Shown here in pieces: positions 1 through 62,284 of a stretch of DNA of 62,284 nucleotides; position 1 is the first letter of the stretch; every line of letters starts with the position of its first letter. Position numbers and translations under genes: made by a program. Source of the stretch: an uncultured Flavobacteriales bacterium (GTDB taxonomy: Bacteria; Bacteroidota; Bacteroidia; Palsa-965); contig CAIQQJ010000171.1 in the NCBI GenBank assembly GCA_903873905.1, positions 1-62,284 of the forward strand. The letters run 5' to 3'. Below the pieces are notes generated by a model, which was not told the DNA's origin, made no database searches, and saw only the letters and a program-made list of their open reading frames with translations.

Positions 1-1
1 A

Positions 2-70
2 TATTTGCTGGTGAAAGAAAAACTAGCATCTGAAAACTTGATGCAATTAATAGTTCATATTTCTAAATAA
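2..70 (+). CDS. C-terminal end of an upstream gene (partial, tentative)
   Basis: An open frame runs in from the window edge for 22 codons and ends at a TAA at 68-70. The visible tail ends LMQLIVHISK. No family can be assigned from so little. The alternative is non-coding sequence, since another frame also stays open for about ten codons. The 147 bases after it, up to the esterase start, hold only a weak short hairpin (CTCC-AAT-GGAG followed by a T-run near 89-108) that could be a terminator. Confidence 0.3.
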   Translation, partial: YLLVKEKLASENLMQLIVHISK

Positions 71-217
71 TTGTGGACAGAAATTAGCTCCAATGGAGAG
101 GGGTTTTTCTATTTGTGATTCCTTCGGAAAGGTCGAGACGTAATGTCAAAGGGAATAATTAGCTAAATTTGTTAGAAGACCATCTTCAAAACCTTTAGCC
201 AAATCATCCTGAAGCAA

Positions 218-1357
218 ATGAAATTTAAAATCACGGTATTCTTTCTCTTCAGTTTATTTTTCAGCTTAAGCACTTTTTCTCAAAGTCTCATTACAGGAAG
301 TTTTGTTTACCAATCAATCAATCGCACTTACCTGTTGTATGTTCCTGCTATTTATAATCCATCCATTGCAGTTCCACTCGTTATGAATTTTCATGGCTAT
401 AGTTCGAACAGTACCCAGCAAATGGTTTACGGTGAATTTCGACCAATTGCTGATACTGCAAATTTCATTATCGTTTGTCCAAATGGAACTTTAGATCCGA
501 ATAACTTTCAATATTGGAACAATTTCAATGCTCCCGGTGGACCCGATGATATTGGTTTTGCTTCCGCACTCATTGACACGATTGAAGCGCATTATAATAT
601 TGATCACAATTGCATTTACAGTACAGGCATGAGCAATGGCGGATTCATGTCTTACGATCTTGCTTATTTATTGAGTAATCGAATTGCAGCAATTGCTTCT
701 GTCACTGGCGATATGATTTATTCGCACATAAACGCGTGTCATCCCATTCATCCAACGCCCGTCATGCAAATTCACGGAACAAATGATGCAACAGTTTTAT
801 TTTCTGGCGATGCAAATTTTGAGCCCATCGATTCGCTTGTGAATTTCTGGGTGCAATTCAATCATTGTAATCCTGTTCCTTCATTTACAAACCTTCCCAA
901 TATTAATTTGGCTGATAGTTGTACCGCCGAACATTATGTTTATAGCGGTGGCGATTCTTCTGCCACAGTGGAGTTTTATAAAATTATTGGCGGGGGACAT
1001 TCTTGGCCTGGCGCTCTAGTAAATATCAATATCACCAATATGGATTTCAATGCAAGTGTGGAAATCTGGCGTTTTTTCCGAAAGTATAAATTAAATCAAC
1101 TTTCCAATGGAATTCATCCCGAGCAAGCAGAAATAAAAATCCCGATTTATCCCAATCCTTCCAATGGAAATTTCATTTTAATTTTCAAGGACGATGCAAA
1201 AAGAACAATTACCATCACTGATGGTCTTGGACAAATTGTGCAGACTTTATCTTGTTCATCGAAAGAAGAAAATATTTACATAGAGAATACAGGGATTTAT
1301 TTTATTACCATTTTACAAGACAACAAAACGTGGACACAAAAAATTATGCGAAATTAG
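218..1357 (+). CDS. Secreted esterase of the PHB-depolymerase/feruloyl-esterase (LpqC) type with T9SS sorting domain
   Basis: This 379-residue protein begins with a signal peptide (about 1-21, ending FSQS). An alpha/beta-hydrolase domain covers about 25-295: the oxyanion strand reads MNFHGYSS (56-63), the nucleophile elbow GMSNGG places Ser139, the acid is probably Asp190 in IHGTND, and the base His261 in GGGHSWPG. These are the hallmarks of the polyhydroxybutyrate depolymerase/acetyl-xylan or feruloyl esterase group. The actual ester substrate (polyester, hemicellulose side chain or other) cannot be told. From about residue 303 there is a typical T9SS type A tail starting IPIYPNPSNG, so the enzyme should be exported to the cell surface or medium. 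ATG at 218 is the only start that keeps the signal peptide. It stands alone, with no operon partner. Confidence 0.85.
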   Translation: MKFKITVFFLFSLFFSLSTFSQSLITGSFVYQSINRTYLLYVPAIYNPSIAVPLVMNFHGYSSNSTQQMVYGEFRPIADTANFIIVCPNGTLDPNNFQYWNNFNAPGGPDDIGFASALIDTIEAHYNIDHNCIYSTGMSNGGFMSYDLAYLLSNRIAAIASVTGDMIYSHINACHPIHPTPVMQIHGTNDATVLFSGDANFEPIDSLVNFWVQFNHCNPVPSFTNLPNINLADSCTAEHYVYSGGDSSATVEFYKIIGGGHSWPGALVNINITNMDFNASVEIWRFFRKYKLNQLSNGIHPEQAEIKIPIYPNPSNGNFILIFKDDAKRTITITDGLGQIVQTLSCSSKEENIYIENTGIYFITILQDNKTWTQKIMRN

Positions 1358-1371
1358 TTGGAGTAGGAGCG

Positions 1372-1485
1372 GAATCATTTTCTCATTCACCAACACCTTT
1401 CCTGCTTTTCGCTTTTAGTCCTCGCAAGTTTTTTGCAATGAACTTTCATCACTGCGGGCTAACCGCTGCAATCAGGGCTATTTAG
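1372..1485 (-). repeat. Intergenic structured repeat element, copy 1 (minus orientation)
   Basis: The minus strand of this stretch contains the ordered words GCCCTGATTGCAGCGG, AGCCCGCAG, GCGAGGACTAAAAGCG and AAAGCAGGAAAGG. The element at 9154-9238 has the corresponding GAGGGATTGTAGTGG, GAGGAGTAAAAGCGG and GCCCGACCG words in the same order. From memory, similar GC-richer blocks recur between genes in many Bacteroidota. Whether they are transcribed RNAs or mobile fragments is unknown to me. Several short frames cross it, but none has coding character. Confidence 0.45.
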
Positions 1486-1522
1486 AAACTTCTCATAATC
1501 TACAATTTTCCAAAAACAAAAA

Positions 1523-1777
1523 ATGACAAACAACGACATCTTCAAAAAGCTACGCGTCGCTCTAAAACTCCGCAACACCGACATCATTAAAATTCTTGCA
1601 CTTGTCGATTTCAAAGTTTCGGAAGCAGAATTAGGTGCGATTTTCCGAGCTGAAGACCATGCCAAATACATGGAATGCGGCGATCAGATTCTAAGAAATT
1701 TTCTCAACGGACTGATCATTCACCTGCGTGGACCAAGAGATCAACAAGCTAAAGAAACAGCTGAAGAGGAACAATAA
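1523..1777 (+). CDS. DUF1456 (YehS-like) protein, single-repeat form
   Basis: This is an 84-residue cytosolic protein with the DUF1456 signature: NNDIFKKLRVALKL (3-16), then DIIKILAL, an EAELGAIFRAEDH segment and ECGDQILRNFLNGL. E. coli YehS and most relatives are about 150-160 residues and contain two such repeats. This one contains only one, most like the second repeat of YehS (the CGDQ-LR-FL-GL ending), plus a charged tail rich in Glu and Gln. The function of the family is not established. ATG at 1523 follows an A-rich leader, usual for this phylum. It is transcribed in the same direction as pabA/trpG but 104 bases away, so probably independently. Confidence 0.8.
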   Translation: MTNNDIFKKLRVALKLRNTDIIKILALVDFKVSEAELGAIFRAEDHAKYMECGDQILRNFLNGLIIHLRGPRDQQAKETAEEEQ

Positions 1778-1881
1778 TTAGAGAATTGTTTTTCAATGAA
1801 TTTGTTCAAAACCGCTTCTCTTTTTATTAGGAGATACTGATTTGATTGGCTTCTGTTTAGTAAATAGTCGAACTAATAAAC

Positions 1882-2454
1882 ATGAAACGCATACTTGTAT
1901 TTGACAACTACGATTCTTTCACTTATAATCTCGTTCATCTCGTTGAAAAAATTACGAATGCCAAAGTAGAGGTTTTTCGAAATGATAAAATTGATTTGAA
2001 GGATGTAGCAGTTTTCGATAAAATCATTCTTTCACCTGGACCTGGAATTCCTGAAGAAGCGGGCTTGCTCATTCCATTGATAAGGAAATATGCTGCAACA
2101 AAAAGTATTCTCGGTGTTTGTCTCGGCCATCAGGCAATTGCGGTAGCACTTGGTGGAAAATTGGCGCAATTGGAAAATGTTTTTCATGGTGTTTCTACCA
2201 ATATCAAGCAGGAAGAAAATTCCGGATTTCTTTTTTCTGGCTTACCCAAATTATTTAATGTTGGCCGTTATCATTCTTGGGTTGTTGATGAAAAGGAATT
2301 GTCACCCGAATTGGCAATTACAGCACGTGATGAATTTGGAAACATAATGGCTATTCAACACAAGAATTTTGACGTGAGCGGTGTTCAGTTTCATCCAGAG
2401 TCCATCATGACTGAATATGGTGAAGAGCTCATGCGTAATTTTATTAATCGTTAA
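1882..2454 (+). CDS. pabA/trpG: Glutamine amidotransferase subunit of aminodeoxychorismate/anthranilate synthase
   Basis: This 190-residue class I glutaminase supplies ammonia to a chorismate-using synthase. The N-terminus DNYDSFTYNL (8-17) is diagnostic of the TrpG/PabA group. The oxyanion loop is SPGPG (51-55), the nucleophile Cys80 lies in GVCLGHQ, and the His171-Glu173 pair lies in QFHPES. Length and start agree with the family. Which partner it serves cannot be decided because no TrpE/PabB lies in the window; Bacteroidota often use one protein for folate and another for tryptophan. It lies upstream of the his genes, separated by 237 bases that contain a gene remnant. Confidence 0.9.
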   Translation: MKRILVFDNYDSFTYNLVHLVEKITNAKVEVFRNDKIDLKDVAVFDKIILSPGPGIPEEAGLLIPLIRKYAATKSILGVCLGHQAIAVALGGKLAQLENVFHGVSTNIKQEENSGFLFSGLPKLFNVGRYHSWVVDEKELSPELAITARDEFGNIMAIQHKNFDVSGVQFHPESIMTEYGEELMRNFINR

Positions 2455-2526
2455 TCCTTAAGAATTATTTTGCAAATTATTCACGAATAGAATATAGAAT
2501 CGGTTCCGAAATGTAATGCCTCGTGA

Positions 2527-2661
2527 TGGTTTATTGATGAAATTCATAAAATTCAATGGAAAGCACATTTAGATACTCAACAAACCCTTAATTTTACGGA
2601 AGCAGAAATGCTGATTGAGAAGTTGAGAAAAACCTATCAGTTGAGAGAATCATTTCTGTGA
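2527..2661 (+). pseudogene. Short open remnant, possible 3' end of a decayed gene
   Basis: Between pabA/trpG and hisH a 44-codon frame has protein-like composition. It begins WFIDEIHKIQWKAH directly after a stop, continues with TEAEMLIEKLRKTYQLRE and ends at a TGA (2659-2661). It has no start codon near its beginning; the only in-frame ATG is 17 codons before the end. Upstream frames in 2455-2526 are closed by stops. I read it as the tail of a lost small gene. No family is recognised, and chance openness cannot be excluded. Confidence 0.3.
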
Positions 2662-2691
2662 AAAGATTACTAATTACTAATTACCAATTTT

Positions 2692-3288
2692 GTGAAAGTA
2701 GCCATCATCAATTATAATTCCGGGAATACGCAATCCGTTTTGTTTGCGATGGAACGACTCGGAGTGAATGCTTTTGTGACGGAAAATCACGAGGAAATTA
2801 TTGCGGCAGACAAAGTTATTTTTCCAGGTGTTGGAGAAGCTTCTTCTGCGATGAAATATTTGATGGAAAAAAAATTGGATGAGGTTTTGCTTTCACTAAA
2901 TCAGCCAGTTCTTGGAATTTGTTTGGGAATGCAATTGATGTGCCGCCAAACGGAAGAAGGACATACCAATGGATTGGGAATTTTCAGAGTGAATGTGAAA
3001 AAATTTACAATTCCTTCTGAACTTTCTGAATTCAAAGTCCCTCATATGGGGTGGAACACGATTTCAAATTTGAAAGGCCCATTGTTCAAAGGAGTTCCGG
3101 AACATTCACATGTTTATTATGTGCACAGTTATTATGCGGAGATGGACGCGTTCACCTCTGCGGAAACAGATTATATTTTGCCTTTCAGCGCAGCATTGTC
3201 GTATGAGAATTTTCACGCGGTACAATTTCATCCTGAAAAAAGTGGCGTTGCGGGTGAATTTATTTTACGAAACTTTCTTGCTTTATGA
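2692..3288 (+). CDS. hisH: Imidazole glycerol phosphate synthase, glutaminase subunit HisH
   Basis: HisH hydrolyses glutamine and channels ammonia to HisF in step five of histidine synthesis. The 198-residue chain has INYNSGNTQSV (6-16), the PGVGE loop (45-49), the nucleophile Cys77 in GICLGMQ and the catalytic His180-Glu182 in QFHPEKSG, which is the HisH version of the class I motif. The start is a GTG at 2692: the family begins exactly with (M)KVAIINY and no ATG lies in frame upstream. The stop overlaps hisA by four bases (ATGA), showing translational coupling in a his operon. Confidence 0.95.
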   Translation: MKVAIINYNSGNTQSVLFAMERLGVNAFVTENHEEIIAADKVIFPGVGEASSAMKYLMEKKLDEVLLSLNQPVLGICLGMQLMCRQTEEGHTNGLGIFRVNVKKFTIPSELSEFKVPHMGWNTISNLKGPLFKGVPEHSHVYYVHSYYAEMDAFTSAETDYILPFSAALSYENFHAVQFHPEKSGVAGEFILRNFLAL

Positions 3289-4004
3289 TTACGATTATTC
3301 CTGCCATTGACATCATCGATGGAAAGTGTGTTCGACTTTCACAAGGGGATTTTGCAACTTCAAAAGTTTATCGCGAAGATCCAGTTGAAGTGGCGAAAGA
3401 ATTTGAAGCGGAAGGAATTACACGATTGCATGTAGTGGATTTGGATGGTGCAAAATTGGGGCGTGTAAGCAATTTGGCTGTGTTAGAAAAAATTGTGAAA
3501 GCAACTTCCCTGCAAATTGATTTTGGCGGTGGAATAAAAACCGATTCAGAAATTCAACAAGTCGTGGATGCTGGCGTTACATTTGTTTCCATTGGGAGCA
3601 TGGCTGTAAAAGATCCTGAAACTTTTAATAAATGGGTTCAAACATTTGGACCTGAAAAGTTTTTTCTTGGTGCAGATGTGCGCGATGGGAAAATTGCCGT
3701 GAGTGGTTGGTTGGAACAAACAGGAATTGATGCAGTTGAATTTATTCAAGAGCAAATGACAAAACGAATTTCAAATGTTTTTTGCACTGACATTTCAAAG
3801 GATGGTTTACTTGAAGGGCCATCACTTACTTTTTATCGCCATCTTCTTTTTGCTTGTCCTGGTTTACGATTGGTGGCAAGCGGTGGCGTTTCTTCCCTCG
3901 AAGACATTCGCCAACTCAATCAGCTAGGTTGTGAAGGCGTTATTATCGGAAAAGCCATTTACGAAAACAAAATATCACTTAAGGAATTGAAAGAATTTCT
4001 TTAG
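3285..4004 (+). CDS. hisA: Phosphoribosylformimino-5-aminoimidazole carboxamide ribotide isomerase HisA
   Basis: HisA is a (beta/alpha)8 isomerase converting ProFAR to PRFAR. The 239-residue length is standard. The first strand IPAIDIIDGKCVRL carries the catalytic Asp9. The opposite catalytic Asp131 is in LGADVRDG. The phosphate loops are seen as DFGGGI (79-84) and the C-terminal ASGGVSS and GVIIGKAIYE. It starts with the ATG that overlaps the hisH stop (ATGA), and hisF follows 54 bases later. Confidence 0.95.
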   Translation: MITIIPAIDIIDGKCVRLSQGDFATSKVYREDPVEVAKEFEAEGITRLHVVDLDGAKLGRVSNLAVLEKIVKATSLQIDFGGGIKTDSEIQQVVDAGVTFVSIGSMAVKDPETFNKWVQTFGPEKFFLGADVRDGKIAVSGWLEQTGIDAVEFIQEQMTKRISNVFCTDISKDGLLEGPSLTFYRHLLFACPGLRLVASGGVSSLEDIRQLNQLGCEGVIIGKAIYENKISLKELKEFL

Positions 4005-4058
4005 TGCCAAATCAAAATTTATCCACACAATTCTGTGGGGACAAAATTCAAAATTACA

Positions 4059-4814
4059 GTGCTGACCAAAAGAATAATTCCTTGCTTAGATATCAAAGAC
4101 GGTCGCACAGTAAAAGGTGTGAACTTTCTTGATTTGCGTGATGCCGGCGATGCTGTTGAACTCGCGATGCGTTATGCGGATGAAGGTGCGGATGAACTTG
4201 TTTTTCTGGATATCACAGCCACGAATGAGAAAAGGAAAACATTGACAGACCTTGTTCGGAAAGTGGCTTCGAAAATAAATATTCCATTTACTGTTGGTGG
4301 TGGGATTTCATCCATTGAGGATGTTTCAATATTACTGGAGAATGGTGCAGATAAAATATCTGTAAATACTTCCGCCTTTAAAAATCCGCAGTTGATTGCC
4401 GAATTAGCAAAAAGGTTTGGATGCCAGTGTGTGGTCCTTGCGGTCGATACAAAATTCGAAAATGGTGGTTGGACTGTTTTTCTCAATGGCGGAAAAGTTT
4501 CAACAGGAAAACCAACTTTGGAATGGGTGAAAGAAGCTGTTGGTTTAGGTGCGGGTGAAATACTTTTGACTTCTATGAATAATGATGGAACAAAAAATGG
4601 TTTCGCGATTGACATTACCCAACAAATTTCGGAGGCGGTAAATGTTCCGATCATTGCTTCCGGTGGTGCAGGAACCATTGACCATTTCATTGACGTTTTC
4701 AAGAATGGGAAAGCAGATGCTGCATTGGCTGCAAGTATTTTTCATTTTGGAGAAATCTCCATTACAGAATTAAAAAAGGAACTCGCATCTTTGCAAATTC
4801 CTATTCGCTTATAA
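4059..4814 (+). CDS. hisF: Imidazole glycerol phosphate synthase, cyclase subunit HisF
   Basis: HisF condenses PRFAR with ammonia from HisH to give IGP and AICAR. I place the start at GTG 4059 ([15 protein letters not shown]), which gives 251 residues and puts the catalytic Asp at position 11, as in characterised HisF. A longer frame from GTG 4035 would add eight residues of unlikely MGTKFKIT sequence. The second catalytic Asp lies in [11 protein letters not shown]. The phosphate loops read VGGGIS and ASGGAG, and the C-terminal [11 protein letters not shown] is typical. It is followed after two bases by an unrelated lipoprotein gene rather than directly by hisIE. Confidence 0.93.
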
Positions 4815-4816
4815 AT

Positions 4817-5485
4817 ATGCTTATGAAAAAAGTATTTTTTGGTGTTGCGATCATTCTCTTTGCGATGAATTCCTGCGCACCATCGCGTTACGTAATTCCA
4901 CTTGCCGAGAAGCAAAAAGCAATCACCGCAAATTTCGGCGGCCCTACGATTGGTTTTTCCGGAGCAATCATTCCGATTCCGTTAACAGCTGTGGGTTATG
5001 GTTATGGCATTGACAGCAACACAACAGTTTTCGGGAATTTTCACACCACTTCCTTGCTGTTTGGAGTATTTCAAACCGACATTGGTGTTTGCAGGAATTT
5101 GTACAGAGGCAAAAATGGATTTGGTGTTTCAGGAAATCTTGTTGCTAATCTAACTTTTGATAAGTGGGAACATAATTTTCGCGGCTGGCCACAAATTGAT
5201 TTGAATGCATATAAGAAGTATAATAGCCGAGGAAGTTTTTTCTATGCTGGTTGTGATAATTGGATTGAACTTTCAAAATACAGGGCACATCACCAACCAC
5301 AAAATGTGCATCTGATTTTCAATGCACACGCTGGTATAACCTTCGTTCATTCAAAATGGAATTATCAATTGGAAGCGAAATACCTTGCTCCCTATGTCAA
5401 TAATCTTCCAAACGTTGTTGATTACAAGGGCATCAGTCATCATGGAGCTTTTGGAATTTATTTTGGTGTTTATCGTTTATTCTAA
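4817..5485 (+). CDS. Putative outer-membrane lipoprotein of unknown function inside the his operon
   Basis: This 222-residue protein has a lipoprotein signal (hydrophobic VFFGVAIILFAMNSC, with the acylated Cys in LFAMNSC). The mature part is rich in Gly, Tyr, Phe and alternating hydrophobics (YGYGIDSNTTVFGNF, HGAFGIYFGVYRLF), suggesting a small beta-barrel or beta-sandwich of the cell envelope. The terminal Phe is typical of outer-membrane barrels. No named family is recognised. The start may be ATG 4817 or ATG 4823, which differ by two codons. It begins two bases after hisF and ends five bases before the hydrolase lipoprotein, so it is almost certainly co-transcribed with the his genes without an evident role in histidine synthesis. 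Confidence 0.75.
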   Translation: MLMKKVFFGVAIILFAMNSCAPSRYVIPLAEKQKAITANFGGPTIGFSGAIIPIPLTAVGYGYGIDSNTTVFGNFHTTSLLFGVFQTDIGVCRNLYRGKNGFGVSGNLVANLTFDKWEHNFRGWPQIDLNAYKKYNSRGSFFYAGCDNWIELSKYRAHHQPQNVHLIFNAHAGITFVHSKWNYQLEAKYLAPYVNNLPNVVDYKGISHHGAFGIYFGVYRLF

Positions 5486-5490
5486 TTCTT

Positions 5491-6405
5491 ATGAAAATAA
5501 AATATTTTTCTTTTTTGGGAATGCTCCTTGCGGGAATTGTAATTTCATTTTCTTCCTGCTTGCGGTTGGACAGTAATCTATACAACCTTTCCGACAAGAT
5601 CACGGAATACAAATTGGATAATTATACAGGCACACAGGATTTCATTCTTGATGCTTCTTATACTATTCCGGATTCCTTGATTACAAAATTCACACTTTCC
5701 TCGCAAGCTCCGGGCGAAACATCACCAACAACCATTCATGCGATTTACATTGGCAGTATTTCCAAAATTGCAACTGATACAGTCATCATGTATTGCCACG
5801 GAAATAAATGGCATATGGATTTTTATTGGCAGCGCGCAAAATTGATGGCGAACACAGGAAGTAAAAATCGTTTCGGAGTTTTGATGATTGATTACCGTGG
5901 TTTTGGTTTGTCGGAAGGAACACCGAGTGAAGATGGACTTTATGCAGATGTGGATGCCGCATTAAAATGGTTGAATGGAAATGGTTTGTCAAATAGTCGT
6001 TTAGTGATGTATGGTTTCAGTATGGGAAGTGCGCCAGCTACAAAACTGACTGCTGAACCGCGATCCATGACACCATCAAAACTGATTCTTGAAGCGCCCT
6101 TTGCTTCTGCCGACGTGATGGCTGCTGATGGAACGCAATTGAATATGCCAGGATCATATTTCACAAATCTCAAATTGAATAATGCAGAGGAAATAAAATT
6201 GGTGCAATGGCCTTTATGTTGGATACATGGCATGAATGATAATTTTCTGAATTATCAAACGCATGGACAAGTTGTGTACGATAATTACAATGGATCCTAC
6301 AAGGAAAAACATTTGGTGGAAGGTGCAGATCATGGAGAAATTCCTGCGAAGATGGGATTCGCAGAATACAATTCGGTTTTATTGAATTTTATAACACAAC
6401 ATTAA
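5491..6405 (+). CDS. Alpha/beta-hydrolase lipoprotein (prolyl-oligopeptidase-like fold), inside the his operon
   Basis: This 304-residue protein has a lipobox at ISFSSC (Cys23). The hydrolase fold is clear: YCHGNKWHMD near 101-110 (oxyanion region), DYRGFGLSEG (134-143), nucleophile Ser177 in YGFSMGS, probable acid Asp250 in IHGMND and base His281 in GADHGE. It resembles the membrane-anchored ABHD/BAAT-type serine hydrolases; the substrate is unknown. Its stop and the hisIE start are one base apart, so the gene is embedded in the his transcription unit. Confidence 0.82.
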   Translation: MKIKYFSFLGMLLAGIVISFSSCLRLDSNLYNLSDKITEYKLDNYTGTQDFILDASYTIPDSLITKFTLSSQAPGETSPTTIHAIYIGSISKIATDTVIMYCHGNKWHMDFYWQRAKLMANTGSKNRFGVLMIDYRGFGLSEGTPSEDGLYADVDAALKWLNGNGLSNSRLVMYGFSMGSAPATKLTAEPRSMTPSKLILEAPFASADVMAADGTQLNMPGSYFTNLKLNNAEEIKLVQWPLCWIHGMNDNFLNYQTHGQVVYDNYNGSYKEKHLVEGADHGEIPAKMGFAEYNSVLLNFITQH

Positions 6406-6406
6406 T

Positions 6407-7003
6407 ATGAATGCTGATTTTTCAAAATATAAGGACGGATTAATTCCCGCAATCATTCAAGATGTAAATACGGGAAAAGTATTGATGCTTGGATTCATGA
6501 ATGAAGATTCTCTTGAGAAAACGAAAAAAGAAAATCGTGTTACATTTTTCTCCCGATCAAAAAATCGCCTATGGACAAAAGGGGAGGAGAGTGGGAATTT
6601 TCTAGAGGTGAAGGAAATACTTTTAGATTGTGATCAGGATACTTTTTTGATCAAGGCAATTCCTGTTGGTCCTGTTTGTCATAAGGGAACAGATACCTGC
6701 TGGGGAGAAGAGAATAAAGAGAATTTTATTTTCGAATTGGAGAAAATTGTTCAATCGAGAAAAAATGCTGATCCCGAATCATCCTATACTGCGAAATTGT
6801 TTTCACAAGGAATAAACAAAGTGGCGCAGAAAGTAGGAGAGGAAGCCATTGAAGTGGTGATTGAAGCGAAAGATGATAACAAGGAGCTTTTCCTAAATGA
6901 ATCGGCCGATTTGCTTTTTCATTATTTAGTTTTGCTTACAGCGAAAGGATTTGAATTAAAAGATGTTGTTGAGATTCTTGAGAAAAGACATTCCAAGATT
7001 TAA
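6407..7003 (+). CDS. hisIE: Bifunctional phosphoribosyl-AMP cyclohydrolase / phosphoribosyl-ATP pyrophosphatase
   Basis: This is a fusion of HisI (about 1-108) and HisE (about 112-198), steps two and three of histidine synthesis. HisI features are GKVLMLGFMNEDSL, FFSRSKNRLWTKGEESGN, the metal site LDCDQD and the Cys motif GPVCHKGTDTCW. HisE features are the acidic metal-binding helix KVGEEAIEVVIEAK and NESADLLFHYLVLL. The 198-residue length matches bifunctional HisIE of Bacteroidota. It is the last gene of the unit. The 89 bases before the convergent MORN gene contain no clear terminator hairpin. Confidence 0.95.
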   Translation: MNADFSKYKDGLIPAIIQDVNTGKVLMLGFMNEDSLEKTKKENRVTFFSRSKNRLWTKGEESGNFLEVKEILLDCDQDTFLIKAIPVGPVCHKGTDTCWGEENKENFIFELEKIVQSRKNADPESSYTAKLFSQGINKVAQKVGEEAIEVVIEAKDDNKELFLNESADLLFHYLVLLTAKGFELKDVVEILEKRHSKI

Positions 7004-7092
7004 CATCCGATGATTGTCAGACTGAGTATCCCGTCAGAATAAATGCTGTTTTTAAAAAATAGTTCTGGTGAGGGGATGTATTGAAGTCTGAA

Positions 7093-7827
7093 TTATTGAA
7101 TCTTTTTTTCCTCCGTCATCTGGTTTCTAACATACTCTTGGGTTGAAGTCAACTTCCCAGTTTCATCGTACACTTTCCAGATTCCTTCCTTCATGAAATT
7201 GTCGAGCTCTGCGTAATATTGCATTGTTCCTTCGTCTTGCATATTGCCATTTTCATAATATTCCTTCAAGTAATATTTTTTCTTTTTCTTATCTGAAAGT
7301 TGAAGGTCATTTTGCATTTTTCCATTTTCATACCAAGAAGTGCGGTACAATAAATACTCGCATTTTTTTGCAAACTCTTCTGCATAATCTGGATTTCCAT
7401 TTTCATAATACTCGTGATCCGATTCGCTTTCACCTTGGAAATAAATAATATCAGATCTAACTTTTCCATTGATCCAATACAAAATCATTTCATTTCGAAA
7501 ATAATCGATGTTGTGAAAATCTCTTTCCACTTGGCCTGTCTCGTAAAAATTTTTGTAGCTACGCAATTGTCCGTCGACATAATAACCTGTGTGCAGCACC
7601 TTTCCACTTTTGTAATAATCTTCCCAGCAATTCTGTGCAGCATAACCTTTGGGTGTATTGCGAACCGAATCGCCACCCATTACAAAATTGAGTTTTTCGT
7701 AAATGTTGATTCCTTCTGCTGAATCGTAAACAGCTTCGAATACATAATACTTTGTTGTATTCTTCTGCTTCTGCGCATGCAATGGCAAGAGAAAAAGAAC
7801 AGCAAGTATGGTAATCAGAAACCGCAT
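7093..7827 (-). CDS. Secreted MORN_2/YwqK-type repeat protein
   Basis: I start the gene at ATG 7827, giving a 244-residue protein that opens with signal peptide MRFLITILAVLFLLPLHAQ. A longer frame would translate the heptamer array upstream and is not credible. The mature part is built of degenerate repeats of the form YY-NG-x-x-(hydrophobic): YYKSGKV, FYETGQVERD, YWINGKVRSD, EYYENGNPDY, SWYENGKMQND, EYYENGNMQDEG and VYDETGKLTS. These are the MORN-variant repeats often annotated as YwqK-family antitoxin. A toxin partner is not present and the signal peptide argues for an envelope role. Function unknown. The start codon lies only six bases from the heptamer array. Confidence 0.75.
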   Translation of the reverse strand: MRFLITILAVLFLLPLHAQKQKNTTKYYVFEAVYDSAEGINIYEKLNFVMGGDSVRNTPKGYAAQNCWEDYYKSGKVLHTGYYVDGQLRSYKNFYETGQVERDFHNIDYFRNEMILYWINGKVRSDIIYFQGESESDHEYYENGNPDYAEEFAKKCEYLLYRTSWYENGKMQNDLQLSDKKKKKYYLKEYYENGNMQDEGTMQYYAELDNFMKEGIWKVYDETGKLTSTQEYVRNQMTEEKKIQ

Positions 7828-7833
7828 TCTAAG

Positions 7834-7983
7834 AGTATTGGGTATTGAGTATTGAGTATTGAGTATTGAGTATTGAGACTGCATTTAGGTATTGTGTGTT
7901 TGATTATTCTTAAATAGAATTTACTTAGAAAAATGATTAATAAAAAATGACATCAGTTTTATAAAATCCCAATACCCAATACT
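7834..7983. repeat. Facing heptamer arrays, locus A (90-bp noncoding insert)
   Basis: The left arm (7834-7877) is six AGTATTG-type units plus AG, the second unit being GGTATTG. The right arm (7968-7983) is two units in opposite orientation; read on the minus strand it is AGTATTG then GGTATTG, the same order of variants from the outer edge as in the left arm. The 90-bp insert contains a stray AGGTATTG and no gene. The element fills the gap between the trxB stop (7986) and the MORN gene start (7827). Transcribed from the minus strand it could fold into a short stem. Confidence 0.8.
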
Positions 7984-7985
7984 AT

Positions 7986-8942
7986 TTAGTGAATTCCTTT
8001 TTCAGCAAGATAGCGTTCAGCATCTAGAGCGCCCATGCAACCACTTCCTGCTGCACTGACCGCTTGGCGATAGACTTTATCCTGTGCATCACCGACTGCA
8101 AACACACCTTCAATATTCGTTTTGCTAGTGCCAGGAATTGTTTTGATATAACCGGTTTCATCCATGTTGATCCATGGTTTGAAAATGTCGGTATTTGGTT
8201 TGTGACCGATTGCAACGAAAAATCCAAAAATATCAATGCGTCGTTCTTCGCCTGTTTTTACATTCAGAACAACTGCGCCTGTGACGCCGTTTTCATCACC
8301 AAGAACTTCTTTTGTTTCTGAACTATATAATACTTCAATGTTCGCTGTTTCAACGACACGTTTGATCATTGCTTTTGATGCGCGCATTCCACCTTCGTCC
8401 TTACGAACAATCATGTAAACTTTTTTGCAAAGTTTTGCGAGATAGGTTGCTTCTTCACATGCAGTATCTCCAGCTCCAACAATTGCAACATCTTTTCCGC
8501 GATAGAAAAATCCATCGCACACTGCGCAAGCGGAAACGCCACCAAGCGAACGGTATTTCTGTTCCGATTCCAAGCCCAACCATTTTGCAGTTGCACCTGT
8601 TGCAATGATTACTGCATTGGCGTGAATTTCAACTTTGCCATCATCAATCCAAACTTTATGTACTGGTCCAGTGAAGTCAACTTTTGTTGCGAAGCCAAAA
8701 CGAATGTCTGTTTTAAAACGTTCTGCCTGTGCCTTGAAAAGTTCCATCATTTCAGGTCCTTGAATTCCATGTGGAAAACCTGGATAATTTTCAACTTCAG
8801 TAGTGGTTGTTAATTGTCCGCCTGGTTCCGGTCCCATATACATCATTGGCTTCAAGTCGGCGCGTGCCGCGTAGATAGCAGCGGTATAACCTGCAGGACC
8901 TGATCCGATGATCAGGCAATTTACTTTTTCTAGAGTGCTCAT
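7986..8942 (-). CDS. trxB: Thioredoxin-disulfide reductase
   Basis: This NADPH-dependent flavoenzyme reduces thioredoxin in the cytosol. I use ATG 8942 (MSTLEKVNC, 318 residues); a start 13 codons upstream would include the promoter -7 box. The FAD site is GSGPAGYTAA (13-22), the redox pair Cys139-Cys142 is in ACAVCDG, the NADP site is VGAGDTACEEA (about 155-165), and the second FAD motif is GVFAVGDAQD. The C-terminal QAVSAAGSGCMGALDAERYL is typical of TrxB. Its stop codon is two bases from heptamer locus A. Confidence 0.95.
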   Translation of the reverse strand: MSTLEKVNCLIIGSGPAGYTAAIYAARADLKPMMYMGPEPGGQLTTTTEVENYPGFPHGIQGPEMMELFKAQAERFKTDIRFGFATKVDFTGPVHKVWIDDGKVEIHANAVIIATGATAKWLGLESEQKYRSLGGVSACAVCDGFFYRGKDVAIVGAGDTACEEATYLAKLCKKVYMIVRKDEGGMRASKAMIKRVVETANIEVLYSSETKEVLGDENGVTGAVVLNVKTGEERRIDIFGFFVAIGHKPNTDIFKPWINMDETGYIKTIPGTSKTNIEGVFAVGDAQDKVYRQAVSAAGSGCMGALDAERYLAEKGIH

Positions 8943-8959
8943 AAAATCAATTTGAAGGA

Positions 8960-8967
8960 CAAAAATA
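8960..8967 (-). promoter_or_regulatory. Bacteroidota-type -7 box for trxB
   Basis: On the minus strand the sequence TATTTTTG matches the TAnnTTTG consensus and ends 17 bases before the trxB ATG, giving a very short leader. A clean -33 TTTG at the usual 17-23 base spacing is not visible, so this is a motif call only. Confidence 0.4.
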
Positions 8968-9153
8968 CGGATTAAGAGCAAGTAATTGGTGCTAAGTTAT
9001 TGTCAATTTATGAATTGCCGATCGCCAATTGAAAATCGGAAATCGCCAGATTGGAAATTCTTTTTTGCTTGCGTCCATTTGCGCTGAATTGGCTTCGGCG
9101 GAAGAGGGGTTTTTGTTTCATTTCCCTAAGATAAATCTTGGGGTCATTGTTGC

Positions 9154-9238
9154 TCGCGTGAGGGATTGTAGTGGTTACCCTCCCAACAGAAATGTTGGGA
9201 CGAGGAGTAAAAGCGGAGCCCGACCGTAGGGCACGCCC
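9154..9238 (+). repeat. Intergenic structured repeat element, copy 2
   Basis: The stretch contains GAGGGATTGTAGTGG, an exact hairpin CCCAAC-AGAAAT-GTTGGG (about 9182-9199), GAGGAGTAAAAGCGG and AGCCCGACCGTAGGGC. The outer words and their order match the minus strand of 1372-1485. The middle hairpin differs between copies, as expected for a conserved frame with a variable stem. Markedly richer in G+C than its surroundings. Confidence 0.45.
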
Positions 9239-9447
9239 AAATCATCAATAGAAATATTCAGTTGGGGCAAAGTGAAATTTGGTTTAAGGTGAAATTTTCG
9301 AATCATCAAATTTTCAAATCATTAATTTCTGTGAAAAAAGGTGAAATTATCATCAGTATTGGGAGAATGTGAATGTAATTGCACAAACGCTTGTTCGATA
9401 ATGGAATTGAATTCGTAAAATTGAATGGAAATTAATTGGTGAAATTG

Positions 9448-10719
9448 ATGCGCATGTGTAAATCAAGAATTTTTGAAGTTATTTTTTCTTTTCTGTTGTT
9501 TTTTTCCTTGTCATCTTCGGCGCAGAATAATAATCAAGCGGCGCAAGCGCAAAATAATCCCGCACGAGAACGTTATTTTACTTGGGGATTAAATTTCGGA
9601 ATGTTGGGTTGGTCACCGACAAGTACGCAAAAAATCAGTGGAACTGAATTTTTCACAAGAACCTTCAACAGTGGTTATGGTGTTGTGCAAGATGTTTCAG
9701 GACGCAAGCAGATTTCAATTGGAGCGAATACTTCCGTTGGCTTGAGTGGCGGAATACTTTTCAGTGAAAAGAATTCAAAAAATTTCACAGGCGTTCAACT
9801 TGAATTTCAAAAAAACAAGGCGTGTTATACGTTTGTCCCACCTTTTAATTTTTCGGCACAAGGTGATACGTTTGCGGCTTGGGTAATGAATGATAAATAT
9901 TTGAAATATTCGATTGCGGTTCAACAGTGTTGGTTGCGAAATAATTATTCTTTCATGGGTGGAGAATCATTTTTTTATGTGCGAGAAAGTTTTGGGCAAA
10001 CTTTTCATCACCGCAATTTCGATCAGCGACTGGAGCTTGGACATTTCGAAGATTGGTCGCAGAATGGAAAAGGAATGACGTCAACAACCGTCAACGTGAA
10101 TCAGAGTAGCATGATGTTGAGTTCTGAAATCGGCATTCGGAGTTTTTCGTATGAACATGATCGATCACTTGATTTCGGAATTGTTTTTCACGCGCCATTT
10201 TCAAAAACATATACCGATCAATATGAATTTTTCCAACAACATACTTCCGTGGGGAAAAGCAATGTCACTTACGGTGGTTCAACCATCTTGCTGAATCTGC
10301 GTTACACATTTAATTATAAAATAAAAACGCCACCTCCTGATACAACTCACCCAAAAGAACTTTACGTTGTGCAACCCGACACAGCAGGAAGAAAAATCGA
10401 AGTGCAAAGCTCAATTGTTACCAATCGCAAAAGCATTAAAGTGAAAGTGTGGGATCGCGATGAAATTGATGGCGATAGTATCACACTTATTTTGAATGGT
10501 CGAATTATTAAAGAGCACATCGCACTGAAAGGAAGAAAACAAACGTTCACCATTCATTTGGATGAAGGGGCTAATTACCTTGTGATGAATGCTGAAAATC
10601 TGGGAAGCATTCCGCCGAATACAGCGGCAGTTGAAGTGATCGACGGTCACAAGAAAAAAAGAATGCAGCTCAGTTCCGACAAAGGAAAATCCGGTGCGAT
10701 AAAAATTACCAGGAAATAG
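9448..10719 (+). CDS. Secreted envelope protein of unknown function with conserved C-terminal beta domain
   Basis: This 424-residue protein starts at ATG 9448 (MRMCKSRIF); a TTG four codons earlier is possible. The signal peptide ends FSLSSSAQ. Residues about 40-300 are aromatic and Gly-rich with alternating hydrophobics, consistent with an outer-membrane beta-barrel. The last about 110 residues contain KVWDRDEIDGDSITLILNG, then KGRKQTFTIHLDEGANYLVM and NTAAVEVIDG. I recognise this as a recurrent C-terminal beta domain of Bacteroidota surface proteins but cannot name a function. The stop codon TAG shares its AG with a heptamer repeat. Confidence 0.7.
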   Translation: MRMCKSRIFEVIFSFLLFFSLSSSAQNNNQAAQAQNNPARERYFTWGLNFGMLGWSPTSTQKISGTEFFTRTFNSGYGVVQDVSGRKQISIGANTSVGLSGGILFSEKNSKNFTGVQLEFQKNKACYTFVPPFNFSAQGDTFAAWVMNDKYLKYSIAVQQCWLRNNYSFMGGESFFYVRESFGQTFHHRNFDQRLELGHFEDWSQNGKGMTSTTVNVNQSSMMLSSEIGIRSFSYEHDRSLDFGIVFHAPFSKTYTDQYEFFQQHTSVGKSNVTYGGSTILLNLRYTFNYKIKTPPPDTTHPKELYVVQPDTAGRKIEVQSSIVTNRKSIKVKVWDRDEIDGDSITLILNGRIIKEHIALKGRKQTFTIHLDEGANYLVMNAENLGSIPPNTAAVEVIDGHKKKRMQLSSDKGKSGAIKITRK

Positions 10720-10740
10720 TATTGGGTATTTCGTGTTGAG
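10718..10740 (+). repeat. Heptamer array, locus B (single decayed arm)
   Basis: Three units AGTATTG, GGTATTT, CGTGTTG plus AG begin inside the stop codon (TAG at 10717-10719) of the preceding gene. No facing arm is found in the 150 bases before the threonine aldolase stop. That gap also contains the hairpin ACCAC-TAA-GTGGT (near 10799-10811) and CACGGCGACACAG/CACGGAG words (near 10840-10863). Confidence 0.6.
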
Positions 10741-10889
10741 ATTTTATTCGAATGTTACCTGCCGCTTTTTATGGCGTGCTGTTTTTTTTCGAAGAGTACC
10801 ACTAAGTGGTTCGATTATTCCTCATGTAAAAATGAAAAGCCACGGCGACACAGCGTCACGGAGAAAAATTAAGTTTCACCAATAACTGA

Positions 10890-11912
10890 CTATGCTGGCT
10901 GAATGGAACGCAGGATACGCACTGTTTTTTCCAACATCTCGTCTGTAAAATCCAAATGGGTTACAAAACGAATGGCTTGCTTTCCAAATCCTGTTGCCTT
11001 GATTCCATTATCAAAAAGTTGTTTTACGAATTTTTCAGGCGACAATTTTTCATTCAAATTGAAAATGATAATGTTCGTGTCAACTGGAAGAATGGAATCG
11101 ATGTAAGAAAGTTGGCTTAAGGTTTGTGCAATGACTTTTGCGCGTGCATGATCTTCTTTTAATCGAGAAATATTATTGTCAAGAGCAAAAATTCCTGCAG
11201 CTGCCAAATATCCCGCTTGACGCATTCCGCCTCCGAACACTTTTCTCACACGTCTTGCCTGTCGAATGAATTCTTCCGAACCAATCAAAACAGATCCAGC
11301 AGGTGCGCCCAATCCTTTCGATAAACAAACAGAAACGGAATCAAATTGTGCTCCAACTTCCAATGAAGAATATCCACCTTCTAAAATTGCATGAAAAATT
11401 CTTGCACCATCTAAATGATAACGCAATTCGTGTTTTTTACAAACGGTACCAATTTCACGCATTTGTTCCAATGAATAATAGCTTCCTCCTGCGCGATTGG
11501 CGGTATTTTCAATGGACACCAATCTTGTTCTGGTAAGCCAATCAAAATTCGGATTGATACTTTCTTCCACTTGTTTCGCAGCAATTCTTCCGCGATCGCC
11601 TGGAATCAATTTTGCTTGTGCACTTGAATTCAAACTGATTCCTCCACCTTCATAATTATAAATATGTGCAGTTACATCACACAAAACCTCATCACCAGGT
11701 TGCGTATGCACTTTAATGGCAATTTGATTTGTCATAGTACCTGAAGGGCAAAACAAGCCCGCCTCATGTCCGAATAATTTCGCAGTTTTTTCCTCCAATG
11801 CATTCACTGTAGGATCTTCCTTAAAAACATCATCTCCCACTTGCGCATGGAACATCGCATCGAGCATGGCAGGACTTGGTTTGGTAACGGTATCACTTCG
11901 TAGGTCGATCAT
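10890..11912 (-). CDS. ltaE: Low-specificity L-threonine aldolase
   Basis: This is a PLP-dependent fold type I enzyme splitting L-threonine/allo-threonine to glycine and acetaldehyde. The 340-residue length is standard. [16 protein letters not shown] is the classic N-terminus. Other motifs are [12 protein letters not shown] (26-37), [11 protein letters not shown] (55-65), the cofactor-binding LDGAR (167-171) and the Schiff-base Lys199 in [14 protein letters not shown]. The C-terminal small domain ends with [10 protein letters not shown]. It stands alone downstream of the large adhesin gene, whose terminator separates the two. Confidence 0.93.
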
Positions 11913-12042
11913 TTTGATGTGCTGATTAATTGATGTGCAATTGAAAAATTCTCTGCTAAAGTAACAATATGGATATTAACATGTTTTGAAATCACACTTA
12001 AGTTTATAACTCATCTTTCAAATTCCTGTTGACAGCTTGCAT

Positions 12043-12077
12043 AAAAAAAAGAGACTGCCCTTTGTTGGACAGTCTCT
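12043..12077 (-). terminator. Rho-independent terminator of the adhesin gene
   Basis: On the minus strand the stem AGAGACTG pairs with CAGTCTCT (12050-12057 with 12070-12077), extended by CC/GG across a one-base bulge, with a short loop and a run of eight Ts. It lies 21 bases after the stop of the 947-residue adhesin and ahead of ltaE. Confidence 0.85.
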
Positions 12078-12097
12078 TCAATTTTATGGTAATTCAA

Positions 12098-14941
12098 TTA
12101 TTTGTTCACGATCACCCGTTGAGTGGTTCGGTGACCATCAGCAGTAATAACTGCAATTAAATAAACACCTGCATTTGAAATGTTCAATTGCTGCAAGACA
12201 TATGGTTGAACATTTTGTTTGCTCACAAGTTGGCCCATTGCATCATAAATCATTAGATCTGCAACTTGAGTTGTGTTTAATTGCAACGTGAAGGTTCCGT
12301 TGTTAGGATTTGGCATCAAGGTGAAGTTGTTGCTTTTATTTGCATTTGCATGCACTCCTGTACAGGCATCCACATAAATCGAATCGGTGTTGCTTCCTGT
12401 ACATCCGTTAATATCTGTATAGGTGTATGAAATGAAATTCATTCCCGCACTTGCAACAGATGGATTGAAAGATCCCGCTGTTACTGCAGTACCTGAATAC
12501 ACACCTCCCGCTGGAGAACCTCCACTCAATGTGTAGGCTCCATCTGCAGTGCAAACAGTATCCACTACTATTGCAAGTGTAACAATTGGTGCATTTGGAT
12601 CGCTAAGACTTGTTCCAATCTGAGTTGTACATCCATGCGTATCGGTTACTGTGCAGTTGTATGCACCTGCTGCTATGCCAGTGAGATCTTCGGTTGTTGC
12701 TGAAGTATTCCAAAGGAAAGTGTAACCAGGAGTTCCACCTGAAATGGTAATGTCAATTGAGCCATTTGTTCCACCGCAGGAAGTTGGATTTGTTGCTGTG
12801 GTTAATGTTGCAACAATAGCAGTCGGTTCATTGATGACGACAGTTCCACCATCTGTGCAGCCATTTGCATCTGTAAGTAGACCGACATAAGTTCCTGCAA
12901 TTAATCCAGTAAGGTCTTCAGTATTATACATGCCGCTGTTCCAATCAAAAGTAAATGGACCTGTTCCGCCAGATACTGTAAGATTAATTGAGCCATCTGC
13001 GCCACCGAAACAAGTAGCATCAACTGAAACAACTGAAACTGAAATTGCGCTTGGCTCTGTTAATGAAATTGTAGTTGTGCTTGTGCAACCATTTGCGTCA
13101 GTTATTGTGTAGGAATAAGGTCCACCCACTGTTACCGTGAATGTGCCTGTTCCTGTGTAGGGAGCTGTTCCTCCGGAACCATTTACGGTTACTGTTGAGT
13201 TTCCTCCATTACATAAAATTGGAGTTGCAGATGAACTCGATGTAAGAATTCCGGGCTGTGTAATATTGAATGATTGTGTTGTAACACAACTGTTCGCATC
13301 CGTAACTGTGCAAGTCCATGTTCCTAAGGTAAGTCCAGTTACTGCAAATGTTCCGTCTCCAGTTGGATTGCCTGGTGTCCAGTTGTAAGTATACGGTCCA
13401 GTTCCACCTGTTGCTGGTGTTACTGAAGCAGCACCGTTTGATCCTCCATTACATGAAATGTTGTTTTGCGAAGCTACATTTGAAATGATAGCAGTAGGTT
13501 GTGTGATGTTGAATGTTCTTGTTGTAGAGCAACTATTCGCATCAGTTACTGTACATGTCCATGTGCCAGACGTTAATCCAGTTACAGAAACAGTTCCGTC
13601 TCCTGTCGGATTACCTGGTGTCCAGTTGTAGGTGTATGGTCCTGTTCCTCCTGATGCAGGAGTTACTGAAGCATTACCATTACCTCCACCAAAACATGAA
13701 ATGTTGGTTTGTGATGCAGCACTCAATACAATTGCTGTAGGTTGTGTAACAGTAAATGTTTGTGATGTTGTATTTGATGAAGCATCTAAAACAGTAACAG
13801 TATAAGTTCCAGCTGGCAATCCTGTTGCTGTTGCAAGATTTCCTCCTGTTGGAGCCCATGAATAAGTATAGGGAGCTGATCCTCCATTAGGTGTTGCCGT
13901 TAGGGATGCTGTTGATTGTCCATTACAAAGAATGGTTAATGATTGAGTTATAGTTGCAGAGAAAAGATTGGTAATTACTACAGATCCATCACCAACATTC
14001 AAACCACCATCTACTTGATTTGTTCCTGATAAAAATGATCCACCACCACCGCCAACTTGCGCATCACCCTGTCCACCATTATGTCCAGCGCCTCCGCCAG
14101 AATATCCACCACCACCGCCAGACCATGTATAGTTTTGGCTCGAATAGTTTGTATTGTCACCGGAAGCTCCACCACCTCCAAAACCACCATCATTTCCATT
14201 TGGACTTGAAGAAAGAATTCCACCATTAAATCTTGTTCCTCCCATGTTTGCATAGGTATTTCCAAAAGTTGGATCATAATCAGAAATCCATCCTGCGCCA
14301 GGTGCTGCTGAAATATAAGTTCTATTGGAAAAGCCACCACCAGTTCCACCAGTTCCACCAGCAGCAATATAGCCTCCAGCATCGGTTACCGAATAACCAT
14401 TTGTTCCATAATTTCCGTCATTAATATTGGCAACGACCATTGTAGAAGAGGCTAACCCACCACCACCACCACCGGCAGCCAAAATCAATCCAGCTCCACC
14501 AATCGCACCAGTATAAACAAATGATCCACCACCACCAGAACCTCCGCAAAAATATTGTGCTGGATTTACAGATGCTTGTCCTGCTTGGCCAATAGCAATA
14601 TTGAGAACAGTTCCGCTTGTCAATGAAAAATCGGCAGTTACAATTCTGCCAGAACCTCCTGGACCAAAACCACCAGTGCCACCCGATGCGCCAGCAACAC
14701 GTATCCTGTAAACCCCAGTTGCAGGAACAGTCCATGTTTGTATTCCGTTATTGGAAGTAACGGTTCCATTTAGATTGGTTGACAAATACGCAGCATTAAC
14801 CTGCAACTGTGATGGTCCTAATCTGCCAGTGGCCGTACAGGTTGAGAAGTTGTAAATCTGAGCTCGGCTATTAAATACAAGCAGACTAAAAATACCGGCA
14901 GCGAAAAGCTTTGCATGAGTGAGAAATCGTTTTTTTTTCAT
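12098..14941 (-). CDS. Large glycine-rich, SprB-repeat surface adhesin with T9SS sorting domain
   Basis: This 947-residue protein starts with a signal peptide (MKKKRFLTHAKLF, ending FNSRAQ). Residues about 60-325 form a glycine-rich domain (SGGTGGFGPGGSG, GGGGGGLASS, GGGGGYSGGGAGHNGG). Six SprB-like repeats follow (about 330-795), each with a CNGG or CFGG motif, a GPYTY-W core, a DANGC-like turn and a TQP/TEP end. Repeats 2 and 3 are almost identical. A linker precedes a T9SS type A tail (FTLMPNPNNGTFTL to the end). SprB of Flavobacterium is a gliding adhesin. A role in surface attachment or gliding is therefore plausible here but not shown. It carries its own terminator and is divergent from the subtilase gene. 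Confidence 0.85.
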   Translation of the reverse strand: MKKKRFLTHAKLFAAGIFSLLVFNSRAQIYNFSTCTATGRLGPSQLQVNAAYLSTNLNGTVTSNNGIQTWTVPATGVYRIRVAGASGGTGGFGPGGSGRIVTADFSLTSGTVLNIAIGQAGQASVNPAQYFCGGSGGGGSFVYTGAIGGAGLILAAGGGGGGLASSTMVVANINDGNYGTNGYSVTDAGGYIAAGGTGGTGGGFSNRTYISAAPGAGWISDYDPTFGNTYANMGGTRFNGGILSSSPNGNDGGFGGGGASGDNTNYSSQNYTWSGGGGGYSGGGAGHNGGQGDAQVGGGGGSFLSGTNQVDGGLNVGDGSVVITNLFSATITQSLTILCNGQSTASLTATPNGGSAPYTYSWAPTGGNLATATGLPAGTYTVTVLDASSNTTSQTFTVTQPTAIVLSAASQTNISCFGGGNGNASVTPASGGTGPYTYNWTPGNPTGDGTVSVTGLTSGTWTCTVTDANSCSTTRTFNITQPTAIISNVASQNNISCNGGSNGAASVTPATGGTGPYTYNWTPGNPTGDGTFAVTGLTLGTWTCTVTDANSCVTTQSFNITQPGILTSSSSATPILCNGGNSTVTVNGSGGTAPYTGTGTFTVTVGGPYSYTITDANGCTSTTTISLTEPSAISVSVVSVDATCFGGADGSINLTVSGGTGPFTFDWNSGMYNTEDLTGLIAGTYVGLLTDANGCTDGGTVVINEPTAIVATLTTATNPTSCGGTNGSIDITISGGTPGYTFLWNTSATTEDLTGIAAGAYNCTVTDTHGCTTQIGTSLSDPNAPIVTLAIVVDTVCTADGAYTLSGGSPAGGVYSGTAVTAGSFNPSVASAGMNFISYTYTDINGCTGSNTDSIYVDACTGVHANANKSNNFTLMPNPNNGTFTLQLNTTQVADLMIYDAMGQLVSKQNVQPYVLQQLNISNAGVYLIAVITADGHRTTQRVIVNK

Positions 14942-15371
14942 TTTCGATTTTGTTTGGGTTAGTTATGATAATTTAAAAATAATGCAATTTTATGAATAGG
15001 GAGCTTCATGTTTTTCCTTCAAAAAAATAACCATCAGTCAATTTGTATCCAAATCAATTTTAACGCAACATTTCCAGATCTCTAAAAATCGAAATTCATT
15101 GGATAACTAGATAAAAATATAGATGAATGGCGGGGTAAAGACGTAAGAATTTGGTAAATATATGTCATAAATCAATATGACATTTTTTTGATTGGAGTTG
15201 TTTTAGATATTTGGATTACTAGGTGTTTCAGTCAATCTTTTCGACAAAAAGGTATTTGTTTTTTCAGGTCTAATGGAATCATAAAGTCTCATTTAGTATT
15301 TTGGATTTTGAATCTGTAAAGCTGTTCAACTGAAATTTGCACATCTATTTTCCCGATCTTTACCTAAGTAA
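14942..15371. other. Gene-free divergent promoter region
   Basis: These 430 A/T-rich bases separate the adhesin (minus) and the subtilase (plus). No repeats, RNA gene or strong -33/-7 pair with correct spacing was found on either strand. A TTTG at about 15339 followed by CTTTA about 19 bases later is the nearest match for the plus-strand gene but lacks the TA. I see nothing further. Confidence 0.5.
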
Positions 15372-16967
15372 ATGCCATTCATGCTCAAGAGAATTTCCTT
15401 CGTTTTTTTATTCGCAATTTCCTTCATTGGAGAAATTCATGCCCAAAAATCTTGGTGGGTGTTTTTTACGGACAAGAACAACACCACTTTTGATCCGTAT
15501 TCCTATTTTTCTCCCGAAGCAATTTTTCGTAGACAAAAACTAGGGATATCACTTTATGATTCAACTGATTTTCCGGTTAATGAAAATTATATTTCTCTAG
15601 TTAGAATTAGTGTTAATCAGCTGGGGCATGTGACACGCTGGTTTAATGGTGTTGGTGTTGATGCTTCCGATGAAGAGGTTGCAGTTTTACGGAAATTGCC
15701 CTTTGTGCGCGAAGTTGTTCCGCAAACCGATTGGGATATTGTTCCCGCTTTTACAAAGTTGTTTCCAGATACAACTATTGAGGACGATTATGGAAAGGAT
15801 AGAAATTTAAAACAACAGATTGATCCTTTGCAGGGGAAATATTTTTCAGAACACAATCTTAAAGGAAATGGAATTATCATTTCAGTTATCGATGTTGGAT
15901 TTCACGGGGTAGATAACAGTCCTGCGTTTTTGAAAATGCGTTTTAATAATCGCATCCGGTCAACTTATGATTTCGCGAAAGATGTCAGTGATGTTTATAA
16001 CTCTAAAGCGGATCATGGTACAATGGTGCTTTCGTGTATTGCTGGTTTTGCAAATGGAGCACAAATGGGTCTTGCTCCTGATGCCACATTTCTTCTTGCA
16101 AAAATTTCCACCAATCTTACAAACCAAACACATGGGGAAGAAAATTTTGTTGCCGCTGTGGAATGGTCGGATAAACAAGGAGCAATGATTATTAATTGTT
16201 CCGACGGTCCAGATGAAAATTCATATTTCCCGGAACAGATGAATGGGAAAATTTCACTCATGTCACGTACTTCAAACATGGCTGCAAGCAAAGGAATTCT
16301 TGTCGTTGTTGCTGCAGGTAATGAAGGCGAAACGTCTCAGCCACAACTCTTGCCTCCGGCAGAAGCCGATAGTGTTCTTAGCGTTACAGCATTAAATGAC
16401 GATGGAATTATTGCGAGCTACAGTTCATACGGTCCGCCTCCAGATTTTGGTCGCAAACCAGATGTGTCTGCGCCTGGAACTGCAATTGTTGCCAATGGAG
16501 ATGGAGGTTATGAAGTGGCGGAAGGAACTTCTTTTTCTGCTCCATTGCTTGTAGGATTTGCAGCATGTATCATTGAGAAATATCCTGATCTTTCACCAAT
16601 GATGTTGATCGATTCAATGCGGAGATGTTCTTCACATTATCCTTATTACGATTATTCGCATGGATATGGTGAACCACAGGCTTCTTATTTTTTCGATTCA
16701 TTGAAAGTGGCTCCATCTACCTTTACATTTATCAAGAAGGACGAAGGTGAGACAATAAAAATAAATGAGAATAGCATGCCAGATTGCAGGAGTCACAAAT
16801 CGGAAATGCTTTTTTATAGTCTAGAGGATTCCAAAGGACGGATTTATCGTTATGAGGTAATTAATATTAAGGATGACGATCATATAGAGATTTCATTGGA
16901 CGATTTGAAAGTCGGAACGAAACTTCATGTTTTTTATAAAAATTATTATGCTACGGAAAGTTTTTGA
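15372..16967 (+). CDS. Secreted S8 (subtilisin-like) serine protease
   Basis: This 531-residue protein has a signal peptide (about 1-24, ending GEIHAQ) and a propeptide-like region to about residue 155. In the S8 domain Asp174 lies in SVIDVGFHG, His215 in DHGTMVLSCIAG, the oxyanion Asn317 in AAGNEG and the nucleophile Ser387 in GTSFSAP, in the normal order D-H-S. A C-terminal extension (about 440-531) has no recognised domain and, unusually for this phylum, no T9SS tail. It may therefore stay periplasmic. Start ATG 15372 or 15381. The next gene begins within its last codons. Confidence 0.9.
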   Translation: MPFMLKRISFVFLFAISFIGEIHAQKSWWVFFTDKNNTTFDPYSYFSPEAIFRRQKLGISLYDSTDFPVNENYISLVRISVNQLGHVTRWFNGVGVDASDEEVAVLRKLPFVREVVPQTDWDIVPAFTKLFPDTTIEDDYGKDRNLKQQIDPLQGKYFSEHNLKGNGIIISVIDVGFHGVDNSPAFLKMRFNNRIRSTYDFAKDVSDVYNSKADHGTMVLSCIAGFANGAQMGLAPDATFLLAKISTNLTNQTHGEENFVAAVEWSDKQGAMIINCSDGPDENSYFPEQMNGKISLMSRTSNMAASKGILVVVAAGNEGETSQPQLLPPAEADSVLSVTALNDDGIIASYSSYGPPPDFGRKPDVSAPGTAIVANGDGGYEVAEGTSFSAPLLVGFAACIIEKYPDLSPMMLIDSMRRCSSHYPYYDYSHGYGEPQASYFFDSLKVAPSTFTFIKKDEGETIKINENSMPDCRSHKSEMLFYSLEDSKGRIYRYEVINIKDDDHIEISLDDLKVGTKLHVFYKNYYATESF

Positions 16968-17730
16968 ACGAATTTTCTTTATGGCAATTTATTTTCTCTT
17001 GTGTTTTAATCACGCAAGAGCACAGGATGATGATCGTAATGAAGCGAATGATTTGGGAAATGAAAATGTGTTATTGTCAAAAACAGTGGATACTACTGGT
17101 GCAATTTCAAAATTTGGTGCGAACAGATTATTTTTTGTTTCATCCGTTTTTGAATTGGGTGAAATGCCAGGACCGCAGGTTTATGGTTCGCAAACAAATT
17201 GGTGGTCATCCTCGCTCTCTTTTGGCTTCAGAATGAAACTAAAATTGTTTTACTGGAATTCTTTTATTGTCGACGGCACTTATCGTTATGACCGTTTCAG
17301 TTTGCAACAGCATACACCAAAACTCGCTCCTTTGGGAACCATGAGTCATGAACGTGAACGGATTTCACTTCACAATGCCTCTCTCCTGTTTTGTGATCGA
17401 ATCAATTTCAAAAAAAGAGGAAATGTTCTTGGCAATTGGATTGATTTGGGTGTTTACAACGATTGGGTTTTGCGTTCCAGCAATGTTTTTGTCGACAGGC
17501 ATTATGATTCGAATTCCATGACTGGGTATGATTACAAAACAAAAACAAAGATTGTTGGTTTGCCCTATATCGAAGTGCTGAATTACGGATTGACTGTTAG
17601 GATGGGTTCTGAAGACTTTGTAGTTTTTGCCCGATGGAGAATGAACAGTCTCCTCAATTATAGTTCTCCCAATAATCGTGATTTGCCAAAGCTGACAATA
17701 GGATTTGAAGTTTGCGCGTCTTGGGAATGA
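16948..17730 (+). CDS. Secreted protein of unknown function, coupled to the subtilase
   Basis: Starting at ATG 16948 the protein has 260 residues. The signal peptide reads MLRKVFERIFFMAIYFLLC and ends NHARAQ. The mature part has alternating hydrophobic/polar strands (WWSSSLSFGFRMKLKLFYW, FIVDGTYRYDRF) and ends in LTIGFEVCASWE, suggesting an envelope beta-structure. It overlaps the end of the subtilase by 20 bases, so the two are translationally coupled and may work together. A start at 16927 would extend the overlap, and one at 16981 would shorten the signal peptide. No family is recognised. Confidence 0.65.
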   Translation: MLRKVFERIFFMAIYFLLCFNHARAQDDDRNEANDLGNENVLLSKTVDTTGAISKFGANRLFFVSSVFELGEMPGPQVYGSQTNWWSSSLSFGFRMKLKLFYWNSFIVDGTYRYDRFSLQQHTPKLAPLGTMSHERERISLHNASLLFCDRINFKKRGNVLGNWIDLGVYNDWVLRSSNVFVDRHYDSNSMTGYDYKTKTKIVGLPYIEVLNYGLTVRMGSEDFVVFARWRMNSLLNYSSPNNRDLPKLTIGFEVCASWE

Positions 17731-17868
17731 GAAAAATAGTTGAGATTTTCAATTTTCATTTTTTTATAATTTGAAATCCGTGAAATTTAATGTGTGTTTT
17801 TCTTTCAATAAGCAAGGTTCTATTATTTGAAATCAATGCATTATCTTTAAATTCTATATTCCTACATT

Positions 17869-19644
17869 ATGAAACCTACACGCGTTTTTGATTTACTAGA
17901 TTATTACATAAAAACTTTCGGTGATAAGCCTGACGCATTTGCTGGAAAGGTAAATGGCCAGTGGGAAAAATGGAGTTTTGAGAAATTTGCGCAGACCGCA
18001 CATGAACTTGCAGCAGGATTAATCGGTGAGGGAGTAAATCGTGGTGATCGTGTTGCCATTCTTTCCAATAATCGCCCTGAATGGAATGTGTTTGATTTTG
18101 CTGCGCAATTGGCAGGTGCAATATCTGTACCTGTGTATCCAACAATTGCGGAATCAGATCTTGCATTTATTTTGAAAGATTCGGAAGCGAAAATTGTTTT
18201 TGTTTCTACAAAGCCAATTTTTGAAAAGACAAAACTTGCTTCAAAAGATTTGGTTTCCCAACCCAAAATATTTGCATTCGATAATATTGAGGGTATCACA
18301 TCTTGGAATGTAATTCTTGAAATTGGGAAAGCGGATAAAAAAACGGATAGCATTGCAGCCAATAAAAAGGAAATTCAACCCGATGAATGTTTTACGATTC
18401 TTTATACCTCAGGAACAACAGGCACTCCCAAAGGAGTGATGCTGACACACAGAAATCTTGTCAGTAATTTTGTCGATCTTGAAAACCTTCCTCCTGTTGG
18501 TCATACCGATCGGGCTTTGAGCTTTCTTCCGCTCAATCACGTTTACGAAAGGATGATTTCATTTTTGTATTTATACAAAGGACCGGCAATTTATTATGCA
18601 GAAAGTATTGAAACAATTGCTGCAAACATCAAGGAATTAAAACCACATATTTTCTCTTGTGTTCCTGCGCTTTTGCAAAAAGTGTACAACAGCATTACAG
18701 CAAAAGGAGCGGAACTCACCGGATATAAACGCGCTCTGTTTTTCTGGTCAATAAAACTTGCAGAAAAATATGATGTGGGCCCGAATGAAAATGGTTTGTG
18801 GTACAAATTGCAATTGTGGATTGCATCAAAACTTATTTTTAGCAAATGGCGCGAAGGACTTGGTGGCAATGTGCGTGTAATGATTTCCGGTGGAGCGGCC
18901 CTGGATCAACGACTCGCAAGAATTTTTTGGGCTGCAGGAATTCCTGTTCTCGAAGGATACGGATTGACAGAAACGTCTCCTGTAATTGCAGTGAATAATT
19001 TTGAGAAAAACAGTTTGCGTTTTGGAACAGTTGGTCCATTGATCAAGGATGTATCTGTAAAATTTGCCGATGACGGAGAAATTTTAGTGAAGGGACCTAA
19101 TGTGATGAAAGGATATTTCAATCGTCCCGACGCAACTGCAGAAGTAATTGATGCGGAGGGTTGGTTTCACACGGGAGATATTGGAATGTTGGTTGAAAAT
19201 CGTTTTTTGAAAATTACAGATCGCAAAAAAGAAATATTCAAAACAACAGGTGGAAAATATATTGCACCTCAACATCTGGAAAATCTCTTGAAGAATTCTA
19301 GATTCATTGAACAATCAATTACAGTAGGGGATAATCGAAAATATCCGACAGCTCTGATTGTTCCTTCTTTTGCTTTTGTAAAAGATTGGGCCAAGCGGAA
19401 AGGAATTGATATTGGAAAAACCAATGAGGAAATAATTGCAAATCCTACGGTTATCAAACGCATTAATTTATCCGTTGAAAAGCTAAATGCAAATCTTGCT
19501 CAATATGAAAAGATCAAGAAAATAACACTTCTTCCCAAAGTTTGGACAGTTGATACGGGCGAATTAACTCCTAAAATGAGTTTGAAACGCAAGGTTATTC
19601 TAAAAGCGAATGAAGCCTTGATTGAAAAAATGTACGAGGATTAA
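17869..19644 (+). CDS. fadD: Long-chain fatty-acid--CoA ligase
   Basis: This 591-residue ANL-superfamily enzyme activates fatty acids via acyl-AMP to acyl-CoA at the inner face of the membrane. Motifs are the P-loop-like LYTSGTTGTPKGVMLTHRN (about 178-196), GYGLTETSP (about 362), GWFHTGDIG (about 430) and the hinge ITDRKKEIFKTTGGKYIAP, in which the TTGGKYI lysine region is typical of FAA1/FadD15-type long-chain ligases. It would feed the beta-oxidation operon at 40,440-47,904, although it is not linked to it. It is followed by its own terminator. Confidence 0.92.
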   Translation: MKPTRVFDLLDYYIKTFGDKPDAFAGKVNGQWEKWSFEKFAQTAHELAAGLIGEGVNRGDRVAILSNNRPEWNVFDFAAQLAGAISVPVYPTIAESDLAFILKDSEAKIVFVSTKPIFEKTKLASKDLVSQPKIFAFDNIEGITSWNVILEIGKADKKTDSIAANKKEIQPDECFTILYTSGTTGTPKGVMLTHRNLVSNFVDLENLPPVGHTDRALSFLPLNHVYERMISFLYLYKGPAIYYAESIETIAANIKELKPHIFSCVPALLQKVYNSITAKGAELTGYKRALFFWSIKLAEKYDVGPNENGLWYKLQLWIASKLIFSKWREGLGGNVRVMISGGAALDQRLARIFWAAGIPVLEGYGLTETSPVIAVNNFEKNSLRFGTVGPLIKDVSVKFADDGEILVKGPNVMKGYFNRPDATAEVIDAEGWFHTGDIGMLVENRFLKITDRKKEIFKTTGGKYIAPQHLENLLKNSRFIEQSITVGDNRKYPTALIVPSFAFVKDWAKRKGIDIGKTNEEIIANPTVIKRINLSVEKLNANLAQYEKIKKITLLPKVWTVDTGELTPKMSLKRKVILKANEALIEKMYED

Positions 19645-19673
19645 ATTCAAAGACTAAAGAATATTTTTAATAT

Positions 19674-19704
19674 AAATCTCTTCAGAAATGGGGAGATTTC
19701 TTTT
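19674..19704 (+). terminator. Terminator after the acyl-CoA ligase gene
   Basis: The stem AAATCTC (19674-19680) pairs with GAGATTT (19693-19699), with a 12-base loop and a CTTTT tail, 29 bases after the stop. The T-run is short, so it is moderately strong. Confidence 0.6.
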
Positions 19705-19802
19705 GCCAACCCACTATTTTAATTATTCGACTACCGCTACCACCATACACTACTGCCTTTTTATTTTTTGACTTGTAAGTCTTTCTCAAACAAGAATTAT
19801 TT

Positions 19803-21179
19803 CTACTTCATTTTGCCATACAAAGCTGAAAATCTAGCATCACTCTGTAGAGACAAAAATGCAGGATCATTCTGTAAACGTAATTGATCATTGAAACCAA
19901 GTTCAACAGCTTTTTCCAATGCGGAAAGTGCGACATCCTTCATTCCAATTTCAATATATAATTGTGCGCGCATATAAGCCCATTCACTGTTTGTTGGATC
20001 AACAATGGAATAAATGGAAACGAGTTTTTCTGCAGCATGAAGATTGTGCGTTTTAAAAGCTTGGTTGGCATAGGAATAACACATCAAACTAGCATATCCA
20101 CGCAAACGCTGACGCATGAATTTTTCCGCACCTGTTTTTGTGGTTTCAAAATATTTACTCTCATTCGCTTTCCACCAAGTTGTATCCTGTTGCATTATAG
20201 CACTACCTAATTCCTGCTGCAATTGACTTTCTTGTGCTTCAGCCGACTTCCATGCCGCTTCATCAGATTTTACGCAAGCATCTTTGGAAACGGCATCATG
20301 CTTTTTTTGCATTGCGCTTTCAAATTTGCCACCTTTTGCACAATGCAGTCCTGTTTCCAATAAATTGTTTGCAAGCAGACAACTTATTTTTTTAATTGAA
20401 TCAACATCGTGCAAAATCTTTTTACATAAGATACTTGCCATTAATGTATCATCTGTTGCATGATTTGTGGTTGGGACAAATGCTCCTGTAATAAGTAGTG
20501 CATCTTCCATTACACTGACAGGCGCCCATTCGTGTTTACCATCAAATACAATCAGTTCATGGGGAAATATTGATCCAGAAAGTACATCTTCGTGTTTTCT
20601 CATTTCAAGATAATTCATATCACCAAGTCCAGCTAGTCCAACAAAAACTTTTCCCGGCAATGCGGTTTGTGGTGCTGCGGAATTGCAAATGATACCTTTG
20701 AGATCACTTTGGTTTTGTCCTAGTGCTGCTGCAGTTCTCGCACCACCAGAAAATCCACACAGCACAACTTCTCCATGGATATAGGGCAAACGATTTTCAA
20801 CATCGATGATAAGTCCGTTCCCAATTTGCAAAGCGGTGTTCATGTCTAACCCATTTTTAGAGGAATTCGAACCAACAAAAATGTAGTTGTAATTATCTGC
20901 AAGTGATTTGTATTTCTCCAATGGTAAGTGACCATTCCCATGCGCATCAAAAAAGATGACGACTTTATATTTATCAGTTTTATTGAATCCAATCGGCAAA
21001 TAAACCTCATAAGAATTTGAAGCATCATTCGCACACGATAACTGTATGAAAGTTCCCGCTTTCAAATCAAGAACGGTTACTAGCTGCGTCGTTGCGCTGT
21101 CCTGATTTGTTTTGTCTGAAGTTCCAGAAGAGCATGAAAATGTCAATGCGAGTGAAAGTAGTGGTAGGAAAATTCTCAT
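19803..21179 (-). CDS. Lipoprotein with alpha/beta-hydrolase-like and TPR-like halves
   Basis: This 458-residue protein has a lipobox (LALTFSCSS, Cys16). The N-terminal half looks like an esterase/PHB-depolymerase fold: FIQLSCANDASNSYEVYLP, IFFDAHGNGHLP, and the nucleophile elbow CGFSGGARTAAALG at about 140-155. The usual His is suggested by DGKHEWAP. The C-terminal half (about 330-458) is helical with YANQAFKTHNLHAAEKLVSIY and WAYMRAQLYIEIGMKDVALSALEKAV, which read as tetratricopeptide repeats. This combination is unfamiliar to me. It is divergent from the GH92 gene, with a 46-base gap. Confidence 0.72.
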   Translation of the reverse strand: MRIFLPLLSLALTFSCSSGTSDKTNQDSATTQLVTVLDLKAGTFIQLSCANDASNSYEVYLPIGFNKTDKYKVVIFFDAHGNGHLPLEKYKSLADNYNYIFVGSNSSKNGLDMNTALQIGNGLIIDVENRLPYIHGEVVLCGFSGGARTAAALGQNQSDLKGIICNSAAPQTALPGKVFVGLAGLGDMNYLEMRKHEDVLSGSIFPHELIVFDGKHEWAPVSVMEDALLITGAFVPTTNHATDDTLMASILCKKILHDVDSIKKISCLLANNLLETGLHCAKGGKFESAMQKKHDAVSKDACVKSDEAAWKSAEAQESQLQQELGSAIMQQDTTWWKANESKYFETTKTGAEKFMRQRLRGYASLMCYSYANQAFKTHNLHAAEKLVSIYSIVDPTNSEWAYMRAQLYIEIGMKDVALSALEKAVELGFNDQLRLQNDPAFLSLQSDARFSALYGKMK

Positions 21180-21183
21180 GAAA

Positions 21184-21218
21184 CAAAGATAGATTTTTTG
21201 CTACCTTGGGCTATCAAA
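21184..21218 (-). promoter_or_regulatory. Bacteroidota -33/-7 promoter for the hydrolase-TPR lipoprotein
   Basis: On the minus strand TTTG (21215-21218) is followed after 23 bases by TATCTTTG (21184-21191), a perfect TAnnTTTG. The ATG begins only five bases downstream of the -7 box, so the transcript would be nearly leaderless. Confidence 0.55.
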
Positions 21219-21225
21219 TTTTACT

Positions 21226-24216
21226 ATGAAATTTCGAATTCTCTCAAGCATTTTTATAATGACAATTTTCCTTTCCTATTGTGGAAATGAAAAATCAATT
21301 TCTAAACATGTCGCTTTTGATTGGAATGTAGATTCTGCACAATTCGATTTCGCAAAGTATGTTGATCCGATGATTGGCACTGCGGGCCATGGTCATACAT
21401 TTCCGGGCGCGTGTGCTCCTTTCGGAATGGTGCAATTGAGTCCCGATACACGTGTTGATGGAAGTTGGGACGGATGTTCGGGTTATCATTACGATGATGA
21501 TACGATTTATGGTTTTTCGCACACACATTTAAGCGGAACAGGTTGCAGTGATTATGGCGATATATTATTTATGCCGGGTACTGGAAAAATTATTTTCAAT
21601 AATGGGGCGGATGGAAAAGAAGGATATCGTTCAAAATATTCTCACACCAATGAAAAAGCGGAAGCCGGATATTATTCTGTTGTTCTCGATAATTCAAAAA
21701 CAAAAGTAGAGTTGACATCTTCTCCAAGAGTTGGCCTTCACCGTTACACCTTCGCAAATGGAGGAGACAACTGGATTCTTCTTGATCTGAAACATCGTGA
21801 TGAGGTTATTGGTTCACACCTTGAAATTGTTAATGATCATACACTTCGCGGATACCGGTTTTCAAAAGCTTGGGCGAATGATCAACGGGTTTATTTTTAT
21901 GCGGAATTTTCAAAATCTTTTTCAAAATCCTCCATGTTTTCTGATGGGAAAACTTTAAGTGGCGATTCTTGTACTTCCAAAAACATTCAGTCTGCATTTT
22001 CATTTGACAATGCCAATAAGGATCCACTAATTTTAAAAGTTGCGATTTCTGCGGTTAGTTGTGAAAACGCACAACTTAACATGCAAACCGAAGTTTCAGA
22101 TTTTGATTTTGATGCTGTTCATAAAAAGGTCCTGCAACAATGGAATTCTGAATTGGGAAAGATTGAAGTGAAAACTACGGATGAAACAAAAAAGAAAATA
22201 TTTTACACCGCCTTGTATCATTGCTTCATCGCGCCTAATTTATATTGTGATGTAAATGGAGATTATCGGGGACGCGACAATAAAATTCATTGCGACACGA
22301 TCCATCCGCAATACACTGTTTTTTCATTGTGGGATACCTATCGTGCCTTGCATCCGCTCTTCACGATTATTCAACAAAAACGTGATCAGGATTTCATCAA
22401 CACATTTGTAAAGCAAACGCAGGAGGGAGGAATACTTCCCGTGTGGGAACTTTCTGCCAATGAAACAAATTGCATGATTGGTTATCATTCCATCCCCGTA
22501 ATTGTGGATGCATGGATGAAAGGCTTGACTGATTTTGACACGGCAACGGCATATGAAGCAATGGTGGCAAGTGCAATGCAAGGAACAAACGGTTTGGATG
22601 CATACAAGAAATTCGGATACATTCCAGCTGAAGGAGAAACTGAATCGGTTTCCAAAACCCTTGAGTATGCTTATGATGATTGGTGTATTTCACTTGCTGC
22701 AAAAAGAATGAAACGTGATGATGATTATAACTATTTTTCTCGACGGGCACAATCATGGAGAAATTTGTACGATCCGAAAACTGGTTTTTTCAGACCTCGA
22801 TTAAACAATTCTTTCATCGAGCCATTCGAACCCAATGAAGTTAATTTTCATTATACAGAAGCGAATGCATGGCAATATTCATTGGCAGTTCAACAAGATA
22901 TACCAGGATTGATTCAAGCGCATGGTGGTGACAAAAAATTCATTCAGTTCCTCGATTCACTTTTTTCTCATTCATCAAAAACTTCTGGAAGAGATCAAGC
23001 AGATATTTCAGGAATGATTGGGCAATATGCACAGGGAAATGAACCAAGTCACCACATGGCTTATTTATATAATTACACTTCGGAGCCTTGGAAGACCCAG
23101 GAACTTGTTGCTAAAATTTGCAATGAAATGTACACGGATAAACCCGATGGACTTTGTGGTAATGAGGATTGTGGTCAAATGAGTGCTTGGTATGTTTTGA
23201 GTTCGATTGGATTTTATCAGACCACACCTTGCAGTGCTGATTTTCAGATTGGCTCTCCGGAATTTCCAGAAGTTATTTTTCATTTGGAGAATGGGAAGTC
23301 ATTCACATTGAGATCAAATAATACTGGAAAAGGAAGTGTTTATTTAGATACCATTATTGTCAATTCGGTTATTGATACAAAATTTAATTCCATCCAATAT
23401 GCGCTTGTCATGAATGGGGGCTTGTTGAAATTGGGAATGCAAAATGTACCACGTGCAAAATTGAAGGAACTTCCATGTGTTATTTATGATATTAGTGACA
23501 AAGCAAGAATTCCGACTGTGCCTATTATTGCAAATGGTTCGGGACGTACTTTTAGTAATGAAATGAATGTGATGTTAGCTACAACTGATTACAAAGACAC
23601 CATTTATTTTCAACTTAATTTTGATGAATGGAAAATGTTTAAAAGCCCAATTGCTATAAATAGTAATGTCACGTTACGGACTTTCTCAAGCACTTTTTAC
23701 GGCATTCATAGCGACACTGCTTTTTCGCAGTTTTTCAAATCACCAAATTACAATTCCATCACTCTGAAAAACAAATACGCCAATCAATATTCCGCTGGAG
23801 GTGATCGTGCACTCATTGATGGTATTCGTGGAAAAGATAATTTCCGCACGGGCGATTGGCAAGGTTATGAAGGAACAGATTTGGATGCAGTTGTTGACCT
23901 TGGAGCCGTGAAAGATGTCACACACATTGCAATCGGATTTTTGCAGGATCAAAATGCTTGGATATTTTTTCCGGGCGCTGTCATTTTTTATTCTTCCATG
24001 GATGGAAAAATATTCAATGAAATTGACGTGAACAAAAACACCTTGCCACAAGATTCACAAGTAACACTACTTCATGATTTTTATACCGACAAAAAAATCA
24101 AGGCTCGTTATATCAAAGTGGTGGCAAAGAATTCTGGACCATGTCCAAGTTGGCATCCTGGGAAAGGAAATTTATCATGGATTTTCGCTGATGAAATAAT
24201 AATTAATAATAATTAG
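21226..24216 (+). CDS. GH92 family exo-alpha-mannosidase, probable lipoprotein
   Basis: This 996-residue protein has a signal ending TIFLSYCGN (probable lipid-anchored Cys19). The GH92 hallmarks are dense at the N-terminus: YVDPMIGTAGHGHTFPGACAP starting near residue 45, GMVQLSP, the DGCSGYHYDDD segment and GFSHTHLSGTGCSDYGD. The catalytic-domain words FSLWDTYRALHP, ANAWQYSLAVQQD, GNEPSHHMAYLYNY and GNEDCGQMSAWY follow. Residues about 860-996 form a discoidin/F5-8C-like carbohydrate-binding module (RGKDNFRTGDWQGYEG ... VVDLGAVKDVTHIAIGFLQD). GH92 enzymes are calcium-dependent alpha-mannosidases acting on N-glycans. The neighbours (glycosylasparaginase and ROK kinase) support glycoprotein salvage. 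Confidence 0.93.
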   Translation: MKFRILSSIFIMTIFLSYCGNEKSISKHVAFDWNVDSAQFDFAKYVDPMIGTAGHGHTFPGACAPFGMVQLSPDTRVDGSWDGCSGYHYDDDTIYGFSHTHLSGTGCSDYGDILFMPGTGKIIFNNGADGKEGYRSKYSHTNEKAEAGYYSVVLDNSKTKVELTSSPRVGLHRYTFANGGDNWILLDLKHRDEVIGSHLEIVNDHTLRGYRFSKAWANDQRVYFYAEFSKSFSKSSMFSDGKTLSGDSCTSKNIQSAFSFDNANKDPLILKVAISAVSCENAQLNMQTEVSDFDFDAVHKKVLQQWNSELGKIEVKTTDETKKKIFYTALYHCFIAPNLYCDVNGDYRGRDNKIHCDTIHPQYTVFSLWDTYRALHPLFTIIQQKRDQDFINTFVKQTQEGGILPVWELSANETNCMIGYHSIPVIVDAWMKGLTDFDTATAYEAMVASAMQGTNGLDAYKKFGYIPAEGETESVSKTLEYAYDDWCISLAAKRMKRDDDYNYFSRRAQSWRNLYDPKTGFFRPRLNNSFIEPFEPNEVNFHYTEANAWQYSLAVQQDIPGLIQAHGGDKKFIQFLDSLFSHSSKTSGRDQADISGMIGQYAQGNEPSHHMAYLYNYTSEPWKTQELVAKICNEMYTDKPDGLCGNEDCGQMSAWYVLSSIGFYQTTPCSADFQIGSPEFPEVIFHLENGKSFTLRSNNTGKGSVYLDTIIVNSVIDTKFNSIQYALVMNGGLLKLGMQNVPRAKLKELPCVIYDISDKARIPTVPIIANGSGRTFSNEMNVMLATTDYKDTIYFQLNFDEWKMFKSPIAINSNVTLRTFSSTFYGIHSDTAFSQFFKSPNYNSITLKNKYANQYSAGGDRALIDGIRGKDNFRTGDWQGYEGTDLDAVVDLGAVKDVTHIAIGFLQDQNAWIFFPGAVIFYSSMDGKIFNEIDVNKNTLPQDSQVTLLHDFYTDKKIKARYIKVVAKNSGPCPSWHPGKGNLSWIFADEIIINNN

Positions 24217-24283
24217 AGTGTTTGTAGTTTATTCTTGAAATAAGAAATGACAAACTACAAACCACAAAAAAGAGGCTTAAACG

Positions 24284-25279
24284 ATGAACAGAAAAACTTT
24301 CATTTCCAGAACAGCAATGTTTGCTGCATTCTCCACAATTGGAACTTCTGCATTTGCAGGATCAAATACCAAAAAGAAACACATTACAAATCCAAACAGT
24401 TCCAAAGGTGGACCCTTGATTATTTCTACATGGAGTCATGGAATGCCAGCGAATGAAGAGGCGATGAAAACACTTCTTGCAGGAGGATCGCTTGTGGATG
24501 CTGTTGAGAAAGGTGTGATGGTTGTTGAATCGGATAAAAATAATACTAGCGTTGGACTTGGTGGATTTCCAGACCGAGAAGGTATCGTTACACTCGATGC
24601 TTCCATCATGGATCAAAATGGAAATGCGGGATCAGTTGCATTCGTTCAAGGAATAGAACATCCAATTTCGCTTGCACGTGCAGTGATGGAAAAAACGCCG
24701 CACGTAATGATTGTTGGAAAAGGAGCTGAACTTTTTGCGAAATCATTAGGCATAACTCAATTGCCAAATGCATTGACCGATCAAACCAAAAAAGCTTGGC
24801 AGGATTGGTTAAAAGAAAAAAATTACAAACCTGTGATCAATATTGAAAATCACGATACGATTGGTTTGCTTGCAATGGATGCGAATGGAAATGTTTCAGG
24901 ATGTTGTACTACGAGTGGTCTCGCATGGAAAATGCACGGACGTGTTGGAGATTCTCCAGTGATTGGAGCAGGATTATTTGTGGATAGTGAAGTGGGCGCA
25001 GCTACATGTACTGGACTTGGTGAAACAGTTTTGCGGACACTTGCATCACATTTAGCTGTGGAAAAAATGAGAGATGGAGCAACACCGCAAGAAGCTTGTG
25101 AGGAAGCAATTAATCGGATTGTAAAAAAACATGCCAACTACAAGGATTTTCAAGTTGGTATTCTTGCGGTAAATAAATTGGGAGAACACGGTGCATATGG
25201 TTTGCAAAAGGGGTTCAATTATGCATTGCATCAACATGGAACCAATAAATTATTTGACGCAGATTATTTTTTGAAATAG
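24284..25279 (+). CDS. N4-(beta-N-acetylglucosaminyl)-L-asparaginase (glycosylasparaginase)
   Basis: This 331-residue Ntn-hydrolase cleaves the GlcNAc-Asn bond left after N-glycan trimming. The precursor self-cleaves before the nucleophile Thr192, visible in NHDTIGLLAMDANG. Other family words are GGFPDREG (93-100), DASIMDQNG, GRVGDSPVIGAG and ATCTGLGETVLRT. The N-terminal NRKTFISRTAMFAAFSTIG followed by TSAFA resembles a Tat-type signal with RK in place of RR, as in other periplasmic members of this phylum. It lies 67 bases after GH92. The stop codon TAG is merged with heptamer locus C. Confidence 0.93.
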   Translation: MNRKTFISRTAMFAAFSTIGTSAFAGSNTKKKHITNPNSSKGGPLIISTWSHGMPANEEAMKTLLAGGSLVDAVEKGVMVVESDKNNTSVGLGGFPDREGIVTLDASIMDQNGNAGSVAFVQGIEHPISLARAVMEKTPHVMIVGKGAELFAKSLGITQLPNALTDQTKKAWQDWLKEKNYKPVINIENHDTIGLLAMDANGNVSGCCTTSGLAWKMHGRVGDSPVIGAGLFVDSEVGAATCTGLGETVLRTLASHLAVEKMRDGATPQEACEEAINRIVKKHANYKDFQVGILAVNKLGEHGAYGLQKGFNYALHQHGTNKLFDADYFLK

Positions 25280-25370
25280 TATTGTGTATTGAGTATTGGG
25301 TATTGAGAAAAATTCTCGAGAGTCATCCCAATACTCAATACCCAATACTCAATACCCAATACTCAATACT
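25278..25370. repeat. Facing heptamer arrays, locus C (compact hairpin)
   Basis: The left arm (25278-25307) is AGTATTG, TGTATTG, AGTATTG, GGTATTG plus AG. The 19-base loop is AAAAATTCTCGAGAGTCAT. The right arm (25327-25370) is six units in opposite orientation plus two bases. The arms can form an imperfect stem of about 30 pairs in the mRNA between the glycosylasparaginase and ROK genes. The left arm starts in the TAG stop codon and the right arm ends eight bases before the next ATG, so the element fills the whole gap. It lacks a terminal U-run, so a classical terminator is unlikely. Confidence 0.85.
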
Positions 25371-25378
25371 ATCTTAAA

Positions 25379-26332
25379 ATGAAAACAGAAGTTGTTGCAG
25401 GAATTGACATCGGAGGAACGAATACCAGAATTGGGCTCGTTGATAAAAATGGTGTGATTTTATTTTCTGAAAATACCTCCACGCATGCATATGACACACC
25501 GGAAAAATTCGTGAAGGACGCTGCACGGATTTTGCGTGAGGGGGTTGAAAAAACTGGGACGAGTTTAATTGGAATTGGGGTCGGCGCTCCAAGTGCTAAT
25601 TATTATTCTGGCAGTATTGAGTTTGCTCCGAACATGCCTTGGAAAGGAATTGTTCCACTTGCAGAATTAATTTCGAAAGAAATGCAAATCAATTGTAAAC
25701 TTACCAATGATGCAAAAGCAGCAGCTTTAGGTGAATTGCTTTTTGGTGACGCAAAATTCCTGCGTGATTTTGTTGTTATTACTTTGGGTACAGGTTTGGG
25801 AAGTGGATTTGTTGTTAATGGAGAAGTGATGTATGGTCATGATGGATTTGCGGGTGAGCTTGGGCATGTTATCATAGAACACAACGGGCGACTTTGTGGC
25901 TGCGGAAGAAAAGGTTGTTTGGAAACTTATGTGTCTGCCACGGGAATTGTTAATACAGCAAAAGAATGGCTGGAATTTGAAGGTGAAAAATCGGAATTGA
26001 AAAATGTTTCGATTGATCAAGTTACAGGTAGATTAATTACTGAAGCAGCTCGCCGTGGTGACCTATTTGCTTTGCGCTTGATGGATTTCACAGCAGAGAA
26101 GTTAGCATTCGCTTTGGCCAACATGGTGGCAGTTACAAGTCCCTCTCATATTTTTCTATACGGTGGACTAGCCAAAGCAGGTGATCTTTTATTGAATCCT
26201 GCAAAAAAATATTTTGATGAATATATTCTTCGGAATTATAAAGGAAAAGTGGAATTGAAATTGTCAGGCTTGCCGGATAATGTTGCTGTTCTTGGTGCTG
26301 CAGCTTTAGGTTGGGAGGAAGCGAAACGTTAG
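25379..26332 (+). CDS. ROK-family sugar kinase (glucokinase / N-acetylhexosamine kinase type)
   Basis: This 317-residue cytosolic protein has the ATP-binding AGIDIGGTNTRIGLVDKNG (7-25), the catalytic-region words KLTNDAKAAALGE and TLGTGLGSGFVVNG, the sugar-binding GELGHVIIEHNG and the ROK zinc motif CGCGRKGCLETY (about 176-187). Phosphoacceptor specificity cannot be read from sequence. Its position behind GH92 and glycosylasparaginase suggests the GlcNAc or mannose released from N-glycans. It is followed by 118 bases without a clear terminator. Confidence 0.9.
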   Translation: MKTEVVAGIDIGGTNTRIGLVDKNGVILFSENTSTHAYDTPEKFVKDAARILREGVEKTGTSLIGIGVGAPSANYYSGSIEFAPNMPWKGIVPLAELISKEMQINCKLTNDAKAAALGELLFGDAKFLRDFVVITLGTGLGSGFVVNGEVMYGHDGFAGELGHVIIEHNGRLCGCGRKGCLETYVSATGIVNTAKEWLEFEGEKSELKNVSIDQVTGRLITEAARRGDLFALRLMDFTAEKLAFALANMVAVTSPSHIFLYGGLAKAGDLLLNPAKKYFDEYILRNYKGKVELKLSGLPDNVAVLGAAALGWEEAKR

Positions 26333-26450
26333 ATTTTATGTTAATTTTCTCAAAACGGTATGAGATTTGTCTTGATTTCCTATAAGGCCAATAGTTTTCA
26401 AAAAGTGGCTTGATTTATTTTTACTATCTTCGTAGCTCAAAGTCAACGCA

Positions 26451-26831
26451 TTGAAAAAGGGAGTCACCATTTTTTTGGCATTTATTGTAGCACTAAGTTC
26501 AGTTGGATTTAGTCTTACAGTTGGTTATTGCCCTATGGCCCACACTCATTCTTTTTCATTGACAGGAAAGGCAACTTGTTGCTGTGAAAGAGTAAATCAC
26601 AAAGGTTGTTGTGAATCCCACAAAATCAGTTTCAAAAAGGTGGACAGTAATTATCTGACATCCTCCGTTGTTTCCATTGTTGCTCAACACGATTTTGTTG
26701 TTTTTGAAAATTGTACTTTAACACAAGTTGGTTTTCATTCCTTTTCGAATCAAAATATTCTTCATCAGAGTTTTGATCCCCCCGAGCGGCATGTTCCTCT
26801 GAACATTCTATATCGCTCCATTCTAGTCTGA
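26451..26831 (+). CDS. Small secreted Cys/His-rich protein (HYC_CC_PP-like), metal-resistance associated
   Basis: This 126-residue protein starts at a TTG; no ATG is available upstream and the MKKG-hydrophobic signal peptide begins there. The metal-ligand-like clusters are YCPMAHTHS (about 27-35), CCCERVNHKGCCESH (about 43-57) and the tail DPPERHVPLN. This matches, as I recall it, the HYC_CC_PP family: HxC, CC, and a C-terminal PP (here DPPE) motif. Such proteins sit at the head of copper/heavy-metal loci in Bacteroidota, which is its position here. Probable role: periplasmic metal sequestration or sensing (inference). Confidence 0.7.
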   Translation: MKKGVTIFLAFIVALSSVGFSLTVGYCPMAHTHSFSLTGKATCCCERVNHKGCCESHKISFKKVDSNYLTSSVVSIVAQHDFVVFENCTLTQVGFHSFSNQNILHQSFDPPERHVPLNILYRSILV

Positions 26832-26917
26832 TTTCTCGATCTTCAAAGCTCTTTTCGTTTCATTCACGAGACGATTTTCTATTTCCATAATTCAAACTAC
26901 CCAAAAACAATTACGTC

Positions 26918-27262
26918 ATGAAAAAATCATTTCTATTCGTGCTATGCTGCATGATCATGAGCATTCCTATAATGGCTCAGTCCACCACCAAAACCGATAC
27001 TATAAAGGTTTATGGCAATTGCGATATGTGTAAAGCAACTATTGAAGGCTCATTGAAGAAAAAAGATGGAATTATTTCGAAAAGTTGGAACAAAGACACG
27101 AAGATGTTGACAGTAACTTACGATTCTTCCAAAACTACCATTAAGAAAATTGCACAAAAAGTAGCGGATGTTGGTTATGACAATGTGTATGTAACTGCGA
27201 CTGATGAGGCCTACAACAAACTTCATACATGTTGCCATTATGATCGTCCAAAAAAGAATTAG
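26918..27262 (+). CDS. Periplasmic heavy-metal-associated (HMA) domain protein
   Basis: This 114-residue protein has signal peptide MKKSFLFVLCCMIMSIPIMAQ and one HMA ferredoxin-like domain (about 27-92). The metal-binding motif GNCDMCKATIE supplies Cys35 and Cys38, and VADVGYDNVYVTA is the second half of the fold. The tail HTCCHYDRPKKN provides extra Cys/His ligands. This is a CopZ-like metallochaperone exported to the periplasm, suited to hand Cu(I)/Ag(I) to the RND pump encoded next (18 bases downstream). Confidence 0.85.
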   Translation: MKKSFLFVLCCMIMSIPIMAQSTTKTDTIKVYGNCDMCKATIEGSLKKKDGIISKSWNKDTKMLTVTYDSSKTTIKKIAQKVADVGYDNVYVTATDEAYNKLHTCCHYDRPKKN

Positions 27263-27280
27263 CATCACTACTAATTAATA

Positions 27281-28549
27281 ATGGTACAAAAACTCATTTC
27301 TCTTTCTATTCGTAATCGCTGGCTGGTTTTATTATTCAGCATCGGTTTGTTTGTGTGGGGTATTTATTCCATGAAACAAAACCCTGTTGATGCAATTCCT
27401 GATTTGTCGGAAAATCAAGTCATTGTTTTTACGGAATGGATGGGAAGAAGTCCGCAAGTAATCGAAGATCAGATCACGTATCCACTTGCGTCCAATCTTC
27501 AGGGAATTCCAAAAATCAAAAACATCCGAGCGAGTTCCATGTTCGGAATGAGTTTTGTTTACATCGTTTTTGAAGACGATGTGGATATTTATTGGGCGCG
27601 TACACGCGTGCTAGAACGTTTGAATTATGCGCAACGACTTTTGCCGGAGGGAATAGTTCCAACACTTGGTCCAGATGGAACAGGTGTGGGACATGTTTTT
27701 TGGTACACGCTTGAAGCTCCAGGATCTGATCTCGCCGAACTTCGCACTTTGCAAGATTGGTATGTCAAATATGGTTTGCAAACGGTAAAAGGTGTGAGTG
27801 AAGTAGCATCGTTCGGAGGTTTTCAGAAGCAATATCAAATTAATATTGACCCTAATAAATTAAATTATTACAACATTGCTTTAGACGATGTGTTGAAGGC
27901 GGTGAAGTCAAGTAACAACGATGTAGGTGGAAGAAAATTTGAAATGAGTGATATGGGCTATATCATTCGTGGCTTGGGCTATATAAAAAGTATAAAAGAT
28001 GTTGAGGATATTCCAATTGGAAATGATGGAACAACTCCTATTCTTGTGAAGGATGTTGCAAGCGTTCAAATGGGAGGAGATTTACGATTGGGAATTTTTG
28101 ATGAAAATGGTGAAGGCGAAGCTGTGGGAGGAATTGTTGTGATGCGATACGGAGAAAATGCGGATCGCGTCATCACGGATGTCAAGGTGAAAATGAAGGA
28201 AATAGCAAAGGGTTTGCCGGAAGGTGTGAAATTCAAAATTGCATATGATAGAAGTGAATTGATTGAAGCCTCCATTTCTTCAGTTAAGAAAACCATCATT
28301 GAAGAAATGATTGTTGTTTCGCTCATCGTATTGTTATTTCTTTTTCATTGGAGAAGTGCCTTCATTATCATTATTCAAATTCCGGTTTCCATTGCTGCGA
28401 GTTTTATTTTGTTGCAAGCATTTGGAATTTCTTCGAACATCATGTCCATAACAGGAATAGCGCTTGCAATTGGTGTGGTTGTCGATGATGGAATTGTAAT
28501 GGTTGAAAATGCATACCGACATTTATCTGAATCACAATCTAAATCATAG
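27281..28549 (+). CDS. cusA (N-terminal part): CusA/CzcA-type heavy-metal RND pump, N-terminal half (split gene)
   Basis: The 422 residues correspond to the first part of CusA: TM1 (WLVLLFSIGLFVWGIYS), VDAIPDLSENQVIVFTEW, the porter words SSMFGMSFVYIVFEDD and GPDGTGVGHVFWY, and then TM2-TM4 with the TM4 acidic pair in GVVVDDGIVMVENA. The frame ends AYRHLSESQSKS with a TAG at 28547-28549, in the cytoplasmic TM4-TM5 loop. The other half is the separate frame at 28810-30726, after an intervening lipoprotein gene. Together they total 1060 residues, close to a complete CusA (about 1050), so nothing obvious is missing. Either the pump works as two polypeptides or it has been inactivated recently; the undamaged halves favour function (inference). 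Confidence 0.88.
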   Translation: MVQKLISLSIRNRWLVLLFSIGLFVWGIYSMKQNPVDAIPDLSENQVIVFTEWMGRSPQVIEDQITYPLASNLQGIPKIKNIRASSMFGMSFVYIVFEDDVDIYWARTRVLERLNYAQRLLPEGIVPTLGPDGTGVGHVFWYTLEAPGSDLAELRTLQDWYVKYGLQTVKGVSEVASFGGFQKQYQINIDPNKLNYYNIALDDVLKAVKSSNNDVGGRKFEMSDMGYIIRGLGYIKSIKDVEDIPIGNDGTTPILVKDVASVQMGGDLRLGIFDENGEGEAVGGIVVMRYGENADRVITDVKVKMKEIAKGLPEGVKFKIAYDRSELIEASISSVKKTIIEEMIVVSLIVLLFLFHWRSAFIIIIQIPVSIAASFILLQAFGISSNIMSITGIALAIGVVVDDGIVMVENAYRHLSESQSKS

Positions 28550-28567
28550 ATTATAAAAAAGAACAAA

Positions 28568-28804
28568 ATGAAAAAAATAATATTTATTTCGACCGCAGTC
28601 CTGTTAATTGTTTTCAGTGCATGCTCGAATTCTTCAACGAATAAAGCAGCAAACGATTCGGCAAAATTTATAGCGATTGATACCGCTAAGCTTAACTCAG
28701 GTGCAACATTTTATCAATGCCCAATGCATCCAGAAGTTACTTCCGACAAATCAGGTATTTGTCCGAAATGTAATATGGATTTGGAAAAAGTTGAAAAGAA
28801 ATAA
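28568..28804 (+). CDS. Heavy-metal-binding-domain lipoprotein inserted between the CusA halves
   Basis: This 78-residue protein has lipobox LIVFSACS (Cys19), a Ser/Asn/Lys-rich linker and one heavy-metal-binding motif, YQCPMHPEVTSDKSG followed by ICPKCNMDLEK (Cys51, His54, Cys65, Cys68). The same motif occurs as the N-terminal module of CusB-type adaptors and in other proteins of this locus. It begins 18 bases after the stop of the CusA N-half, in the same frame, and ends five bases before the CusA C-half. It resembles the lipoprotein at 36649-36885, so it may be a duplicated gene captured in the pump gene. Confidence 0.85.
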   Translation: MKKIIFISTAVLLIVFSACSNSSTNKAANDSAKFIAIDTAKLNSGATFYQCPMHPEVTSDKSGICPKCNMDLEKVEKK

Positions 28805-28809
28805 TTGAA

Positions 28810-30726
28810 GTGAACGAAGAGACAAAACATACAGAAGAAAAACGCATCTCAATTATTGAGCAGGCGTGCAAGCAAATTGGAAAAGGAGCTTTCTATTCCA
28901 CAATTATTATTGTGGCGTCATTCCTGCCTGTGTTTCTTTTGACGGGACAAGAAGGAAAATTATTTTCCCCACTTGCATGGACCAAAACGTTTATTCTCAT
29001 CATTGATGCATTTATTGCAGTGACATTAGTGCCTGTTCTCATTTCTTTTTTTCTTAAAGGAAAGTTCAAGGCTGAAACAAAAAATCCTGTCAACCGATTT
29101 CTTCAAAAATTATATTCTCCTGTCATCAAGTTTTGTTTGAAATGGAGATGGTTGACCATTATGATAAATTGTGTTGCACTCTTGGTTACCATTCCTATGA
29201 TCATGAAATTGGGAACGGAATTCATGCCACCATTGGACGAGGGAAGTATTTTATTCATGCCTGTTACGATGCCAGATGCTTCCAATTCGGAAATAAAAAG
29301 AATTCTTCAGGTACAAGATAAAATCATCAAGAGTGTCCCTGAAGTGAAAAATGTTTTGGGAAAAGCCGGGCGGGCGAATACGGCAACGGACAATTCTCCA
29401 ATCAGCATGATTGAAACAATTATTTTGTTGAAACCGAAAAATGAATGGAGAGTTGGAATCACAAAAGAGGATATCATAAATGAACTCAATGCAAAGCTTC
29501 AAATTCCGGGGACAATAAACGGATGGACACAACCGATCATCAATCGAATCAATATGCTTTCGACTGGTATTCGGACGGATGTTGGAATAAAAATCCTGGG
29601 AGATAATCTTGATACGATCAATATCATTGCACAACGCGTGAAGCAAGCTTTGACGGGAATGAATGGGGTAAAAGATCTATATGCAGAACCAATTACGGGT
29701 GGAAAATATATTGACATCAAAATCAACAAAGCGGAAATTGGTCGTTACGGATTGAATATCGATGATGTCAATATGGTTATTGAAGCATTGATTGGTGGTA
29801 CGAATCTCACAACAACAATTGAAGGAAGAAAACGATATAGCGTGAATGCGCGATTGGCACAAGATTACAGAAATTCAATTGAGGCAATGAAGAGAACAAT
29901 CGTTCAAACAAAAAGTTTTGGGCCAATTCCACTTTCTGCTGTTGCGGACATTTCAATTTCAGAAGGCCCTCCAATGATTCAATCGGAAAATTCATTGTTG
30001 AGGGGAACAGTACTTTTCAATGTAAGAGGAAGTGATTTGGGCAGCACGGTTGAAAGTGCAAAGACAAAAATTGATTCCACCATTAAGAAACTTCCTAAAG
30101 GATATTTTATTGAGTGGAGTGGGCAATGGGAAAATCAAATTCGCGCAACCAACACTTTGAAAATTATTATTCCGATCGTATTGTTTATCATTTTTCTGGT
30201 TTTGTATATGGTGTACAAATCCTTGCGCGAAGCGTTCTTCAGTATTATCACTGTGCCATTTGCATTGATTGGTGGTGTTTATATGATTTATTTCTATGAT
30301 GTGAATTTATCTGTTGCAGTGGCGGTTGGATTTATTGCACTATTTGGTATTGCTGTTCAAACCGGAATTTTCATGGTAATTTATTTGCATGAATCCATGA
30401 ATGAATTGGTTTTGTTGAAAGGAAATTCGCGTGCAACAATTAGTGATGAAGATTTAAGAGAATATGTTTATCGTGGAGCCGCACAACGATTGCGACCGAA
30501 AATCATGACTGTTTGCGTTGCGCTTTTCGGTTTGATTCCTGTACTCTGGTCACATGGTGTTGGAAGTGATGTGATGATTCCAATTGTTTTACCAATGATA
30601 GGTGGTGTGTTCACCTCTTCCATTCACGTATTGCTTACAACACCAGTTGTTTTTGAAATGACAAAAAGATATGAACTGAATAGATTCGGAAAAATGGATA
30701 TGGTTGAATCTGCAATAAAACATTAA
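28810..30726 (+). CDS. cusA (C-terminal part): CusA/CzcA-type heavy-metal RND pump, C-terminal half (split gene)
   Basis: 638 residues start at GTG 28810 (VNEETKHTEEKRISIIEQ), the usual cytoplasmic helix before TM5. TM5-TM6 (STIIIVASFLPVFLL, GQEGKLFSPLAWTKT), the second porter half and TM7-TM12 follow. Of the three copper-site Met residues of E. coli CusA (573, 623, 672), two are matched: Met249 in NRINMLSTGI and Met389 in EGPPMIQSEN. The third is Leu315 in GRYGLN. A Cu(I)/Ag(I) or related substrate is likely but the altered site leaves it open. No in-frame ATG lies near the beginning, so expression depends on GTG or coupling to the preceding gene. TolC follows after three bases. Confidence 0.88.
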   Translation: MNEETKHTEEKRISIIEQACKQIGKGAFYSTIIIVASFLPVFLLTGQEGKLFSPLAWTKTFILIIDAFIAVTLVPVLISFFLKGKFKAETKNPVNRFLQKLYSPVIKFCLKWRWLTIMINCVALLVTIPMIMKLGTEFMPPLDEGSILFMPVTMPDASNSEIKRILQVQDKIIKSVPEVKNVLGKAGRANTATDNSPISMIETIILLKPKNEWRVGITKEDIINELNAKLQIPGTINGWTQPIINRINMLSTGIRTDVGIKILGDNLDTINIIAQRVKQALTGMNGVKDLYAEPITGGKYIDIKINKAEIGRYGLNIDDVNMVIEALIGGTNLTTTIEGRKRYSVNARLAQDYRNSIEAMKRTIVQTKSFGPIPLSAVADISISEGPPMIQSENSLLRGTVLFNVRGSDLGSTVESAKTKIDSTIKKLPKGYFIEWSGQWENQIRATNTLKIIIPIVLFIIFLVLYMVYKSLREAFFSIITVPFALIGGVYMIYFYDVNLSVAVAVGFIALFGIAVQTGIFMVIYLHESMNELVLLKGNSRATISDEDLREYVYRGAAQRLRPKIMTVCVALFGLIPVLWSHGVGSDVMIPIVLPMIGGVFTSSIHVLLTTPVVFEMTKRYELNRFGKMDMVESAIKH

Positions 30727-30729
30727 GTC

Positions 30730-32004
30730 ATGAAAAAGAACATTTTTCTTTTATTGAGCATGCTCTTCTGCACTTTTGTAAGTGCGCAAGTGGTGCCTTT
30801 GAAAAGTATTCTGGATTCTATAGAAAAAAACAATCCACTTCTTCTTTCTTACAAGAGTAAAATAAATGCTGCCAACGCATTGGTTCCTTCTGCAAATGCA
30901 TGGATGCCACCAAGTGTTGGACTTGAGTTTGATAAAAATCCTTACTCATTTAATAATTTCTATAATGGAACAGTGAGGTTTTCACTCATGCAGGAATTTC
31001 CCAATAAGCAACTCAATAAAGCTGAAGGAAATTATTTGTCATCACTTTCACAAATTCAGTTGAATGAATTTGGTTATGAAAAAAATAAACTTTTTTCAGA
31101 AGCAAAATCCGCTTATTTCGGAATATACATTGCGCAAAAGGATTCGGAAATTATTAATCAAGATATTCGGATCCTTAACTCCATGATTGATTTGGCGGAA
31201 AAACAAATGGCAACTGGAAGTGGAGATATGGCTTCCATTTATATGCTTAAGGCAAAATTGGGCGACAAGGAATTGCAGCTTGTGCGAGATGCAAGTGATA
31301 TCAAGAATAATCTTGTCAATCTGAATTTTCTTATGAATGTGGATGTTGATCGGACGTTTTCCATTGACACGAATAATATTTTGAAAAATTACAGAAACTT
31401 GATTCCATTAATGAAAGATTCCATTGAGCACAGGAGAAGTGACATTATGCAAATGAATGCCATAATTAATTCCATGACATTAAATCAAACCATGATGAGT
31501 TTGCAGGGCCGACCAACTTTCGGTTTGAAGTTTGAACATTTTGAGGTTTTTGAAAAACAGGTGATGTATACAGCAACGGGACCAATGCCAATGGAAACGC
31601 GAATGCCAAATATGTTTTCCATTATGGGAACCATGACTATTCCATTTGCTTCCTGGTCGGCTCGTGGTTATAAGAGCAATGTAAATGCAATGAAATACAA
31701 CATTATTGCAGACGAGCAAATCAAGCAGAACATGGTGAACATGACTTATCAAAAGATAAAGATGCTTTCGATAAATATGAATTCAGAATATCTGCAAACA
31801 GATAATTATTCCAAAAAAATCATTCCCGCATATCAAAAAAGTGTGGAGGCAAATCTGCTTGCCTACGGACAAAATACAGGAAGTCTTTCAATGGTTTTAT
31901 TGGCTTATAATGATTTACAAATGGCGCAGCTGGAATATCTGAATCACCTTCAGTTATTATTGAATGTCCAAGTTGATTATGAAAAAGAAATGCAAATGCA
32001 ATAG
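30730..32004 (+). CDS. TolC/CusC-family outer-membrane efflux channel
   Basis: This 424-residue protein has a signal peptide ending TFVSAQ. The OEP-type long helices are visible (SYKSKINAANALVPSANAW, EKNKLFSEAKSAYFGIYIAQ, YMLKAKLGDKELQLVRD, AYNDLQMAQLEYLNHLQ). The short beta parts carry Met-rich stretches (TGPMPMETRMPNMF), in line with copper handling. No lipobox Cys is seen, unlike E. coli CusC. It begins three bases after the CusA C-half and is followed four bases later by the adaptor gene, so the operon order is CusA-CusC-CusB-CusB. Confidence 0.88.
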   Translation: MKKNIFLLLSMLFCTFVSAQVVPLKSILDSIEKNNPLLLSYKSKINAANALVPSANAWMPPSVGLEFDKNPYSFNNFYNGTVRFSLMQEFPNKQLNKAEGNYLSSLSQIQLNEFGYEKNKLFSEAKSAYFGIYIAQKDSEIINQDIRILNSMIDLAEKQMATGSGDMASIYMLKAKLGDKELQLVRDASDIKNNLVNLNFLMNVDVDRTFSIDTNNILKNYRNLIPLMKDSIEHRRSDIMQMNAIINSMTLNQTMMSLQGRPTFGLKFEHFEVFEKQVMYTATGPMPMETRMPNMFSIMGTMTIPFASWSARGYKSNVNAMKYNIIADEQIKQNMVNMTYQKIKMLSINMNSEYLQTDNYSKKIIPAYQKSVEANLLAYGQNTGSLSMVLLAYNDLQMAQLEYLNHLQLLLNVQVDYEKEMQMQ

Positions 32005-32008
32005 TTTG

Positions 32009-33253
32009 ATGTTGTTAAGGATGCAACGTTTCGGAATGATAGCTGTCTCGATAATTATTGGGATGGTTATTGTTTTGTCTTCTTCCTGTAAAGCAGGCGG
32101 TGGAAAAAAGCAATCGCAGGATAGCACTATTGCTGTTGTTTATTATTGTCCGATGCATCCAGATGTACAGCAGGATCATCCGGGTGTTTGTCCTAAACCG
32201 GAATGCAATGGAATGAAATTGGTTTTGAAAAACCCAGATGATTTACTTAAGGCAGTTTTGCAACCGGTTTCTACAAGTGTTCTTTCGCAAGTGAATATCA
32301 TTAATCCTGTTTTTAAATCAATGCCAATTTTCACTGAAGCAACTGGTTATATTAACTACGATAATTATTCCACTTGGGATGTTTCTTCTCGTTATTCTGG
32401 TAGAATAGAAAAATTGTTTGTCAAGTATAATTATCAGCCTGTAAAAAAGGGGGAAATTCTTTTTGAGGTTTACAGTCCTGATCTTATTACGGCACAGGAA
32501 AACTTGATTTATATTTTAAAAAATTCAGCGGATGATGTTGGATTACTGAATGCTGCTCGACAAAAATTAGTCCTGCTTCAATTGACCAATGAACAAATTC
32601 ATCAAATAGAAAGTTCAGGGAAAATAATGCATTCCATTCCTGTTTATTCAAAATATGAGGGACACATTCATGAATTGTCGGATTCGAACATGCCAACTGG
32701 TGATTTGCAAAAAAATCCAATTCTGGGAATTCGAGAAGGAATGTACATTGAAAGTGGCCAAGCCTTATTCAATATTGTTAATCCAACAAAAATGATTGCT
32801 CTGCTGCAAATCAAATCGGCGGATATTGGAAAAGTCAAACTCAAACAAAAAGTATCCTATTATATCAATGGCGATTCCTCTATGATAATGAATGGTACTA
32901 TAGGTTTTATTGAACCCATGTTCAACAGCAATTCAAAAACACTTATAGCAAGAGTTGATGTTAAGGAAAGTGAACACATGCATAAAACGGGAAGTCTTGT
33001 CGATGCTAAAATTTATTCTGACAGTTTGCAAACACTTTGGATTCCCGTGACTGCAGTTGTTGATTTGGGTAAAAATAAAATTGTTTGGGTTTCAGACGAT
33101 GGGTTTTTTAAGGCAAAGAAAGTGGAGACTGGATTATTGGTAGGAGGAATGATTGAAATTGCCGATGGATTGACGGAAGCGGATAAGGTTGCGGTGGAGG
33201 GACATTTCCTTTCCGACAGTGAGAGTTTTATTAAATTGAAAAGTGATGAGTAA
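32009..33253 (+). CDS. cusB-like: CusB-type RND periplasmic adaptor 1 with N-terminal heavy-metal-binding motif
   Basis: Start at ATG 32009, four bases after the tolC stop, gives 415 residues. A lipobox in IVLSSSCK (Cys27) anchors it. A heavy-metal-binding module follows: YYCPMHPDVQQDHPG (Cys47), then CPKPECNGMKL, in which the usual CPxC is expanded to CPKPEC. The adaptor core has the barrel-sandwich hybrid (SRYSGRIEKLFVKYNYQPVK, KGEILFEVYSPDL), a helical hairpin (TAQENLIYILKN) and beta-barrel parts (GTIGFIEPMFNSNSKTLIARV). It links CusA with TolC and delivers metal. A frame from 31964 would overlap tolC by 41 bases and is less likely. Confidence 0.88.
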   Translation: MLLRMQRFGMIAVSIIIGMVIVLSSSCKAGGGKKQSQDSTIAVVYYCPMHPDVQQDHPGVCPKPECNGMKLVLKNPDDLLKAVLQPVSTSVLSQVNIINPVFKSMPIFTEATGYINYDNYSTWDVSSRYSGRIEKLFVKYNYQPVKKGEILFEVYSPDLITAQENLIYILKNSADDVGLLNAARQKLVLLQLTNEQIHQIESSGKIMHSIPVYSKYEGHIHELSDSNMPTGDLQKNPILGIREGMYIESGQALFNIVNPTKMIALLQIKSADIGKVKLKQKVSYYINGDSSMIMNGTIGFIEPMFNSNSKTLIARVDVKESEHMHKTGSLVDAKIYSDSLQTLWIPVTAVVDLGKNKIVWVSDDGFFKAKKVETGLLVGGMIEIADGLTEADKVAVEGHFLSDSESFIKLKSDE

Positions 33254-34433
33254 ATATTTTATTTCGATACTTTTTGTGATTTTGGTTTCGTGCAACAGCA
33301 AGCCGAAGGAAATTTTGCGTGAAGATGAATTTTACCTTTGCTCCATGGATCCGCAGGTGATGGAAAAACTTCCAGGTTTATGTCCGATCTGTAAAATGCC
33401 ATTGGCAAAAACAACCATTGACAATTCAAAATGGAATTTGATAAAACTCAGCAAGGATCAGATAAAATTGGGCAACATTACTACCGATACGGTGAGAATG
33501 GGTACTGTGTTTGATGAAAAGACATTGACAGGAATTGTGGCGGTAAATGAAAATCTTGTGCAAGAGATTTCTTCTCGTTTTGCAGGACGAATTGAAAAGT
33601 TGTATTATAAAATACCTGGGCAAGAAGTCAAAGTTGGTGATCTTATTTATGAAATTTATAGTCGAGATCTGATGCTTGCAGAGGAGGAATATATTGCTGC
33701 AGGTAATAATGCGTTAAAGATGTCTTCGAAAAATCGATTGCTGTTGTGGGGCCTGACAGAAGATCAAATAGGAAATCTTGCAAAGGGGAATGAGGCGGAA
33801 ATAGTAACTCCAATTTACAGTAAAGTTTCAGGGACAATTACTGATATTCCGAATAAGGAGGGTGATTATGTGGATGAGGGAAGTGTGATTTTCAAACTTG
33901 CGGATTTGCATTCGTTATGGGTTGAAGCACAAATTTATGCAAGTGATATGAACGGATTAAGTGAAGGAGATCATGTAATTGTTACAACTGAAGCGTTTCC
34001 AGAGGAGGTGATTGACGGAACGGTTGATTTTATGAATCCTGAATTTCAGTCTGAATCAAAAATCAGTTTGATTCGGGTCAACATTCCGAACCCTCAAAGA
34101 AAATTTGTTCCAGGAATGATGGCGTCTGTTGTTTTGAAATCGAAATCCCACAGTGCAGTTACACTTCCTGCTGAGGCGGTTCTTCAAAATGGAAAGTTTT
34201 CTCATATCTGGATGCGTAATCCGGATGGGTCTTTTGAAGCGCGGAAAGTTGAAATTGGAATTCAAACACAAACGCAAGTTGAAATTACTTCTGGTATTCG
34301 CCTTGGAGAAGTTGTGGTGGTTTCAGGAGCTTATCTTATTTATAGCGATTATGTTTTTAAAAGAGGAGAATATCCTTTGAACGATGAGGAAAAAGCAGGA
34401 AGACCCAAAATGAAAAAAATGGAAGGAATGTAA
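33246..34433 (+). CDS. cusB-like: CusB-type RND periplasmic adaptor 2 with degenerate metal-binding motif
   Basis: Starts at ATG 33246, overlapping adaptor 1 by eight bases (a GTG one codon earlier is possible); 395 residues. Lipobox VILVSCN (Cys16). The N-terminal module reads YLCSMDPQVMEKLPGLCPICK: the canonical CPMHP has become CSMDP, so the first His ligand is lost while CPxC (46-49) remains. The adaptor core repeats the architecture of adaptor 1 (SRFAGRIEKLYYKIPGQEVK, GDLIYEIYSRDL, VDFMNPEFQSESKISLIRV). Two adaptors for one pump suggest a hetero-oligomeric adaptor ring or division of labour. The next gene has its own promoter. Confidence 0.88.
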   Translation: MSKYFISILFVILVSCNSKPKEILREDEFYLCSMDPQVMEKLPGLCPICKMPLAKTTIDNSKWNLIKLSKDQIKLGNITTDTVRMGTVFDEKTLTGIVAVNENLVQEISSRFAGRIEKLYYKIPGQEVKVGDLIYEIYSRDLMLAEEEYIAAGNNALKMSSKNRLLLWGLTEDQIGNLAKGNEAEIVTPIYSKVSGTITDIPNKEGDYVDEGSVIFKLADLHSLWVEAQIYASDMNGLSEGDHVIVTTEAFPEEVIDGTVDFMNPEFQSESKISLIRVNIPNPQRKFVPGMMASVVLKSKSHSAVTLPAEAVLQNGKFSHIWMRNPDGSFEARKVEIGIQTQTQVEITSGIRLGEVVVVSGAYLIYSDYVFKRGEYPLNDEEKAGRPKMKKMEGM

Positions 34434-34549
34434 ATCAAATGGAGTTTACAAAATCGAATATGTCGAACACTCATCTTGACTTGTTATTGGAATTAATTCC
34501 AAAACTCCAATGAAAAACGAAAGAAGCATTCGTATTTATGTTGTTAAAA

Positions 34550-34582
34550 TTTGCATTGCCACACACAAAACATCTAACTTTA
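34550..34582 (+). promoter_or_regulatory. Bacteroidota -33/-7 promoter upstream of the thioredoxin-like T9SS gene
   Basis: TTTG (34550-34553), a 21-base spacer, then TAACTTTA (34575-34582), a seven-of-eight match to TAnnTTTG. The predicted leader is roughly 34 bases. Just upstream lies a perfect 16-base palindrome TTGGAATTAATTCCAA (34487-34502), which could be a regulator site or the remnant of a terminator stem; it has no T-run. Confidence 0.5.
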
Positions 34583-34621
34583 TATTGAATCCAATTGCTC
34601 ACAAACCATAAATAAATTACA

Positions 34622-35401
34622 ATGAAAAAATCTATACTTTCAATTATAGCTGGAATGTTTTTCTCGCTTTCTTGTTTTGCACAAACTGCAGTTAATTTTA
34701 ATTGTAATGATTGTGCTGCTACCAATCACGATTTGTTTACAGAACTCAATGCAGGAAAAGTAATTGTGATAACATGGGTGATGCCGTGCAATGCTTGTAT
34801 TCCTGTTGCATTGACCGTTTCAAATACTGTGTTGGGGTATGCCTCGTCCAATCCTGGAATTGTGAAATTTTATTTGACTGATGATTATGCTGACACTCCA
34901 TGTAACACGATTACCAGTTGGGCAACTACAAATGCAATTACAACGAATGCTGTTTTTTCTAATGCTTTGGTAAGTATGGCGGATTATGGCGGGCCTGGTT
35001 CGTCAATGCAGAAAACTGTTGTTTTGGGAGGACCTAATCATACAGTTTATTTCAATGTAAACGGAACCGTTAGTGTTGGAGCTTTACAAACTGCAATTAA
35101 TACAGCTTTGTTGTTGAGCGTAAATGAAAATAGTAATTCACTTGCTGCAATAAATTTGTTTCCAAATCCTGTAAATGGAAATGCTGCAGTTTTGAATTAT
35201 TCATTGACACAAAATGCTGATGTGACAATTGATATTTTCAATGTGCTCGGATCCAAAGTGAAAAGCATCCTTGTTGCAAAACAGACAATCGGTAAACACG
35301 AAACTGAACTTGACTTTACAGGTTTCAATAATGGAATTTATTTTGTCCGGTTGAATAATGGAGGAACTGCTCAAACTGTAAAATTCATAGTGGCAAATTA
35401 G
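34622..35401 (+). CDS. Thioredoxin-like secreted protein with T9SS sorting domain
   Basis: This 259-residue protein has a signal peptide ending LSCFAQ. Residues about 22-160 read like a thioredoxin-fold domain: ELNAGKVIVITWVMPCNACIP has the strand-CxxC arrangement (CNAC), preceded by another pair CNDC. A fold end with GGPNHTVYFNVNGTV follows. The tail from about 178 (NLFPNPVNGNAAVL to the end) is a T9SS type A sorting domain, so the protein is exported or surface-attached. Possible role: surface thiol/disulfide or metal handling at the copper locus (inference). Confidence 0.75.
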   Translation: MKKSILSIIAGMFFSLSCFAQTAVNFNCNDCAATNHDLFTELNAGKVIVITWVMPCNACIPVALTVSNTVLGYASSNPGIVKFYLTDDYADTPCNTITSWATTNAITTNAVFSNALVSMADYGGPGSSMQKTVVLGGPNHTVYFNVNGTVSVGALQTAINTALLLSVNENSNSLAAINLFPNPVNGNAAVLNYSLTQNADVTIDIFNVLGSKVKSILVAKQTIGKHETELDFTGFNNGIYFVRLNNGGTAQTVKFIVAN

Positions 35402-35484
35402 AAATTTATTGAAAATGGCGAGCGTTTTTTTTTTTCTAAAATAATGTAGACCTTATTTCTAAATCTTTTTCAAAATAACAACAC

Positions 35485-36591
35485 ATGCGCTCAATTCTAT
35501 TAGTCACTTTAACGCTTTTTATTTCAACCAAAATTAATTCCCAAGGTTGTTGTTCAGGTGGTAGCGGAAGCCCAATTGCGGGCGGTGCTTCACAGGGAGT
35601 TTTACTTGACAGGCAAATGGAAGTGGGTGTTAATTATCAAACAATCAGTACAAATAAATATTTGGCTGGAGATGTTGATACCATTTCAGCAATTAAAAGT
35701 TTTAAAAGTGATTATCTCTATTTTAGATTGGCGTATGGTGTTACTAAGGATTTCACCATGTCAGTTGAGTCAGGATATTTTCTGAATAAAACTCAAATTG
35801 GAATTTTAGATGACACTTCTCATTCCTCGGGAATTGGAGATCTTATTTTATTTCCTCGTTATGATGTATTGAATCACACATCTGAAAAAAAGCGAACTGA
35901 AATTACTTTAGGAATGGGTTATAAGATTCCATTGGGAAAATATAACGATTCAAGTATTGTTTATAGAAATCCATATAATGGTCACAATACATGGGCCACT
36001 ATGGGACCAACAGTTCAACCTACAAATGGTTCTAACGATTTTATTTTTTATGGATTCTTTTTTCGTGGATATCCTCTGAAGAATTTTAGAGTTTTTGCAA
36101 ATGTCCTATATGTAAGAAAAGGATTTAATCCGCTTGGTCAAAAATTTGGTGATTATTCAAGCGTCGGAATTTTTATGGGAAAAACATTTTTCAAAAAATT
36201 GGGCGTTACCGTTCAGATAAAAGGAGAACATGTAGCAAAAATGCAAGTTGATAAAAACATTGACATGGTTGCTTTATACGGCGTTGATCCAAAAGCGACA
36301 GGGGCAGTAAAAGTGTTTTTCGTTCCTCAATTGAGTTACAGTTACAAATCTTTTACTGTGTATGGACTTACTGAGATTCCACTCTATCAATATGTGAATT
36401 ATTCGCAAGTGGCATCTCATTTCCAAATGACAATTGGAATGTCATATCGATTCTTCGCTTATAAATCAGGTATTGTAAAACCAACGGATAAAACAGCGGA
36501 GATTTATGTTTGTCCAATGCATCCTGAAGTTACTTCAGCAGTTCCTGCAAAATGTCCGAAATGCGGAATGGATTTGGAGAAGAAAAAGTAA
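35485..36591 (+). CDS. Outer-membrane barrel protein with C-terminal heavy-metal-binding motif
   Basis: This 368-residue protein has a signal peptide ending STKINSQ, followed at once by GCCSGGSGSPIAGG. The body (about 45-325) has the alternating strands of a transporter-type barrel (YLYFRLAYGVTKDFTMSVE, ITLGMGYKIPLGKYND, FQMTIGMSYRFF). After the last strand a linker leads to a heavy-metal-binding module, VCPMHPEVTSAVPAKCPKCGMDL (Cys343, His346, Cys357, Cys360), in this case at the C-terminus. Because barrel C-termini normally face the periplasm, the module probably hangs into the periplasm. An unusual fusion, in the efflux locus; it may conduct or sense Cu/Ag. Confidence 0.75.
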   Translation: MRSILLVTLTLFISTKINSQGCCSGGSGSPIAGGASQGVLLDRQMEVGVNYQTISTNKYLAGDVDTISAIKSFKSDYLYFRLAYGVTKDFTMSVESGYFLNKTQIGILDDTSHSSGIGDLILFPRYDVLNHTSEKKRTEITLGMGYKIPLGKYNDSSIVYRNPYNGHNTWATMGPTVQPTNGSNDFIFYGFFFRGYPLKNFRVFANVLYVRKGFNPLGQKFGDYSSVGIFMGKTFFKKLGVTVQIKGEHVAKMQVDKNIDMVALYGVDPKATGAVKVFFVPQLSYSYKSFTVYGLTEIPLYQYVNYSQVASHFQMTIGMSYRFFAYKSGIVKPTDKTAEIYVCPMHPEVTSAVPAKCPKCGMDLEKKK

Positions 36592-36648
36592 GCAAGTAAG
36601 AATTTTCATTTCTGAAATTTGTAATAAATCAATCCAAATAATGTAATC

Positions 36649-36885
36649 ATGAAAAAAATAGTATTCTCTAGTTTAATCCTAATTGCTTCCTTGTCTTCTT
36701 GCAATAACAATGCATCGAAGACTACAAATGACAGCACAGCCGTTGTTGCTCCTGCTGCACCGAAATCAGGAAATGAAGTCGCTGCTGTCAAATATCAATG
36801 TCCAATGAAATGTGAGGGTGAAAAGACTTATGCTGCTCCTGGAAAATGTCCTTCATGCCAAATGGATTTGGCTGAAATTAAATAG
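36649..36885 (+). CDS. Heavy-metal-binding-domain lipoprotein 2
   Basis: This 78-residue protein has lipobox IASLSSC (Cys18), an Ala/Pro/Ser/Thr linker, and a variant heavy-metal motif YQCPMKCEGEKTYAAPG followed by KCPSCQMDLAE (Cys51, Cys55, Cys67, Cys70). Compared with CPMHP the His is replaced by a Lys-Cys pair, which would make a four-Cys site better suited to soft metals. Same length and plan as the lipoprotein between the CusA halves. It ends the metal locus. Confidence 0.82.
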   Translation: MKKIVFSSLILIASLSSCNNNASKTTNDSTAVVAPAAPKSGNEVAAVKYQCPMKCEGEKTYAAPGKCPSCQMDLAEIK

Positions 36886-36933
36886 GCCATTACGATTTTA
36901 GGTCACTTTCAGAAAATAAGTTTTTTGGAAAAG

Positions 36934-36969
36934 CAAAAAAAAACTCTCTCCAGAAAACCGAAGAGAGTT
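36934..36969 (-). terminator. Terminator of the Thr/Ala-rich protein gene (also faces the metal locus)
   Basis: Minus strand: AACTCTCT (36962-36969) pairs with AGAGAGTT (36942-36949) around a 12-base loop, followed by nine Ts. It lies 19 bases after the stop at 36989. Because the stem is symmetrical it may also end transcription from the plus-strand lipoprotein at 36885. Confidence 0.8.
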
Positions 36970-36988
36970 GAGGGGATGTATCAAAAAA

Positions 36989-37291
36989 TTATTTCGGAGT
37001 TGCAGTGCTTGGACTCTTCGATGGTTTTGAAGAAGCAGGTGCAGCAGTTGCAGTTTTTGAAATTTTCTTTTTCACCAAAGGAGCTTTTTTCGGTGTTGTA
37101 GAAGTTTTACTTGAGGTGCTTGCTGTTGTGCTTGTAGATGTAGTTTCGGCTGGAGTTGTTGTACTAGATCCGCCACGTGTTGCAGGTTGCGTTGTTGTGG
37201 TTGTTGTTGGTTTTGCTTTTGGATCAGACTGAGCTGATGCAGCAAGAACAAATAGTGTTGAAAATGCGAAAAGGAAGCCTAACTTTTTCAT
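36989..37291 (-). CDS. Small secreted low-complexity Thr/Ser/Ala/Lys-rich protein
   Basis: This 100-residue protein has a clear signal peptide (MKKLGFLFAFSTLFVLAASAQ). The rest is almost only Thr, Ser, Ala, Pro and Lys: TTTTTTQPATRGG, SSTTTPAETTSTSTTA, then the basic KKAPLVKKKIS and SSKPSKSPSTATPK. It looks disordered and cationic, perhaps binding cell-wall or DNA polyanions (inference). No family is recognised. The good start, signal peptide and terminator argue that it is real despite low complexity. Confidence 0.65.
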   Translation of the reverse strand: MKKLGFLFAFSTLFVLAASAQSDPKAKPTTTTTTQPATRGGSSTTTPAETTSTSTTASTSSKTSTTPKKAPLVKKKISKTATAAPASSKPSKSPSTATPK

Positions 37292-37392
37292 GGTGTTTTT
37301 TTTAGTTTAGATTGAATATGACAATATTAGTGCCAAAACGCGAATGGTCATCTTTAACATTAGCTTTGTATTGTTAAAATTGTAAAAGAACC

Positions 37393-38655
37393 TTGAAAAA
37401 CTGGCTTACTAAAACAGTTATTGTTCTTTCGGCGGTTAGCCTGCTTAATGATATTGCGGGAGAATTACTCTATCCAGTTCTTCCCTTGTATATGGCAAGT
37501 ATTGGTTATGGTGCCATTTGGATTGGAATTTTAGAAGGATTGGCAGAAGCAATTGCTGGATTGACAAAGGGATGGTTTGGTGAATGGTCGGATAGAAGAG
37601 GCATGCGTTTGCCTTTTGTTCGTTTTGGTTATTTATTAAGCGCAATAAGCAAACCACTTCTCGCACTTTTTGCATCAGCACCTTGGGCGATGTTGATGCG
37701 TTCATCCGATCGCCTTGGAAAAGGAATTCGTACAGGCGCACGTGATGCAATGCTGGCCGATATTGGTGGACCTGAAACAAGAGGAAAAATATTTGGTTTT
37801 CATAGGGCACTCGATACTTCCGGTGCAGTTATCGGACCATCTCTCGCTTTGGCTTGGCTGTTTTTTCATAAAGGAGAAAGCTACAAATCATTATTTCTCT
37901 ATGCATTAATACCCGGTTTGCTTTGTGTCTTGTTGCTTTTCTTGATTAAAGAAAAACGATCACAAGCAAAAGTAAAGGGATTGCCACCATCACCACTTTC
38001 ATCATTTTCCTATTGGAAAAATTCAAATCCTGCTTATAGAAAACTAGTTGCAGGAATTGTTGCTTTTACTTTATTCAATAGTTCAGATATGTTTCTCTTA
38101 TTGATGGTGAAATTTATTTTCCTCAAAGGAATTACATTCGGAACTTTTCAAGTCAACAGTGACATGTTGGTAGTAGGTTGTTATATTTTCTATAATCTTA
38201 TTTATTCTGCATTTTCATATCCTGCAGGATTTTTTTCTGACAAGTTCGGTCCTAAAAGAATGTTGTTGATCGGATATTTCTGTTTTGCCTTGGCTTATGG
38301 AGGAATGGCAATTGCCTCGGCAGGTTATTTTTCAAATTTGTTTTTTGTCCTCGGATGTTTTGTGATTTATGGAATTTATTCTGCGTGCACTGAAGGGATT
38401 TCGAAAGCATGGGTGAGTGTACTTTGCAAAAAGGAGGAAAAAGGAATTGCCCTTGGTTTTTTTGCTGGTATGATGAGCATTTCCACCTTAATTGCAAGTG
38501 TAATGGCTGGATTGATATGGACTTTCACGAGTCCCCTATTTGTTTTTTTATTGGCATCTTTAATGGCGGTGGTTACAATTTTCTACCTGATATTTGCAGT
38601 GAAATCACCTAAGAAAATAATTTATTCTGATATTATACCTGAAGAAAATGAATAA
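37393..38655 (+). CDS. Major facilitator superfamily transporter
   Basis: This 420-residue membrane protein with about 12 hydrophobic segments starts at TTG 37393 (LKNWLTKTVIVLSAVSLLND); no in-frame ATG precedes TM1. The MFS loop 2-3 motif appears as GWFGEWSDRRGMR, and the loop 8-9 counterpart as GFFSDKFGPKRMLL. SSDRLGKGIRTGARDAM after TM4 is characteristic of a subgroup of uncharacterised MFS exporters. Substrate unknown. It overlaps the following lipoprotein gene by eight bases, so the two are co-expressed. Confidence 0.88.
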   Translation: MKNWLTKTVIVLSAVSLLNDIAGELLYPVLPLYMASIGYGAIWIGILEGLAEAIAGLTKGWFGEWSDRRGMRLPFVRFGYLLSAISKPLLALFASAPWAMLMRSSDRLGKGIRTGARDAMLADIGGPETRGKIFGFHRALDTSGAVIGPSLALAWLFFHKGESYKSLFLYALIPGLLCVLLLFLIKEKRSQAKVKGLPPSPLSSFSYWKNSNPAYRKLVAGIVAFTLFNSSDMFLLLMVKFIFLKGITFGTFQVNSDMLVVGCYIFYNLIYSAFSYPAGFFSDKFGPKRMLLIGYFCFALAYGGMAIASAGYFSNLFFVLGCFVIYGIYSACTEGISKAWVSVLCKKEEKGIALGFFAGMMSISTLIASVMAGLIWTFTSPLFVFLLASLMAVVTIFYLIFAVKSPKKIIYSDIIPEENE

Positions 38656-39286
38656 TAGGATTCTGTTTTTTTTCATGCTGATTATTTCGGCATGCAATAC
38701 TGCTGAAAATAATTCTTCAAATACTAGGGATTCTCTTTCCAGAAGAGATTCCTTGAAAAAAGCATTGCAGGAAGATCTTCCCCCAGCTTCAGATATTAAG
38801 CAATTCAATTGGTTTTATAGTGCATTTGCGCATGCGGCCATTACGGGTAATGATTCTTTGTTTAATGTAGTCATCCATCCAAAACATGGATTGTGGATTA
38901 TTCATTCTGAAGGAGCAATGCCGCAATTCACAAAAGTGTTGAAGATTTCAGAATACAAGAATGCATTGGGAAAAAGCATAATTCCTTTCGACAAAAATGC
39001 AATGATGAATGTGCCGAAGGAGGAAGACTTACCAAAGATTGATTGCAATAGCAAGAATTTCTATTCTAAATCCGGTTGTTTTACATCCATGCAAAATGTG
39101 TTTGAAGCCGAAAAAATCTGGAAGCATGCAGGACTTACAGCTGATGTTGACAAGGAAGTGGGACAACTTGCTTCTACAATTACCAGAACAGTCATCAACA
39201 CAGATAATTTTATTTTTTATTTTTCGTTGATAGACGGAAGTTGGTATTTGACTTTTATTGACGTGCGAAAACCTTGCAGTGCTTAG
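38648..39286 (+). CDS. Lipoprotein of unknown function, coupled to the MFS gene
   Basis: This 212-residue protein has a lipobox (MLIISACNTA, Cys16) and an Arg/Ser/Asp-rich linker (RDSLSRRDSLKKALQ). A globular part follows with FNWFYSAFAHAAITGND, VIHPKHGLWIIHSEGAMPQF and a C-terminal FYFSLIDGSWYLTFID. The last is typical of NTF2-like or stress proteins, but no family can be asserted. It contains several Cys (CNSKNFYSKSGC, KPCSA). The start overlaps the MFS stop by eight bases. Confidence 0.72.
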   Translation: MNNRILFFFMLIISACNTAENNSSNTRDSLSRRDSLKKALQEDLPPASDIKQFNWFYSAFAHAAITGNDSLFNVVIHPKHGLWIIHSEGAMPQFTKVLKISEYKNALGKSIIPFDKNAMMNVPKEEDLPKIDCNSKNFYSKSGCFTSMQNVFEAEKIWKHAGLTADVDKEVGQLASTITRTVINTDNFIFYFSLIDGSWYLTFIDVRKPCSA

Positions 39287-39304
39287 TTTTTTTTCTTCTT
39301 CAAT

Positions 39305-39973
39305 TCAACCTTCTGTTTTCTTATAGATTCTTGCAACTTGAAATTCGCGGAGAAAGTAATTTTCATGTTCTGCAAGGAAATTCAATTTTAAAAACTCTTT
39401 TTCGAAATCTGGAAGTTGTTTTATTCCAAGTCCGCAAATAATATTAAACCCAAAATACATTATGCGAACTCTTGCGAATGAAAAGGGTTTAGCATTGCTG
39501 TTTTTGGGAATATTGAAATCGATAAATAACCATTTGCCATTTGGAAGCAGATGCGATTTTAATTGCTGCAAAATAGGAGAGAGGTTTTCTTGAGTTATAC
39601 AATCAAGAATGTAAGGGGTGATGATTAGGTCAAATTTTTGTTTTTCGTCAATGTCGTTCACTGAACCACAAATAAAATTCACCGATTTTATTTTTTTGGA
39701 AAATTCTTTTTCTAACCTTTTCTTAGCTAGGGCAATCATTTTGTTGGAAATGTCAACGTAACAACATTGTTCTGCTACATCACGTTTTATTAATTCCATC
39801 AAAAGTTTTCCAGAACCACCACCCAATACAAGGACGTTTTTGCATTTTTTCAATTCCTGTAACAAGAATTTTTGTGAATTCAGAATTGAATTTCCGAAAA
39901 ACAGGAATGAAAAAAAATCGTAAAATGGAGCAAGAAAATTAAACCCAGCACGGACTCGACGTTGCATTTGCAT
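39305..39973 (-). CDS. Class I SAM-dependent methyltransferase
   Basis: I choose ATG 39973 (MQMQRRVRAGFNF, 222 residues). A longer frame to 40069 would overlap the upstream lipoprotein gene and adds a cysteine-rich stretch unlike the family. SAM motif I is NVLVLGGGSGKLL (46-58), the acidic end of strand 2 is YVDISNKMIALAKKRL, motif II/III are KFDLIITPYILDC and LLPNGKWLFIDFN. The opening RVRAGFNFLAPFYDFFS resembles UbiE/COQ5-like enzymes that act on lipids or quinones. Substrate unknown. Confidence 0.78.
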   Translation of the reverse strand: MQMQRRVRAGFNFLAPFYDFFSFLFFGNSILNSQKFLLQELKKCKNVLVLGGGSGKLLMELIKRDVAEQCCYVDISNKMIALAKKRLEKEFSKKIKSVNFICGSVNDIDEKQKFDLIITPYILDCITQENLSPILQQLKSHLLPNGKWLFIDFNIPKNSNAKPFSFARVRIMYFGFNIICGLGIKQLPDFEKEFLKLNFLAEHENYFLREFQVARIYKKTEG

Positions 39974-40032
39974 TATAAAATCTCCTTGCTGAAAGTTTTT
40001 ATGTTTGCACGACTGAAAAGTTGAAGTGCTTT

Positions 40033-40422
40033 TTATTGTTTTATGCCTACAACATTTATCGACCACCAACCAGTGGCAGTTGTACTATCAAGATGATAAA
40101 TAAAATTCTTTCCCTCGAACTTTCCGCTTTCGTGATTACTTATTTCCTCCGGAATGATTGCGCCGAGATTGTCTAACTTTCTTGTTATCGATCTATTCGC
40201 ATCGTAATCAATCTGTACTTTTCTGAATTTTATTCTTGTTACACTGCCTGAATAGTCATGTGTTGCAATTTGGAGCGGGGAATTCGTGTCAAAAGTTGAG
40301 TCGGTAACAGTGAAAAGGTACTGCCCTTTAACAGCATTGGCATAACCATCCTTTTTGCAGCTCTCTTGAAGAAATGCAAATGGCAAAAGGATGGTTATGA
40401 TCAGTAGGAATGATTTTTTCAT
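40033..40422 (-). CDS. Small lipoprotein of unknown function
   Basis: This 129-residue protein has lipobox LPFAFLQESC (Cys22) followed by KKDGYAN. The mature part is beta-rich and reads like a lipocalin-like or ligand-binding sandwich (GQYLFTVTDSTFDTNS, VTRIKFRKVQIDYDAN, NFIYHLDSTTATGWWSINVVG). No family is recognised. It is 59 bases upstream of the methyltransferase start on the same strand and 17 bases after the acyl-CoA dehydrogenase stop, so it could be the tail of the beta-oxidation operon. Confidence 0.68.
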   Translation of the reverse strand: MKKSFLLIITILLPFAFLQESCKKDGYANAVKGQYLFTVTDSTFDTNSPLQIATHDYSGSVTRIKFRKVQIDYDANRSITRKLDNLGAIIPEEISNHESGKFEGKNFIYHLDSTTATGWWSINVVGIKQ

Positions 40423-40439
40423 GTAATGAAGTTACGAAA

Positions 40440-42218
40440 TCAGAAGCAATATTTTCCAGCATCCAACAATTTGTCCGCTATTCTTCTACGAGATTCTTTC
40501 ACGTTATAAGGATCAACTTTCGTGAATCTTCGCAAGCCCATCAACATCATGCGTTGTTCATCTCCTTCTGCAAAACTATTGATAGCGTCTTTTCCTGCCT
40601 TCGCAATTTTATCTGCTGCATCATAAATAATTGTACGCATCATGTCAATTTGCGCTGAACAAGTTTCTTCGCTTCTTAATGAAACTAATTTTTCTACTCG
40701 AAGTTGAATGGATTCTGCTGCATATAATTCGATAAGCATGTCAGCAATATTCATCAACACTTCTTGCTCTTTCGCCATTTGCATCATCAATTTCTGAACT
40801 GCCGCTCCTGCAACCATCAATGTTGCTTTTTTGAACCCTGCGATGGCACGTTTTTCAGCAGCGAAAAGAGAATTGTCTGGCGTTCCGAAATCAGGAATTG
40901 CCATTAAATCTGCAGCAACTTTTGTAGCGGGCCCCATCAAATCTAACTCACCTTTCATCGCACGTTTCAACAACATATCTACAGTGAGAATTCTGTTTAT
41001 CTCATTTGTACCTTCAAAAATTCTATTGATGCGGGCATCGCGATAGGCACGATCCATTGGCGCTTCCGCTGAATATCCCATGCCACCATAAATCTGCACA
41101 CCTTCATCGACAACAAAATCCAACACTTCAGAACCATGAACTTTCAAAATTGCATCTTCAGCAGCAAATTGTTCAACACCTTTCAGTTTGGCTTTTGCAT
41201 CATCCATGCCACTCGCTTGCAATGCCTTTATTGCGTCATCCGTATTTTGTGCTGCACGATACAAAGCAGCTTCTACTGCATAAGTTCGTGCTGCCATTTC
41301 ACCAAGTTTGTGTTTTATAGCACCATACTTTGCAATCGGACGACCGAACTGCTGACGCTCCGTTGCATATTTTGTTGCATTTGAAATAATTTCTTTCGAC
41401 GCACCAACTGTTGCTGCTGCCAATTTTATTCTACCAATGTTCAGAATATTTACTGCAATCTTAAATCCATTTCCTCTTTCAGATAAAAGATTTTCAACTG
41501 GAACTTTACAGTCATTGAAAAACACTTGTCGTGTAGAACTTCCCTTGATTCCCATTTTGTGTTCTTCCGGATTGAGGGTAATTCCTCCGAAAGTTTTTTC
41601 AATGATGAATGCACTGAGATTTTCATCTTCATCAATTTTCGCAAATACAGTAAACAGATCAGCAAATCCCGCATTGGTAATCCACATTTTCTGTCCAGTG
41701 ATGAGGTAATGTTTTCCATCAGCAGAAAGAACTGCTTTTGTTTTTCCAGAATTTGCATCTGATCCTGCATTTGGTTCCGTCAAACAATAACTTGATTTCC
41801 ATTCTCCACTGATGAGTTTTGGAATATATTTCTTTTTCTGCTCTTCTGTTCCATAATATAAAATCGGTAAAGTTCCAATTCCTGTATGAGCGGAAATTGC
41901 AACTGCGAATGAATATCCTGCACCAACAACTTCTGTTGTGAGCATAGATGTTTTGAAATCTTTTCCAAATCCGCCATATTCCTCAGGAACAGAAATGCCA
42001 AGCAAACCTAATTCTGCAGCTTTTTCGAGAAGACCAGGCATGAACCCTTCTTCTTGTGCATCGATACGATCTAGATTCGGGTAAACTTCCTTTTCAAGAA
42101 ATTCACGCGAAGAATGCGCCATCATCAATGATTCTTCATCCCATTCTTCAGGAATAAAAATGTCAGCTGCTTTGGTTTCTTTGATGAGGAATTCTCCTCC
42201 TTTAATTGCGTCGCTCAT
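40440..42218 (-). CDS. Acyl-CoA dehydrogenase (VLCAD/ACAD9-like, with C-terminal extension)
   Basis: This 592-residue flavoprotein catalyses the first step of beta-oxidation. Motifs: LGISVPEEYGGFG, YCLTEPNAGSDANSG, KMWITNAGFAD, GRPIAKYGAIKHKL and, near residue 404, INRIFEGTNEINR, whose Glu is the probable base. The roughly 380-residue core is followed by about 200 helical residues (GFKKATLMVAGAAVQKLM and others), as in the mitochondrial very-long-chain enzymes. It is the last enzyme gene of the operon. Heptamer array 42226-42255 lies just upstream of its ATG, and an FRG-domain gene is inserted between it and the thiolase. Confidence 0.93.
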   Translation of the reverse strand: MSDAIKGGEFLIKETKAADIFIPEEWDEESLMMAHSSREFLEKEVYPNLDRIDAQEEGFMPGLLEKAAELGLLGISVPEEYGGFGKDFKTSMLTTEVVGAGYSFAVAISAHTGIGTLPILYYGTEEQKKKYIPKLISGEWKSSYCLTEPNAGSDANSGKTKAVLSADGKHYLITGQKMWITNAGFADLFTVFAKIDEDENLSAFIIEKTFGGITLNPEEHKMGIKGSSTRQVFFNDCKVPVENLLSERGNGFKIAVNILNIGRIKLAAATVGASKEIISNATKYATERQQFGRPIAKYGAIKHKLGEMAARTYAVEAALYRAAQNTDDAIKALQASGMDDAKAKLKGVEQFAAEDAILKVHGSEVLDFVVDEGVQIYGGMGYSAEAPMDRAYRDARINRIFEGTNEINRILTVDMLLKRAMKGELDLMGPATKVAADLMAIPDFGTPDNSLFAAEKRAIAGFKKATLMVAGAAVQKLMMQMAKEQEVLMNIADMLIELYAAESIQLRVEKLVSLRSEETCSAQIDMMRTIIYDAADKIAKAGKDAINSFAEGDEQRMMLMGLRRFTKVDPYNVKESRRRIADKLLDAGKYCF

Positions 42219-42225
42219 GGTTGTT

Positions 42226-42255
42226 AGTATTGAGTATTGAGTATTGAGTATTGAG
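42226..42255 (+). repeat. Heptamer array, locus D left arm
   Basis: Four perfect AGTATTG units plus AG, preceded by T (TTAGTATTG). It lies one base beyond the FRG gene stop (42257) and eight bases from the acyl-CoA dehydrogenase ATG. It faces the array at 43351-43394 in inverted orientation. All 30 bases are identical to the outer part of that arm. Confidence 0.9.
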
Positions 42256-42256
42256 T

Positions 42257-43336
42257 TTATTTTTGTTTCTTTTCCATGTAGGAATTTTGTGTGAAAGAGG
42301 AAAGATCATTGAAACTTGGAAATAGATAATCCTGTGTGATCTTTGGTTTATATTTTCGGAGTTCATTTTTAATATAAGTTGATAACCTTTTATGGAAATT
42401 ATAACAGATAATTCCTTTGTTAATTTCTTCGACTTTCTTGTCTCTAACTTCCTTAGGGATATTTGGCGTATTAGTTCCTTTAATAGCATAATGTTCCATA
42501 AGAAGCCCTATAGTTTCTTCTAATGGTTTTGTGGGATGAATATTAAAAAGAAATAACCCTTCTTGATTAATAATATTTAAATTATTATTGACTCCCCAAG
42601 AAAACTCATCACCAGGGAAGTCTTCTATTCTGAAGACAGCTGCGTGTTCAGTAGATGTAGAATATTTAAACAGAGCCGGTACTGATAACTGTTTTCTCAC
42701 TAAAATCTTGTTATTGAGTTCTTCAACTGAAACTCCGAGTAATTCAGCGAATTCAACTTTGTTTATAGATTCTTCTTGGATTGTTTTGTGAATATATTCC
42801 ATTTCTTTCGGATTGTATGAATAATCCTTAGCACTCATTTTCACAAAAGTGTGATCTTCGGAAATAGCATATAATGAAAAATAATTTTCAATTTGATTTG
42901 AACTTTCTCGAGCTTTTCCCTCAGATCCAAAAAACAAAGCTATTAAAGGATTTCTTGTCCAATCAGTATAGGGAGTTGCAGTTCCATGATGCCTTAAAAC
43001 GCTCAGTATTGAAAAAATACTTGGATGTTTATCACCGCTTATATTTTCAATGTATCTTTTAAATAACCCTCCATGCCACAATAAAGCTTCCTTGCAGACA
43101 TAATTTAAATATTCCTCAACATTTTCATTTTGATTCGCCATATCATTAATAATCCAAAAGCGCTGAAGTGATGTATATAATTTATGATTGGCTTGTGCAG
43201 AACCTCGCCAAATGTATTTTTTATTGGTTTCTAAGTTATTCAAGAAATCATCGACCTGCGATTTAGTTTCAAAATTAACAACAGAAAAGATTTTCTCTTT
43301 TTCCTCTAATGTTTTATATGTACTTAATTCACCCAT
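42257..43336 (-). CDS. FRG-domain protein carried between inverted heptamer arrays
   Basis: This 359-residue protein has no signal peptide. The FRG domain (about 20-270) is recognised by the first block YIWRGSAQANHKLYTSLQR (about 41-59) and the second block LRHHGTATPYTDWTRNPLIA (about 117-136), with FFGSEGKA following. These equal the family words (F/Y)RGQ and QHYGLPTRLLDWT-NP-VAL. The domain's activity is not established; FRG proteins are frequent near phage-defence and mobile DNA. The C-terminal part (about 275-359) is charged and helical. The gene sits inside the beta-oxidation operon, is transcribed with it, and is flanked at 1 and 14 bases by heptamer arrays, so it looks like a cargo gene. 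Confidence 0.85.
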   Translation of the reverse strand: MGELSTYKTLEEKEKIFSVVNFETKSQVDDFLNNLETNKKYIWRGSAQANHKLYTSLQRFWIINDMANQNENVEEYLNYVCKEALLWHGGLFKRYIENISGDKHPSIFSILSVLRHHGTATPYTDWTRNPLIALFFGSEGKARESSNQIENYFSLYAISEDHTFVKMSAKDYSYNPKEMEYIHKTIQEESINKVEFAELLGVSVEELNNKILVRKQLSVPALFKYSTSTEHAAVFRIEDFPGDEFSWGVNNNLNIINQEGLFLFNIHPTKPLEETIGLLMEHYAIKGTNTPNIPKEVRDKKVEEINKGIICYNFHKRLSTYIKNELRKYKPKITQDYLFPSFNDLSSFTQNSYMEKKQK

Positions 43337-43350
43337 TTTATTTCTTTAGT

Positions 43351-43394
43351 CTCAATACTCAATACTCAATACTCAATACTCAATACTCAATACT
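43351..43394 (-). repeat. Heptamer array, locus D right arm
   Basis: Read on the minus strand, six perfect AGTATTG units plus AG. The outer end merges with the thiolase stop codon: TAG at 43393-43395 supplies the AG of the first unit. The inner end is 14 bases from the FRG start codon. Confidence 0.9.
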
Positions 43395-44571
43395 ACCCCA
43401 GCAGTTCAAATATACCTGCCGCACCCTGACCAGTCCCTACGCACATAGACACTAGTCCGTATTTCTTTTTCCTTGCGCGTAATTCATGGAATAACTGTAC
43501 AGATAGTTTAGCTCCTGAACAACCGAGTGGATGTCCCAATGCAATCGCTCCACCATTTACATTCAGAATATCCGTATTCAATTTTAATTCACGTGTAACA
43601 GCAATGGATTGTGATGCGAATGCTTCATTCAATTCAATCAAATCAATTTGATCCATTTTTAATCCTGCTTTTTCCAATGCTTTTGGAATTGCATAAACTG
43701 GACCCATTCCCATAATGCGTGGAGGAAGACCAGCAGTTGCATAACTCACTAAGCGAGCAATTGGTTGAACATTCAATTCTTTCAACATACGTTCACTCAC
43801 TACAATTACAAATGCAGCTCCATCGGAAGTTTGGGAAGAATTTCCAGCAGTTACACTTCCATCAGCAGCGAAAACAGGTTTTAACTTTGCAAGCGCTTCG
43901 ATGGATGTATCAGCACGTGGACCTTCATCGGTATCACAAATTGTTTCGCGAGTTTGACGTTTGTTGTTTGCATCCAGAAAAATCTCATTCACTTTAATTG
44001 GTGCAATTCCACTTTTGAATTTTCCTTCCTTTATTGCTGCAATTGCTTTTTGATGTGATGCAAATCCGAAAGCATCCTGATCTTCTCTGGAAATATTGAA
44101 TTCATTTGCAACCGCTTCAGCTGTCAATCCCATTCCCCAATACCAATCTGGATTTTTATCTGCAATTTCAAAATTTGGAATCACGCGCCATCCTCCATTC
44201 GGAATCAAACTCATCGATTCAACGCCACCTGCAATAATGCAATCCGCAAGTCCAGCATGAATTTTTGCTGATGCCATCGCAATTGTTTCCAATCCCGATG
44301 CGCAAAAACGATTGATGGTCATGCCAGAAACTTTGTCTGTATCGAGTGACATCAAAGAAATGAATCTTCCAATGTTCAAACCTTGTTCAGCTTCTGGCAT
44401 TGCATTACCGACCATTACATCGTCGATTCTGTTTTTATCCAAATTCGGAATTTGTGCAACGACTTGACGAATCACTTGCGCCGCAAGATCATCGGGACGA
44501 AGAAAGCGAAACATTCCTCGGGATGATTTCCCAACTGCTGAGCGAAGACCTGCTATGATGTATGCGTTCAT
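43393..44571 (-). CDS. fadA: Acetyl-CoA C-acyltransferase (3-ketoacyl-CoA thiolase)
   Basis: This 392-residue thiolase performs the last step of beta-oxidation. The acyl-accepting Cys90 is in NRFCASGLE, the His of the [19 protein letters not shown] block is in place, and the second catalytic Cys is in [12 protein letters not shown] near the end. Length and motifs agree with the degradative FadA type rather than a biosynthetic acetoacetyl-CoA thiolase, as does the linkage to a multifunctional 3-hydroxyacyl-CoA dehydrogenase and acyl-CoA dehydrogenase. Its stop codon is shared with heptamer locus D and its ATG is three bases from locus E. Confidence 0.95.
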
Positions 44572-44574
44572 TTT

Positions 44575-44611
44575 AGTATTGAGTATTTAGTATTGAGTAT
44601 TGGGTGTTGAG
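44575..44611 (+). repeat. Heptamer array, locus E left arm (37 bp)
   Basis: Units in order: AGTATTG, AGTATTT, AGTATTG, AGTATTG, GGTGTTG, then AG. Faces the 37-base array at 45004-45040. The two arms match at 34 of 37 positions when one is reverse-complemented, and the unusual second unit AGTATTT is present in both. It lies between the thiolase start and the S23 gene stop (four bases away). Confidence 0.9.
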
Positions 44612-44615
44612 ATAA

Positions 44616-44966
44616 TTATTTTAATGTGGATTGTAATTTGTATGTCATCTTTTGGAGTGCTTCCAACTCTTTCAGAATTGGTTCGCAAGCTTCTTCTGAT
44701 AATAATTTCAATTTTGATGCAACTACCAACTGTGTTGTTAATTCATAAGAAGATCCATTCGAAATACCAAGAAATTGGTTGAATTCTCCTTTCGTGTTTC
44801 TTCCAGCCCCTTCAGCAATATTCGATGGAATAGAAACAGCACATTTTCTCATTTGAGAAGTAAGCCCATAAACTTCTTCTTTTGGAAGTTTAGAAGTTAT
44901 TTTATAAACGTCAACTGTCAAATCAATTGCCCTCTGCCAGATTTTTAATTCCTTAAATTGATGCAT
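44616..44966 (-). CDS. Four-helix-bundle protein (S23 / Avd-like family) between inverted heptamer arms
   Basis: This 116-residue helical protein carries the family words HQFKELKIWQRAIDLTVDVY (2-21), LPKEEVYGLTSQMRKCAVSI (27-46), PSNIAEGAGR (47-56) and SNGSSYELTTQL (69-80). The family includes proteins encoded in intervening sequences of 23S rRNA genes and the Avd accessory protein of diversity-generating retroelements. No reverse transcriptase or rRNA is nearby. Family members are thought to bind nucleic acids. The gene is co-directional with the beta-oxidation operon, lying between the FadN-like gene and thiolase, and is bracketed by 37-base inverted heptamer arms, so it looks like a mobile or formerly mobile unit. 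Confidence 0.88.
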   Translation of the reverse strand: MHQFKELKIWQRAIDLTVDVYKITSKLPKEEVYGLTSQMRKCAVSIPSNIAEGAGRNTKGEFNQFLGISNGSSYELTTQLVVASKLKLLSEEACEPILKELEALQKMTYKLQSTLK

Positions 44967-45003
44967 AGTATTATTTATATTCCATTAACTTTTCATAGTC
45001 TGT

Positions 45004-45040
45004 CTCAATACTCAATACTCAATACTAAATACTCAATACC
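45004..45040 (-). repeat. Heptamer array, locus E right arm (37 bp)
   Basis: On the minus strand: GGTATTG, AGTATTT, AGTATTG, AGTATTG, AGTATTG, AG. It ends three bases from the stop of the FadN-like gene (45044) and lies 37 bases upstream of the S23 start codon. Confidence 0.9.
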
Positions 45041-45043
45041 CCC

Positions 45044-47449
45044 TTAATTCCGTAATACTTTTCCCCCTGTTAATATGGATTGCATTCTTTCCAATGTTTT
45101 CCTTTCCGAACAAAGTGATAAGAATGCTTCTCTTTCCAAATCCAATAAATATTGTTCACTGACCAATGTAGGTTGTGATAAATCACCACCGCACAATACC
45201 CACGCCAATTTCTGTGAAATCAGTAGATCGTGTTTGGACATGTATTTTCCAGCATAGAAACTGTCAGCACCCAAGTAAGCCAGTCCGAGCGCGTTTCGTC
45301 CAAGCACACGAATGTCAGTGCGAGGAACTGGTTTAGTATAGCCTTCATCCGCCAAGCGAATTGCTTCTGCTTTTGCTTCTGCCAATAAACGGTTGCGTGA
45401 TAGTACAACTCTGTCTTTTCCTTCACGCAAATAACCCAAATCAAAAGCTTCGTAAGCTGAAGTGGAAACTTTCGCTTGTCCAATCGTCAAAAAACGATCA
45501 CGGAAAGCATTCAATTCCACATCACCTTCATGCAATTGATCGGAAAGTCGCTCTGCGAATTCTTTTGTTCCACCACCGCCGGGAATTACACCAACACCAA
45601 ATTCAACCAATCCCATATACGTTTCTGCGTGTGCAACAACTGCATCGGCATGTAAACAAATTTCTGTTCCACCACCTAAACACATGTTGTGAGGAGCAGC
45701 AACAACTGGAATGGAAGAATATCTCACACGAGAAGTGGTCGATTGAAATGCTCTAACAGCAAAATCCAATTCATCCCATTCTTGTTCAACGGCAAACATG
45801 AATACCATTCCGAGATTTGCTCCTGCAGAAAAATTTCCACCTTCATTTGAAATCACCAATCCACGATAATCTTTTTCTGCAATGTCAATCGCAGTATTTA
45901 TTCCCTGCAAAACTTCTCCACCAAGTGTATTCATCTTTGTGTGAAACTCCAAATTGAGAATTCCATCACCGATATCGGTAAGAGTTGTTCCAGAGTTTTT
46001 CCAAACCACTTTTGATTCTGGAATGGAATCAAGCATGATGAAGGCTTCCGTTCCCGGAATTATTTTGTACGATTTTGTAGGAACGTCATAAAATAATTTC
46101 TTGCCATTCTCACTTTTGTAAAATGATTTTGCGCCTGAAGCAAGCATGTCATAAATCCATTGAGCTGGTTTTATCGCAGCGGCCTCCATTGCTTTCACTG
46201 CATCTGCAACTCCTATTGCGTCCCACACTTCAAATGGTCCAAGTTCCCAGCCAAAACCTGCAGACATTCCTTGGTCAATTTTATAAAGTTCATCAGCAAT
46301 TTCAGGAATGCGATTGGAAACATAAACGAATAATCCGAAGAATGATGTACGGTAAAATTCACCTGCCTTATCTTTTCCAGCAACAAGAACTTTCATTCGT
46401 TCGCGCAAATTCTCAATTGGTTTTGTCGCTTCAAGTGTTGCAAATTTCACTTTCACTTGTGGACGATACTCCAATGTTTTCAAATCGAGAGCAAGAATTT
46501 CACTTTTGCCATTTGCTCCTTTTACCTTTTTGTAAAAACCTTGTCCAGTTTTATCACCCAACCATTTGTTCTCTCCGAGTTTTGCTACATATCCAGGAAG
46601 AACAAATAAATTTCTTGCTTCATCATTTGGACAATTCTCATAAACACCATTCGCTACATGAATGAGCGTATCCAATCCAACAACATCTGTAGTTCTAAAC
46701 GTTGCCGATTTTGGACGACCAAGAACTGGTCCAGTTAATTTATCCACTTCTTCAACAGTTAATCCCATTTTTTCAACTAAATGAAAAAGAGCCATGATGG
46801 AATAAACTCCAACACGATTGGCAATGAAAGCAGGAGTATCCTTGCACAACACAGTTGTTTTTCCTAGGTACAATTCTCCGTAATGCAAAAAGAAATCGAT
46901 GATGTCCTGTTTTGTTTCTGGTCCTGGAATTATTTCGAGTAATTTTAAATAACGAGGAGGATTGAAAAAGTGTGTTCCGCAAAAATGTTTTCTGAAATCT
47001 TCAGAACGTCCTTGTGTCAGTAGGTGAACTGGAATTCCAGAAGTGTTGGTTGTAATTAGTGTTCCTGTCTTTCTGAATTTCTCAACTTTTTCAAAAACCT
47101 GTTGTTTGATATCCAGTCGTTCAACGACGGCTTCAATTATCCAGTCGCAATTTGAAATGTCTTTTAAATTATCATCGAAATTCCCTGTGGTAATTCGATT
47201 GACGAATGATTTCCTGTAAATAGGTGAGGGGTTAATTTTCAGAACAGCTTGTAAAGAATCATTCACAATTCTATTTCTGACAACCGCGTCATTGAGTGTT
47301 TTTCCTTTTTGCTGTTCTACAGGAGTCAAATCTTTCGGAACAATATCGAGTAACAAAACTTCCAGACCGATATTCGCGAAATGACAAGCGATGCGGGAAC
47401 CCATTACTCCGGATCCGAGGACTGCGACTTTTCTAATGTTTCTATTCAT
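45044..47449 (-). CDS. fadN-like: Bifunctional 3-hydroxyacyl-CoA dehydrogenase / enoyl-CoA hydratase (FadN type)
   Basis: This 801-residue protein has the dehydrogenase first: NAD-binding VAVLGSGVMGSRIACHFANI (8-27), catalytic-region words GTHFFNPPRYLKLLEI and KDTPAFIANRVG, and a duplicated C-terminal dehydrogenase domain. The crotonase domain is second (about 480-690): NEGGNFSAGANLG and MCLGGGTEICLHADAVVAHA, with GVIPGGGGTKEF. This order is that of FadN of Bacillus rather than FadB/FadJ of E. coli, in which the hydratase comes first. It hydrates enoyl-CoA and oxidises 3-hydroxyacyl-CoA. The start is 11 bases after the MarR gene stop. Confidence 0.93.
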   Translation of the reverse strand: MNRNIRKVAVLGSGVMGSRIACHFANIGLEVLLLDIVPKDLTPVEQQKGKTLNDAVVRNRIVNDSLQAVLKINPSPIYRKSFVNRITTGNFDDNLKDISNCDWIIEAVVERLDIKQQVFEKVEKFRKTGTLITTNTSGIPVHLLTQGRSEDFRKHFCGTHFFNPPRYLKLLEIIPGPETKQDIIDFFLHYGELYLGKTTVLCKDTPAFIANRVGVYSIMALFHLVEKMGLTVEEVDKLTGPVLGRPKSATFRTTDVVGLDTLIHVANGVYENCPNDEARNLFVLPGYVAKLGENKWLGDKTGQGFYKKVKGANGKSEILALDLKTLEYRPQVKVKFATLEATKPIENLRERMKVLVAGKDKAGEFYRTSFFGLFVYVSNRIPEIADELYKIDQGMSAGFGWELGPFEVWDAIGVADAVKAMEAAAIKPAQWIYDMLASGAKSFYKSENGKKLFYDVPTKSYKIIPGTEAFIMLDSIPESKVVWKNSGTTLTDIGDGILNLEFHTKMNTLGGEVLQGINTAIDIAEKDYRGLVISNEGGNFSAGANLGMVFMFAVEQEWDELDFAVRAFQSTTSRVRYSSIPVVAAPHNMCLGGGTEICLHADAVVAHAETYMGLVEFGVGVIPGGGGTKEFAERLSDQLHEGDVELNAFRDRFLTIGQAKVSTSAYEAFDLGYLREGKDRVVLSRNRLLAEAKAEAIRLADEGYTKPVPRTDIRVLGRNALGLAYLGADSFYAGKYMSKHDLLISQKLAWVLCGGDLSQPTLVSEQYLLDLEREAFLSLCSERKTLERMQSILTGGKVLRN

Positions 47450-47460
47450 AAATATTTACA

Positions 47461-47904
47461 TTATTTCACTAAAGATTTTCTAGTATCAGCGATTGAATTT
47501 ATTTCATTGATAACATCACAAAAGATTTTCAATTTAGCAGTTCCGATTTTCTTTTCAATTTGCTCATTGAAAGTTTTTACCGCTTTTTTTGAAATCTCAC
47601 GTTTTGCTTTTCCTTTTTCAGTAAGTACAATCATCACTCTACGTGCGTCTTTTTTGTCGCGTTTGCGAACGATAAGACCTTTCTCTTCCATTTGATTGAT
47701 GGTTCGTGTTAGACTTGTTGGCTCCATTCCTATTGAGGGACCAATGCTAGTAGAAGCAACGCCATCTTTATGATCGATCTGTAAAAGCACGAAGCCTATT
47801 GTTGTGGTAAGATTGTGTTTGATGGCTTCATTGTTGTACATCCTAGCAATTGCGTGCCATGATTGCTTAATACGGGAACAATTGGTTTCTTTCTTAGATG
47901 TCAT
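47461..47904 (-). CDS. MarR-family transcriptional regulator of the beta-oxidation operon
   Basis: This 147-residue winged-helix protein has a recognition helix in GPSIGMEPTSLTRTINQMEEKG (split across about 66-87) and a wing in KRDKKDARRVMIVLTEKGK (about 91-109). It is first in the operon and 11 bases upstream of the FadN-like gene, so it most likely represses the operon and is released by fatty acid or acyl-CoA, as with other operon-linked MarR proteins (inference). A palindrome lies in its upstream region. Confidence 0.9.
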   Translation of the reverse strand: MTSKKETNCSRIKQSWHAIARMYNNEAIKHNLTTTIGFVLLQIDHKDGVASTSIGPSIGMEPTSLTRTINQMEEKGLIVRKRDKKDARRVMIVLTEKGKAKREISKKAVKTFNEQIEKKIGTAKLKIFCDVINEINSIADTRKSLVK

Positions 47905-47940
47905 AAAACTGAATTGAAGATTAAAATTAGCAATTTATGC

Positions 47941-47952
47941 TATGCATGCATA
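47941..47952. promoter_or_regulatory. Candidate MarR operator, perfect 12-bp palindrome
   Basis: TATGCATGCATA is a perfect inverted repeat 36 bases upstream of the marR ATG. On the minus strand it lies between a TTG (-33-like) and TAAATTG (-7-like) separated by 23 bases. A repressor bound here would block the promoter. MarR sites are typically short A/T-rich palindromes. Assignment rests on position only. Confidence 0.4.
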
Positions 47953-48227
47953 TATTATTACAACAATTATTAAAAAAAATAATATTGTATTTTAAATTAA
48001 TGGCAAATTGACAATTCATTACCTGATATTTATCAGTTTGACTTGAATTACACTAATTGCTATGTTTCGAATTTGAGCATTTCAATTGAAATGGAGGAAT
48101 TGATTTTAATGTTTGGGCAGGTGTGAAAGTTTAACTTTTCCCAATTGAAAATCTCAAGTATCAAGAATTTGGGTGTTTAACATCGGGGTTGATATTGAAG
48201 TTATTCAATGATTCAAATTATTTTCGC

Positions 48228-48235
48228 TACTTTTG
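48228..48235 (+). promoter_or_regulatory. -7 box directly in front of the CCxxC protein gene
   Basis: TACTTTTG is a perfect TAnnTTTG and ends three bases before the ATG at 48239. If used, the transcript would be leaderless or nearly so. A matching -33 TTTG at 17-23 bases is not evident. Confidence 0.4.
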
Positions 48236-48238
48236 TCT

Positions 48239-48610
48239 ATGCGAGGGTATATTTCTACGCTTCTTGTTTTTGTGATGCTGATTCAAACCTTCAGCACTAC
48301 AATTATTTTTATTTCGTTTAAAGCGAACCAAGATTTCATCGCAAAGAATTTATGTGAAAATCGGGGCAAACCAGAAAAACATTGTTGTGGAAAATGCCAA
48401 TTGAAAAAACGATTGAAAGAAGAGCAACAAAGTCAGAATTCGGGTTTGCCGAGTTCACTAAAGATTATCAATGAAGTTGTTTTGATGTGTAATGAATTAG
48501 GAAATCAAAACCTTAATTGTTTTTACAATAATAAACTTGTTTACCCTGATTTATCAGAATCATTTTCCTCCCCAACACTCAGCGAAATCTTTCGTCCGCC
48601 ATTGAGTTAA
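48239..48610 (+). CDS. Small membrane-anchored/secreted Cys-rich protein (CENR-CCGKC type)
   Basis: Starting at ATG 48239 gives 123 residues (a TTG two codons earlier is inside the -7 box and is rejected). A hydrophobic N-terminal segment (STLLVFVMLIQTFSTTIIFI) is followed by NQDFIAKNLCENRGKPEKHC and CGKCQLKKRLKEEQ (Cys39, Cys49, Cys50, Cys53). I recognise this as a common small Bacteroidota protein, with a C-N-(K/R)-KP-x-C-x-G-K-C-x-L-K-K pattern, that heads envelope metal-related operons. Function unproven. The end is Ser/Pro-rich (SSPTLSEIFRPP). It leads a run of plus-strand genes for a Met-rich barrel and an MbnP-like protein. Confidence 0.7.
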   Translation: MRGYISTLLVFVMLIQTFSTTIIFISFKANQDFIAKNLCENRGKPEKHCCGKCQLKKRLKEEQQSQNSGLPSSLKIINEVVLMCNELGNQNLNCFYNNKLVYPDLSESFSSPTLSEIFRPPLS

Positions 48611-48710
48611 GTTTTTGAATTTTCACAAAATATTTGTGCCGGTGAGATTGAAAACATTCTTTCTTATCTGACAATTGCATTTGTGCGTTAATAATTCTAA
48701 AACTTTATCA

Positions 48711-49829
48711 ATGAAAAAAAACAAGATATTTTCTATATCTGTTTTGATTGTTGTCGTTTGTTGTTGTGCAACTTCAAATGCATTCAGTCAAGACACAACA
48801 AATTCCAAAACGATTAAGGAACCCGTAATTTTTTCCTGCTGTCGTCCTGATGGGCACAGTCCAATTGGTGTGATGACGGATCATATTCATGCAAAAGGCG
48901 AATGGTCGCTTGCGTATTGTTATATGGATATGTTTATGAAGGGTAATCTTATTGGTGATAACAAAGTCAGTACCGATCAAGTTTATCTGAATTATATGAT
49001 GGCTCCAAATAAAATGAAGATGCACAATTACATGCTTATGGGAATGTATGGAGTTACAAATCGACTCACACTGATAAGCGTTGTCAATTATCTTTCGAAT
49101 ACGATGACCATGAATATGATGTCGGGTAGTGCAATGATGAGCATGCCGGGAATGAGCATGGTGATGGACACAACAAATAATTCTGGCTTCTGCCAATCAT
49201 CTGGTTTTGGCGATACAAAACTTTTTGCTTTGTATAATGCTTCCAAGCGATGCAATCGCCATATTACTTTTGGAATGGGAATTAATATTCCAACAGGAAG
49301 TGTTTCTGTAAAAGGCACAACGGTACTGGGCACTGGCAATATTTTGGATTACCCAATGCAACTTGGTTCTGGCACTTGGGATTTGTTGCCAAGTATTGCT
49401 TTTTCAGGTATAAGCAAATCATTTTCTTGGGGAATTTCAGCAAGTGGTGATGTAAAACCATCCACCAATAAGGAATATTATGCCTTGGGAAATTCTGCTT
49501 GCCTTACAAGTTGGCTTGCTTATAAATTTTCTAAGTATGCAAGTTGTTCCGCTCGAATGGAAGGGAATTATTCCTCTAAAATCACAGGTTACGATCCGCG
49601 TATTGCGATTTTGATGTATAATGATCCTGCTGCAAATGCTGCAAATTTCGGAGGGTCACATGCAAGCATTTTATTCGGATTTAATCTCTTTCAACCGACA
49701 GGTGATTTTAAGGGAACACGATTTCAATTTGAATTCGGAATTCCAGTTTATCAAAATCTGAATGGTCCACAAATGTCAACAAGTGGATTATTCATGATTG
49801 AAGTGCAAAAAACATTTAACATGAAATAA
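48711..49829 (+). CDS. Met-rich outer-membrane barrel protein 1 (transporter-like)
   Basis: The start at ATG 48711 (MKKNKIFSISVLIVVVCCC) gives 372 residues with a signal peptide ending SNAFSQ. Downstream are SCCRPDGHSPIGVMTDHIHA and a Met/His-rich stretch, MNMMSGSAMMSMPGMSMVMD. The barrel strands end in GIPVYQNLNGPQMSTSGLFM and IEVQKTF. Met and His clusters suggest Cu contact. It is a paralogue of the minus-strand gene at 51636-52724: shared GFGDTKL-LFYNA-K-CN, GGGINIPTGS, MQLGSGT-DL-P and GMPLYQNLNG blocks. Confidence 0.78.
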   Translation: MKKNKIFSISVLIVVVCCCATSNAFSQDTTNSKTIKEPVIFSCCRPDGHSPIGVMTDHIHAKGEWSLAYCYMDMFMKGNLIGDNKVSTDQVYLNYMMAPNKMKMHNYMLMGMYGVTNRLTLISVVNYLSNTMTMNMMSGSAMMSMPGMSMVMDTTNNSGFCQSSGFGDTKLFALYNASKRCNRHITFGMGINIPTGSVSVKGTTVLGTGNILDYPMQLGSGTWDLLPSIAFSGISKSFSWGISASGDVKPSTNKEYYALGNSACLTSWLAYKFSKYASCSARMEGNYSSKITGYDPRIAILMYNDPAANAANFGGSHASILFGFNLFQPTGDFKGTRFQFEFGIPVYQNLNGPQMSTSGLFMIEVQKTFNMK

Positions 49830-49849
49830 TCAAATTTTAAAAAAAAAAT

Positions 49850-50608
49850 ATGAAAAATTCGATAAAAATAATTTCTTCTGTTTTCATTTTTGTAGCCGTT
49901 TTATTCTCTTTGAATTCTTGTAAAAAAGATAAAACTCCGCCACCCGTTGAAACGACAGCAATGTTTTACCTACATATTCATACAGCCATCGATACAACGG
50001 AAGCTGATACTGGAATGGTTTGTGCAGATGCAACTGGTCGTCATTTTGAAATGAATCTTGCACAGCTTTATATTTCAAATGTGGTCTTACATAAACCAGA
50101 TGGATCTACCTATGCAATTGCTGGTTCATATATTCTGAAAACAATTGCCATTGAGCCCTATGCATTGGGTCAAGTTCCTGCTGGTAATTATTCTTATGTT
50201 TCGTTTGATGTAGGAATTGATGCAGCAAAAAATGCTAGTGATCCTTCAACAAACACAGGTTGCTTAGCAATACAAAATCCAAGCATGTGGTTTGGTTCAA
50301 CTGCACAAGGATTTATGTTTGCAAATGTTCAAGGAAAAGCAGACACAACAATTGCACAATTGGGACCTGTTGATAGCCCCTTTAGTTATCAGTTGGGAAC
50401 AAATTCCATGTTGCGATCTGTGACGCTTCCATTGAATCCATTCACTGTTGTTGGTGGTCAGGATCAAGTTGTTCATGTCATTGCAGATTATGGCGTTTTA
50501 TTACAGGGTATAAATTTCAAAACACAGAGCAATGCTACGCCATTTGTAAATGCAACGGTTGCAACACAAATTGCAAATAACATTCCCTTAATGTTCCATT
50601 TCGAATAA
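49850..50608 (+). CDS. MbnP-like lipoprotein (copper-associated)
   Basis: This 252-residue protein has lipobox LFSLNSC (Cys24). The mature part has the MbnP-family layout: FYLHIHTAIDTTEADTG, then HFEMNLAQLYISNVVLHKPDG (about 64-84), GNYSYVSFDVGIDAAKN and a C-terminal PLMFHFE. MbnP proteins accompany MbnH di-haem enzymes and copper uptake in methanotrophs, and relatives occur in Bacteroidota metal loci. Here the neighbour is a CX4CH haem-motif lipoprotein rather than a full MbnH. Its stop shares a base with the next start (TAATG). Confidence 0.78.
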   Translation: MKNSIKIISSVFIFVAVLFSLNSCKKDKTPPPVETTAMFYLHIHTAIDTTEADTGMVCADATGRHFEMNLAQLYISNVVLHKPDGSTYAIAGSYILKTIAIEPYALGQVPAGNYSYVSFDVGIDAAKNASDPSTNTGCLAIQNPSMWFGSTAQGFMFANVQGKADTTIAQLGPVDSPFSYQLGTNSMLRSVTLPLNPFTVVGGQDQVVHVIADYGVLLQGINFKTQSNATPFVNATVATQIANNIPLMFHFE

Positions 50609-51018
50609 TGAATAGATTCAAAAAATATTTTTCAAATAAGTTTTTGACAATGGCGATTGTCTTTCTGAGCATCGCCATTGTTTTTTTTCAATGCAAGAAT
50701 GATAAAGCGGAATTAATGAAACCACTTCCAGATGTGGTTTCATTCAGCCAACACGTTATTCCTATTTTTAATTCTTATTGTAACAATACTGGATGTCATA
50801 CCGGTACGACCCCAACAGGTCAACTCGATTTGGATGATTCAGTCGCGTATGCAAGGTTGTTTGCGCGACATGAAATCGATACGCTTAATCCAAGTGGGAG
50901 CTGGCTTTATATTCAAGTTAACAAGACAAGTGGCGGAATGCCAAGGTCAGGTAGAATGAACGATTACAACGTAAAATTGATTTTGAAATGGATTCAGCAA
51001 AAAGCAAAGAACAATTAA
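50608..51018 (+). CDS. Lipoprotein with a CX4CH haem-c-like motif
   Basis: This 136-residue protein has a hydrophobic N-terminus with a probable lipobox (IVFFQCK, Cys29). The motif SYCNNTGCHTG places Cys58, Cys63 and His64, i.e. CX4CH, as in the cytochrome-like domains of planctomycete and Bacteroidota proteins, instead of CX2CH. TGQLDLDDSVAYARLF and GGMPRSGRMNDYNVKLI (Met as possible distal haem ligand) follow, matching a class I cytochrome-like fold. Possibly the electron partner of the MbnP-like protein. Its start overlaps the MbnP stop by one base. Confidence 0.78.
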   Translation: MNRFKKYFSNKFLTMAIVFLSIAIVFFQCKNDKAELMKPLPDVVSFSQHVIPIFNSYCNNTGCHTGTTPTGQLDLDDSVAYARLFARHEIDTLNPSGSWLYIQVNKTSGGMPRSGRMNDYNVKLILKWIQQKAKNN

Positions 51019-51152
51019 GTGTTTTATGTGATTTCGCTTATACATATTTTTGAAAACATACAGAACAGCAGAATTGAAAACAACTCTTGGAATTCAAAAA
51101 GCCGAATAATCCATTGGAAAAAACAGTAACTTTATTCATCAAAAATATTTTC

Positions 51153-51554
51153 ATGAAACAGTCATCAATTATTTTCTCGATTCTAATAATAGTTTTTCTT
51201 GTCATTTCTTCCTGCAATAAACCAGGGACAGATGGCAAAGCAACCTTAAAAGTTTTGGGTCAGCATCATGGTCGCACCATTCCTAACATTACTGGACATC
51301 TTGATACTGTTTATGTGAAATTCAACGCTGTGGATCTTCCTTCTGACCCGACTCATAATTATGATGTGTTTTTTGTTGGTGTCGCTGGACAGGAATACAC
51401 GTTGTGTCCCAATTTGCACGTGGGTGATTATTTTCTTTATGTGGCAGGTTGGGATACTGCAATCAATCAACGAACGACAGGAGGGATGGCGGTGAAAATT
51501 AAGTTTAGTGATCGAAAGAAAGAAATCGAAACAATTGTTGCCATAACGGAATAG
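51153..51554 (+). CDS. Small lipoprotein, paralogue of the 52726-53256 gene
   Basis: Start at ATG 51153 (MKQSSIIFSILIIVFLVISSC, lipid Cys21) gives 133 residues; an upstream ATG at 51087 would spoil the signal. The mature part GQHHGRTIPN, DTVYVKFNAVDLPSD, HNYDVFFV, LCPNLHVGDYFLYVAGWD and TGGMAVKIKF aligns with the minus-strand protein at 52726-53256 (HPDTVFVKYNTL, SNYDTYYV, HCPNLKCGDYYFKVQSFD, TGGFGITV). A beta-sandwich lipoprotein of unknown function found with Met-rich barrels. Confidence 0.75.
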   Translation: MKQSSIIFSILIIVFLVISSCNKPGTDGKATLKVLGQHHGRTIPNITGHLDTVYVKFNAVDLPSDPTHNYDVFFVGVAGQEYTLCPNLHVGDYFLYVAGWDTAINQRTTGGMAVKIKFSDRKKEIETIVAITE

Positions 51555-51635
51555 ATTTCCCGCAACTAATATTTATGGGGTGGTTCTTGAAAAGGAATCG
51601 CCTTTTATATTAGGTTGTGTAAAAGTACAATTCGA

Positions 51636-52724
51636 TCAATAAGAAAAGTTGATTCCAAGCTGAAAGGTACTGGAGGTTCTCATTTGGATTCCATTCAGAT
51701 TTTGGTAAAGTGGCATTCCGCACTCTAATTTCACACCAAGATATTTTTCGTTTTCATTGTAGATATCAAAGTTCAAACCCGCAAATGCAATTGCTGTTTT
51801 TCCTCCATAATTATTTGGATTGTCAGTAGGGTCATTGTTTCTCATTTGATAAAGTGCAGGATCAAATCCAAAAATATCACCTTGGCTTGTTCCTTTTATT
51901 CTTGCAGTTGCACTGAATATTTTTAAAAAGGAATAGGAAATCCAAGTGTTGAGATTGAATTGATTTCCGTATGAATAACCAAGTCGATTTGTGCTGGGTG
52001 TTATGTTGGCAATTGCTTCGGCACCATAGGCCCAAAAATTGTGCTGACCAACACAACTGATATTTGGAATCAAGTCAAAAGTTCCTGAGCCGAGTTGCAT
52101 GGAATAAGCAAGCCGTTTGCTACTGCCAATTATTGTTGGCCCATTTTTAGTGATACTTCCAGTTGGGATATTTATGCCACCTCCGATAATGATATCAAAA
52201 TTACATTTCTTAATTGCGTTGTAGAAAAGGTAAAGTTTTGTATCACCAAATCCATATGCATTGCAGAAAGTTGGCATTTTCATGGTCGACATGTCCATTC
52301 CAGTTAGCTCTTCTGCTAAATAGGCTGGCATTGGTTTCATGTTCATCATGTTTGTTTTAATGCCGAACGTTGCCATTGCAGAAAGTCGATTACTAATACC
52401 ATACATTGCCGTGAACAAGTGGGTTTTCATATTCATTTTCAATGGCGACATCATATTTCCCGACTGTGTGAAGACAAAATCATTGGTCACTTTTTCAGTT
52501 CCCATTTTGTTTCCCTTATGATGATTGTCGGAAAAAGAATAATTGAAGGACCATTTATTTTTCTCAACATAACACGAGGCAAGTAATCCAATTGGAATGT
52601 TTTTTCCAAACAGCAAACATTTGGTTTGAGTCGTATCACTTGCATTCGCGTTAACATTTGAAGTTGCAAGGACGCAACACATTAATGTGAAAATGAAAAA
52701 TCGTGAGGCTGATGCGTTTTTCAT
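51636..52724 (-). CDS. Met-rich outer-membrane barrel protein 2 (paralogue)
   Basis: This 362-residue protein has a signal peptide ending SNVNANA. Its Met/His features are SGNMMSPLKMNMKTHL, TNMMNMKPMPAY and ELTGMDMSTMKMP. It shares block order with the plus-strand barrel at 48711-49829, including GFGDTKLYLFYNAIKKCN, GGGINIPTGS, MQLGSGTFDLIPN and GMPLYQNLNG, and ends LGINFSY. It lies one base after the lipoprotein 2 gene (52726) on the same strand, so lipoprotein-barrel order is reversed relative to the plus-strand set. Confidence 0.78.
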   Translation of the reverse strand: MKNASASRFFIFTLMCCVLATSNVNANASDTTQTKCLLFGKNIPIGLLASCYVEKNKWSFNYSFSDNHHKGNKMGTEKVTNDFVFTQSGNMMSPLKMNMKTHLFTAMYGISNRLSAMATFGIKTNMMNMKPMPAYLAEELTGMDMSTMKMPTFCNAYGFGDTKLYLFYNAIKKCNFDIIIGGGINIPTGSITKNGPTIIGSSKRLAYSMQLGSGTFDLIPNISCVGQHNFWAYGAEAIANITPSTNRLGYSYGNQFNLNTWISYSFLKIFSATARIKGTSQGDIFGFDPALYQMRNNDPTDNPNNYGGKTAIAFAGLNFDIYNENEKYLGVKLECGMPLYQNLNGIQMRTSSTFQLGINFSY

Positions 52725-52725
52725 T

Positions 52726-53256
52726 TCAGTTTACGTTGATTGTGGTGTCCTGTTCATGCAAAGCTGAATTCACAGTTATGCCAAATCCTCCTGTGTAATG
52801 AGAATTGGTTAGGGAGTCAAAGGATTGAACTTTAAAATAGTAATCACCACATTTTAAATTTGGGCAATGGAAATGATCTACCATTCTATAATCACTTACA
52901 TAATACGTGTCGTAATTTGAAGGTAAATTTCCTGGAGAAGTGAGTGTGTTGTATTTTACAAAAACGGTATCAGGATGTGTTGCGTAAAAATAAATTGGTG
53001 TTGAACCGTGGTTGGTAAATATTACAACTTGTGTAAACCCTCCTTGGCCTGCAATGCAGGGTGGTGGGTCTGGAGATTTTTTTTTGCAGGATGCAATTGA
53101 AATCAAAATAAGAAAAGCGAGGAAATTCCTAATGGAAAGAGTATTTGCAAATGCAGCATAAATACTTGGAATTATTTCAGTCCAATGTCTTGTTGATGAA
53201 AATAGAACTGTTTTTATTTTCCGAGCCGCAAACATTTGATAATTTGTAAAAAACAT
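52726..53256 (-). CDS. Lipoprotein 2, paralogue of the 51153-51554 gene (start uncertain)
   Basis: The open frame gives 176 residues, but the lipobox (LAFLILISIASC) lies at about 57, preceded by a charged stretch (QMFAARKIKTVLFSSTRHW). The true start is therefore probably a non-ATG codon close to the SIRNFLAF segment; no in-frame ATG lies there. The mature part (CKKKSPDPPPC onwards) has the same blocks as the paralogue plus an N-terminal GQGGFTQVVIFTNHGS. It ends one base before barrel 2. Confidence 0.65.
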   Translation of the reverse strand: MFFTNYQMFAARKIKTVLFSSTRHWTEIIPSIYAAFANTLSIRNFLAFLILISIASCKKKSPDPPPCIAGQGGFTQVVIFTNHGSTPIYFYATHPDTVFVKYNTLTSPGNLPSNYDTYYVSDYRMVDHFHCPNLKCGDYYFKVQSFDSLTNSHYTGGFGITVNSALHEQDTTINVN

Positions 53257-53327
53257 TTTATGAAAGGTACGAAAAATGAATTGTCATTTGGCAGAAAGAA
53301 ATTTGTGATGTGATAAAATAAGACCTT

Positions 53328-55610
53328 CTATAATTTCATTTTCTTGTTCTTTATTAGCCAAATTACCAATAATGGAAACAATAATAAATCTGTCAATACC
53401 GCAATCAACAATGTAATGCTCACCAACAAGCCGAATAAAAATGTGCTCTCAAAACCAGATCCGATTAGGGTCATGAATCCTGCTGATAGTATGAGGGAAG
53501 TTACGACTACGGCTTTTCCGGTTGAAAGGTAAGTTCGCTTGAGTGCATATAATACATGCTTGCCATGCGAGATCTCCAATTTTAATCTTCCAAGAAAATG
53601 CACGGTGTCATCTGTTGCAATTCCAAATGCAATTGAAAAAATAATTGATGTGGAAGATTTCAATTCAATTCCCAATAATCCCATCAATCCACCAATGAAA
53701 ATAATGGGCAATAAATTAGGTACAATGGCGATGATGGCCATTCGCCAAGATTTATGAATGAGCGCAATGATTATTCCGACAATCAAAATTGAGAGCCATA
53801 ATCCTTGAAGTGTATTGGAGATGATGTATTCATTGTTTTTATCCAACATCACAGCACCACCTGTAAGTTTCATGTGAATCGCTTTCATGTCGGGATCTGT
53901 TGCCATGAAGTTTTCAAGTGCAACATTGTTTTGGCGAATGATTTTGCTTCCGATGTCATGCATTTTTCCACTGATGCGCCCTTCCTTTCCATCCTTTGTG
54001 ACAAATGTTTTTAATTCTTTTCGTTTTCTGAATTGTGACAATTGAGATGTCAAATCTCCAATGTCAGCTGAATCTTTTGGTAAAATGTAATAATCAGGAT
54101 TACCATTGTTTTCAGCCTTGTTAATTCCTTTTATGATAGACGCAGGCGACAAAATAAATCCAACGCTGTAATTTTTATGGAGATATTTTTCCATTTTGTC
54201 GATCGCTCGTAATTCCTTTACACCAAAAACAGTACTTGTGGAATCGGACGGCGTAACAATCATTTCAAATGGCCGCACGCCAGAAAATTTCTTTTCAAAG
54301 AATGTAAAATCCTGACGCAGTTCATCGCGCATCGTCAATCCCTCAATCATGTAATTGTTGAGATTGATTCTTGTTATTCCCCAACAACTAAATAAAAAAA
54401 GTATAATTGTTCCAATCCATACTTGTTTTTCATTTCTGAAAATCCAGGACAATATTTTCAGCAATCTTTTATTCCAGAATTGAGAAGATTCTTTTTCCAG
54501 TCTTAGATTAGGTTGAGGTATGACACTTAGTGCAAGTGGCACAATGGTGAAGGCAAGGATAAATCCAATAAAAACTCCTATAGAAGTATAAAAACCAAAA
54601 TCTCGAATTGGAATAATGTGTGAATTGAGTAATGACAAAAATCCAAGTGAAGTTGTGATAAGCGTAATGAAGGTTGCAAATCCAACATCTTTAATTGTTT
54701 TGAGCAAGGCGTCGAAACGGTTGCTTGTTCCTTCACGCAATTCCTCTAAGTATTTTGTGACAATATGTACTACGTCCGACATGCCAACAACAAACATCAT
54801 GGTAGGAAGTAAAACCGTCATAATGTCCAGTGATTTTCCTGAAGCTGTCATTAGCGCAAGTGTCCAAATGATTGATAGAACAACAACCATTACTGGCACC
54901 CAAACTCCCCAGAACGTGCGAAATGAAATGTAGAGGAAGAGCACAACAAGAAGAAACGAGGCGATGAAAAAATAATAAAATTCTCCGCTGAGTTTTTCCA
55001 GATAAGTTTTTTGGCCTTTTGCTTTACTTGCAGTTCGAACATTTTCAAAATGGAAACTGGCCAAGAGTTTATCGATATTTTTTACAAGCGCATCTGATTT
55101 TTTCTTGTTGATTCCTTCTGTTGTTTTCAAAAACAAACTGACTGCTTTTCCATCTGTAGAAAAAAAGGATCCCATCAATTCTTCCGATCGGAATATTATG
55201 GAAGAATCGGATTTGTATCTAGAAGGATCATCAACATGGATGTATGGAAATTGAATCGGTCCAAATTCGGTTACGGATGTATTCTGAAGTGTTGTCGGGG
55301 AAATAACATTGGTAATGTCCGGAATATGTTTCAGCGAATCGGATAGCGCTTCTATTTTTTCTAGAAAATCTTTTTGAAAAATACCTTTTTTATTTTCGAC
55401 AGCAATTAATACGAATTCATTGTCGTATTCAAAGGTTTTCCTGAATTTGAGATAGACATCAAGGTCCGGATCATTGACTGGGAAAAAACTTTCGAAATCG
55501 TAATTGAATTTTATTTTTCTTAATTCATAAACCGAAAACGAAGTAATGATGATGACCAGTGCAAGACTGAAATAGCTGATTATTTTGAAGTGCTTTCGGA
55601 GGAAATTCAT
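53328..55610 (-). CDS. MMPL/RND-superfamily exporter (HAE3/SSD type)
   Basis: This 760-residue inner-membrane protein has twofold RND symmetry. TM1 is at the N-terminus (ISYFSLALVIIITSFSVYE), then a periplasmic loop with NFDYESFFPVNDPDLDVYLK-like words (DFESFFPVNDPD). TM2-TM6 include VLLPTMMFVVGMSDVVHIV, and a second loop is followed by TM7-TM12 with SIIFSIAFGIATDDTVHFLG. The GxxxDD TM4 equivalent is DDTVH in the second half and SDVVH in the first. Such predicted exporters move lipids, hopanoids or other hydrophobic compounds. No adaptor or TolC is adjacent. It could be transcribed together with the metal cluster's minus-strand genes 71 bases downstream. Confidence 0.85.
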   Translation of the reverse strand: MNFLRKHFKIISYFSLALVIIITSFSVYELRKIKFNYDFESFFPVNDPDLDVYLKFRKTFEYDNEFVLIAVENKKGIFQKDFLEKIEALSDSLKHIPDITNVISPTTLQNTSVTEFGPIQFPYIHVDDPSRYKSDSSIIFRSEELMGSFFSTDGKAVSLFLKTTEGINKKKSDALVKNIDKLLASFHFENVRTASKAKGQKTYLEKLSGEFYYFFIASFLLVVLFLYISFRTFWGVWVPVMVVVLSIIWTLALMTASGKSLDIMTVLLPTMMFVVGMSDVVHIVTKYLEELREGTSNRFDALLKTIKDVGFATFITLITTSLGFLSLLNSHIIPIRDFGFYTSIGVFIGFILAFTIVPLALSVIPQPNLRLEKESSQFWNKRLLKILSWIFRNEKQVWIGTIILFLFSCWGITRINLNNYMIEGLTMRDELRQDFTFFEKKFSGVRPFEMIVTPSDSTSTVFGVKELRAIDKMEKYLHKNYSVGFILSPASIIKGINKAENNGNPDYYILPKDSADIGDLTSQLSQFRKRKELKTFVTKDGKEGRISGKMHDIGSKIIRQNNVALENFMATDPDMKAIHMKLTGGAVMLDKNNEYIISNTLQGLWLSILIVGIIIALIHKSWRMAIIAIVPNLLPIIFIGGLMGLLGIELKSSTSIIFSIAFGIATDDTVHFLGRLKLEISHGKHVLYALKRTYLSTGKAVVVTSLILSAGFMTLIGSGFESTFLFGLLVSITLLIAVLTDLLLFPLLVIWLIKNKKMKL

Positions 55611-55626
55611 TTAGTGTAAAGATAAT

Positions 55627-55667
55627 GACAACAAGGGAGTGACAAGTGGCAAGGGACAGGGGACAAG
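55627..55667 (+). repeat. Degenerate GACAAGGG-type tandem words
   Basis: The 41 bases contain GACAACAAGG, GAGTGACAAGTGGCAAGG and GACAGGGGACAAG, i.e. five imperfect copies of a roughly 8-base unit related to GACAAGGG. It lies in the 153-base gap between two minus-strand genes. A different short-repeat family from the AGTATTG arrays. Confidence 0.5.
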
Positions 55668-55763
55668 ATTTGTTTATGACTATTTATTATTTATGAATAT
55701 AAGTGGAGAGCCATGAGCATCGTTTCTCATCTTGTTTTTTAAATGATAAAAGCCGCTATTATT

Positions 55764-58700
55764 TTATTGCACGATTAAATAATTATTTCTGATCATCGTT
55801 TCACCCGTTAGGCGATAGACATAAGTTCCCTTTGCGAGTTTACCAGTGAAAACTTGATCACCATTCCGATGTTGTTCACGCAAAATCATTTCCCCTTCGC
55901 TATTAAAAATTTCGACGGTGAACTTTTCATCCTTATCGCTTTGCAATGTCAAAACTTGTCCAGATAAAGAGGGATTTGGAAATAATGCAGCATTCCCATT
56001 GGTGATTTGATGTTCGTGAATTCCAATTAAATGTCCAATATTGATATTATCAAGATAAATGGCTTGACCAAAATATCCTGTATTACGAATAGCAATCATC
56101 AAATCAGGATGTGTCATCCAAGCGGAAAGATCCACGCTGTCAGTTCTCCATTCTGCTGCAGCAGGTACGAAGGTGGAACTCTGTAATGATGGAGCAGTAG
56201 CCAATGTTGCGCCTCCTTTGGAATACAAGGTGGTGAATGTTGCTCCGCAATCGGTGGAAACATTTACAGAAAGCGTATCTGAATAAGGATAACCATAAAG
56301 TGAATAGGCAACATCGAAAAACATTTTGTGATCTGTCAATTGAGTCATGTCCGCGCGAATTCTGAAATCGGAACTTCCACCTTGTGCATCGAAATTGTAA
56401 TTGTCAAACAACATTGATTGTGTACTGTTTCCAAATCCACCTGCAGCATTGCTCAAGGTCCATTGACCACTTGATGGAGTAGAAGCAAGCCACCAATTTG
56501 TTGGAGGAAAACTGTTTTGAAAATCTTGAGAAGGAATTAATCCTGGAACATAAGTGGAAACTGTTATTGCCAATGTTGCTGTATCGGTTTGTGCGCTTGC
56601 ATCCGTTACAATTAATGTTGCAATGTAATTTCCAACTGATGAATAGAGCACGGAAGGATTTCTTTGTGTGGATGAAGTAGGAGATCCTCCAGGGAAAAAC
56701 CATTGCCAAGTTGCACCAGCGTGATTTAATTCTGAATGATCTTCGAAATGAAATGAATCAACAGCGCAATTGATCGTGTAATTTAATTTATCCACTTGAG
56801 CTTCTGCAATTGGATGGCTCGGTTGATCATTCAAAACATTTTCCCAAACACCACGACCATAAGTTGAAACTCGAATTTTGCCATCGCGATAAAATGGTTT
56901 TGCATTGAGCGAATTGATATAAACAGGAAGTCCGTTATTGTCAACGATCCAATTACTCATGGAATTATTTCTGTAATAAATGGTGTTTGCCGTGATGTAA
57001 TAAACGCCTCCATTTGTTGCTGCAATATTTTGAATCCAACGGCCTTCCTCATTGTCAAGAACAGCTGTTGTCAAATTATTCCACGATGTTCCTCCATTGC
57101 CAGTTAGAAAAACTTTATTCCCATTCGAACCACTCGGGTAATCAATCCAAAGTGAATCGGCGTCTGATGAACTCACGGATAAATCTATTCTTGAACTTGT
57201 TCCTGCAGGAATTGTCAATTGATTCCAAGTTGTTCCGCCATCAATTGTTTTCCAAATTTTTCCAATATTTCCTGAAGCAGGACGCTGCACAACATACATT
57301 GTGTTCGGATCACTTTGTGCAATTTCGAAATAAGAAATTCTTGCATTCACATTTGTTCCGAATGCATACACAAGATTATACGATCCGCCCCCGTCAATTG
57401 ATTTGAAAATTTTATTTTCTTTTCCAAGCCAAACAATATTGTAACATCTCGGATCAAAAACCATTTCACTTGATTCGGAAGAATAATAACTTTCATTCGG
57501 CCACATACCAACACTGAAACGTTGAATTGGAAGACCAAGAGAAGTTGGAAGAATGGCTCCACCAATATCAGAACTGTAAACTTTTCTGTTCTCACCTGGG
57601 TTTACGTATCCCGATGCCGGTTCTCCGCCACCCAATTGTAAAAAACTTCCGCTGGGATAATTTTCATAATGCGAAACAGTTCCATTGTGATAACATCCGC
57701 CAACCATAACATCCTCATTCCATCCGGTATCGAATCCCCAAAATTCCGAACCATGAACACCATCCATTTTTGTTTGTTCATTGTTGCGAAAAAAATCAGT
57801 TGAAAAATAAATCCCACCATCATTCGTGATCCAAGTTCCATTCACGCCATTTCGAAAATCCTGTTGGTCAACGTGAATGTTCATTGGGCCACCGATATAT
57901 CCTGCAACCGAATCGAAATTCATTCCACCATCATCAGAACGCCAAATATTCAATCCCCCGATGATAATCGCATCCGCATTATTCGGATCGGCCATGATTG
58001 CACAATTATAAAATCCCTGATCATAAGTCCAAGATGCATTTCCATAAGCGAGATTCGGATGTATATAATTGTACGGACCGCCATCTGGACCATTTGGGAG
58101 TGTCCATGTCACGCCACCATCATCACTTCGGTAAACACCAATGAAATCATAATCATTCGCTTTTGAATTACCAATGAGATAAGCATAAACACGATTTGAA
58201 TTATTCGGAGAAACTGCAAGACGTGCACCACCATCGCTGCGCATAGGATCGGAAGAATTATACCAACCATTTGTTTGAACCATGAATGATGTTCCTGTAT
58301 CGGAGGACAAAAGAAATTCACATTTGATTGCTGTTGGATTATTTTTTAAAAGATAAACAACGTTGTTAGCACCAGGGCGAAGTTTTACATCATAACATGG
58401 ACTTGTAAAAATGTGCGACCAAGAAACTCCTCCATTGGTAGACTTATAAAATCCTTGTGTTGCAGCGACTAAAATGGTTTGTGTATTTGTTGGATGAATT
58501 AAAATTTCATTCGGACCTAAATTGGATTGTGATAAAATCGCATTCCATGTATTTCCACCATCTGAAGTTTTGAAAATAAAATTTCCAGAGCCAACAAAAC
58601 AAGTAAGAGAATCTATCGGATCAACAGCAATTGCGGTAATTCCACCATTCATCGGATCATTGGGAGAAACAAGTGACCAAGTATTTCCAGCATTTGTACT

Positions 58701-59195
58701 TCTGTAAATTTCACCGGGTTCTGTTCCGCAATACAACCAATTCGGATGTGCACTGCATTCTGAAATGCTGTAAACATTTGTTTGTTCACCCACGCGCGTG
58801 GCAGATTCATCATATACAACTTGAGGTCCAACAAGATTCCAGTTGCTAGTACTTCGCGCAGTAGCAAGATTTTGTTTTTGAATATTCCACTTCGCAATTT
58901 GCTCCTGTGGACTTGCTTGATGAATGAATCCATCACTTCCAATCCAATCCTGGTTTTTATGTCTCCATATTCGATAATATTCAGTGTGCGCCGATTTTAC
59001 ATAAGGATTTGAAGCGAAATAAGTATTGTACAAACTGTCAACTTTCAAAACGTTAGGATTATCCGAATACATTTCCTGCGCCCAATTGGGAAGTGTTGCA
59101 ATGCTTGCCGCAGAAGGTTTGTAAATTTCTTGAGCAGAAATTGCCAAGGGACAAGTAAGCAAAGCCAGGAGCAAATAGTTCAGGAGGAATTTCAT
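55764..59195 (-). CDS. Giant T9SS-secreted protein: BNR/VPS10-like propeller, PKD domain, choice-of-anchor J domain
   Basis: This 1143-residue protein has a signal peptide ending PLAISAQ. Residues about 120-790 hold many BNR/sortilin-type propeller words with the Asp-box pattern S-x-D-x-G-x-x-W: STNAGNTWSLV, TSDGGNTWNA, STNGGVSWSH, SDDGGVTWTL, TIDGGTTWNQ and GNGGTSWNN. A PKD domain follows (about 800-890; FHFEDHSEL and WQWFFPGGSPTSS). A jelly-roll choice-of-anchor J-like domain comes next (about 900-1060; LDNINIGH at its end) and then a T9SS type A tail (ALFPNPSLSGQ). Such proteins are cell-surface or outer-matrix proteins; no enzymatic site is evident. Confidence 0.88.
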   Translation of the reverse strand: MKFLLNYLLLALLTCPLAISAQEIYKPSAASIATLPNWAQEMYSDNPNVLKVDSLYNTYFASNPYVKSAHTEYYRIWRHKNQDWIGSDGFIHQASPQEQIAKWNIQKQNLATARSTSNWNLVGPQVVYDESATRVGEQTNVYSISECSAHPNWLYCGTEPGEIYRSTNAGNTWSLVSPNDPMNGGITAIAVDPIDSLTCFVGSGNFIFKTSDGGNTWNAILSQSNLGPNEILIHPTNTQTILVAATQGFYKSTNGGVSWSHIFTSPCYDVKLRPGANNVVYLLKNNPTAIKCEFLLSSDTGTSFMVQTNGWYNSSDPMRSDGGARLAVSPNNSNRVYAYLIGNSKANDYDFIGVYRSDDGGVTWTLPNGPDGGPYNYIHPNLAYGNASWTYDQGFYNCAIMADPNNADAIIIGGLNIWRSDDGGMNFDSVAGYIGGPMNIHVDQQDFRNGVNGTWITNDGGIYFSTDFFRNNEQTKMDGVHGSEFWGFDTGWNEDVMVGGCYHNGTVSHYENYPSGSFLQLGGGEPASGYVNPGENRKVYSSDIGGAILPTSLGLPIQRFSVGMWPNESYYSSESSEMVFDPRCYNIVWLGKENKIFKSIDGGGSYNLVYAFGTNVNARISYFEIAQSDPNTMYVVQRPASGNIGKIWKTIDGGTTWNQLTIPAGTSSRIDLSVSSSDADSLWIDYPSGSNGNKVFLTGNGGTSWNNLTTAVLDNEEGRWIQNIAATNGGVYYITANTIYYRNNSMSNWIVDNNGLPVYINSLNAKPFYRDGKIRVSTYGRGVWENVLNDQPSHPIAEAQVDKLNYTINCAVDSFHFEDHSELNHAGATWQWFFPGGSPTSSTQRNPSVLYSSVGNYIATLIVTDASAQTDTATLAITVSTYVPGLIPSQDFQNSFPPTNWWLASTPSSGQWTLSNAAGGFGNSTQSMLFDNYNFDAQGGSSDFRIRADMTQLTDHKMFFDVAYSLYGYPYSDTLSVNVSTDCGATFTTLYSKGGATLATAPSLQSSTFVPAAAEWRTDSVDLSAWMTHPDLMIAIRNTGYFGQAIYLDNINIGHLIGIHEHQITNGNAALFPNPSLSGQVLTLQSDKDEKFTVEIFNSEGEMILREQHRNGDQVFTGKLAKGTYVYRLTGETMIRNNYLIVQ

Positions 59196-59300
59196 AGTTG
59201 GATATTTTTATCGAACCAAAGATCAGGAATTTGATGCTGATCACAGAATTGCTTTTTAAAGTAATGTTGAAAACAATTACATAGGGGGCGAAAAAACTGC

Positions 59301-59308
59301 TATATTTG
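59301..59308 (+). promoter_or_regulatory. -7 box for the initiator tRNA gene
   Basis: TATATTTG, a perfect TAnnTTTG followed by CACCGC, lies 80 bases upstream of the tRNA. The -33 element is not obvious; GGGGGC is at the expected distance instead. Confidence 0.5.
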
Positions 59309-59388
59309 CACCGCTTTTCAGGGCAAGGACAGTTAAAGTTTCCAATTTATGGACGGAAATGGTTCTTGAAAAGGAAGGTAACATACGA

Positions 59389-59460
<72 letters not shown>

Positions 59461-59466
59461 CTTAAG

Positions 59467-59498
59467 AAAACCCAGTTGAGAAATCAACTGGGTTTTTT
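59467..59498 (+). terminator. Strong terminator after the initiator tRNA
   Basis: AAAACCCAGTTGA (59467-59479) pairs with TCAACTGGGTTTT (59484-59496), a 13-bp perfect stem with a GAAA tetraloop, followed by further Ts. It lies six bases after the tRNA. Confidence 0.9.
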
Positions 59499-59510
59499 CG
59501 TTTTTTGATT

Positions 59511-59570
59511 GAGGGCGTTTGTTACCCTCGAATTTTGAACGAGGGCGAAAAATGTTTGAAAACACCCTCG
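59511..59570 (+). other. Alternating GAGGG/CCCTC segments (mutually exclusive hairpins)
   Basis: Four complementary blocks follow one another: GAGGGCG (59511-59517), CCCTCG (59525-59530), CGAGGGCG (59540-59547) and CACCCTCG (about 59563-59570). Block 2 can pair with block 3 (CCCTCG with CGAGGG), or block 1 with 2 and block 3 with 4, as in attenuator-like switches. It lies upstream of the Fic operators. No coding frame. Confidence 0.5.
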
Positions 59571-59620
59571 TTTGAATGCATTTGTGGTAGTTGCCCCAAT
59601 GGATAATTATGCAAATGACC

Positions 59621-59648
59621 ATTTAACTATAAAATTGCAAAGTTAAAT
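59621..59648. promoter_or_regulatory. Distal operator of the Fic gene
   Basis: ATTTAACT (59621-59628) and AGTTAAAT (59641-59648) form an inverted repeat with a 12-base spacer. The left half continues ATA, like the proximal operator, and begins exactly 40 bases upstream of it. Confidence 0.65.
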
Positions 59649-59660
59649 AAGAGTGCATAT

Positions 59661-59688
59661 ATTTAACTATAGAAATTTATAGTTAAAT
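59661..59688. promoter_or_regulatory. Proximal operator of the Fic gene
   Basis: A perfect inverted repeat with 11-base arms, ATTTAACTATA (59661-59671) and TATAGTTAAAT (59678-59688), 6-base spacer, ending seven bases before the Fic ATG. The Fic protein has a C-terminal winged-helix domain that could bind here (autoregulation, inferred). Confidence 0.75.
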
Positions 59689-59695
59689 TTGAAAT

Positions 59696-60832
59696 ATGGA
59701 TATCAAGGACTTCAAATCGGGCAAAAGTATTTCACAAACGGGCTACAAAAGTTTTTTACCTGAGAAAATCAATAAGGAATGGTTCGTGAGTTCTCCGGAA
59801 ATATCCACTCTCTTAAATGAGGCAAGCGCAAAAGTCAGTGCATTGAATGCCTATTCGATGATGATCCCTGATGTGGATATTTTTATTCGTATGCACATTG
59901 TAAAAGAAGCTACGACATCCAGTAAAATTGAAGGAACGCAAACGCTGTTCGAGGATGCAGTTTTAAGTAAGGATCAAATTAATCCTGAACAAAGAAACGA
60001 TTGGCAGGAAGTTCAGAATTATGTCCGAGCACTGAATTTTGCGATTAAGGAATTAAATAAACTTCCATTGTCAAATCGTTTGCTCAAAGAGACGCATCAC
60101 ATATTGATGCAGGGTGTGAGAGGTAGTTATAAAGCGCCAGGGGAATTTAGAAAATCTCAAAACTGGATTGGGGGGGCTACTCTAAAGGATGCAGTTTTTA
60201 TTCCCCCTCATCATACTGACGTGAATGAACTGATGGGTGACCTTGAAAAATTTCTTCACAATACGGAAATTAATGTTCCGCATTTGTTAAGAGTAGCTAT
60301 TGCCCATTATCAATTTGAAACCATTCACCCTTTTCTTGACGGAAATGGACGATTAGGCCGATTGTTGATCACACTTTATTTGGTGAGCAATAATATTTTG
60401 AAGAAACCGTCATTGTACCTCTCCGACTTTTTCGAAAGAAACCGACAGCTCTATTATGATAATCTTTCAGTGGCCAGAACAAAAAATAATTTAGCTCAAT
60501 GGGTAAAATTTTTTCTAGTTGGAGTAATTGAAACTGCTGGCAAAAGCACAAAAACGTTTGATGCAATCATTAAATTGAAATCTACGATTGAGAATAGAAA
60601 AATTTCGACGCTAGGAAAACGCGTTCCACTTGCGCTGAAAATGTTGAATTATTTATATACGAAACCGGTTGTCATTGTCAATGACGTTATTGAGGCGTTA
60701 GAGATTTCAAAGCCAACAGCAAATGCTATTGTAAAGGATTTCGTTAAACTGAAAATCCTCAAGGAACAAACAGGATTTAAACGTAACAGGGTTTTTGTTT
60801 TTGAGGAATACTTGGACTTATTCAAAAAGTAA
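59696..60832 (+). CDS. Fic-family protein (AMP-transferase fold) with N-terminal inhibitory motif and C-terminal winged helix
   Basis: This 378-residue cytosolic protein begins with a Fic_N-type domain, then the inhibitory alpha-helix motif SSKIEG (75-80; class S/TxxxE(G/N)), whose Glu79 would block ATP placement. The Fic core (about 120-235) carries the active-site motif HPFLDGNGRLGR (211-222) with the catalytic His211, all canonical residues present. A helix-turn-helix follows (about 325-360; VNDVIEALEISKPTANAIVKD-like, starting VIVNDV). Fic proteins AMPylate target proteins. This class is usually self-inhibited and autoregulated. It lies behind two operators and downstream of tRNA-fMet. 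Closely followed by a terminator. Confidence 0.93.
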   Translation: MDIKDFKSGKSISQTGYKSFLPEKINKEWFVSSPEISTLLNEASAKVSALNAYSMMIPDVDIFIRMHIVKEATTSSKIEGTQTLFEDAVLSKDQINPEQRNDWQEVQNYVRALNFAIKELNKLPLSNRLLKETHHILMQGVRGSYKAPGEFRKSQNWIGGATLKDAVFIPPHHTDVNELMGDLEKFLHNTEINVPHLLRVAIAHYQFETIHPFLDGNGRLGRLLITLYLVSNNILKKPSLYLSDFFERNRQLYYDNLSVARTKNNLAQWVKFFLVGVIETAGKSTKTFDAIIKLKSTIENRKISTLGKRVPLALKMLNYLYTKPVVIVNDVIEALEISKPTANAIVKDFVKLKILKEQTGFKRNRVFVFEEYLDLFKK

Positions 60833-60909
60833 TTTCTTCCAATAATTCATCAATTCTCGCCAAATCCTCCATCAAAAAGTTCGATGCCCTTTCAGCTACG
60901 GCTATAAAT

Positions 60910-60943
60910 AAAAAGGCATTCTCCATTCGAGAATACCTTTTTT
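60910..60943 (+). terminator. Terminator downstream of the Fic gene
   Basis: AAAAAGGCATTCTC (60910-60923) pairs with GAGAATACCTTTTT (60929-60942), 13 of 14 positions paired (one C-A mismatch), loop of five bases and a T-run. About 78 bases after the Fic stop. Confidence 0.85.
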
Positions 60944-61065
60944 GATTTAATACTCCCTCCTTTTCGACGTCTAATTCCAAGCATCATACTTTCTTGTGAT
61001 GTACTAGCTTTCATTTTTATGGTTTTTGTAGTCACTTTATAGCAGAAACTTTAATACTTACGGTC

Positions 61066-61704
61066 ATGAAAACGCTCCTAAAAGTCACCCTGATAATACT
61101 TCTGGTCTTTTCCTTTGGCGGTGCAAATGCAGAAGTTACGATGAGGCGCTATTTCGAATTGGAAGGCAAAATTTTTCAGACGGGATTAGATGCAAAAGCA
61201 ACTGAAAAATACATGGATAGTGCGAGAATAATAATTCAAGATTCTGAAAGTGGAGCATGTGAAACTCTTTTTTCAGCGGAATCTGGGTCATATATCTTTC
61301 GACTTCCCTTAAACAATATCTATGTTATTACAATTTGCAAGGAAGGTTTTCTGTCTAAAAAATTGTCTGTCAATACGTATGTTCCCTTATTTACGAAGGG
61401 CTTTTACGAGATGGAATTTGAATTGGGATTATTCAAATCAATTGAGGGACTGAATGTTTCTGCTCTTTTGGATAAGCCTGTTGCAGATATTTCCTATAAT
61501 TCAAAAAAGAAGAATTTCGATTATGATCGCAATTATACGGATCAGGTAAATCGTGGTCTGAAAAAAGTATTTACGGCACATTATTTACACCGACCAATTC
61601 CTGTTGTAGTCGTGAAAAATCCAAGAGATTCCAAAGCTGCAAATTCAAAAATTGGCGAGAAAAGAAAGGCGTTAAGAATATTTAGTGGTAAAATTCATAA
61701 ATAG
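61066..61704 (+). CDS. Secreted protein of unknown function with a carboxypeptidase-regulatory-like domain
   Basis: This 212-residue protein has a signal peptide (MKTLLKVTLIILLVFSFGGANA). Residues about 30-110 resemble a carboxypeptidase-regulatory/CNA-B type beta domain: YFELEGKIFQTGL, SARIIIQDSESG, ESGSYIFRLPLNN and YVITICKEGFLSKKLSV. From about 140 it is Lys/Asn/Tyr-rich and less ordered (SYNSKKKNFDYDRNYTDQ). Proteins of this plan are frequent in Bacteroidota, often near gliding or envelope genes. Function unknown. Confidence 0.7.
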   Translation: MKTLLKVTLIILLVFSFGGANAEVTMRRYFELEGKIFQTGLDAKATEKYMDSARIIIQDSESGACETLFSAESGSYIFRLPLNNIYVITICKEGFLSKKLSVNTYVPLFTKGFYEMEFELGLFKSIEGLNVSALLDKPVADISYNSKKKNFDYDRNYTDQVNRGLKKVFTAHYLHRPIPVVVVKNPRDSKAANSKIGEKRKALRIFSGKIHK

Positions 61705-62284
61705 AGAATGAAGGATTTATTGTGTTTCTTCTCATTCCTGTTTTGCTAAAACGGCATTTCAAAAAATTGATCTCCTAAAGTGTTATTATTTTCATCAACG
61801 AGCCACTAGTTCTGGGTGCGCCATTGACAAATTAGATATACCCAAGTTCATGCGGAGCAAATGGCGGTTCGATTGGCATTGTCGTTATAGGTGAATCTGT
61901 CGGTTATCCTTTCCTAAGGAACAATGCTGTGATCAGTGAACTTATCAGTGTTATTGCTGCAGCATAAAAGAAAGGACTGTTACTACTTCAGGATTTTCCG
62001 CTGCCTCAATTGCAAGAACGGGGAATCTTGACCAATACAAAAATCAAAGGATGTATTTGTACAGCATTGCGTTCTTCCTTTATAAATGCAAGTGCTGGTG
62101 TAATTTCCAATACTAAATAGGGCAACAATTTAACCTTGATATTAAATGCAAATGATCATTGCATGTCGTGGCATTCATCACATGAAACACAAAATCTTTC
62201 CTTCATTTTTACATGAAAATGAGGAGTTATGAATTGGAGAGTAATTTTGATGAAAATGGTTTTCTTGGGTGCTATTTACCCAGC
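61705..62284. other. Terminal gene-poor stretch
   Basis: These 580 bases contain the possible pseudogene at 61832-62150 on the minus strand. A plus-strand frame beginning at ATG 62213 (MKMRSYELESNFDENG) is still open at the window edge and could be the start of a gene, but 24 codons are not enough to judge. No terminator, RNA gene or repeat array was found. Confidence 0.4.
61832..62150 (-). pseudogene. Decayed membrane-transporter fragment (tentative)
   Basis: On the minus strand, conceptual translation gives AAITLISSLITALFLRKG, then an in-frame stop (61904-61906), then PTDSPITTMPIEPPFAPHEL and a final stop at 61832-61834. Upstream, in a different frame, comes AIEAAENPEVVTVLSF, and in a third LPYLVLEITPALAFIKEERN. 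The pieces read like the C-terminal membrane helix and tail of an MFS-type transporter broken by two frameshifts and one stop. Family identity is only a guess. Confidence 0.35.

Follow-up and report, generated by a model that had tools for sequence, protein, structure and literature searches.

Inverted heptamer arms around S23 genes of distant bacteria suggest a miniature mobile element of wide occurrence, with a protein that reads its own repeats

We analysed a stretch of 62,284 nucleotides from the draft genome of an uncultured Flavobacteriales bacterium (contig CAIQQJ010000171.1 of assembly GCA_903873905.1), here called the window, in which a small gene of the S23 family lies between two inverted arrays of heptamers in a gap of a beta-oxidation operon. 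The genes and features at this site are:

43393..44571, minus strand: thiolase gene, which separates the two insertion gaps
44575..44611, plus strand: left (outer) heptamer arm of the S23 element, AGTATTG units, reading inward
44616..44966, minus strand: S23 / 23S rRNA IVP (four-helix-bundle) gene, 116 aa; PF05635, TIGR02436
45004..45040, minus strand: right heptamer arm of the S23 element, AGTATTG units, reading inward on the minus strand
45044..47449, minus strand: 3-hydroxyacyl-CoA dehydrogenase / enoyl-CoA hydratase gene (FadN-like), upstream edge of the S23 insertion site

The S23 unit lies between the FadN-like gene and the thiolase gene, with all three on the minus strand, which agrees with a first-pass annotation of the sequence that had placed the unit in an operon gap. 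That annotation had also assigned the enclosed gene to the S23 family, and this is borne out by the matches to PF05635 (E=3e-38; 130.7 bits vs a cut-off of 33.8, residues 5-109) and to TIGR02436, 'four helix bundle protein' (125 bits vs a cut-off of 24). The protein is homologous to the PDB entries 2gsc and 2rld, the two solved structures of S23 proteins, which have five chains apiece. The element has a size of ~470 bp and the S23 ORF fills the space between the arms; it is the sole gene there, and no transposase was found within the element. The left arm (44575-44611) reads AGTATTG AGTATTT AGTATTG AGTATTG GGTGTTG AG, and the right arm (45004-45040) reads, in reverse complement, GGTATTG AGTATTT AGTATTG AGTATTG AGTATTG AG. 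Comparing the two arms gives 3/37 mismatches, the same as the 34 matching positions reported earlier for 37-bp inverted arms, and the variant AGTATTT is indeed the second unit from the outer edge in both.

Beyond the S23 pair, the window contains in total three inverted arm pairs, one of which encloses a candidate defence gene:

7833..7877, plus strand: left arm of an empty element, ~90 bp spacer
7970..7983, minus strand: short right arm of this element, pairing with 7833..7877
25278..25307, plus strand: left arm of a palindromic element that is empty (spacer of 21 bp)
25329..25370, minus strand: right arm of this element, pairing with 25278..25307
42226..42256, plus strand: AGTATTG arm to the left of the FRG gene, in the second element (operon gap next to that of S23)
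42257..43336, minus strand: FRG-domain gene between the AGTATTG arms (PF08867, E=4e-14; PADLOC candidate defence family PDC-S15, E=2e-61)
43351..43394, minus strand: AGTATTG arm to the right of the FRG gene, in the second element

The second arm pair and its FRG gene sit in the gap between the thiolase and the acyl-CoA dehydrogenase genes, in the same operon as S23. Because none of the other FRG loci has both arms (0/16), we read the window FRG gene as a passenger in arms of the S23 type. When the whole draft genome is searched with an AGTATTG 14-mer at one mismatch, 40 forward and 41 reverse matches are obtained; those inspected form ~20 intergenic elements, mostly gene-free pairs of a plus arm followed by a minus arm (75-150 bp) and some single arms. 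Most arm pairs of the source genome enclose no S23 gene, and one encloses the FRG gene. A second dispersed family, with the unit AGTTCGG, occurs at ~20 places in the source genome, mostly as inward palindromes with spacers of 1-70 bp, and a further S23 gene, located on contig 20, has arms of this unit. Heptamers of a third dispersed family, AGTGACA, are present on contigs 19, 45, 59, 60, 63, 75, 77, 97, 115 and 129 of the draft genome (G000), in which no S23 gene with AGTGACA arms was found. Elsewhere in the window, at 13257-13711, a 243-bp unit stands twice in tandem (79% alike); these copies are probably repeated domains in a long ORF (12098-14941, minus strand).

When comparing the locus to relatives, we find that the order MarR, FadN, thiolase, acyl-CoA dehydrogenase is conserved, and that a FadN-like gene adjoins the thiolase gene in G001, G002, G003, G005 and G006. 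The first-pass annotation had treated the S23 unit as an insertion and proposed a search for the empty FadN-thiolase gap; such empty gaps of 20-46 bp were found in G006 and G001. At the same place, a short sequence with CACATAG-like repeats stands in G002, and in G003 this gap (L184:1910-3053) has a different gene without arms, which we take to be DUF1016/YhcG-like. An S23 gene occupies the gap in G005 and is 57% identical to the window S23. This gene bears in two ways on what would have spoken against the first-pass reading, relatives with S23 at this place but no arms: the arrays are kept, yet they have another sequence (GAGACAT) and form a palindrome on the upstream side only. The gap that holds the FRG gene is empty (~30-65 bp) in G003, G005 and G006. 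As the gaps are empty or differently filled in relatives, we conclude that the S23 and FRG units are variable insertions. In the sequences compared, the FadN-thiolase gap is a hot spot where small accessory genes insert. Empty and filled sites have flanks that cannot be aligned between relatives, which leaves target duplications unreadable.

For the comparison of flanks, 65 S23 genes from the source genome, its relatives and GTDB species were used; the 23 GTDB loci were found with the window S23 protein as the single query and were thus chosen by their likeness to that protein. Among these 65 genes, the upstream flanks align far better with the reverse-complemented downstream flanks than with the downstream flanks as they stand. 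The arms are heptamer arrays whose unit is different in nearly every S23 gene, and what they share is an AG repeated every 7 bases in the inward direction. After dereplication of 105 S23 proteins to 77 at <65% identity, we observed at least one such arm at 49/77 genes and both arms at 31/77, which upholds the earlier proposal that S23 genes in general are flanked by inverted heptamer arms. On the opposite strand of the same 77 genes, used as a control, 6 have at least one arm and 2 have both. Furthermore, inward AG-heptamer arms were found at none of the control genes (MarR 0/29; GxxExxY, PF13366, 0/30). In the autocorrelation of the S23 flanks, lags 7, 14 and 21 are the only peaks; among other periods, 5, 6 and 9 are found at 0-2% and 8 at 13%, the latter being an octamer minority. 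Both arm tests were failed by about a third of the S23 genes, and most other S23 genes of the source genome have units off the AG rule (octamers, GAATATC and others).

The arms extend beyond the Bacteroidota. For S23 genes of cyanobacterial plasmids, Azospirillum and Gemmatirosa, both arms are present by one of two tests in 11/14 cases, with units such as TAGGGAG in Nostoc and an ACAGAGG-type unit in Azospirillum. The neighbours of S23 on the cyanobacterial plasmids are operon genes unrelated to it, namely those for ribonucleotide reductase subunits, cas6 and cas4, and cas10 and cmr3. In three of these plasmid loci (L254, L260 and L261), S23 lies within CRISPR-Cas operons (cas6-S23-cas4, cas10-S23-cmr3), where the arms are heptameric in L254 and L261 and octamer-like in L260. 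No S23 gene was found in the 50,697 phage genome records searched. The GxxExxY (PF13366) genes have inward inverted arms of their own at the loci L192, L205, L206, L208, L215 and L216, with CACAGAG/CGCAGA-like units at a spacing of ~9 or 12 bases, and of the GxxExxY genes 37% have inverted flank matches and 27% direct ones. These arms resemble a cassette type that parallels S23 but follows a different code.

When AGs are counted in the best run of each arm, the dereplicated set has two peaks. The first, at two, is at chance level and is present on the control strand too; the second is at five, with 38 arms, and there are 16 arms with four and 13 with six AGs. Without dereplication, the counts for four, five and six AGs are 19, 51 and 15. 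The S23 protein of Xanthomonas is a homopentameric toroid according to Lin et al. 2006, as cited in PMC4990558, and one heptamer per S23 subunit would follow naturally. The sequence of the repeat also follows the protein: the distance between heptamer profiles rises with protein distance (Mantel r=0.41; 0/5000 permutations as high) for 48 S23 genes with both arms, compared with the AG columns omitted and in pairs <70% identical. The correlation is 0.40 when flank GC is removed and 0.32 in Bacteroidota alone.

At the level of genomes, S23 (PF05635) is present in 177/247 sampled Bacteroidota genomes, with as many as 15 copies per genome. Five-AG runs number 16.7 per Mb in the 177 S23-positive vs 1.7 in the 70 S23-negative genomes (p=1e-15), and array density correlates with S23 copy number over the 247 genomes (Spearman 0.57). 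Here the S23-negative genomes were used as the control; the reversed AG pattern is an unfair one because heptamer arrays contain GA too. Inside one large family, array density of S23-positive and S23-negative genomes does not differ significantly (p=0.12), and shared ancestry could contribute to the genome-level correlation. In four other sampled genomes (G112, G214, G232 and G233), the arrays found carry the arm unit of the resident S23 gene; all unit-sharing arrays of G233 and G112 are within 15 kb of the S23 gene. Two genomes, G293 and G147, have no PF05635 match yet contain 797 and 348 five-AG runs, respectively; another partner gene, a lost S23 gene or unrelated repeats are possible readings. 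The exact pattern GTATTGAGTATTGAG was found in only 3/59 genomes among relatives; as relatives use other units, exact-pattern searches are unsuitable for them.

That S23 genes of distant bacteria lie between inverted heptamer arms points to a miniature mobile element with a wide distribution, in which the S23 protein would recognise the repeats of its own element. In its explicit form, to which we give a probability of about 0.62, this is a mobile element in which S23, as a pentamer, binds arms of five heptamers at the two ends, each S23 lineage having specific heptamers, in which the element or its passengers are copied and empty copies may be served in trans. The reading starts directly from the arm architecture, the inward orientation, the 7-base period, the maximum at five AGs, the tie of lineage to repeat, the dispersed empty copies with the resident unit and the absence at the same sites in relatives; from these, we infer the binding of S23 to the arms, one heptamer per subunit, the action in trans and the movement itself. 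In such an element, S23 would form a five-membered ring, and each arm would present five dinucleotides for recognition, with an AG or a relative of it in each heptamer and one for each subunit. As each five-dinucleotide arm would take one five-membered ring, two S23 rings would mark both ends of the element as inverted sites. Every S23 lineage would have its own heptamer. With its arms bound, the element could be copied into intergenic gaps, and so could whatever lies between a pair of cognate arms, be it no DNA at all or a passenger of the FRG type; the enzyme for this would come from outside the element. Since any DNA between two cognate arms could be copied, the S23 gene would also serve the dispersed empty palindromes in trans.

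From the shared variant unit, the first-pass annotation had argued that the two arms of the window element were copied or moved as a pair, and this is not well sustained. Over 38 S23 elements, the unit order does match between arms (581 vs 529 expected; z=5.5 in a shift-tolerant test), and for the window S23 element alone p=0.05. A register test with fixed outermost windows gives only z=1.8 because it misregisters the arms. As the unit order agrees beyond shuffling, the argument from matching register has some general force. As a proof of joint copying, we rejected the matched variants: the match is modest overall and does not hold for the AGTATTG family of the source genome, where the two arms of one element resemble each other no more than arms drawn from different elements do (permutation p=0.32). 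No common spacer or master copy was found for the empty palindromes. Given that own arms are no closer than cross arms and that the spacers are unrelated, simple copying of a single master does not account for the empty elements.

The agreement in unit order is also what an element acting at the RNA level might show, where the arms would pair in the operon transcript, RNase III would cut out the S23 segment and the arms would be kept as an RNA stem, with no DNA movement driven by them. The RNA of the window S23 element does fold as one long terminal stem, arm to arm, around the ORF (z=-6.1), so that the pairing of the arms is not chance, and rRNA intervening sequences (IVS) of the same family are excised by RNase III (PMC4990558). 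Selection for such a stem on the sense strand would give an excess of G-U among the arm mismatches, but there are 28 G-U and 38 A-C (p=0.27); as this is no excess, there is no sign of selection for a sense-strand RNA stem, and stem selection via G-U pairs was rejected as a candidate. A role for the arms in RNA structure is possible, yet it lacks a G-U signature. However, a stem needs no 7-base period, no five AGs, no fixed AG strand and no link between unit and protein, and it does not fit the AGTATTG family, where the own arms of an element match no better than arms taken from different elements. We thus regard the RNA-level explanation as rather unlikely.

Autoregulation would account for the ring and the five-fold AG spacing in a different way. 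TRAP binds (G/U)AG repeats, and S23 might similarly bind its own 5' leader RNA through the AG heptamers there, in which case the repeats would be regulatory sites and not the ends of an element. The upstream arm does sit just before the S23 start codon; however, the downstream arm is nearly as frequent and has its AGs on the other strand (both arms at 31/77), and most arm pairs of the source genome come without an S23 gene, one of them around the FRG gene. We consider autoregulation improbable.

About equally improbable is that the palindromes are older, independent intergenic repeats, arisen by slippage and similar to STRRs, in or near which S23 genes merely insert. The empty palindromes far outnumber those with S23, their spacers are unrelated, and heptamer repeats that have no known partner gene are on record (TAACTGA, PMC4679880). 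As described there, STRR and TAACTGA repeats of cyanobacteria, Beggiatoaceae and Bacteroidota resemble the S23 arms in being intergenic tandem heptamers of genome-specific sequence, and TAACTGA in reverse complement gives a CAGTTAT unit similar to the S23 arms of the locus L120. They differ in being described as direct repeats with no assigned role, with no mention of inverted pairing or of S23 in the passages considered (PMC4679880). Insertion into older repeats does not predict that the unit goes with the similarity of the S23 proteins, between genomes and between phyla alike, that arrays are scarce in S23-negative genomes, or that other small cassette genes (GxxExxY, FRG) are not found in heptamer arms.

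The least probable explanation by far is that of REPIN-like repeats moved by a Y1 (RAYT/TnpA-REP) transposase: short palindromes scattered in intergenic gaps with a companion gene are in line with it and the source genome has three Y1_Tnp genes, but none of these has AGTATTG or AG-heptamer arms (0/3), for which reason we rejected a Y1 transposase as the partner, and the repeats are tandem heptamer arrays whose unit-sharing gene is S23. The likeness to REPINs and RAYT (TnpA-REP; PMC3116915) lies in genome-specific short intergenic palindromes with tens of copies and a repeat-sharing companion gene, and the difference lies in the companion, a non-catalytic four-helix-bundle protein in the case of S23, and in the ends, which are heptamer arrays with five AGs.

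We next compare the proposed mobile element to the systems in which S23 is known. The 23S rRNA IVS of Coxiella has 428-444 nt, a 28-bp terminal stem with an S23 ORF in the loop, and tandem GACAGAT heptamers ahead of this ORF, whose number varies between strains (PMC4990558). The window element (~470 bp) resembles such IVS of Leptospira and Coxiella in size and in having an S23 ORF in the loop of stem-forming terminal inverted repeats, and it resembles that of Coxiella in the tandem heptamers with AG beside the ORF. Unlike an rRNA IVS, it lies between a FadN-like gene and a thiolase gene and not in an rRNA helix, and arms of its type also occur empty or around another gene. As the defining feature of location fails, the name rRNA IVS is not used for it here; in appearance it is a free-living form of this element outside rRNA. 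S23 also shares its fold family with Avd, the accessory protein of diversity-generating retroelements, but the match of the window S23 is weak (27.6 bits, below the equivalog cut-off of 80), and no reverse transcriptase was found in the operon region examined. A link of S23 to heptamer arms was not found in the literature searched, whose scope left out most subscription journals and all preprints; an earlier description is possible.

Within that literature, what is new is an IVS-type element outside rRNA with a heptamer code that is tied to the protein. One could go further and place S23 at the origin of a class of mobile elements whose repeat code is read by a protein, in which a homopentamer would read five lineage-specific heptamers per end, one per subunit, and would spread empty palindromes and passengers in trans; we offer this as a tentative idea that is somewhat doubtful at present. 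Along the same line it is conceivable, as both arms run inward from the breakpoints, that arms are added from a template to the 3' ends of a DNA break and then trap filler. The function of the S23 protein and the origin of rRNA intervening sequences have been described as unknown or unclear (PMC4990558), and our findings join three loose ends: S23, the rRNA intervening sequences and the intergenic heptamer repeats. They may explain why S23 genes are found in unrelated operons, CRISPR-Cas operons included. A genome-wide screen listed the S23 family as CRISPR-associated (PMC10910872), and insertion of S23 into CRISPR-Cas operons may underlie this listing. Lastly, the FRG gene of the window, a candidate anti-phage gene of the PDC-S15 family, lies in such arms; if the arms move passengers, they would provide a route for defence genes into operons.
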